From assembly GCA_021826605.1 (NCBI GenBank), contig JAKAZF010000001.1, positions 1-29,979 on the forward strand: 29,979 bases of DNA. Direction: 5' to 3'. The notes under the pieces are model-generated. The model saw nothing but the letters and a program-made list of their open reading frames with translations. It was not told where the DNA came from and made no database searches. The stretch is from Planctomycetota bacterium (GTDB lineage Bacteria > Planctomycetota > Phycisphaerae > WQYP01). The number at the start of each line of letters is the position of its first letter. Position 1 is the stretch's first letter. A program made the translations under genes and the position numbers. Positions 1-29,979 of this stretch are shown piece by piece.

Positions 1-265
1 CCCCATTTAGCCGCGGGCATCGTGCCCGCGCGTTCACAATTCCCGTTCAGCCCCATCGCCCTGCGATGGGCGTCCCCCTCTTAGCGCCGGCATTTATGCC
101 GCCGATTTCGCCGCCAACCCCGCCGAGCGCCGCCCCATCCCCATTTAGCCGCGGGCATCGTGCCCGCGCGTTCACCGCCCCCCATTTAGCCGCGGGCATC
201 GTGCCCGCGCGTTCACCGCCCCCACAACCAAACATGTTAGCCGGTGGATTTAATCCACCGCCGCC
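1..265. repeat. Cluster of short palindromic (REP-like) repeats
   Basis: A 37-bp unit starting CCCCATTTAGCCGCGGGC occurs three times without change (1-37, 139-175, 180-216). Its core GCGGGCATCGTGCCCGC is a hairpin. Between and after the copies lie other perfect hairpins: CCCATCGC/GCGATGGG near 52-70, GGCAT/ATGCC near 88-100, and CGGTGGATT/AATCCACCG near 241-259. A diverged inverted relative lies at 28197-28236. The stretch is strikingly C-rich on this strand. I see no gene in it; the open frames are proline-rich artefacts of the base composition. Confidence 0.85.
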
Positions 266-310
266 CCCAAGCCCCAATTTACCCCATCGCCCGACAATAG
301 GCGTCCCACC

Positions 311-538
311 AACCCGAACCCAACATCCACCGACCGCTTCTACCCCGATTTCGTCGCCCAACTAAACGACGGCCGCAACCTTGCCGCCGAATACAAAGGC
401 GAGGGCTGGGCCGACTCCGCCGACACCGAAGAAAAAAACCAGATCGGCCAGCTCTGGCAACTCCGCAGCCAAAACCAATGCCTCTTCCGCCTCCTAACCA
501 AAGAAACCACAGAATCCCAACTCAACGCCCTCGCCTGA
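311..538 (+). pseudogene. C-terminal remnant of type III restriction Res subunit
   Basis: In the frame ending at TGA 536-538 the translation runs NPTSTDRFYPDFVAQLNDGR, then reads on through AAEYKGEGWADSADTEEKNQIGQLW to a normal stop. The FYPDF...EYKG pattern followed by EKxxIGxLWxxRS is the C-terminal PD-(D/E)xK nuclease end of type III restriction enzyme Res subunits (known family feature). The helicase part that should precede it is absent: the frame runs straight back into the palindromic repeats at 1-300. It is therefore a decayed scrap, or the window edge plus repeat expansion hides an older break. No mod gene is visible. Codons end mostly in C, unlike the gene that follows. Confidence 0.75.
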
Positions 539-601
539 AAGGCCGCCCCTATCCGCCGCTCCCAAAACGCACGGTGGACAAATAACTCAAGGGAAATAGC
601 G

Positions 602-650
602 GCCAACCAACGAACAACATAACCAACGAACAACCAACGAACATCGCTTT
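602..650 (-). repeat. Heptanucleotide repeat patch (GTTGTTC family)
   Basis: AACCAACGAACAAC-type runs here are the reverse complement of the GTTGTTC/GTTGCTC heptamers that fill 11.9-13.3 kb. The patch lies in the 196-bp gap between the Res remnant and the ATPase gene. I could not pick out a convincing promoter in this gap. Confidence 0.7.
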
Positions 651-734
651 GCGGAAAACGGGAGGCGATGGTAAGATCGGAATTCTAATTGCAGTCTAGC
701 AAACTGGCAGAGAAATGCTCCCGCGAGGAAAGTA

Positions 735-2900
735 ATGAAAATAACAAAACTGAAGATCAAGAACTTTCGGGCAATTAAAGATATCGAAATCAATTTCACC
801 GGTGTCGTGAACGTAATCGTGGGACCGAACGCCGTCGGTAAAACAAGCATATTAGAAGCAATAAGGCTGGCGAAGGACATCTTAGCACCGAGAACGGGTA
901 GCGAAAGCGTACAAATCCTAACCTCGCTCGGAGCCATGTCGCCTCATACCCCAAACCGAATCAACTTCGAGGCAATTGCCAGGGACGGCGCACTGCCTGT
1001 GGTGATTGAGTCTGAGTACGATATTACCGAAAGTGAACTGTGTAAGTTAGCAGAGGAACAGTCCATAGAAAGTCTCGCAATGAGCTTCCTGCAATCACGA
1101 ATCGGTCTCCAGCCCGGCAGCCAAGGGCCGAACTCCATGGTGCAATATTTGTCGTCCCCGGCGGGGAAAGAGGAATATAAAAAAGACAAAGAACGTGCAG
1201 GCAGGGTAATTCAAAGCGCATGCAAAACAAAAAAATGCAAACTCGGCTTAACGATTCCCGTGCCACCTGCGCAAATTCAGGGGAGTGACGGCGATTCGCA
1301 GGCGCTGTTTAGTCTCCTTGAACTCCAACTTCCACCAACACGTACACGGTTCAGTTATTTTCCCGCCGACAGGGCGTTACCATCGGGCGAAGCAAATATG
1401 CAGATAGGCACCGCCGACGCCAACCAGCAACTTGAATCGCACAACTCGCAGCCACATCTCAAGTATGCGAGACTGAAGAACACAATATTTGCCAACACAT
1501 TCGACGAAAAAGGCCGCGACCTGATAAAGAAGGAGTTCGAGTCGCTATTCAAAGAAATCCTGAGGGGCCGCAGCCTGGAGGGATATACTATCAACGAATT
1601 GGGAATGTTCACGGTCCGGATAAAAGACACGGCAACGCATCGTACATTCGACATTGATGGATTAAGCAGCGGCGAAAAGGGACTGATACTGATGTTCTTG
1701 TTAATCGCCCGATCGGTGGAACGCGGTGGGATGATCCTAATCGACGAACCCGAATTACATCTCAACCCATCGGTTTGTAAAGCGGTACTGGGATTCCTAT
1801 TAGACTCCCACTGCAAGCCAAATGATATCCAAGCGATCATCTGCTCCCATTCCCCGGAGATACTTGCCAGCGCACTCGACGAAACGGACTGCGCGCTGTA
1901 CCATCTAATTTCTGAATCTTCAATCACGCCCGTTCGCGAAAAAGACCACGTAGACGCGGCCGAAGCGCTCGCACGGCTGGGCCTATCGGAGGTTGACGAA
2001 CTCCTATACCGCGGAATCGTGTTCGTTGAGGGCAAAGACGACCTGGAAGTACTAGAAGCCGGATGCGGAGATATCCTGCGACGATATAAATTAACGGAAC
2101 TTGGAGGAAGGAACGACCTAGAAAAACACATCAAGGCTCTACAGACAGCAGCAAGCGACCACAAACTCGATGGAAGTAAGTATTTCATTCTCGACCTCGA
2201 CGGCAAGCCGCTCAAAAATATCACATCCTCGCCCAAGGTAAAGGTTATGCAATGGAAACGGACCTGTCTCGAGAACTATCTTTTGGACGAGGAAGCGATC
2301 TACGACGCCATCAAGAATAACATCGATAGCCAAAAGGCCGAAGCCCTCAACTTGGGGGACTTCAAACGCTGGATAAAGCGCGCCGCATTAGCACAAATCG
2401 ACGAATTGGTGGCGCGAGAAATCTACGAAAATTACTCCTTCGAGGATCCCGGAATAAGGGCAAAGGAAATCCGCGACAAAGACGTTTCGGAAATCACTAA
2501 AATTCTCGCGGATCGACTTGCGGCCGCACAGAAAAAGCTCGCTGCTTGGGATCTGGCCCAATGGAAAGAGAATTTCACCAACCAAGTAACCAGGCAGCGC
2601 GACGAAAAACTCGGAGCATGGGAGGAGAACGACCGATGGAAAATTGAATGCAACGGCAAATGGATATACGAACGCATCCAAAAGGAGTTCCGCGTAAACG
2701 CGAATCCCCGCAAGCTGAAGACGGAAGTAGTCAAGTCAATGAGGGAATCGGAATCGAGGGAATACAAAGAGCTACACGACCTGATAACCCGCCTACTAAA
2801 TGAAACGGCAACGCTGCCGGTGAAATCGTCGGTAATATCGCCCGGCGAAACTGGCAACGGCAAGAGCACCGGAATCGGCCCGAAGCTGGACGGCCAGTGA
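735..2900 (+). CDS. AAA ATPase fused to DUF4435/TOPRIM-like nuclease domain (PARIS/OLD-type defence protein)
   Basis: This 721-residue protein starts at ATG 735 after GAGGAAAG. Residues 1-60 begin an SMC/RecF-like ATPase: Walker A GPNAVGKTS at 30-38, signature SSGEKG at 311-316, Walker B MILIDEPELHL around 333-343 and H-loop SHS at 371-373. Residues 425-530 form a TOPRIM-like domain: VEGKDD at 431-436, DLDG at 487-490, then ENYLLDEEA at 513-521. The VEGK...DxD...ENYLL order is characteristic of DUF4435, the AriB nuclease of PARIS systems; AriA-like ATPases are sometimes fused to it. By family knowledge such proteins sense a phage trigger and then cleave nucleic acid. The C-terminal 190 residues are charged and helical. 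An OLD-family nuclease is the alternative. No separate partner gene follows, which fits a fused single-gene system. Confidence 0.7.
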   Translation: MKITKLKIKNFRAIKDIEINFTGVVNVIVGPNAVGKTSILEAIRLAKDILAPRTGSESVQILTSLGAMSPHTPNRINFEAIARDGALPVVIESEYDITESELCKLAEEQSIESLAMSFLQSRIGLQPGSQGPNSMVQYLSSPAGKEEYKKDKERAGRVIQSACKTKKCKLGLTIPVPPAQIQGSDGDSQALFSLLELQLPPTRTRFSYFPADRALPSGEANMQIGTADANQQLESHNSQPHLKYARLKNTIFANTFDEKGRDLIKKEFESLFKEILRGRSLEGYTINELGMFTVRIKDTATHRTFDIDGLSSGEKGLILMFLLIARSVERGGMILIDEPELHLNPSVCKAVLGFLLDSHCKPNDIQAIICSHSPEILASALDETDCALYHLISESSITPVREKDHVDAAEALARLGLSEVDELLYRGIVFVEGKDDLEVLEAGCGDILRRYKLTELGGRNDLEKHIKALQTAASDHKLDGSKYFILDLDGKPLKNITSSPKVKVMQWKRTCLENYLLDEEAIYDAIKNNIDSQKAEALNLGDFKRWIKRAALAQIDELVAREIYENYSFEDPGIRAKEIRDKDVSEITKILADRLAAAQKKLAAWDLAQWKENFTNQVTRQRDEKLGAWEENDRWKIECNGKWIYERIQKEFRVNANPRKLKTEVVKSMRESESREYKELHDLITRLLNETATLPVKSSVISPGETGNGKSTGIGPKLDGQ

Positions 2901-3445
2901 CAGGCATTGTTTTTCGAGGAAAACAAGCACATCGCTACCTCAAATCAGTAAGCGTAGGATTAAAAGAGCCAATTTAATTTTTTGTAAGATCAACAAAATT
3001 TAAGTTTAAGCCAAACCTAAGGTTTTCGGAAATGTCGCCGCTGACAGCGGCGATTGTGGGCTATGTGCTTGGGGAATCGTGCTGCCAGAATCTCGAATTT
3101 AGAATTTAGTAGCTGGAATAGCGTGTCTGCCGGTCTGACGCCGAAAGAACGCAAAGAGGCGGTCAGTACCTCTTTTTCCCCTCAATCTGGTCTTTTTCGT
3201 CTTCGTGAATTTCTGGGACAGGACAATTTGTTGGAAAATTTGATCACGTCGGCTCCCAAAAACCCACGCAGGACTGAAAACTAAAAGACCTTGGCAGACA
3301 CGCGGTGCTGATTTAGAGTTTGAAGATTGAAGGGATGGTTTCGTGTATAATCTTCTTGACATTATCAATACTTGAGTTTCAGAACCGTCTGCGGGCGGGT
3401 TGTGTTCAGGCTATCGTGCATGATTTACGAAACGGCAGGTGGATG
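2901..3445. other. Intergenic stretch, no convincing gene
   Basis: It contains one perfect hairpin, TCGCCGCT-GAC-AGCGGCGA at 3035-3053 with no T run after it, and a two-copy GAATTTA heptamer near 3094-3109. A GCCGAAAGAACGCAAAGAGG segment near 3141 resembles the CTTTGCGTTCT pieces repeated at 12.5 and 13.2 kb. A 76-codon open frame at 3054-3284 has no recognisable features and I do not call it. Confidence 0.5.
3346..3351 (+). promoter_or_regulatory. Candidate -10 box of the RCK/RyR gene
   Basis: A perfect TATAAT preceded by TCGTG lies about 95 nt before the chosen start at 3446. No good -35 is seen at normal spacing. Its position inside the longer open frame (TTG 3320) argues that translation starts downstream. 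Confidence 0.4.
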
Positions 3446-5104
3446 ATGAAGCCGGGAAAAAAGAGATTTCCACTCCAAATTGTTCTCATTGTTTGTCTGG
3501 TGGCCGACTTTATAACATCCGTGATTCTTGGATATATCGGTTTTCTGATTCATGCCACCGCCACCCATTCCTCACCGTCTGTGGGGGATAAACTCTATCT
3601 GACATTACAACTGTTCACATCCACATCGGGTAACGCGATGCCAATGAACTGGGCACTCCAGATTGCGCGATTTTCTGCCCCCATTGTCCCAACCGGCACA
3701 CTAATTTGGGTCATCGTATTTGCGTTGCGAGAGCACTATCACCACCTTAAATTGCGCTGGACAAAAGACCATGTTGTTATCTGCGGTCTAGGCCGCAACG
3801 GACCACAACTGGTAAAAGAATTCTTGCGTGACGGCAGCGACGTTGTGGCCATTGAGATTAACCCGCAAAATGAGCATATTCGGAGTTGCTTTGAGGAGGG
3901 GGCGAATATTGTGATTGGTGACGCTTCCAGCGAGAGCGTTTTGCGCCGGGCACATGTGACCCACGCCAAGCACCTGATTGCCGTGGCTGGTGATGATGGA
4001 GTTAACGCAAAAATAGCCGGCCAGTTGGTGCATATCCTCGAAAAATCTAAAATTCTGGGGCGGCTTACCTGCCACTTCCACATTGTCAATTTTCATCTTT
4101 ACGGCCTAGTCAAGGATGACAATCTAGCGCAGGCACACATGGACACCTTGAGCTATTCTCTGTTCAATATTTACCAGAACAGTGCCCGGTTATTATTTCA
4201 AAAGCACGCCTTGGTCGCTCCGGATCGGCTGACCAATGAGCGATATCAGCCACATTTGATCATCATCGGTCTGGGAGATATGGGGGAGGCGGTGCTGGTG
4301 CAGGCGGCCAAGATCGGCCATTTTGCGACCAACAAGAGCATCCACATAACCGTTGTGGATAAGTCCGCCAGTGCCCTGTTGAAACAAATACTGCATCGCC
4401 ACCCAGGATTGGGGCAGGTTTGTAAAATCGACCCCATTGACGCTGATGTCACCGACCACGAGCGACAGAGTGATATCGGCAAGCTGGCCAGTGAAACGAA
4501 TTCACCGGCGGTGATCGCGTTTTGCTTCGGCAATGATTATCTGAATGTGACCTGCGCTTTGGAAATGTCTAAACTTATACCCGACAAGGAAGTCACCCTT
4601 CTGGTACGGATCAACAGGCACGCGGGTTATGGAACCTTGATCGAACAAAAGCTGAGTACCGCCGAATCCTCACCACGGTGTGCAATCCATCCATTTGGTT
4701 GGGTGGAGAGTACCAGCACAAGCGCGACTCTTCTGGAAGATTCACTGGATACAATCGCGCGTCAGCTCTACCTGAAAGACCAACCACACGGTTGTCCATG
4801 GGGAAACATTTCGGAGCAGGACAAGGACGTTTACCGGCAACGCGCAGACCATATCTACATCAAGCTGATGATAATCAATCGTTCCATGAGCGCCGAAAAT
4901 CTGCGCAAGGGCAGTAGTGGCAGCTTCAATGATCAGGAGATTGAAGCGATGGCTGGTGCCGAATGCGCCAGGCGGATAGCGGAAGAACGCTTTAGACATC
5001 CGGCCAACGGTGCCTCTCAAAACGCGGTCGCACAACGCACCATAACCGATGAGGACAGAGGCACCGTCCGTAGCATTACGGAGATTCTGAAATTGGAGAG
5101 CTAG
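3446..5104 (+). CDS. Two-helix membrane protein with tandem NAD-binding RCK (TrkA-N) domains and RyR-like C-terminus
   Basis: 552 residues from ATG 3446, chosen because GGCAGG lies six bases upstream and a TATAAT lies between it and the alternative TTG start. Two hydrophobic helices (about 9-35 and 74-94) bracket a loop reading LQLFTSTSGNA. That is where a potassium channel would have its TVGYG filter, so ion selectivity is doubtful. Two Rossmann motifs follow: GLGRNG at 114-119, with VVAIEIN after it, and GLGDMG at 275-280. The last 80 residues, including ECARRIAEERF and ITDEDRGTVRSITEIL, look like a diverged RyR domain. The family resembles TrkA-N/RyR proteins of unknown role; sensing a nucleotide at the membrane is inference. 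It lies between two defence-type genes, in convergent orientation with the SIR2 gene. Confidence 0.7.
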   Translation: MKPGKKRFPLQIVLIVCLVADFITSVILGYIGFLIHATATHSSPSVGDKLYLTLQLFTSTSGNAMPMNWALQIARFSAPIVPTGTLIWVIVFALREHYHHLKLRWTKDHVVICGLGRNGPQLVKEFLRDGSDVVAIEINPQNEHIRSCFEEGANIVIGDASSESVLRRAHVTHAKHLIAVAGDDGVNAKIAGQLVHILEKSKILGRLTCHFHIVNFHLYGLVKDDNLAQAHMDTLSYSLFNIYQNSARLLFQKHALVAPDRLTNERYQPHLIIIGLGDMGEAVLVQAAKIGHFATNKSIHITVVDKSASALLKQILHRHPGLGQVCKIDPIDADVTDHERQSDIGKLASETNSPAVIAFCFGNDYLNVTCALEMSKLIPDKEVTLLVRINRHAGYGTLIEQKLSTAESSPRCAIHPFGWVESTSTSATLLEDSLDTIARQLYLKDQPHGCPWGNISEQDKDVYRQRADHIYIKLMIINRSMSAENLRKGSSGSFNDQEIEAMAGAECARRIAEERFRHPANGASQNAVAQRTITDEDRGTVRSITEILKLES

Positions 5105-5117
5105 GTGGCATCACGCT

Positions 5118-5235
5118 GCGACTAAGTAGGAACGCAAAATGGATGCAACCGGCAGGACGGCAATTAACCCATGCTTAATGAGTGATTTACAACACTTGGC
5201 TGGTTTGTAATCATTCTTGGTTCCTACCTAGTCGC
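5118..5235. terminator. 118-bp nested inverted repeat between convergent genes
   Basis: GCGACTAAGTAGGAACG (5118-5134) pairs with GGTTCCTACCTAGTCGC (5219-5235) at 15 of 17 positions. A second inner pair, TGATTTACAA against TTGTAATCA, lies within. It fills almost the whole gap between two converging stop codons. It could be a bidirectional terminator or a small palindromic insertion; there is no clear U tract, so the function is unsettled. Confidence 0.5.
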
Positions 5236-8200
5236 TTATGGTATGCCGCACAGAAAAAGTTCGGCTTTCCATAGGGACTTGAGTGTTTGACCTTTCGCAT
5301 CCATGCCGAGAAATTCTTTGCGAATACGGGCATGTAGCATCTCCCCATATATTCTCCAATCAGTTTGGAAGCCCATACTCGTCAAAGCGGCGATATTGCT
5401 GCGCAATGCGGCTCTCAATCGCTGTTTCTTTTCATTGGTGCCAACGGCCATCTCGTAACGCGCATACTCCAACGTCGCATGTTGCAGCAAATATTGCACC
5501 TGATAACGATTTTGCCATCGCGCTCCACGAAGTAATTTTTCCGCTTGGCGGAGTAATATTTCCGCCTGATTTAACCTCTTGGTGTTAGCGAATTTGCTCC
5601 CTTCCTTTTGTACTGTTATGTCCGGCATGCAGCCGAGCACATGGCATTCCGCCTCCATCATTAAAATAATCGCACTGGCAAGCTGTTCATTCGGGCTTGC
5701 GGCACGGTTCATAGCAGCTTGCGCCCGCCTGAAACTAACCAAAACACGCGGATCATTTCCGCCTTTCATACCACCGACGGCATAAAGTGCATACCCACGT
5801 ATCGCGTGCAGCAGTCCAACAATTGAGCGCGTCGCTGCATCAAGGCGGCCCTGTGGTTGAAGTCGTTCCAGCATTTCAGTACAGCCCTTTGCAATCTTGC
5901 TCAGGTCCGTGCCATTCGGAACTGTGCAATTGACTGGGACATCGTCCAGAAGCCATTCGAATCGATATGGCCATACGGCACGGTACAGTAAGTCGCGTTG
6001 GTGGAACATTTCTAGCCTTGCTTCGAGTGCTATATCTTCAGCAGAGGGGGCTTTGTTCGCGCCTTTCTCGCTAGTCCCACCGTTTGGCGGCTTGCAGAGT
6101 TCGTAGAGCCTGTCTGCCAAGTTGCATCTTTCCGGCTGGAATCGCTTTTCCAGAAAGCTGCGTAGGGGTTTGGAAAAAGGAAATGCTTTCCATCTCGGCG
6201 CATCACTCCGCCCGATTTCATTCTCATCAAAACTTGTAAAGAACAGCAGTGGATCAACGGTGTAGCGGGCCAGCTCCGATACAATCTTAAGTTGCGTCTT
6301 GTCTCCATTCGACACACTTTTATTTTCAATAGCTTTATTTATAGTATCAAGAATATCTTTCGGGGTACATGTGCTCAAGGACTGGAGCAACTCTGCCTTA
6401 GTCATAATCCGGTTGTCAATTGTGATATCCTGTTTTGTCGCCACATGCCAGCGGAGTACCTCGTAGCGTGCGGCGTCCCTGGGATGGCCGCTCGCGTTAA
6501 GCAGTTGCGCGTAGATACCAATGATCCGCTGAGTATATTCTCTAAAGTCGCCATTCCCGTTGTTGGTTGCTATATTAAGAACACGGGATAGACAAAATGT
6601 CAAAATAGGAGTAATCTGTCCGATAAGTTCCACGAGTTTCCCGGAAACCAGGAGATATGGATAAAACGCCTCAAGATGATTGGCAATGCCTTTCAATATT
6701 TCGATTTCCTTATCGTCATTGGATATGCCCCCTAAGCTAACGGTAATAGCCATCAATTCGTAGTGAAGGTATTCGACAAACGCTCCGACATCGTGCGATC
6801 TTTTGTACACATCGACAAACATGTAAATGGCAATCTCGTGGAACAATTCCGCAAGGATTTTGGGAGAAAATAAATACGTTGCATCAACTCCGTTACGAGT
6901 GACCATGTCGTATATCTGGTCCCGGCCTTCCAGATGCATCCAATAAAATCCTCCCTCCAGCCGAGACAATATATCCCATTTCTTTCCTGATATTTTACCA
7001 GTCTTGTAATTTCCAATATTGTTGAGGGCTTTATTGCCCAACTCCATGAGTTTGGTATGATCCTTTGCGTATCTTCTCGCTAGCGTTTTGATTGACTGGG
7101 GCACCTTAGAATCACGAGCGATTCGAAGATACCGGGCGAACGCAACCAGCAGTGCCGTGCGGCTTCGCGGGCGGCGGAAAAGGCTGGCGATAGCGATTAG
7201 CAGGCCAGCGGCTAACTTTTTATCCGACTCCGGGATTTCTGATGCCAGCTGTACATTGTCCTTGGTCGAGGTCGAAGTATTAAGCAGAACGCGAACGGAG
7301 TCGCAACTCTTTCTAGCACGATTTAAGTAGCCGTTGCCCCCCGTTGCCCCTGTATATTCGGGTACCTGTTGCTGCCATTTATTAGACTCCGAAGAAGGCC
7401 TGCAAGCGAACACTTCTTTAAGTGCCGCCTCATCGGCTATTTCACTGCCGTCCGCCATTGGGGTGACTGCAACCATCACATGTGAGCGGCCAAAATGTTT
7501 TGCCTGGTCAAACAACTCGCCCAGAAATGTAAAAGTTTCTTTGCGTTGTTGTTCGCGATTTCCACGGTATCTTTCCGGAATTGATGGGTGCACAGAACCG
7601 AATTCACCGAGTGAATCAATTGCCAAGACAAAATTGCCACGGCGCATCGTATGGCAAATCCACTTGATTGCCACATTCCTTTCAATAGCATTGTCGTCAT
7701 TTGCGGAGTTAGATGGTGAATTTTGGCCGTTGTTCGAATTATTAGCCCGTGTCACTTTATTAAGAGCCCCGGATCTCAGAAAATCCACATCTTCAACCAT
7801 AAAGGTTCGACTGGCTGGCACGTGGCCTCGATCCAACCTGGCAAACTCATCCATAATTGCAGATATCAGCCCGGCGCGGGTTGTAAAATCTGCCGCGTCA
7901 ATCCAGATTATCTCGTGTGTCTTTTCCAGGGCATGGGCAGCTTTCAGCAGTGCCGTTGAGGTTCCCCATTGATTTTTTTTTCGCCAGAATACAATCACAG
8001 GTCTGGTTTCAGGCGGAGGATCCTTCTCTTCCGTGGATTTATCCTGATCCATCTCCAGCGGAGGTGGTACCTGTACCACAACGCGATAGCGCGACTGGCT
8101 CACCGCATGTTGGCCGTCGATAACCTGATAAAGTTCCTGCAGAAATAATCGCGCATCCCGGTACATACACACGGCGGCGGGATAGCCTTTGCTAAGTGAC

Positions 8201-9300
8201 GTTGCCGATGTGGTTTCATTGGCAACAACTTGCGCGGCGAGCTTTAGTAAATCCGGTGCCTTGCCATCGCGCGATACCCAGAGCACCATATTGCACCCAT
8301 TGGTAGTCATTTCATCTTTTCGAAAATTACTCAAGTGGTCGGCTACAATATCCATAACACGTCGGTCGCTCCCGCTATAGCCCAGTACCAACAACAGAGG
8401 CGGCACGCATTTTGATCCTTGCGGTTTGAGGTAGTTTCGAATTTCCATCAATGTTGCCGCAGGGAGGCCCTCATCCAGGTCGTAACCGGTCCTCAGCAAG
8501 TGCGTTCCACCATGGAGTTTTACGACAGCTATTTCCTGTTGGCGCACTAGATTTGCCCCCGGCATTGTGGAATCTTTCGCGATCTCGTAGACCGTGGGTT
8601 GATGTCCTTCCATCCGCATCGCACGTTCGATCAGCGAATCAAAGTTTGTGGTTAAAATCAATCTCCAATCTAATAATTTGGTCAGAAAAGCGATGAACTG
8701 GTGTGCCATCGTTGGTTCCCGATCACGGATGAAATGGTCAAAAAATGAATCCACGAAGCTGGAATCGCCATCGGCAATGGTAAGCAGCAGCGAACGGTAG
8801 TCCGTGTATGAAGACATACTTGGCTTCAATCCGTTGAAATGCTTATCTCCCATCTTTCGGTAAAGTGGTGCAATCTTACGGATTTCTTCCATGACAGTGG
8901 ACCGATAGAGCATTTCGCGGTCTGATTCAAATTTAGCATTGAGGTCGCGAATAATTTCGCCGTTATAAATACATTTTGACCTCTGTTGCGGATCTGTCTT
9001 CCTGCTCTGTGCCAGCAGCCAACGTAACCAAGTGTCATGGCGATGAGGCCAACCAAATTTTCGCAGATAGTTCCTGTAATTATTTTCCCATCCGTCTGAT
9101 TTGGCCACTGCGCAAACGGCGCAAATGTAATCAGCAAGGAAATTGGATGTTGGAATACCCGCGCCGACAGAGATGCCGGCACCAAATAGAGGTACAATTC
9201 GGCGACCATTCTCGTGGCATTTCTTTATAAACGTGAAGGCCTTATCGGGGCTAATGTCCTCAATGGGGCCGTTATTGCTATTTCTCGAGTTGTTTGCCAT
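5236..9300 (-). CDS. SIR2-STAND-like defence protein (SIR2 NADase domain, degenerate P-loop, helical repeat C-terminus)
   Basis: 1354 residues. The ATG at 9300 follows GAGGAG at ideal spacing. A SIR2 domain spans about 30-390: PLFGAGIS (37-44), GIPT (48-51), TTNFD (217-221), KLHG with the expected catalytic His263, and LGYSGSD (306-312). In known antiviral SIR2 proteins these residues hydrolyse NAD+. Residues 430-690 look like a STAND-type NTPase: VIVFW, then QWGTST at 444-449 where Walker A should be, lacking the Lys, and a Walker B-like FVLAIDSLGEF (557-567). The rest is helical, probably TPR-like sensor repeats. The order fits SIR2-STAND (Avs5-like) abortive-infection proteins: a sensor tail, a switch and an NAD-depleting effector. 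It is transcribed alone from its own promoter. NTP binding is doubtful because of the P-loop. Confidence 0.75.
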   Translation of the reverse strand: MANNSRNSNNGPIEDISPDKAFTFIKKCHENGRRIVPLFGAGISVGAGIPTSNFLADYICAVCAVAKSDGWENNYRNYLRKFGWPHRHDTWLRWLLAQSRKTDPQQRSKCIYNGEIIRDLNAKFESDREMLYRSTVMEEIRKIAPLYRKMGDKHFNGLKPSMSSYTDYRSLLLTIADGDSSFVDSFFDHFIRDREPTMAHQFIAFLTKLLDWRLILTTNFDSLIERAMRMEGHQPTVYEIAKDSTMPGANLVRQQEIAVVKLHGGTHLLRTGYDLDEGLPAATLMEIRNYLKPQGSKCVPPLLLVLGYSGSDRRVMDIVADHLSNFRKDEMTTNGCNMVLWVSRDGKAPDLLKLAAQVVANETTSATSLSKGYPAAVCMYRDARLFLQELYQVIDGQHAVSQSRYRVVVQVPPPLEMDQDKSTEEKDPPPETRPVIVFWRKKNQWGTSTALLKAAHALEKTHEIIWIDAADFTTRAGLISAIMDEFARLDRGHVPASRTFMVEDVDFLRSGALNKVTRANNSNNGQNSPSNSANDDNAIERNVAIKWICHTMRRGNFVLAIDSLGEFGSVHPSIPERYRGNREQQRKETFTFLGELFDQAKHFGRSHVMVAVTPMADGSEIADEAALKEVFACRPSSESNKWQQQVPEYTGATGGNGYLNRARKSCDSVRVLLNTSTSTKDNVQLASEIPESDKKLAAGLLIAIASLFRRPRSRTALLVAFARYLRIARDSKVPQSIKTLARRYAKDHTKLMELGNKALNNIGNYKTGKISGKKWDILSRLEGGFYWMHLEGRDQIYDMVTRNGVDATYLFSPKILAELFHEIAIYMFVDVYKRSHDVGAFVEYLHYELMAITVSLGGISNDDKEIEILKGIANHLEAFYPYLLVSGKLVELIGQITPILTFCLSRVLNIATNNGNGDFREYTQRIIGIYAQLLNASGHPRDAARYEVLRWHVATKQDITIDNRIMTKAELLQSLSTCTPKDILDTINKAIENKSVSNGDKTQLKIVSELARYTVDPLLFFTSFDENEIGRSDAPRWKAFPFSKPLRSFLEKRFQPERCNLADRLYELCKPPNGGTSEKGANKAPSAEDIALEARLEMFHQRDLLYRAVWPYRFEWLLDDVPVNCTVPNGTDLSKIAKGCTEMLERLQPQGRLDAATRSIVGLLHAIRGYALYAVGGMKGGNDPRVLVSFRRAQAAMNRAASPNEQLASAIILMMEAECHVLGCMPDITVQKEGSKFANTKRLNQAEILLRQAEKLLRGARWQNRYQVQYLLQHATLEYARYEMAVGTNEKKQRLRAALRSNIAALTSMGFQTDWRIYGEMLHARIRKEFLGMDAKGQTLKSLWKAELFLCGIP

Positions 9301-9443
9301 GTCGGACTCCTCTGCTGAATTGGCGTGTCACAAGACCGGCGCAGATATGGGCGCTCCTTAGTGCCAAATTCCGTATCCATAAAGGGCGCAAATCCGTATG
9401 ATCAGCATCCTTGCTCAAACCCAGCCGGCAAATCCTTTGCAAG

Positions 9444-9476
9444 GGTCGCACCCCGTTGATTGATGATGGTGCGACC
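9444..9476 (-). promoter_or_regulatory. Inverted repeat in 5' leader of the SIR2-STAND gene
   Basis: GGTCGCACC (9444-9452) and GGTGCGACC (9468-9476) form a perfect 9-bp stem around a 15-nt loop. It begins about 15 nt after the predicted transcription start, within a leader of about 190 nt. It could be an operator just downstream of the promoter or an RNA hairpin; the sequence does not decide. Confidence 0.5.
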
Positions 9477-9499
9477 GTAAATTTTTATATTAACATACA

Positions 9500-9529
9500 A
9501 ATATAGCGTAGTAACACAGACCATGTCAA
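9500..9529 (-). promoter_or_regulatory. Promoter of the SIR2-STAND gene
   Basis: On the minus strand a perfect TTGACA (9524-9529) is followed, after 18 bp, by TATATT (9500-9505). This is the strongest sigma-70-type promoter seen in the window. The predicted start is near 9493. Confidence 0.65.
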
Positions 9530-9531
9530 CT

Positions 9532-9564
9532 GGTAATGCAACAGCAACGGTAATGCGGTAATGC
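9532..9564. repeat. Three GGTAATGC octamers upstream of the SIR2 promoter
   Basis: GGTAATGC occurs at 9532-9539, 9549-9556 and 9557-9564, immediately upstream of the -35 box (as read on the minus strand) and just before the left end of the repeat segment at 9573. They could be activator sites or a simple local duplication. Confidence 0.5.
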
Positions 9565-9713
9565 TTCCAACAGGGCCTGTGACAGATTCTGCCAGGTCTC
9601 TCGGGGCCAAATCCTTAACTTTTTAGCGCTGTTGCGCATTATCCCTCTTTCTGCAACCCTATAGCTTTCCCGACGAATAGCCCAGACTCGCTGAACAACG
9701 TAATTGACAAGTA

Positions 9714-9875
9714 GGCATCGCGAAGAAATAACGTGAGCAATTATGGCGCAGGAATTTTGACCGCCGGCAAGGCGCTCGCGAGGCGCATATCCGCATGGAT
9801 TCTGTAACGAGCGGGCAACGCCGCCGGCGGTCAAAAGAACCAGCCAGAATGCTCAGGTTATTTTTTCGCGATGCC
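9714..9875. mobile_element. 162-bp TA-flanked fold-back MITE
   Basis: The terminal inverted repeats match at 23 of 25 positions (left GGCATCGCGAAGAAATAAC..., 9714-9738; right 9851-9875). A second perfect 14-bp inverted pair lies inside, TTTTGACCGCCGGC (9755-9768) and its complement (9823-9836). TA sits on both sides (9712-9713, 9876-9877). Removing the element and one TA restores GACAAGTAAATAACATGCC, which is exactly the uninterrupted sequence at 11825-11843 and 12667-12685. TA duplication points to mobilisation by a Tc1/mariner-IS630-type transposase (family knowledge); none is in the window. Confidence 0.85.
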
Positions 9876-9919
9876 TAAATAACATGCCGCCACAGTGATC
9901 GCGGAAAAGAATCCTGAAC
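9876..9919 (+). repeat. 44-bp module, copy 1 of 3
   Basis: TAAATAACATGCCGCCACAG... through CCTGAAC is identical at 11831-11874 and has one mismatch at 12673-12716. A shorter relative is in the 481-bp element near 17611. The module comes before heptamer repeats each time. Confidence 0.85.
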
Positions 9920-9985
9920 GGGAACCGGCACCCACTATTGCCACGCAACCCCGTTGTTCGTTCACCGCCGCAGCGCTTCCCTATT

Positions 9986-10066
9986 CTCCTAACTCCTAAC
10001 TCCTAACTCCTGAATACTCGGCCATCTCCTGTCTCCTGAACACTGAAAACTGAAAACTGAACACTG
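9986..10066 (+). repeat. Heptanucleotide repeats (CTCCTAA, then ACTGAAA)
   Basis: Three CTCCTAA heptamers and a variant CTCCTGA run from 9986 to 10013. CTCCTGT/CTCCTGA and then ACTGAAA-type heptamers follow to 10066. The same two blocks recur at 11696-11750, 12028-12083, 12559-12592, 12838-12865, 13494-13520, 17716-17738 and 17892-17912. Confidence 0.85.
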
Positions 10067-10155
10067 ACTTGCCATTACCCGCCAGCGCCGCCCCCTATAG
10101 CACCAGCACAATATCGCTGGCTTCTGAATTCCGGATTCTTTGTGAAAGGATTCCT

Positions 10156-11328
10156 ATGCCCAACCTCATCACCGCCACCCGCTGCCTCGCCAACCTCCCA
10201 CCACTCGCCCCGCGTTGGCTCTGGAAAGACCGACTCCCAAAAGGAAAAATCGTCCTCCTCGCCGGCCCCTCCGGCTCCGGCAAAACCTTCATCGCCCTCG
10301 ACATCGCCGCCCGTATCACCACCAACACGCCATTCCCAAACCCCACTCCCAGTTGTTCGTTGCTCGTTGATCGTTGTTCGTTGCAGGACCCTGCAACACC
10401 CCCCACCCAATCCACCGCCCACCTTGTTGATTTCTCCGCTGAAATGGCCGCCGCCACCGCCAACAAATCCCCCGAGGAACAACACGCCAAAAACTGTGGC
10501 TCAGTCCTAATTATCACCCCCGAAGAAGACCTCATCGACAACATCCGCCCACGCCTCGAAGCCGCCCATGCCGATGTCAATAAAGTCACCGCCACCACCG
10601 ATCTGTGCATCGACAATCTCAAATCCTGCACCGATCAAATTGAAGATCTTAAACTTATCATCATCGACCCACTCGCATTCCTCGTCGCCAACGACAACGA
10701 ATCCCCGCACATCGCCCCAAAACTTTTTGATCTTTACCAGCACCTCTTTGGCCGCTCCATCTCCATCCTCGCCCTGCTCCCCATGCACCCGGGCCGCGCC
10801 GACCCGCTCCACCGCATCCCCCGCATAAATTCCCTAGCGCCCTTCGCCTCCATAATCTATGCCGCATCACCTGACTACCGCGAAGAAAACACCCAACCCA
10901 ACCGCCGCGTCCTGATCCAGCTAAAAAACAGCCTCAGCCCACTTGCACCCGCCCTGGCCTTCAACATTGAAAATAGTGCTGTCGCCTGGTCCCAGGACGC
11001 CCTCCCCGACGAAAACATTGACGCAATAATCACCGCCCCGCGCCGGAAACCAGGTCCCGATCCAATCAAACTCGACCAATGCACCCAATGGCTCTACGAA
11101 TTTCTCGCCCCCAATCCACGTCCCCAGGCCGAAGTCCTCGACGCCGCCGCCAGCGCCGGATTCTCCTATATAACGCTCCGCCGCGCTAAGGACGAATTAA
11201 AGGTCCAATCCAAACACGCAAAAGAAGGCCATTGGCTCTGGCGTGTCCCTCCCAACCAACTCGAATACGACAATTTCGACCAAATGACCGACGAAGTCCT
11301 CCGCGCTAAATTCCCACCCCCAATCTAA
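10156..11328 (+). CDS. RepA-like AAA ATPase (AAA_25 / RecA fold)
   Basis: 390 residues from ATG 10156, preceded by AAAGGA at five bases; an in-frame upstream ATG at 10069 lies in repeat DNA. The N-terminus has Walker A GPSGSGKT near residue 37, followed by IALDIAARI. VLIITPEEDLIDNIRPRLEAA and LKLIIIDPLAFLV (Walker B) follow, then a winged-helix-like tail with AEVLDAAASAGFSYITLRRAKDEL. This is the layout of RepA/DnaB-like ATPases found in phages, plasmids and mobile elements, often near primases. Between Walker A and VLIITPEED there are about 60 residues where relatives have roughly ten to twenty; that insert contains a heptamer repeat tract (10352-10386). The coding strand is extremely C-rich and G-poor, unlike the housekeeping genes, suggesting a foreign or element-linked origin. 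Its role is unknown. Confidence 0.75.
   Translation: MPNLITATRCLANLPPLAPRWLWKDRLPKGKIVLLAGPSGSGKTFIALDIAARITTNTPFPNPTPSCSLLVDRCSLQDPATPPTQSTAHLVDFSAEMAAATANKSPEEQHAKNCGSVLIITPEEDLIDNIRPRLEAAHADVNKVTATTDLCIDNLKSCTDQIEDLKLIIIDPLAFLVANDNESPHIAPKLFDLYQHLFGRSISILALLPMHPGRADPLHRIPRINSLAPFASIIYAASPDYREENTQPNRRVLIQLKNSLSPLAPALAFNIENSAVAWSQDALPDENIDAIITAPRRKPGPDPIKLDQCTQWLYEFLAPNPRPQAEVLDAAASAGFSYITLRRAKDELKVQSKHAKEGHWLWRVPPNQLEYDNFDQMTDEVLRAKFPPPI
10352..10397 (+). repeat. Five heptamers plus hairpin inside the ATPase gene
   Basis: GTTGTTC, GTTGCTC, GTTGATC, GTTGTTC and GTTGCAG run without a break from 10352 to 10386. They are followed by the complementary CCTGCAAC, so GTTGCAGG-AC-CCTGCAAC (10380-10397) is a hairpin. 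The tract is translated as SCSLLVDRCSLQDPAT in the ATPase frame. Confidence 0.85.
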
Positions 11329-11786
11329 CCGCGCCGCACACGCCTGAGAACATCCTGACGAAAATCCAGTAGCCCCCGTCGTCGTCGCCGCAGCGACAGC
11401 TCAACTCTCTACTGCTCACCTGCTCCGCGCCCGGCAACCGACAGCAATTCTCCAGGCCAGCCGTGCAGCGGCGGGGCTTTGGCAAAAATGGATTGAGCAG
11501 TAGAAAGTAGAGCAGTAGACCGCAGGAGAACCTGCATTGCTGGCGACAGCCTGTCCTCTTGCTTTAGCCGAATTTGCTCTACTGTTCACCTGTTCTACTC
11601 ACACCTGCTCTAATCGGGCCGCGGCCCGATTTGCTCTACTGCTCGCCTGCTCCGCGCCCGGGCTACCGACAGCAATTCTCCTCGCAGCGCCTCCCTATTC
11701 TCCTAACTCCTATCTCCTAACTCCTGTCTCCTGTCTCCTGTCTCCTGATGTGTCATTACCCACCAGCCCCGCCCCCTATAGCCTCT

Positions 11787-11874
11787 CCACGGCACAAGTG
11801 CCGCATCCCGGTCCGCCGGGATTTGACAAGTAAATAACATGCCGCCACAGTGATCGCGGAAAAGAATCCTGAAC
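11787..11874 (+). repeat. Double-hairpin plus 44-bp module, copy 2
   Basis: CGGCAC-AA-GTGCCG (11790-11803) and ATCCCGG-TCCG-CCGGGAT (11805-11822) are two adjacent perfect hairpins directly followed by TTGACAAG and the 44-bp module. TA at 11831-11832 is the empty site corresponding to the MITE insertion at 9712. The arrangement repeats at 12629-12716. Confidence 0.85.
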
Positions 11875-12099
11875 AGAAACCCGTTGCTCGTCACTCGTTG
11901 AGCGCCCGTGTGTTTCGTTGCTCGCTGCTCGTTAAGCGCAGCGTTTCGTTGTTCGTTGCAGCCAACAGCTCGCGCCCATTCCGCGCGCTCCCTGTTGTTC
12001 GTTGCTCGTTGCCGCGCTTCCCTGTTCTCCTAACTCCTATCTCCTAACTCCTGAATACTGGGCCATCTCCTAACTCCTGAATGCTGAATGCCCCCCCTT

Positions 12100-12200
12100 A
12101 AAACATCTTGGGCATCTTGGGCAACTTGAACCAAACCCGCCAACATCAACGCTTCCATCAACTTGCGCAACTTGGGCAAGTTGCCCCCTAACTTGGGCAT
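12100..12200 (-). repeat. CAAGATGCC/CAAGTT repeat unit, copy 1
   Basis: This is the first of three related units (others at 12890-12985 and 17752-17874) containing GAACCAAACCCGC and runs of CTTGGGCAT or CTTGAGCAC. Read on the minus strand, each keeps an open frame giving a similar peptide around ALxLAGLVQ. Confidence 0.7.
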
Positions 12201-12628
12201 CTTGGGCACCTTGGCCGTCGCAGCGACAGCAATCCTGTTGTTCGTTGTTCGTTGCTCGTTGCTCGTTGAAGCGCAGCGTTTCGTTGAAGCGTGTCGTTGT
12301 GTCGTTGTGGTAAATACCGTCGTCGTATCCCAACCTCTGTGATCTCTGTGCCCTCTGTGGCTACTCGTCGTCGTTTCCTCCCCGCGTCATTGCGGTACAC
12401 TGTGTCTGTTGTTCGTTGCTCGTTACTCGTTGTTCGTTGAAATTGGCCTCCGTTACCTCGTGGTAAATACCGTCGTGGTCGTCGTAACGCCGCGCCTTTG
12501 CGTTCTCGTGTTTCTTTGCGGTTCGCACTCGTGGTGATTTCCCGCCGTCCCCCAACCCCTGAAAACTGAAAACTGAAAACTGAACACTGACTTGCCATTA
12601 CCCACCAGCGCCGCCCCCTATAGCTTCT

Positions 12629-12716
12629 CCACGGCACAAGTGCCGCATCCCGGTCCGCCGGGATTTGACAAGTAAATAACATGCCGCCACAGCGATCGCG
12701 GAAAAGAATCCTGAAC
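12629..12716 (+). repeat. Double-hairpin plus 44-bp module, copy 3
   Basis: The sequence is the same as the copy at 11787-11874 apart from one T-to-C change in the module (CACAGCGATC). TA at 12673-12674 is uninterrupted. Confidence 0.85.
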
Positions 12717-12889
12717 AGGAACCGGCACACACCGTTGCCACGCAACCCTGTAGTTCGTACTTCGTTGCTCGTTAAGCGCAGCGTTTCGCTGTTCGTTGTA
12801 GCCAACAGCTCGCGCCCATTCGGCGCCCAAAAAGTCTTCTAACTCCTAACTCCTAACTTCTGAATGCCCCCCTGGGGGCCCAAAACATC

Positions 12890-12985
12890 TTGAGCATCTG
12901 GAGCACCTTGAACCAAACCCGCTAAAATCAACGCTCCCATCCACATGCTCAACTTGAGCACCTTGCCCCCTAACTTGAGCACCTT
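12890..12985 (-). repeat. CAAGATGCT/CAAGTT repeat unit, copy 2
   Basis: This is the second copy of the unit at 12100. The minus-strand frame reads MLKLGGKVLKLSMWMGALIL and then AGLVQGAPDAQDVL. It differs from copy 3 by one 24-bp in-frame unit, one missense change and two synonymous changes in the shared part. Confidence 0.7.
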
Positions 12986-13586
12986 GGTCGTCGCAGCGAC
13001 AGCTCAACCCTGTAGTTCGTTGCTCGTTGAAGCGTAGCGTTTCGTTGAAGCGTGTCGTTCCATCGTCGTATCTTTGTGTCGTAGTGTCATCGTGGTAAAT
13101 CCCGTCGTCGTCGCCGCAGCGACAGCTCAACTCTCTACTGCTCGCCTGCTCTGCGTTCCTCCGCTCACCTCCGCCACCCCGTGGTTCAAAAAAGCCTTTG
13201 CGTCTGTGGCTACTCGTCGCCGCCCCTTTGCGTTCTTACGCTCCTTTGCGGTTAACCCCGTTGTTCGTTGCTCGTTACTCGTTGAGCGCAGCGTTTCGTT
13301 GAAGCGTGTCATTGTGGTAAATCCCGTCGTCGTATCCCAACCTCTGTGATCTCTGTGCCCTCTGTGGCTACTCGTCGTCGTTTCCTCCGTTTACCTCCGC
13401 TACCTCGTGGTGAATACCGTCGTCGCCTCCGTAAAGCGCGGTGAAGCCGCCTCGCTCGCTAAACATCAGGTCGCAATCTGTTACCTCGTGGCTCCTAACT
13501 CCTATCTCCCAACTCCTAAATGCTGGCGGTGCCGCCGCGTTACAAAATCGGCCACAGGCCCAAGTGCCATTCGCGGCTGCCCCCAG

Positions 13587-13610
13587 TATATTTCATGGTA
13601 TATTGCATGG
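13587..13610 (+). promoter_or_regulatory. Tandem 12-mers upstream of the marR promoter
   Basis: TATATTTCATGG (13587-13598) is directly followed by TATATTGCATGG (13599-13610), with one mismatch, two bases before the -35 box. The position suits an activator or repressor site. Confidence 0.55.
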
Positions 13611-13611
13611 C

Positions 13612-13649
13612 TTGACCTGCCGCCCCATCTGGTATACTATTAAACCAAT
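13612..13649 (+). promoter_or_regulatory. marR promoter and candidate operator
   Basis: TTGACC (13612-13617), 15 bp, then TATACT (13633-13638) preceded by TGG (extended -10). The 19-mer GGTATACTATTAAACCAAT (13631-13649) overlaps the -10 and recurs exactly at 14152-14170 before wrbA. Its first 16 bases are an imperfect palindrome (12 of 16 positions symmetric), as expected of a MarR-dimer site. ATG starts at 13648, so the transcript would be almost leaderless. Confidence 0.65.
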
Positions 13650-14130
13650 GTGCACAACCGGAACAATCTCCACCGTTTCTCGGCGGCTGAATGTCCTGAT
13701 ACCCATCGCTGATCTGCCACGTGACAATTGGCTGGCCATTGCGCGCGTCTATTCGCTGATGACCAAACAATTAGATCGCAGTTTAAGGACAATTCAACTT
13801 ACTATTTCGCAGTTCGAAGTGCTGATGATATTGAGTGCCAAAGAGGGGGTGTCACAGCAGGATCTCGCTGACAGTTTGCTGGTAACCAAGGGTAATGTCT
13901 GCACTGTGCTGGGAAGAATGGAGAAAAGCAAATGGGTCTATCGGCGTCAGGACCCGGAGGATGCTCGGGCTTATTGCCTGCACCTTTCTGCTCGAGGGCG
14001 GCGGATGGTTGAAAAGGCGGCCCCGCTGGCGGCTCATCAGGTGCGGTTAATGATGAGTTGCCTGTCGCCGGACGAGCAACGCTCTTTGAATGGGCTTTTG
14101 GATCGCCTGGAGGGTGCCCTGATCCATTGA
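13648..14130 (+). CDS. MarR-family transcriptional regulator
   Basis: 160 residues from ATG 13648, chosen because an extended -10 lies directly upstream and the in-frame sequence before it belongs to the repeat segment. The core is a winged helix: LTISQFEVLMILSAKEG, then VSQQDLADSLLVTKGNVCTV (helix-turn-helix), then a wing with RRQDPEDARAYCLHLSARGR. This matches MarR proteins, which bind palindromes as dimers and release on binding phenolics or on thiol oxidation. A cysteine-based switch is possible (Cys2 and a Cys in GNVCTV). The shared 19-mer with wrbA suggests it represses itself and wrbA. There is no Shine-Dalgarno sequence before the start. Confidence 0.85.
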   Translation: MCTTGTISTVSRRLNVLIPIADLPRDNWLAIARVYSLMTKQLDRSLRTIQLTISQFEVLMILSAKEGVSQQDLADSLLVTKGNVCTVLGRMEKSKWVYRRQDPEDARAYCLHLSARGRRMVEKAAPLAAHQVRLMMSCLSPDEQRSLNGLLDRLEGALIH

Positions 14131-14132
14131 AT

Positions 14133-14170
14133 TTGACTTGGTACCGAAAAAGGTATACTATTAAACCAAT
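14133..14170 (+). promoter_or_regulatory. wrbA promoter and repeat of the marR operator
   Basis: TTGACT (14133-14138), 15 bp, then TATACT (14154-14159), the same spacing as the marR promoter. The exact 19-mer GGTATACTATTAAACCAAT covers 14152-14170. Predicted transcription start is about 14166, leaving a leader with AAGGAG. Confidence 0.65.
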
Positions 14171-14203
14171 TGATGTTGCTGTTACTTTTTTAAGGAGTTC
14201 GTT

Positions 14204-14824
14204 ATGTCTACAAAAGTTCACGTCGTGTTTTACAGCATGTATGGCCACATCTGGCACATGGCCGAAGCCATTGCCGCCGGGGCACGCGAGGTGGCCGGGG
14301 TGGATGTAAAGGTATTCCGCGTGCCGGAGACCATTCCGGCGGATATTCTGGAAAAGCATGGTGCCGCGGCGGCGCAAAAAGCATTTGCCCATATTCCCGT
14401 CATCACTCCCGCGCAACTTACCGATGCGGATGCCATCATTTTCGGCACGCCCACGCGCTTTGGAAATATGGCCGCACAAATGCGGAATTTTCTGGATCAG
14501 ACCGGCCAGATTTGGGCCACCGGTGGATTGGTCGGCAAGGTTGGCAGCGTTTTTGCCTCAACCGCCTCGCAGCATGGCGGCCAGGAGACCACCATCACAA
14601 GTTTTCATACCACGTTGCTGCATCATGGCATGGTGATTGTGGGCGTGCCGTATTCCGAGCAGAGACTTGTCGCGATGGATCAGATCACCGGCGGCACACC
14701 CTACGGCGCTACCACTCTGGCCGGCACAAAGGGTGATCGCGGCCCCAGCGAGAATGAATTGGCCATTGCCCGGTTCCAGGGACAGCATGTCGCGCGAATT
14801 GCCGCGAAGCTGGCGGCAAAATAA
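14204..14824 (+). CDS. wrbA: NAD(P)H:quinone oxidoreductase, WrbA type IV flavoprotein
   Basis: 206 residues, the usual WrbA length; ATG 14204 follows AAGGAG. The flavodoxin-like fold starts [20 protein letters not shown] (phosphate-binding loop YSMYGH). [20 protein letters not shown] and [14 protein letters not shown] are the conserved FMN and tetramer motifs, and the C-terminal half has the PYGATTLAG segment. WrbA reduces quinones with two electrons from NAD(P)H, avoiding semiquinone radicals, in the cytoplasm. It follows the MarR gene in the same direction, 73 bp downstream, and has its own promoter carrying the same operator, so induction by quinone or electrophile stress is likely (inference). 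Confidence 0.93.
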
Positions 14825-15110
14825 GGACAGCCAACGCCGGAAAAAGGAATTAGCGTCGCGTGACCACCTCTCCGCGTGCGCTCATCCGGGCCGGGTGTCA
14901 GGAAACGGCTGCTTGTCCGTAGATCACCCTGGTCGAATTATCGCAACTTATGGACATAATTCCATGTCACACGACCGTTGGACAACCGCGTAATCACCCA
15001 TTGTCATAAATATTAGCACCTTCACAATTAGCCGGGCTACAACAGCGCAATGAGCAAACTACCGGAACAGTTCCGACGTGGGTGAGTAATGGGTGCCGCG
15101 GCTGGGACGC
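14825..15110. other. Convergent intergenic gap, nothing recognised
   Basis: The gap lies between the stops of wrbA (+) and trpD (-). I see no repeat family member, no strong terminator and no credible reading frame. Confidence 0.5.
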
Positions 15111-16136
15111 TCAGGTGCCCGATGCGTGCGTCATGGCGGCGAGCTTTTCGAGCGTCCGCAAGGCTTGGCCGGAATCAATCGCGTTGCCGGAAAGTTTTAC
15201 GCCTTCCCGCAGGGATTCCACTTTTCCCCCCACCCACAATGCCGCAGCAGTGTTCAGCAGCACAATATCCCGCGCGGGACCGGCTTGGCCGGAGAGTATC
15301 GCCCGGATTTTCTGTGCTGATGCTTCCGGTGTGTCAATACGCAGATCATCCGCAGAAGAAATCGGCAGCCCCACATCCTTGGCGGATAATTCCAGGGTCT
15401 TGATTTCATCACCCTCAAACAGGGCCACGCGTGTCGCCCCGCTGATGGACAGTTCACAGAGCGGTCCATCTTCCGGGTCTGAACCGCATACGACCATCGC
15501 CCGAATCGCGCCGAGCCGAACCAGCACCTCGAGCACGGGCCGCACCAGGCTGGGGCGCGGCACGCCAACCAATTGCCGCTGTGCGCCGGCGGGATTGGTC
15601 AGCGGTCCCATGAGATTAAAAATTGTGGCAAAGCCCAGGCTTTTGCGAATGTCCGCGACATGCCGCATGGCCGGGTGATGACGCGGAGCAAAGCAAAAGC
15701 AGATACCGACTTCCCGCACGCAGCGGGCTTGCGCATCGGTGTCAATATCCACGCGCACACCCAGGCGAAGCAATACATCCGCACTCCCGCTGCGGCTGGT
15801 GACGGCACTGTTGCCGTGCTTCGCGACTGGTACGCCGCAGGCGGCGGCGACGATGGCGGCGGTGGTGGAAACGTTGAAAATGCGCGAGCCAGTACCCCCG
15901 GTACCGCAGGTATCAATAACGTCTTCCGGTGCCTGCACCGGTACGACAAATTGTCGCATGACCGAGGCAGCGCCGGTTAATTCATCGACGGTGGGTTCTC
16001 TTTCGGCCAGAAGCGCCAAAAAAGCGCCAACCTGGGCGGGTACGGCCGCCCCGGACATGATGGAGTTAAACGCGCAACGCGTCTGTTCCTGCGTGAGGGT
16101 CTGCCCTTTGAGCAATATGGCAAGAATATCTTTCAT
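15111..16136 (-). CDS. trpD: Anthranilate phosphoribosyltransferase
   Basis: 341 residues, normal for the family. The enzyme joins anthranilate to PRPP in tryptophan biosynthesis (cytoplasm). Visible motifs: DTCGTGGTGSRIFNVST (PRPP loop), VAKHGNSAVTSRSGSADVL, FCFAPRHHPAMRHVADIRKSLG (anthranilate site) and FNLMGPLTNPAGAQRQLVGV. The metal-binding DE of the usual ...DEI... segment is less clear (LCELSISGATRVALFEGDE). It starts 30 bp after the galK stop on the same strand and has no promoter of its own that I can see, so it is probably co-transcribed with galK. That pairing is unusual, as no other trp gene is in the window. The Shine-Dalgarno is weak (GGAAAAAGC before ATG). Confidence 0.95.
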   Translation of the reverse strand: MKDILAILLKGQTLTQEQTRCAFNSIMSGAAVPAQVGAFLALLAEREPTVDELTGAASVMRQFVVPVQAPEDVIDTCGTGGTGSRIFNVSTTAAIVAAACGVPVAKHGNSAVTSRSGSADVLLRLGVRVDIDTDAQARCVREVGICFCFAPRHHPAMRHVADIRKSLGFATIFNLMGPLTNPAGAQRQLVGVPRPSLVRPVLEVLVRLGAIRAMVVCGSDPEDGPLCELSISGATRVALFEGDEIKTLELSAKDVGLPISSADDLRIDTPEASAQKIRAILSGQAGPARDIVLLNTAAALWVGGKVESLREGVKLSGNAIDSGQALRTLEKLAAMTHASGT

Positions 16137-16166
16137 GCTTTTTCCGCAGCCGCGTTTCCGATCCGA

Positions 16167-17336
16167 TCAGGTTTGAACAACTTCCGCACCACCACCCGCG
16201 GTTGTGGCGAACATGGAGGCCCGCTTGCCGCCACAGCGTTCAGGATACTGGCTTTCAATGGCTGCGGTAAGCGCGTCGATGGATTGACGTTCCACCAGGG
16301 CGACGATGGAACCACCGAATCCGCCGCCGGTCATGCGTGCTCCGTAAACACCCTCCACCGTCGCGGCAATCTCCACGAGAACATCCAGTTCCTGACAGCT
16401 TACGCCATAGTCGTCCCGCAGACTTTCGTGGGACTGATACATGAGTTTGCCACACGTCGGCCATTGCCCGGCCTCCATGGCGCGGGCAAATTCCAGCGTG
16501 CGGGCATTTTCAGAAATCACATGCCGGGCGCGGCGGAACACGGTTGGGTCCAACTCCATGCGGGAGGTTTCCAGCATGGAATTATCCACATCGCGGAGCG
16601 CCCGGACTGCGGGAAACCGCTTCTTAAAAGTCGCCACAGCACGCTCGCATTGATTTCTGCGGGCCTGATATTCACCTTGTACAAGCTCATGCTTGACATT
16701 GGAGTTGGCGATAAACACCCGTAAATTCGGATCTTTCATGGGCACTTGGCGGCGTGAAAGATCGCGGCAATCCAGCAGCATGGCGTGATCCTTCCGCGCC
16801 AGCGTGGAGATAAACTGGTCCATGATGCCGCAGGGCATGCCGGCGTAGTGGTGCTCCGCCCATTGTGAGGCCAGCGCAAGATCAACCTTGTCGAGTTGTT
16901 TGGCATTGACCGTCAGAAGGGCCAGACCCATGGCAACTTCAAATGACGCGCTGGAAGACAACCCACCGCCCAGCGGAACTGTCGCCGTAATAAGGGCGTC
17001 CATCCCATGCTGGATCAGTCCACGCAGCCGCAAAGCCTCGGCCACGCCTTTCGCGTAAAGCGACCATTTGGGGACATTCTTGTCAACCGTATCCGCCACT
17101 GAAAATTCCGCCAATTCTTCAGCGGTGGTGCTGAACAGGCGGACGCTGGTATCCGTGCGGGCTTTGGCGGTGATGGTGGTGAAGCGATCAATGGCAATCG
17201 GAAAGACGAAGCCATCATTATAATCCGTGTGTTCCCCGATAAGATTCACCCGGCCCGGTGCCCGGGTCTGGATGAAGGCCTTGGCGGACTTTCCAAAGTG
17301 CTTCTCAAATTCCTGTTCCAATTGGCGATTGTTCAT
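16167..17336 (-). CDS. galK: Galactokinase
   Basis: 389 residues from ATG 17336, which has GGGAG seven bases upstream; a longer frame to 17555 runs into a mobile element and is rejected. The GHMP kinase has the galactokinase signature APGRVNLIGEHTDYNDGFVFP, the phosphate loop VPLGGGLSSSASFEVA, CGIMDQF with the catalytic Asp, and GARMTGGGFGGSIVAL near the C-terminus. It phosphorylates galactose to galactose-1-phosphate with ATP in the Leloir pathway. No galT or galE is nearby. Transcription probably starts near 17397 and continues into trpD. Confidence 0.96.
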   Translation of the reverse strand: MNNRQLEQEFEKHFGKSAKAFIQTRAPGRVNLIGEHTDYNDGFVFPIAIDRFTTITAKARTDTSVRLFSTTAEELAEFSVADTVDKNVPKWSLYAKGVAEALRLRGLIQHGMDALITATVPLGGGLSSSASFEVAMGLALLTVNAKQLDKVDLALASQWAEHHYAGMPCGIMDQFISTLARKDHAMLLDCRDLSRRQVPMKDPNLRVFIANSNVKHELVQGEYQARRNQCERAVATFKKRFPAVRALRDVDNSMLETSRMELDPTVFRRARHVISENARTLEFARAMEAGQWPTCGKLMYQSHESLRDDYGVSCQELDVLVEIAATVEGVYGARMTGGGFGGSIVALVERQSIDALTAAIESQYPERCGGKRASMFATTAGGGAEVVQT

Positions 17337-17403
17337 TTGATGACTCCCGCGGTTATCCATAGGGTGGACAAATTTCTGGCCGCACACGCGGCGACAGTCC
17401 GGT

Positions 17404-17432
17404 ATGCTAGGGGCACACGGGTGGTAAATCAA
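17404..17432 (-). promoter_or_regulatory. galK-trpD promoter
   Basis: On the minus strand TTGATT (17427-17432), 17 bp, then TAGCAT (17404-17409). The predicted start is near 17397, about 60 nt before the galK ATG. The mobile element at 17471 lies only 38 bp upstream of the -35. Confidence 0.5.
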
Positions 17433-17470
17433 TTGCTCGCCGCCCACGCGGGCTTGGCGACCTGGCAACA

Positions 17471-17951
17471 GGGCCTGTGACAAATTCTGCCAGGTCGCGC
17501 GGGGCCAAAGCCTTAACGTTTTAGCGCTGTTGCGCATTATCCCTCTTACTGCCACCCTATAGCCTTCCCGATGAACAGTTCAGACCTGCTGAACAATGTT
17601 CTTTGACAAATGAATAACATGCCTGCATCAATGGCTCCGTCTCAGCCATGAGGATCGCTACGCACCCAAACAAATCACGATGCTCGCGCCCATTCCACGC
17701 CCAAAAAGTTCCTACTCCTGACTCCTGACTCCTGAATGCCGGCCCTCTTAAAACATCTTGGGCATCTGGGGCACCTTGAACCAAACCCGCTAAAATCAAC
17801 GCTCCTATCCACATGCTCAACTTGAGCACCTTGCCCCCTAACTTGAGCACCTTGCCCCCTAACTTGAGCACCTTGAAATTCGCAAGGTCTTCTAACTCCT
17901 AACTCCTGAATGCTGGCGGTGCCGCCGCGTTGCAGAATTGGTCACAGGCCC
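17471..17951. mobile_element. 481-bp nonautonomous element with 20-bp TIRs and 10-bp target duplication
   Basis: The left end GGGCCTGTGACAAATTCTGC (17471-17490) matches the reverse complement of 17932-17951 at 19 of 20 positions. The perfect 10-bp direct repeat CCTGGCAACA flanks it (17461-17470 and 17952-17961). The inside holds a left module shared with 9573-9711, a trace of the 44-bp module, CTCCTGA heptamers, the CAAGTT/CAAGATGCC unit (17752-17874) and a right-end hairpin module shared with 13523-13561. It lies between divergent genes galK and the ferritin-like gene. No protein gene is convincing. It is either a MITE-like transposon or a deletion derivative of a larger element. Confidence 0.85.
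17752..17874 (-). repeat. CAAGATGCC/CAAGTT repeat unit, copy 3
   Basis: This is the longest of the three units (others at 12100 and 12890). On the minus strand it contains the 24-bp piece CAAGGTGCTCAAGTTAGGGG... repeated in tandem. The frame reads MLKLGGKV (repeated), LKLSMW, then IGALILAGLVQGAPDAQDVL, and lies inside a 104-codon open frame (17557-17871) whose remainder is repeat DNA. Confidence 0.7.
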
Positions 17952-18000
17952 CCTGGCAACAGCCTGGCGACACGGGGGTGGGGATTAAGAAATATTCTGG

Positions 18001-18006
18001 TATAAT
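18001..18006 (+). promoter_or_regulatory. Extended -10 directly before the ferritin-like gene
   Basis: TCTGGTATAAT is a consensus extended -10 (TGn-TATAAT) ending 7 nt before ATG 18014, so the transcript probably begins at or next to the A of the start codon. No -35 is evident. Confidence 0.6.
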
Positions 18007-18013
18007 ACACTTT

Positions 18014-18517
18014 ATGGCAAAAAAACTGCCCCATCTTGATGCTTCGCTGATTGGTGATGATAAGGCCCTGGCGATTGCCGCGTATGGGGAGTCCGTTTCC
18101 GCGTATCGTTACATTATTCTGGCGGAGAAATCGCATTCCGCACCGCTGCGCACGTCATTTGAGGATATGGCACAACGGGAAAATGCCCAGCGGGACGCAA
18201 TACAAACACTCTTGACGCAATTGTTTCCCGCCGCCTGTTTTTTTCTCACGGCGGAGGATAAAAGTCTGGTTTGTGTCGGCCCGCGGCTGGTGGATGCGCG
18301 CGATGACGCCCATTTCGATGAGGCGATGCGTCTGATTGTGGCCAGCGAGAAACGGTCCATAAGCTTTTACAGCCGCTATGCGGCCGTGGCGGCGGAGCCG
18401 GGGGTCAAAGCGTTGTTCGAGGGGTTGTCTGGCGAGGGCCTGGAACGCGTGAAAGCGCTGCGGCAACTTTTTTCAAGTAATGGTAAACATATTGTGGAAG
18501 CGTGTCCGATTCAATAA
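18014..18517 (+). CDS. Ferritin-like (rubrerythrin-related) protein with incomplete metal site
   Basis: 167 residues from ATG 18014. Four predicted helices carry the ferritin/rubrerythrin spacing: YGESVSAYRYIILAEKS, SFEDMAQRENAQRDAIQTLL, MRLIVASEKRSISFYSRYA and LFEGLSGEGLERVKALRQLF. The four helix glutamates are present. The histidines of the ExxH pairs that normally complete a di-iron centre appear replaced (ENAQ, EGLER), so catalysis as a peroxidase or iron store is uncertain. There is no rubredoxin C-terminal domain. No Shine-Dalgarno sequence is found, and the -10 box is 7 nt upstream, so leaderless translation is likely. Oxidative-stress function is family-based inference. Confidence 0.6.
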   Translation: MAKKLPHLDASLIGDDKALAIAAYGESVSAYRYIILAEKSHSAPLRTSFEDMAQRENAQRDAIQTLLTQLFPAACFFLTAEDKSLVCVGPRLVDARDDAHFDEAMRLIVASEKRSISFYSRYAAVAAEPGVKALFEGLSGEGLERVKALRQLFSSNGKHIVEACPIQ

Positions 18518-18619
18518 AAATGGAATCACGCAATTTTCACTATCCGAAAATTCGCATACATCGTAGAATGCTTTCTGGTTTTGGTCGCGTTGTAATATTA
18601 TCTATGGGATTTTCCGTCC

Positions 18620-20275
18620 GTGGCAGAACTTTTTTTATATGTGCTGCAAGGCCCTGACAAGGGGCGACAGTTTGATCTGACCGCCAATGAGCCGGTACTG
18701 CTGGGGCGTGCCAGTGAGTTGGTGCCGCTGACGGATTTGACGGTTTCGCGGCGTCATGCCCGATTGGAATTCGATGGGAAAGCGTGGACGCTTTCTGATG
18801 ATGGCGGTGCCAACGGCGTATTCGTCAACGGTGTGCGCATCAACAAAACTTCAAAACTCAAGGTTGGGGATCAAATTCGTCTGGGATCGACGTTGCTGGT
18901 GTTTGGAGCGCCGGTGCATAGCGTGAGTCTGGCCGAAAGCGAGGAGGTGGACGCTCAGACGGAGAATGGTCCCGGTGATTCGTCCATTATCAGCACGGTG
19001 CCGAGCAGTGACGATTCCGTGATCCTTGCGGCCCCGGAGCCGTCGCAGGTGGCGATGGCCCATTTTCGCGTACTTTTGCAGATTTCCAGCGCCATTGCCA
19101 GCGTGTTTGACCAGCAGCAACTGCTGAACAAAGTGATGGATCTGGTTTTTGAGCAGCTACGGGCGGATCGCGGATTTATCGGCCTGCTGAATCCGGATTC
19201 CGGGCAGGTGGTGCCGGTGGTGGTGCGTTATCGCGATGAAGAACAGGTCGGGAAAATCGCGGTCAGCCAGACGATCATCCGGCATGTGCTGGCAAAAAAT
19301 GAAGGCGTGCTGTCCAGCAATGCCATGACGGATCAGCGGTTTCTCAAGGGCAAATCCGTACATAACATGGCGATTCGCAGCGCAATATGCGTGCCGATCA
19401 AAGGCCGTGAAAAGCAATTGGGTGTTTTGCACATTGATTCCAGTGTGGCCAATTATTCATACACGCCCGACCAATTGCGGCTTCTGACCGCCATCGGGTT
19501 GCAGACGGGCCTGGCCATTGAAATAGCGCAACTGTATCACGATAACGTGCAGCAGGAGCGGCTGGCGGCCACCGGGCAGACAGTGGCGTCACTTTCTCAT
19601 TCCATAAAAAATATTCTCCAGGGCATGCGGGGCGGGGCGGATGTGGTGGAGATGGGGCTTAAAAGCGCCGACATCGCGCAGATTCGCATGGGATGGGGAA
19701 TTCTACAGCGGAATCTGGACAAAGTGCAGGCTCTCACCATGAACATGCTCGCATACAGCAAACCGCGCACGCCCACGTTTGAACTGACCAACCTTTCCTA
19801 TGTACTTGGCGAATGCCTTGAACTGGTCAGTGCCCAGGCACAAGATAAGAAAGTTACCCTGCTTACTGAAATCAGCAAGGATCAACCACCGGTACCGGCG
19901 GATGCGGACGGCATTCATCAGGCCGTGCTGAATCTGCTGACCAACGCGCTGGATGCCGTGGAATCAGGTCGTGGAGTTATCACCCTGACCAGCCAGGTGA
20001 ACGTGCAGACGCACAACGCCATTATTGAAGTGCAGGATAATGGCACAGGCATATCGCCGGAAAATCTGCAGCGCATCTTCCAGCCGTTCTATTCCACCAA
20101 AGGACAGAAAGGCACCGGGTTGGGTTTGGCAGTGACCAAAAAAATTGTGGACGAACACGGCGGCAAAATCGAGGCGACATCCAAGCTTGGCGGCGGCACG
20201 ACGTTCCGAATTCTCCTGCCGCTCAATAACACCAAAATTGCCGGTTCCGATGAAACCATGGGGCCGCGGCACTGA
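18620..20275 (+). CDS. FHA-GAF sensor histidine kinase
   Basis: 551 residues from GTG 18620; no in-frame ATG is well placed, and a TATTAT box lies at 18596-18601, so the leader would be very short. Residues 5-97 are an FHA domain (LLGRASELVPL, SRRHARLEF, NGVFVNG), which binds phosphothreonine. Residues about 148-305 are a GAF domain (FEQLRADRGFIGLL, AICVPIKGREKQLGVLHID). The H-box is SLSHSIKNILQGM, and the ATPase has the N-box HQAVLNLLTNALDA, the G1 box DNGTGI and G2 GTGLGLAVTKKIVDEHGG. The protein has no transmembrane segment, so it senses a cytoplasmic signal. No response regulator is adjacent. argH starts 82 bp downstream on the same strand. Confidence 0.92.
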   Translation: MAELFLYVLQGPDKGRQFDLTANEPVLLGRASELVPLTDLTVSRRHARLEFDGKAWTLSDDGGANGVFVNGVRINKTSKLKVGDQIRLGSTLLVFGAPVHSVSLAESEEVDAQTENGPGDSSIISTVPSSDDSVILAAPEPSQVAMAHFRVLLQISSAIASVFDQQQLLNKVMDLVFEQLRADRGFIGLLNPDSGQVVPVVVRYRDEEQVGKIAVSQTIIRHVLAKNEGVLSSNAMTDQRFLKGKSVHNMAIRSAICVPIKGREKQLGVLHIDSSVANYSYTPDQLRLLTAIGLQTGLAIEIAQLYHDNVQQERLAATGQTVASLSHSIKNILQGMRGGADVVEMGLKSADIAQIRMGWGILQRNLDKVQALTMNMLAYSKPRTPTFELTNLSYVLGECLELVSAQAQDKKVTLLTEISKDQPPVPADADGIHQAVLNLLTNALDAVESGRGVITLTSQVNVQTHNAIIEVQDNGTGISPENLQRIFQPFYSTKGQKGTGLGLAVTKKIVDEHGGKIEATSKLGGGTTFRILLPLNNTKIAGSDETMGPRH

Positions 20276-20357
20276 TCGGGATGATCGTTCGCGAGGAGGC
20301 CCGCGTTCAAACATTTATGCCGGAAGAGCGAACGTCATTGATTGAGAATCTTAAATT

Positions 20358-21809
20358 ATGAAAAAGCAAGCCTCAAAAACACGTATTCCCCACGCCGCCA
20401 AAGCCGCTGCAATGCCCGCGCAAGGTGCTCAAGTCAAGGCGTGGCAGGCCCGCATCGGCACCAGCAGCGATCCACTGGCCGAACGCTTTGTCGAATCTCT
20501 TTCCTTTGATAATCGCCTGGCGGAATATGACATCCGCGGTTCGCTGGCGCATGCGGATATGCTGTGCCGGGTTGGATTAATATCCGCGACCGATCTGACC
20601 GCCATTCGCAAGGGTCTGGCGGGCATTCTGGATGATATCGCCGCTCGAAGATTTGCTTTTGATATTCGCCAGGAAGATATTCACATGGCCGTGGAAGCAG
20701 CGCTGATTCAACGTATCGGTGATCCGGGCCGCAAGCTGCACACCGCTCGATCGCGCAATGATCAGGTGGCGCTGGATGTGCGACTCTGGTGCGTGGCGGC
20801 GATTGATGAGATCGCTGAATTATTACGGTCGCTGCAACAGGCGTTTGTGGTGCTGGCCGGGCGGGATGGCCAGGTCGTCATGCCCGCGTATACACATTTG
20901 CAGCGTGCCCAGCCGATACTTTTCGGCCATGAACTTCTGGCGTATGTTGACATGTTGCAGCGGGACCGCGAACGCCTTGCGGATTGTCGCTCCCGCACCA
21001 ACATCAGTCCGCTGGGGTCCGGTGCCGTGGCCGGCAGCACATTGCCCATAGATCGTTTGCGCGTGGCCAGGGAACTGGGAATGGCGGGCATCACCGCCAA
21101 CTCACTAGATTCCATCAGTGATCGGGATTTTGTAGTGGAATTTGTTTTCACTCTTTCCATGATCGCCATGCACTTGTCCCGCTGGGCGGAACAATGGATT
21201 CTCTACAGCTCGACTGAATTTGATTTTATCCGCATTGCCGATCAATTTACCACGGGCAGCAGCATGATGCCGCAGAAACGCAATCCGGACATGCTGGAGC
21301 TGATTCGCGGCCGGACCGGCGGCGTATATGGACAACTGGTGGCGCTTTTAACGATGCTCAAGGGCCAGCCGCTGGCATACAACCGCGACATGCAGGAGGA
21401 CAAACGCTGGTTGTTTACGGCGTTTGATTCCGTGGAACTGTCGCTGCGGATCGCCGCTCCGATGGTCAGCAGCGCCGCGATCAAGGAGCAGTCCATCGCC
21501 CGCCGTCTGGACGAAGGATTTCTTGACGCCACCGTGATGGCCGAATACATGGTGCATCAGGGCGTGCCCTTCCGCACCGCACACCAGATTGTTGGATCAC
21601 TGGTCGCGCAATGCGAAAGCCGGGGACTAAAGCGACTGGCGGACCTGCCGCTGGAAGCCATGCAAAAATTGTCGCCCCGCATTGGTGTCGATGTCATGAA
21701 TGTTCTGGGCTCGAAAAATGTCGTCGCGGCCTATCAGTCGGCCGGTGCCGGTGGCAAAAAGCAGTTCACCGCGGCCTTGAAGCGATGGAATAAAGTGCTG
21801 CGGGCCTAA
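20358..21809 (+). CDS. argH: Argininosuccinate lyase
   Basis: 483 residues. It splits argininosuccinate into arginine and fumarate, the last step of arginine synthesis (cytoplasm, homotetramer). Seen: the N-terminal DPLAERFVESLSFDNRLAEYDIRGSLAHADML, the conserved HTARSRNDQVALDVRLW, TYTHLQRAQPILFGHELLAY-like helix, and the fumarase/ASL signature GSSMMPQKRNPDMLELIRG with its catalytic serine loop. The start at ATG 20358 adds about 30 residues rich in Lys and Ala before the usual N-terminus; ATG at codon 19 is an alternative, and neither has a strong ribosome site. The stop is 22 bp from the converging M16 gene. Confidence 0.96.
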   Translation: MKKQASKTRIPHAAKAAAMPAQGAQVKAWQARIGTSSDPLAERFVESLSFDNRLAEYDIRGSLAHADMLCRVGLISATDLTAIRKGLAGILDDIAARRFAFDIRQEDIHMAVEAALIQRIGDPGRKLHTARSRNDQVALDVRLWCVAAIDEIAELLRSLQQAFVVLAGRDGQVVMPAYTHLQRAQPILFGHELLAYVDMLQRDRERLADCRSRTNISPLGSGAVAGSTLPIDRLRVARELGMAGITANSLDSISDRDFVVEFVFTLSMIAMHLSRWAEQWILYSSTEFDFIRIADQFTTGSSMMPQKRNPDMLELIRGRTGGVYGQLVALLTMLKGQPLAYNRDMQEDKRWLFTAFDSVELSLRIAAPMVSSAAIKEQSIARRLDEGFLDATVMAEYMVHQGVPFRTAHQIVGSLVAQCESRGLKRLADLPLEAMQKLSPRIGVDVMNVLGSKNVVAAYQSAGAGGKKQFTAALKRWNKVLRA

Positions 21810-21831
21810 GCGGGACTGCCGGAGAATAGCC

Positions 21832-23055
21832 TCATGCGCCCGGGCCTAATGTTGTGGTGGTAAGCGGGGCAAACGGAAACTCTTTGATCACTTTCTGAAT
21901 TTCATGTGCATCAACCGCCTGCAGCAACCGCAGATCGTCTTCCAGCGTTTTGTAGTCCTGATTATAAATCCAGCGCGAACAGATGCTGCGCATCCGCCCC
22001 AGCGGCAATTCGCCCTGTAACACGGTGGAGGTGGCGATTTTGTTTTTGCTGCGGCCAATTTCCGCATCGGTCAGGCCAAGCCGCGACACTTTCAACAATT
22101 CACCGCGGAGAATTTCCGCCACCTGCCCGGATCGCTCCGGATCACATGATGCGTAGGCGAAAAAACTTCCCGCGCCATCGTGCGGATAAAATGAAAAGTC
22201 CGCCTCATCGGCCAATCCCGGTTCCACCAAAGCCCAGTACAGCCGGGATCCGTCATGATCCCCGATCACATCCGAAAGCACCTGCGCCGCATACCGTCCG
22301 TCATGTTGCGCGGAAGGTCCGGGGCAGATCATGGCCACATAATGGCGTTTGAGTTTGGAATCGGTGATATGCCGTGCGCCGCCCGTAATATCCGTCGCCG
22401 GATAATCGCGGTGTACATCAAGGTGTTTCCAGTTTCCACAGTGCTGATCCGACAATCGCACCAGTTCATCAAAGTCCAACTTTCCGGCCACCGCCAGAAC
22501 CATATTTCCCGGCCCATAGCGCGCGTCGAAATAGTTTTGCATCTGATCGCGTGACAGGGCACCGACGGACTCTTTGGAACCCAACACCGAATGCGCCAGC
22601 GGATGACGGCGAAAGTGATCTTCCATGATCGCCTCATAGAGCACATGCGCGGGGCGATCCAGATAGAGGGCAATTTCTTCAAGGATGACTTTTTTTTCCA
22701 TGTCAAAATCTTCAACGCGCAAGGCGGGGCGCATCATATCGGCGAGAAGATCCACCGCTGCCGGCAGAAATTCCGGAAGAATATGCGCCCAATAACACGT
22801 CACCTCGTTACTGGTGAAGGCGTTGTTACGCGCCCCCATGGCGTCAAATTCACGATTGACATCCGCACTGGAGCGGCGGGCCGTTCCTTTGAACATCATG
22901 TGCTCAAGAAAATGCGATACTCCATATACCGCGGCGGATTCATCGCGGGAACCGGTTTTCACCATGAAGCCGATGGCCACGCTTTGCGCTTCGGGATTCA
23001 CTTCGGTAATGATATCCAGACCATTTTTCAGTTTGGCGTGTTGGAATTTCGGCAT
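21832..23055 (-). CDS. M16 family zinc metallopeptidase, catalytic subunit
   Basis: 407 residues from ATG 23055 (GGAG upstream). The inverted zinc motif HFLEH is present near residue 48 (GVSHFLEHMMFKGTARRS), with the third ligand glutamate in KKVILEEIALYLDRP. NAFTSNEVTCYWAHILPEFL is also typical. The second half has the inactive partner fold but lacks the full Arg-Tyr signature (DHDGSRLYWALVEPG). M16B peptidases form a clam shell from two such chains and degrade peptides of limited size; there is no signal peptide, so it is probably cytoplasmic. The gene upstream on the same strand encodes the non-catalytic partner, separated by 71 bp, so the two likely form a heterodimer. Confidence 0.92.
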   Translation of the reverse strand: MPKFQHAKLKNGLDIITEVNPEAQSVAIGFMVKTGSRDESAAVYGVSHFLEHMMFKGTARRSSADVNREFDAMGARNNAFTSNEVTCYWAHILPEFLPAAVDLLADMMRPALRVEDFDMEKKVILEEIALYLDRPAHVLYEAIMEDHFRRHPLAHSVLGSKESVGALSRDQMQNYFDARYGPGNMVLAVAGKLDFDELVRLSDQHCGNWKHLDVHRDYPATDITGGARHITDSKLKRHYVAMICPGPSAQHDGRYAAQVLSDVIGDHDGSRLYWALVEPGLADEADFSFYPHDGAGSFFAYASCDPERSGQVAEILRGELLKVSRLGLTDAEIGRSKNKIATSTVLQGELPLGRMRSICSRWIYNQDYKTLEDDLRLLQAVDAHEIQKVIKEFPFAPLTTTTLGPGA

Positions 23056-23126
23056 GGGGTGACTCTCCGGATGTATGCCGCGGGAACGGAAGCCAATGGC
23101 GTCCCGGCCCGCGTATGTGCAATTTA

Positions 23127-24398
23127 TTATTCGATCATATCCGTCGGAACCGACAGCGGTGCCGGCCCGATGGTGACTACTGTTAATTTCCCGGGTTGAT
23201 GGTCGGCCAGAAAGGCGTTGAGCCGCTGGAGTTCAACACTTTCAATTCTGGCCCGCAATTCATCGAGCGTTCGCGGCCGACCGTAGTGATAATAATCATG
23301 GGCAATCGCGGCGGCGCGGGCGGCGGAGCTTTCCCCATTCATAATGACTCCGGCCTTCATGCCCACCTTGGCGCGAGCCAGTTCATCTCCATCCGCGCCG
23401 AGGCTGAAGCGTTTTAACTCCCGCAAAAAAGAATCCAGAGTTTGTTGCGCCCGCTGGGGTACTGTGCCGGCATATCCCAGCACAGCGCCGACATGTTTGA
23501 GACTCATGTATCCGGCATTGACGGCATAACACAGCCCCTGCTTTTCCCGGATTTCTGAAAACAGTCTGGCCCCCATTCCTCCGCTTAAAATATTCATGGC
23601 CAACTGCAAAACAATGCTGTCCGGATCAGATTCTGGTATCGCATCAAACGCCAGCCCGATCTGTACCTGATTACTGGCCTGTTGTTCATGCCAGACGCCT
23701 CTGACCGCCGACCGTATCGGCACTTGTACGGGTTCCCGCGCTCGCCAGGAGCCAAAATGCCGTTGCACCAGATCATGTACCGCGGAGAATTCCACCGCTC
23801 CCGCCACCGCCAGAATCGACCCGCGCGGCGTGAAACGGTTCTGGAAATCGCGCCGCAGCGTTGCCGATGTCAAGTTCCGTAAATGTTCCCTGTTACCGAC
23901 GACGGGCCGACCGAACGGATCGGGAAAGTGCCGAGCTTTTATCAACAGGCTCAATTTTTGCGCGGGTTCATCTTCGATGGCATCCAACTGTTGCATTGCC
24001 AGATCCCGTGCCGGTTCAAAGCCCGCATCCGGCAACATGGGCCGCTGCGTCATATCGGCATAAATCTCAAGCACTTGCGGCAATTTGTCGGCCAGCACGG
24101 TGGCCCCCATTCGCATGAACACAATGTCCGCGCTGGTGGAACGCTGCACGCCCAACGAATCAAGATAATCCGTAAGAGCCCGATTATCCCGTTCACCGGC
24201 CCCGCGGGTAATCCAATCCGCCAGCACATTGGCGTTACCCAAGCCATCGACTGGATCGGACGAAGCACCGCATGGCGTCAGCAAGGTCATAGCCGCCGAG
24301 CGCACCGCCGGCATGGACTCCACCAGCAAAGTCAGACCATTGGCCAAAGTTGTCACATCCTGCCGGGTTCTGGCACCGGCGGTATTTACCGTTGACAC
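23127..24398 (-). CDS. M16 family peptidase-like protein, non-catalytic partner subunit
   Basis: 423 residues from GTG 24398, chosen because AGGAG lies six bases upstream; the frame continues upstream to 24524 through a dispersed repeat. The position of the HxxEH motif reads GLGNANVLADWITRGAG, so zinc binding is lost. The C-terminal half keeps the Arg/Tyr signature that cradles the substrate in the catalytic partner: GGMGARLFSEIREKQGLCYAV. This complementary loss is what heterodimeric M16B enzymes show (mitochondrial processing peptidase type, and bacterial pairs). It is probably translated from one message with the catalytic subunit downstream. Confidence 0.88.
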   Translation of the reverse strand: MSTVNTAGARTRQDVTTLANGLTLLVESMPAVRSAAMTLLTPCGASSDPVDGLGNANVLADWITRGAGERDNRALTDYLDSLGVQRSTSADIVFMRMGATVLADKLPQVLEIYADMTQRPMLPDAGFEPARDLAMQQLDAIEDEPAQKLSLLIKARHFPDPFGRPVVGNREHLRNLTSATLRRDFQNRFTPRGSILAVAGAVEFSAVHDLVQRHFGSWRAREPVQVPIRSAVRGVWHEQQASNQVQIGLAFDAIPESDPDSIVLQLAMNILSGGMGARLFSEIREKQGLCYAVNAGYMSLKHVGAVLGYAGTVPQRAQQTLDSFLRELKRFSLGADGDELARAKVGMKAGVIMNGESSAARAAAIAHDYYHYGRPRTLDELRARIESVELQRLNAFLADHQPGKLTVVTIGPAPLSVPTDMIE

Positions 24399-24433
24399 AT
24401 GCGACTCCTGATCATTGAGAGCGTCCTTCAAAA

Positions 24434-24452
24434 CTAGTGCCCTGTTCCACCC
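24434..24452. repeat. 19-bp exact dispersed repeat, copy 1
   Basis: CTAGTGCCCTGTTCCACCC occurs here and at 29950-29968 in the same orientation. The surrounding 24399-24812 gap holds no gene that I can support; a small hairpin ACACC-TGTGT-GGTGT lies near 24750. Confidence 0.7.
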
Positions 24453-24812
24453 GCCACCCCAGCACGACATCCGCCCGATTCGCACCTGGAATGCAGGATT
24501 CATACTGTAGGTGCCCAAGGCCATTCCGTAAAGCCTCCGCAGTGTATGCCTCCGCGTTAGGCATGGCCATTAACGCGTATAAAGTATCATAGCACCTGCC
24601 ATTTTAATTTTGGTCGCGTGTCCCTGCACCATGGTTTTTGCGGAAAAATGGCATCTGGGTCAGCAGAATTAGCCGGTCATGCACTTCGAGCGCAATGCCT
24701 GTGTCTGGAACCTTTACGCCTGTCACGAGGACTCATTCACACCTGTGTGGTGTTGGGCTGGCCAATACGAGTGCCTCAACGCGGCGCGTGATCGTAGTCT
24801 TTCAGGCGAAAC

Positions 24813-25778
24813 CTAATTCGACCCCAGCGTATTCATTGTATCCGCGGTCATGCTGTAGGCGACCTTTGCGGCGGCACGGATCCAATGGTTGGGATCATGG
24901 GTGCGCTGTTCCAAAAATCCGGCGATGGCGTCGGCACGGCGCACGTTTCTCGTGTTCCAGCGGGCGATTCCGAGTTCCAATAAGGCATCAATCCGCCAGG
25001 ACAGGTCCTGATCATGGCGCACAATGTTCGCCATATCGCCCGGATTTGGAGTCAACGAATCGACAATTTTGACCTTCGCGTACCACCGCCGCCCCGCTTT
25101 ATCCGTGGCCTTCATCAGTTTCGAAGCGCTATCAAATTTCGCCTGATCCTTGGTCGGCCCGGCTCTATAAACCATTCGCAACCCTGCGGCGGCGGAGGCA
25201 ATATCACTTAAACCGGAAGTTCGGACATCCACAAACAGACCGCGCCGCCACAGCCGATGGCCGAAGACCAACAACGCGGATAATGCCTGCGCCGCTTTTT
25301 TGGGATGCTTGTTGCTGATACACGCGGTTGCATAAGCGCCGGTCAATTGACCGATGTCATCAAGGTCGTTAGACAAGGTATCCGTGGCTGTCGGCAACCG
25401 CACGGTTTTAATAAACAGCAGATGTTTCCGTGTCATCGTTTTTTCGGCCGCGTTTTCAAGGCTGGTAACAATTGCGACTATTTCAGGAGCGGCGTCTGGA
25501 TGCGGATCGGCAAGAAGGCCGCTCAAGCCACCGCCGTTCGCCACCACATCTTTGATCCGCTTATATGCCGCAAGATATAGTGCACCGGCTCCGGGACCGG
25601 ATGGGCTTGGGACCAGGGCGGCGATACTGTAACCGATTTTGATCGGCTTCATAAACCCGCGGGTTTGCGTACGGTGTGTGGGCGATCCCACTGAAACCGG
25701 GCGAAGAAAACTATACACCACCACGCCGACGACAATGAGGAAAATCATCGCGATGGCGATACCGACTTTGTAACTCAT
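24813..25778 (-). CDS. Membrane-anchored protein of unknown function
   Basis: 321 residues from ATG 25778. The N-terminus MSYKVGIAIAMIFLIVVGVV is one transmembrane helix or uncleaved signal anchor (about residues 5-26), placing the rest outside the cytoplasmic membrane or in the periplasm. The remainder is helical and soluble, with no motif that I recognise; segments such as LSWRIDALLELGIARWNTRN suggest helical-hairpin repeats. Its start lies 27 bp after the hemQ stop on the same strand, so it is likely in one operon with hemQ. Function is unknown, and a link to haem or the envelope would be guesswork. Confidence 0.8.
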   Translation of the reverse strand: MSYKVGIAIAMIFLIVVGVVVYSFLRPVSVGSPTHRTQTRGFMKPIKIGYSIAALVPSPSGPGAGALYLAAYKRIKDVVANGGGLSGLLADPHPDAAPEIVAIVTSLENAAEKTMTRKHLLFIKTVRLPTATDTLSNDLDDIGQLTGAYATACISNKHPKKAAQALSALLVFGHRLWRRGLFVDVRTSGLSDIASAAAGLRMVYRAGPTKDQAKFDSASKLMKATDKAGRRWYAKVKIVDSLTPNPGDMANIVRHDQDLSWRIDALLELGIARWNTRNVRRADAIAGFLEQRTHDPNHWIRAAAKVAYSMTADTMNTLGSN

Positions 25779-25805
25779 GGTGTGTCTCGCAAATAATTCA
25801 ACATT

Positions 25806-26618
25806 TCAGATTGCGGCAAGCTGCCGCAGTATCCGTTCCATCGGCATCTGCACGCAGGAAAATACAGGCGTATCGCGAACCGTAAACCGGCTACCCTCGG
25901 TTTCGCGCAACTCCTGGACCAGATCCAGAAAATCACCTGGGGAATCCGTCTCAAACGCGACCACGAAGTCCTGGTCGTCAAGTCCGAAGCTGTACGTCGT
26001 GTTCAATTTCACCGATGGATACCGGTTTCCCACCATAATGTGTTCATCCATGATGCCCTGACGGGCCTGTTTGCTCAATAAATACCAATCGCGTGACTTA
26101 ACAAATGGATATACAAAATTGTATTTCCGCTTGCCGGGCACAATGTTGGTGCGAGCGTCATCATGCGCCGGGTCGATCTTGTCAACATACGTGCTGCGTT
26201 TGCTCTGGGCCAGATAGCAGTACGGCTGCACCAGATACCCCGCGAGCGGCAAACGGTAAATGGCGGCGGAAAATTCCTGTATGAAATCCAGATCGTAACT
26301 GATTTTCCAGAACATCATGTCCACATCCGGGCGGGTGCCCACGCAACTGTACGGAATCAAAAGCATTTTGTGCTGATCCTGCGTTTGCACCAGCTCCGCC
26401 AGTGGCCGCAACATTTCCGCCTGCTGTGATTGCTGGAGGCGGCGAAATTCGGGCAGCAGTTTATAAAATGAAAATGAAACGAACTGCCGGCGCACCGCGG
26501 GACGCCCCGCCGCGACCGGTTGATCTCTTGTGGCTGATTGTCCCGCCGGTGCGGCTGATGGAATATCGTGGCGGCCTGTACCCGCAACGGATGTGGTGGC
26601 AGTTGTATTTTGCGACAT
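25806..26618 (-). CDS. hemQ: Coproheme decarboxylase, chlorite dismutase-like HemQ
   Basis: 270 residues from ATG 26618 (GGAG eight bases upstream). It oxidatively decarboxylates coprohaem III to haem b in the coproporphyrin-dependent pathway. Diagnostic segments: KYNFVYPFVKSRDWYLLSKQARQGIMDEH, which holds the catalytic-type Tyr and the proximal haem His, then NRYPSVKLNTTYSFGLDDQDFVVAFETD. The first roughly 45 residues (Ala-, Thr- and Gln-rich) are a low-complexity extension not expected in the family. It is probably cytoplasmic. Genes for the preceding steps are not in the window. The downstream hypothetical gene is tightly spaced. Confidence 0.93.
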   Translation of the reverse strand: MSQNTTATTSVAGTGRHDIPSAAPAGQSATRDQPVAAGRPAVRRQFVSFSFYKLLPEFRRLQQSQQAEMLRPLAELVQTQDQHKMLLIPYSCVGTRPDVDMMFWKISYDLDFIQEFSAAIYRLPLAGYLVQPYCYLAQSKRSTYVDKIDPAHDDARTNIVPGKRKYNFVYPFVKSRDWYLLSKQARQGIMDEHIMVGNRYPSVKLNTTYSFGLDDQDFVVAFETDSPGDFLDLVQELRETEGSRFTVRDTPVFSCVQMPMERILRQLAAI

Positions 26619-26697
26619 TGTAATAACTCCATGACTTCCCGAACCAGTGGCCGGGGTATCACCTATTGTCAGTCAATTCTACGGCCTCACGCCGACA

Positions 26698-26720
26698 ATT
26701 TCACCTTTTCGCGGTGAAAT
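26698..26720 (-). terminator. Hairpin at the end of the CCA enzyme gene
   Basis: ATTTCACC and GGTGAAAT form a perfect 8-bp stem around a 7-nt loop, overlapping the last base of the stop codon. No U tract follows, so termination is only suggested. Confidence 0.4.
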
Positions 26721-27964
26721 CATTGAATTAATTTCCTGGCCGCGTCCAATGCGCTCGATCGATCCTGAAATTCATTTTCCAGTTGCCGATCATAAAGTTG
26801 CTCGAGCCATAATTTGAAACGCGGGCCGGGTGTTACACCCATGGCAATTAAATCACCACCGGTGACCATGCGATCCGGCGCAATCGGCTCTTTTCGCAGT
26901 TCGGCAAGGCGTGTCGCAAGGGGCAGAAATTGTCCGTCATCATGGTGTTCAGCCGCGTAGATCGCCAGTAAATCTGAAGACCAGTCGTGCGCCAGCAGGC
27001 GTTTGGTAGCCGCAAGTCGCAGATTCCGCCAGTTCGCCAATACCGGGAGATTGGTCAAAAGCCATTTGACACAATCCGTTTCCTCTCCACTTAGGACAAG
27101 ATTCGATTGCAGAGTTGCGGGTAATACCGCGATGGTAGCGGAATCATGTGCGTCCGGAATTGTCAAATCACGCACCAGCGCCGCCAGCGCCAGGGAAAAG
27201 CTACCGCATGGCGGTAAATGCGCCAGTCGCGCCAACCGTGGGGCCTGCGAACCATCGGTTTGGCATGGCTGAGGCCATAGAGTTTGAAAAAGGCCGGAGG
27301 CAATAAGCAAGTGAATCGCCATACAGCGCGTCGGATGCGTCAGCATTTTGCGAAGTTCCTGGCCGATGCGTTCGCGGCTGATTTCCGAAAGTTTAACGGC
27401 GTTGTCGCATACGGCGGACCAGGTTCCCGGTTCTATGGAAAATCCCAGCCGGGCGGCGAAGCGAATGGCCCGCATCATCCGAAGATGGTCTTCGCGAAAT
27501 CGCTGGGCTGGATCGCCGATAGCGCGAAGAATTCGGGCGGCAATGTCCGCCTGGCCGCCGACATAATCAATGAGGTGATCGGCCACGGGGTCGTAGAACA
27601 ATCCATTGCAGGTAAAATCCCGTCGCCGGGCATCGTGTTCCGCCGTGGTAAATACCACCGTGTCAGGTCGGCGGCCATCGGAGTATACGCCGTCGGTCCG
27701 GAAGGTGGCGACTTCCATAGATCGGCCTTGTTGCCGCACCATCACAACACCAAATGCCGCACCAACATGCTGGCTGCGCGGAAACAATCGCATGACCTGC
27801 TCCGGGCGGGCCGCGGTGGCAATATCATAATCCGCCGGATCATTGCCCATGATCTGATCGCGCACGGAGCCACCCGCGAAGTAGGCCTCAAAGCCCGCCT
27901 GCTGCAGTGTCCGCACAACCTCTGTTGCAAGGTGTCGCAAGTCTGACTTCAGATGGTCAACCAT
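26720..27964 (-). CDS. CCA tRNA nucleotidyltransferase / poly(A) polymerase family protein
   Basis: 414 residues from ATG 27964, chosen because TATAAT ends 7 nt upstream and an in-frame ATG at 28036 lies upstream of that promoter. The class II nucleotidyltransferase head has YFAGGSVRDQIMG and DYDIATAARPEQV with the two catalytic aspartates. RRRDFTCNGLFYDP, AQRFREDHLRMMRAIRFAARLGF and SEISRERIGQEL are the ribose- and base-selecting motifs. It adds CCA to tRNA 3' ends, or A tails; the sequence does not clearly separate CCA-adding from A-adding or poly(A) enzymes. There is no HD domain. It precedes hemQ on the same strand with a 101-bp gap. Confidence 0.88.
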   Translation of the reverse strand: MVDHLKSDLRHLATEVVRTLQQAGFEAYFAGGSVRDQIMGNDPADYDIATAARPEQVMRLFPRSQHVGAAFGVVMVRQQGRSMEVATFRTDGVYSDGRRPDTVVFTTAEHDARRRDFTCNGLFYDPVADHLIDYVGGQADIAARILRAIGDPAQRFREDHLRMMRAIRFAARLGFSIEPGTWSAVCDNAVKLSEISRERIGQELRKMLTHPTRCMAIHLLIASGLFQTLWPQPCQTDGSQAPRLARLAHLPPCGSFSLALAALVRDLTIPDAHDSATIAVLPATLQSNLVLSGEETDCVKWLLTNLPVLANWRNLRLAATKRLLAHDWSSDLLAIYAAEHHDDGQFLPLATRLAELRKEPIAPDRMVTGGDLIAMGVTPGPRFKLWLEQLYDRQLENEFQDRSSALDAARKLIQ

Positions 27965-27971
27965 GGCTGGT

Positions 27972-27977
27972 ATTATA
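27972..27977 (-). promoter_or_regulatory. -10 box directly before the CCA enzyme gene
   Basis: TATAAT on the minus strand, followed by ACCAGCC and ATG, a 7-nt gap. This is the same geometry as the ferritin-like gene and predicts a leaderless transcript. Confidence 0.55.
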
Positions 27978-28036
27978 CGCGCCGGGTGATTAACAACGAT
28001 ACACAACCGAGTAATGAATGATAAAGGGCGTGGCAA

Positions 28037-28328
28037 TTAATCCGGACACCCGTGGCGGCGGCCGCCGCAGAGCAGGAGTTTGGAGAGAGTAGATAGTAGA
28101 GCAAATAGGGCTGGAACTAAAGTGATGCTGTCGCAGGGTGAGGCAACCCTGCGGTCTACTTTCTACTTTCTCAACACCGAAGGCTGCCGCGGAAAACGCG
28201 CGGTGCAAGCACGCGCGGCTAAAGGGGGATGGGGCGTTCCGGCACCACGGTTCGGATCGATTTCCACGCCCATGATAAACCGCAAGGCCGCGCCTTCACC
28301 AATGATTGAGTGCTTGTCACAGGACCTG
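28037..28328. repeat. Intergenic repeats: heptamer patches and a REP-like copy
   Basis: AGTAGAT/AGTAGAG near 28087-28105 and TCTACTT TCTACTT near 28153-28167 are heptamer runs related to those near 11495 (AGTAGAA AGTAGAG). Positions 28197-28236 are an inverted, diverged copy of the palindromic repeat at 139-175, sharing CCCCATCCCC and TTTAGCCGCG on the minus strand. No gene is supported. Confidence 0.65.
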
Positions 28329-28342
28329 GGGGGCGTGACACT

Positions 28343-29431
28343 TTACGCGGCTCTGCACCGTCCGACAGATGAACGGCTGGCCCAGTAACGGTCCCAGCGT
28401 TGATCTTGGCTCATCCACATAGCCCGCAGGGCCAAGATGGCTTCCACCCCTGAGATATTCCAGAACTGGTCCGTACCTTTGACGCGCTTATTAAACCCTT
28501 TGACTCCCGCCTCCGTGTTACCCGAGCCGATCGGCCAGCCTTTTTTTCTGTACACGTCATATCGCATGTGCTCTTGGTGTTTCTCAAAATAGCCCTGATT
28601 CTGTTGCAATACGCGTCGTGGATGTTCCGGGCCATCGCTTGGTTCCGGCGGACCCAGCCGTAGCGATTCCGCCCTAATTTCGGCGATAACCTTGGCGACG
28701 TGGCCTTCGTACAGCAGTCCCCGTAGGTGTTCCCATCGGACAGAAGCTTCGGACGAGTCCCGGCCATGCACGGATTTGGCCACTGCATCCAAATGCCCGG
28801 AGGCATGATCGAAATCAACGATCCGTACATCCGCGAGTTGGTGCTTGGCGTCCACGGGATCAATCCAGTTCCCGGCGTCACTGATATTGAGCACCACCGA
28901 GGCCTGGGCTTGACCGCGACGCCTTGCTTCCAACTCCACCATCGGGCCGAACACCTCGGCATTTCCCATCGTGGCCACATACGTTGTCACCAACGGACGC
29001 GGCGGCTTTTCACCCCCGTCTCCCGGTAGATAACTGGTGAAACTGGCCGCTTTGTCCTCACGCCATCGGCTTTTGGTTTTTTCATCTTTCACCCGCCCCT
29101 GCACGCGGCCGCCATCCATCCCAATCACCAATAGCGCCGGCGGGTTGGGCGGGCCAGCTGGCAGAATGCCCTGGGCTTGCGCGGCGAGTTCTTCCGACCG
29201 AAGTTCCACTGCCGCACGCCCCAACGTTTCCGACCAACGCTGCACTTGCTTGCCATCGAGTTCCATATGCCAATCTATCCCCAACGACCGTGCCGCCGGA
29301 TCAAACGTCTGCTGGGCCGCCTCGCGGGCCACACGCTCCGCTGCCCGCGACGTTAGCGGCACTCCCGCCGGTAACGCCCAATCACGATCCTGAGGGGGAA
29401 AAAGACCGGTTACAAGCCCGGCATCTGGCAC
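28343..29431 (-). CDS. ISKra4-family transposase, catalytic part (second frame)
   Basis: The frame is open for 362 codons from GTG 29431, but it is probably read as the continuation of the upstream frame after a +1 shift. Conserved ISKra4 segments: VTTYVATMGNAEVFG, NISDAGNWIDPVDAKHQLAD, YRKKGWPIGSGNTEAGVKGF and a C-terminal SGVEAILALRAMWMSQDQRW. Acidic residues in LLVIGMDGGRV, NISDAGNW and GSGNTEAG are the likely DDE triad (inference). It cuts and joins the IS ends. The GTG is not preceded by a ribosome site, which supports expression by frameshifting or inactivation. Confidence 0.85.
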   Translation of the reverse strand: MPDAGLVTGLFPPQDRDWALPAGVPLTSRAAERVAREAAQQTFDPAARSLGIDWHMELDGKQVQRWSETLGRAAVELRSEELAAQAQGILPAGPPNPPALLVIGMDGGRVQGRVKDEKTKSRWREDKAASFTSYLPGDGGEKPPRPLVTTYVATMGNAEVFGPMVELEARRRGQAQASVVLNISDAGNWIDPVDAKHQLADVRIVDFDHASGHLDAVAKSVHGRDSSEASVRWEHLRGLLYEGHVAKVIAEIRAESLRLGPPEPSDGPEHPRRVLQQNQGYFEKHQEHMRYDVYRKKGWPIGSGNTEAGVKGFNKRVKGTDQFWNISGVEAILALRAMWMSQDQRWDRYWASRSSVGRCRAA

Positions 29432-29753
29432 TCTGCCTTGTTATCACGATGACCCCATCGGGGCTGCGCAACTCCTGCTGCCGAACCACCGGTTCCAGAT
29501 AGGTCCGATCCGATCCACAACGTGGACACAGGCCCGCTTGATCCTGCCGCGCCGACTCGCTTAACGCCGCCCGTTCCTCCAGCAGCGTAGGAATCACCGT
29601 CTCCCTGACCCGCTGACCCTGTAGTTCAAAATCCCGAAAGGTCTGCCCCTTCAAGGGAATAGCCTCATCTTCAGGAATCACTTGGTCCAGTACTTCCAAA
29701 AAATCTTTCGTGATGCGCTCACGCGCCTCCCGCCGAGTTCGGATAGCCGACAT
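29382..29753 (-). CDS. ISKra4-family transposase, N-terminal part with zinc ribbon (first frame)
   Basis: 123 codons from ATG 29753, which follows AAGGAGG. It contains LCPRCGSDRTYL and ARCRACNRSF, two CxxC knuckles of a zinc-binding domain that probably contacts the IS ends. It ends with RSFSPSGS and TGA at 29382-29384. The overlap with the second frame contains a TTTTTCCCCC run. Joining SFSP to the second frame gives a continuous and plausible protein. Confidence 0.8.
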   Translation of the reverse strand: MSAIRTRREARERITKDFLEVLDQVIPEDEAIPLKGQTFRDFELQGQRVRETVIPTLLEERAALSESARQDQAGLCPRCGSDRTYLEPVVRQQELRSPDGVIVITRQSARCRACNRSFSPSGS

Positions 29754-29949
29754 GGTACATTCCTCCTTGAATAGAAAATCACACCGACCCACCTCCAATG
29801 TGGATCATCTAACGCCCATTATACCAAACCCCTTCCGCGTAAAGTGTCACGCACCCGATCGCTGCACAGTTGATCGCAAACATAAACGGCTTGAAGGGCG
29901 ATGCTTTAATCTTGCCGGTGATGTATCAAGTTCGGATAATGGTTGAGCT

Positions 29950-29968
29950 CTAGTGCCCTGTTCCACCC
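29950..29968. repeat. 19-bp exact dispersed repeat, copy 2
   Basis: Same sequence and orientation as 24434-24452. It lies 94 bp outside the ISKra4-like element at the window edge, so its wider context is cut off. The rest of 29857-29979 shows no gene. Confidence 0.7.
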
Positions 29969-29979
29969 ATAATACGGGT

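Follow-up and report, generated by a model that had tools for sequence, protein, structure and literature searches.

In a contig from a Planctomycetota bacterium, a 481-bp segment adjoins the galactokinase gene, galK, with a rubrerythrin gene on its other side. Did this segment arrive by transposition, which transposase would have moved it, and what is its mosaic interior made of? A sequence-only reading of the 29,979 nucleotides analysed here (the window) had described a new-looking transposable element whose inverted ends agree in all but one of 20 positions, with 10-bp direct flanks and an interior that is no gene but a patchwork of modules shared with the region at 9.6-13.6 kb.

The 481-bp element in the window

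When recomputed, the coordinates, the inverted ends and the direct flanks were all as had been described (Table 1). The two ends, GGGCCTGTGACAAATTCTGC and GGGCCTGTGACCAATTCTGC, are identical at 19/20 positions, and the 20-bp pattern, at up to three mismatches, matches the window three times (9573 plus, 17471 plus, and 17932-17951 minus), with no match in 100 dinucleotide shuffles of the window. The flanking word CCTGGCAACA is not rare by itself, occurring four times at up to one mismatch against 2.7 expected, so it is the exact abutment of its two copies on both ends that constitutes the evidence; the right copy and the adjoining DNA also form an imperfect 11-bp tandem (17952-17972). The strand of the element was assigned from the conserved module of ~150 bp at its left.

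Table 1. Features of the window discussed in the text.
Feature	Coordinates	Strand	Basis and remarks
Non-autonomous element (MITE), 481 bp	17471..17951	+	Inverted ends, target duplication, aligned relatives
Left terminal inverted repeat GGGCCTGTGACAAATTCTGC, 20 bp	17471..17490	+	End comparison, pattern scan
Right terminal inverted repeat GGGCCTGTGACCAATTCTGC (reverse complement), 20 bp	17932..17951	-	End comparison, pattern scan
Target duplication, left copy CCTGGCAACA, 10 bp	17461..17470	+	10/10 against right copy
Target duplication, right copy CCTGGCAACA, 10 bp	17952..17961	+	10/10 against left copy
Conserved left module	17471..17620	+	Mean column identity of 86% across 13 aligned copies; second window copy at 9573-9711
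Heptamer array, unit TCCTGAC, 3.9 copies, interior	17710..17735	+	Repeat search and self-comparison
Interior module	17750..17854	+	Also at 12100-12204 and 12882-12986; dispersed matches in relatives
21-bp tandem repeat AACTTGAGCACCTTGCCCCCT, 2.7 copies	17819..17875	+	Tandem repeat search
Stretch bracketed by the same ends, 3989 bp	9573..13561	+	Starts GGGCCTGTGACAGATTCTGC, ends with diverged GGGCCTGTGGCCGATTTTGT
Near-palindromic element, 162 bp	9714..9875		Flanked by TA (9712-9713, 9876-9877); nested in left module of the bracketed stretch
AAA_25 ATPase gene	10156..11328	+	Pfam PF13481, E 1.8e-19; inside the bracketed stretch
ISKra4-type insertion sequence, different ends GGGTGCGTGACACTTTACGCGG	28329..29856	-	ORF2 58% identical to L083 ORF2

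No recognisable gene was found in the interior, its longest ORF (17557-17871, minus strand) encoding 104 aa that matched no Pfam family; an Rfam scan of the window returned nothing at the gathering score. A structured RNA in the left module was considered and rejected, there being no Rfam match in the window and a consensus fold without covariation support (covariation term -0.23, two-sided change in 1 of 25 pairs). The modules in common with the 9.6-13.6 kb region are likewise real, comprising the left 134 bp (89%), a 105-bp module (97%) and the right 63 bp (87%), to which heptamer arrays can be added. Several features by which MITEs are recognised are found together in the element, which is short, has no transposase gene, carries inverted repeats and a target duplication, and has its ends in common with autonomous elements of related genomes.

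The galK ORF (16167-17555), when taken from its first start, extends into the MITE; judged from relatives, the true start probably lies near 17338. Elsewhere in the window, the product of 735-2900 matches the PADLOC model AriAB over its full length (residues 1-675, E 1.6e-130) and looks like a fused PARIS anti-phage defence protein. A 1354-aa protein with a SIR2-like domain is encoded at 5236-9300, its best PADLOC match being partial (PDC-S65, E 3.9e-17, residues 193-264).

Distribution of the ends

Across the genomic contigs of 84,980 species, the exact end pattern occurs in 19 stretches, 18 of them from Planctomycetota (one titled Phycisphaerales) and one from a Chitinophagaceae bin. Carriage by phages or plasmids was rejected, as viral contigs contained no exact ends and blastn found no match of the element in phages or plasmids. 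All seven whole genomes reached from these loci contain the ends, with 4-55 per genome at up to two mismatches, against 0-1 for a reversed-pattern control in the same genomes. In six of the seven, galK is 78-79% identical to that of the window, and in the seventh 57%, which points to a planctomycete as the source of the window. A search for the 20-bp end in relatives, as proposed in the sequence-only reading, found it at up to one mismatch in 19 of the 28 genomes of one planctomycete order, that of genome G004. These relatives are draft assemblies, often broken inside these repeats.

Evidence for transposition

Sixty stretches were fetched from the match lists with a preference for facing ends, and are not a random sample. 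An adjacent inward-facing pair is present in 33, and 27 have unpaired ends only (at up to four mismatches), several being cut by contig edges. The fetched pairs, together with those of the window, L125, L126 and L180, gave 38 end pairs for analysis. An 8-10 bp duplication with no more than one mismatch flanks 22 of these, compared with a mean of 0.61 pairs and a maximum of 4 when flanks were shuffled among pairs in 2000 runs; the remaining 16 have no duplication at this threshold. Genome G023 holds five complete 194-bp copies, identical once brought onto the same strand and bearing perfect duplications (8 bp in one, 9 bp in four), as well as three copies cut by contig ends.

Seven relatives of 339-647 bp are 73.6-86.4% identical to the window element over aligned columns. 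An empty site, of the kind the sequence-only reading had called for, was found for one relative and not at the window locus. This relative is the 535-bp element at L110 (G006), whose identity to the window element is 77.6% across 464 aligned columns; its flanks, when joined with one copy of the duplication, align to L166 (G005) at 418/450 positions with no gap. For the window copy, the seven whole genomes yielded no exact empty site: homology on the galK side ends at ~17433-17436, that on the rubrerythrin side begins at ~17994, and the DNA between does not match. The two genes lie on different contigs in six of the seven genomes, those with both, and G004 had no rubrerythrin match. A candidate empty site for L115 was rejected, since its left flank was found in G004 and G006 with homology stopping 53 bp before the element.

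Elements with these ends thus enter sites that were empty before, duplicating 8-10 bp of the target. The claim of a transposable element that has moved is supported, given the many two-ended copies, duplications far above chance, identical copies within one genome and the exact empty site of a relative. Two observations had been named that would speak against it, namely an absence of other copies with these two ends, or orthologous loci containing the segment with no empty-site counterpart; neither was made.

Transposase-bearing elements with the same ends

The same ends are found on elements of 1541-1596 bp carrying an ISKra4-type (Mutator-like) transposase in three genomes. The first, L083/L124 in G004 (1541 bp, ends 19/20, 9-bp duplication with one mismatch), was found as L083 from the ends alone. 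Searching with the ORF2 transposase of L083 found L125 in G018 (1541 bp, the same ends, no duplication) and L126 in G001 (1596 bp, one end with three mismatches, a perfect 9-bp duplication). The window ends equal the L083 left end at 17-18 of 20 letters, GGGCCTGTGACAAATTCTGC at 18/20. The window element's ends are those of transposase-bearing elements in related genomes; elements with a transposase, which the sequence-only reading had recommended looking for, exist, and the label "new-looking" is not supported, the ends already belonging to ISKra4-type insertion sequences.

L083 encodes two overlapping frames. Against NF033572 (ISKra4 family transposase), ORF2 scores 169.1 bits and the frame-joined protein 191.1 bits (E 3.4e-56), the next best family reaching 39.3 bits. 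Neither attains the curated NCBIfam cut-off of 205 bits, for which reason we use the name ISKra4-type and do not assign ISKra4 membership. In L083, L125, L126 and the ISKra4-type element of the window, ORF2 is shifted by +1 with respect to ORF1, with overlaps at 4525-4535 of L083 and 29393-29403 (minus strand) of the window; all four contain TTTTTCCCCCT, near which a +1 shift would join both transposase frames. In a large protein set, 1407 proteins matched among 7998 candidates scored. Nine of the 120 matches listed are single-frame (451-483 aa) and cover no less than 93% of the joined protein; the rest, of ~320-385 aa, represent the second frame alone.

ORF2 matches of any strength at E<=0.001, many of them short or distant, occur in 22 of the 28 genomes of the order. 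In G023, pieces of a transposase of this kind occur together with these ends, several of them truncated where a contig stops. G002 (55 ends) and G006 (12 ends) gave no transposase match at E<=0.001, an absence that means little in such fragmentary assemblies. The ISKra4-type insertion sequence within the window has other ends and no visible target duplication, so the 481-bp element need not have been moved by it. An IS1182 family transposase (368.3 bits against a cut-off of 270) lies within one further end pair, the 2550-bp L098; because this pair has no duplication (4 mismatches in 9), the IS1182 element is more likely a nested insertion.

A second bracketed stretch

A diverged copy of the right end at 13561, missed in the sequence-only reading, means that 9573-13561 is bracketed by the same two ends. 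The stretch shows no target duplication at its ends and contains the AAA_25 gene, a tandem duplication of modules and the nested 162-bp element; it is probably a composite with nested and duplicated modules, and not a single clean insertion. Uninterrupted versions of the nested-element site lie near 11822 and 12664. Among the loci then fetched, the 162-bp element has one 80% relative, in G007 (L119 164-327), and we take its TA duplication to recall IS630/Tc1-type MITEs.

The AAA_25 gene is 88% identical in G003 and G004, where galK is 78-79% identical. Its relatives in other genomes adjoin the same repeat modules (L106, L175, L177), these loci matching the window only in the gene and the modules. 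When eight AAA loci (L106, L175-L180 and L193, with L106 and L176 overlapping) were checked for the ends at up to five mismatches, L106/L176 had one end, L180 had a separate 298-bp element nearby, and the other five had none; whether the gene is a regular passenger of these ends is undecided. The L110 element of G006 and the 9573-13561 stretch share their downstream neighbours, a MarR and an FMN-reductase-like gene, and since G005 is empty at that place, the two are probably independent insertions.

Chimeric and exchangeable interiors

Lengths between these ends range from 52 to 3989 bp, with unlinked interiors, and the longest (2550 and 3989 bp) have no duplication. Clustering of 37 interiors, one of the 38 being too short, gave groups of 25, 5 (the 194-bp copies) and 3 (bearing the ISKra4-type transposase), and four singletons.

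The 194-bp element is a chimera: the segment from base 19 to base 157 is also found at other places where these ends are absent, and an unrelated 152-bp MITE, mostly contained within it, also exists alone. Most free copies of this MITE measure 152 bp; they have the ends GTAACCGTTCACGG and target duplications of 8 bp, and the GTAA ends together with this duplication length are reminiscent of IS66 elements. This second MITE family was found at L207-L224 and L226 (G023, G012, G027, G022, G011, G020), with many copies in G027. In 20 fetched stretches, 12 of 32 end pairs of any length have a duplication at up to one mismatch (shuffled control: mean 0.55, maximum 4), and among the 19 pairs that span 151-154 bp the figure is 10. 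In the chimera, the 20-bp ISKra4-type end takes the place of the initial 14 bp of the MITE, and the other MITE end is followed by 37 bp of the insertion-sequence left end (92% to L083, 97% to L225), the parts being joined at a 2-bp GC overlap. In the simplest history, the MITE would have inserted into an insertion sequence, the DNA between it and the far end would have been deleted, and a transposase acting in trans would have amplified the product; the 194-bp element thus clearly illustrates a way in which chimeric MITEs can arise.

The heptamer pattern CTCCTRACTCCTRACTCC, at up to two mismatches, has 437 matches in G001 (for example on contigs C34, C87, C125 and C133) against 1 for the reversed control, in a genome with 9 ends. 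In G007, one of 29 matches falls inside an element, and interior modules and heptamer arrays alike often match away from these ends. The idea that heptamer arrays are the normal cargo of the ends was rejected, as, among the ten genomes searched, G018 and G023 possess the ends and have no match to the pattern.

Origin of the element and alternative explanations

The 481-bp element is very probably a MITE of ISKra4-type insertion sequences, which belong to the prokaryotic Mutator-like elements with a DDE transposase. An insertion sequence of this type would provide the transposase in trans; the enzyme would bind both 20-bp ends and insert the element at staggered cuts ~9 bp apart (10 in the window), with repair making the duplication; we infer that the 481-bp element was itself mobilised in this manner. 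Because only the ends matter, the interior would be free to decay and to take up other repeats, such as heptamer arrays and further MITEs, and perhaps a gene; whatever it took up would then be carried along. Several observations sit less comfortably with this assignment: the only ISKra4-type element in the window has other ends, 16/38 pairs have no duplication, the transposase score is 191.1 against 205 bits, G002 and G006 have no transposase match, L083 alone of the transposase-bearing elements was reached from its ends and not through the transposase, and the 10-bp duplication of the window is outside the 8 or 9 bp given in the portion of PMC3942029 used here.

Three other explanations were weighed. 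It is hardly credible that no transposition took place and that a palindromic repeat dispersed in the genome, REP/BIME-like or a terminator, faces inward twice by chance. The 27/60 stretches whose ends have no inward-facing partner, several of them cut by contig edges, and the pairs without a duplication speak for such a repeat; set against this are 8-10 bp duplications in 22/38 pairs versus 0.6 after shuffling, identical complete copies, the same ends on transposase-bearing elements, and the exact empty site of the L110 relative, which already refutes it for the family. Very improbable too is that what really moves is the interior, with the GGGCCTGTGAC ends just belonging to one of its modules: modules and heptamer arrays do occur at many places away from the ends, but duplications and the empty site fall exactly at the GGGCC ends, and two genomes with the ends (G018 and G023) have no heptamer pattern match.

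Improbable, to a lesser degree, is that the mover came from a different transposase family whose ends are similar and whose duplications measure 9-10 bp. The missed equivalog cut-off, the 10-bp duplication in the window and the IS1182 family transposase within the L098 pair are all consistent with it. Against it, L083, found from the ends alone, has an ISKra4-type transposase, and L125/L126, found via the transposase, have the ends; the L098 pair is without a duplication, and its IS1182 element is more likely nested.

The ISKra4-type assignment can be compared with known systems. The portion of PMC3942029 used here describes prokaryotic Mutator-like elements as having 18-39 bp inverted repeats with a terminal C and 8 or 9 bp duplications, with which the 20-bp ends beginning GGG (CCC on the other strand) and the 9-bp duplications of L126 and L083 agree. 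Its p-MULT 4 elements, found in Planctomycetes among others, and the ISKra4 family (NF033572) resemble the present elements in transposase match (E 3.4e-56), GGG ends, 8-9 bp duplications and occurrence in Planctomycetes; they differ in that the transposase of the related elements scores below the curated cut-off and the 481-bp element itself has none. In the same portion, the ISMich2 group is described as encoding its transposase in two ORFs that a -1 frameshift joins; two ORFs are found here as well, but the shift would be +1, which sets these elements apart from that group. The head-to-tail 7-bp units in intergenic DNA of Beggiatoaceae and Cyanobacteria, as presented in the part of PMC4679880 consulted, are similar in arrangement to the heptamers here, which have other unit sequences and lie partly inside transposable elements. 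Judged from its listings, the open-licence literature, a scope with ISfinder and most subscription journals outside it, yielded no paper on ISKra4-derived MITEs in Planctomycetes, PMC4853749 dealing, in the part consulted, with other MITEs. As in bacterial MITEs generally, the elements are short, without transposase, with inverted ends and target duplications, in several copies, and have ends in common with insertion sequences; unlike them, they span 52-3989 bp between ends, with unlinked interiors.

Plant Pack-MULEs consist of Mutator-superfamily ends around acquired interior DNA. A bacterial counterpart, in which ISKra4-type ends repeatedly package and spread unrelated DNA (MITEs, tandem-repeat modules, possibly the AAA ATPase gene), is a tentative and rather unlikely extension of the findings. 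The likeness lies in the Mutator-superfamily ends around acquired DNA, for which the 194-bp element is the best case; in contrast to the plant elements, the acquired DNA here is mostly other repeats, and the sole hint of gene capture is the AAA_25 gene, which lies in a stretch that has no target duplication. The module and heptamer matches often found away from the ends also speak against it. If such packaging does occur, much of the intergenic repeat landscape of these planctomycetes would have been moved by one transposase type.

Implications

Insertion of the MITE explains why galK in the window is called with a spurious extension at its N-terminus, and MITE repeats of this kind explain why contigs break inside them. 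Beyond this locus, the draft genomes of an environmental planctomycete order are seen to contain small, recently mobile DNA elements that can be tied to a known type of transposase.
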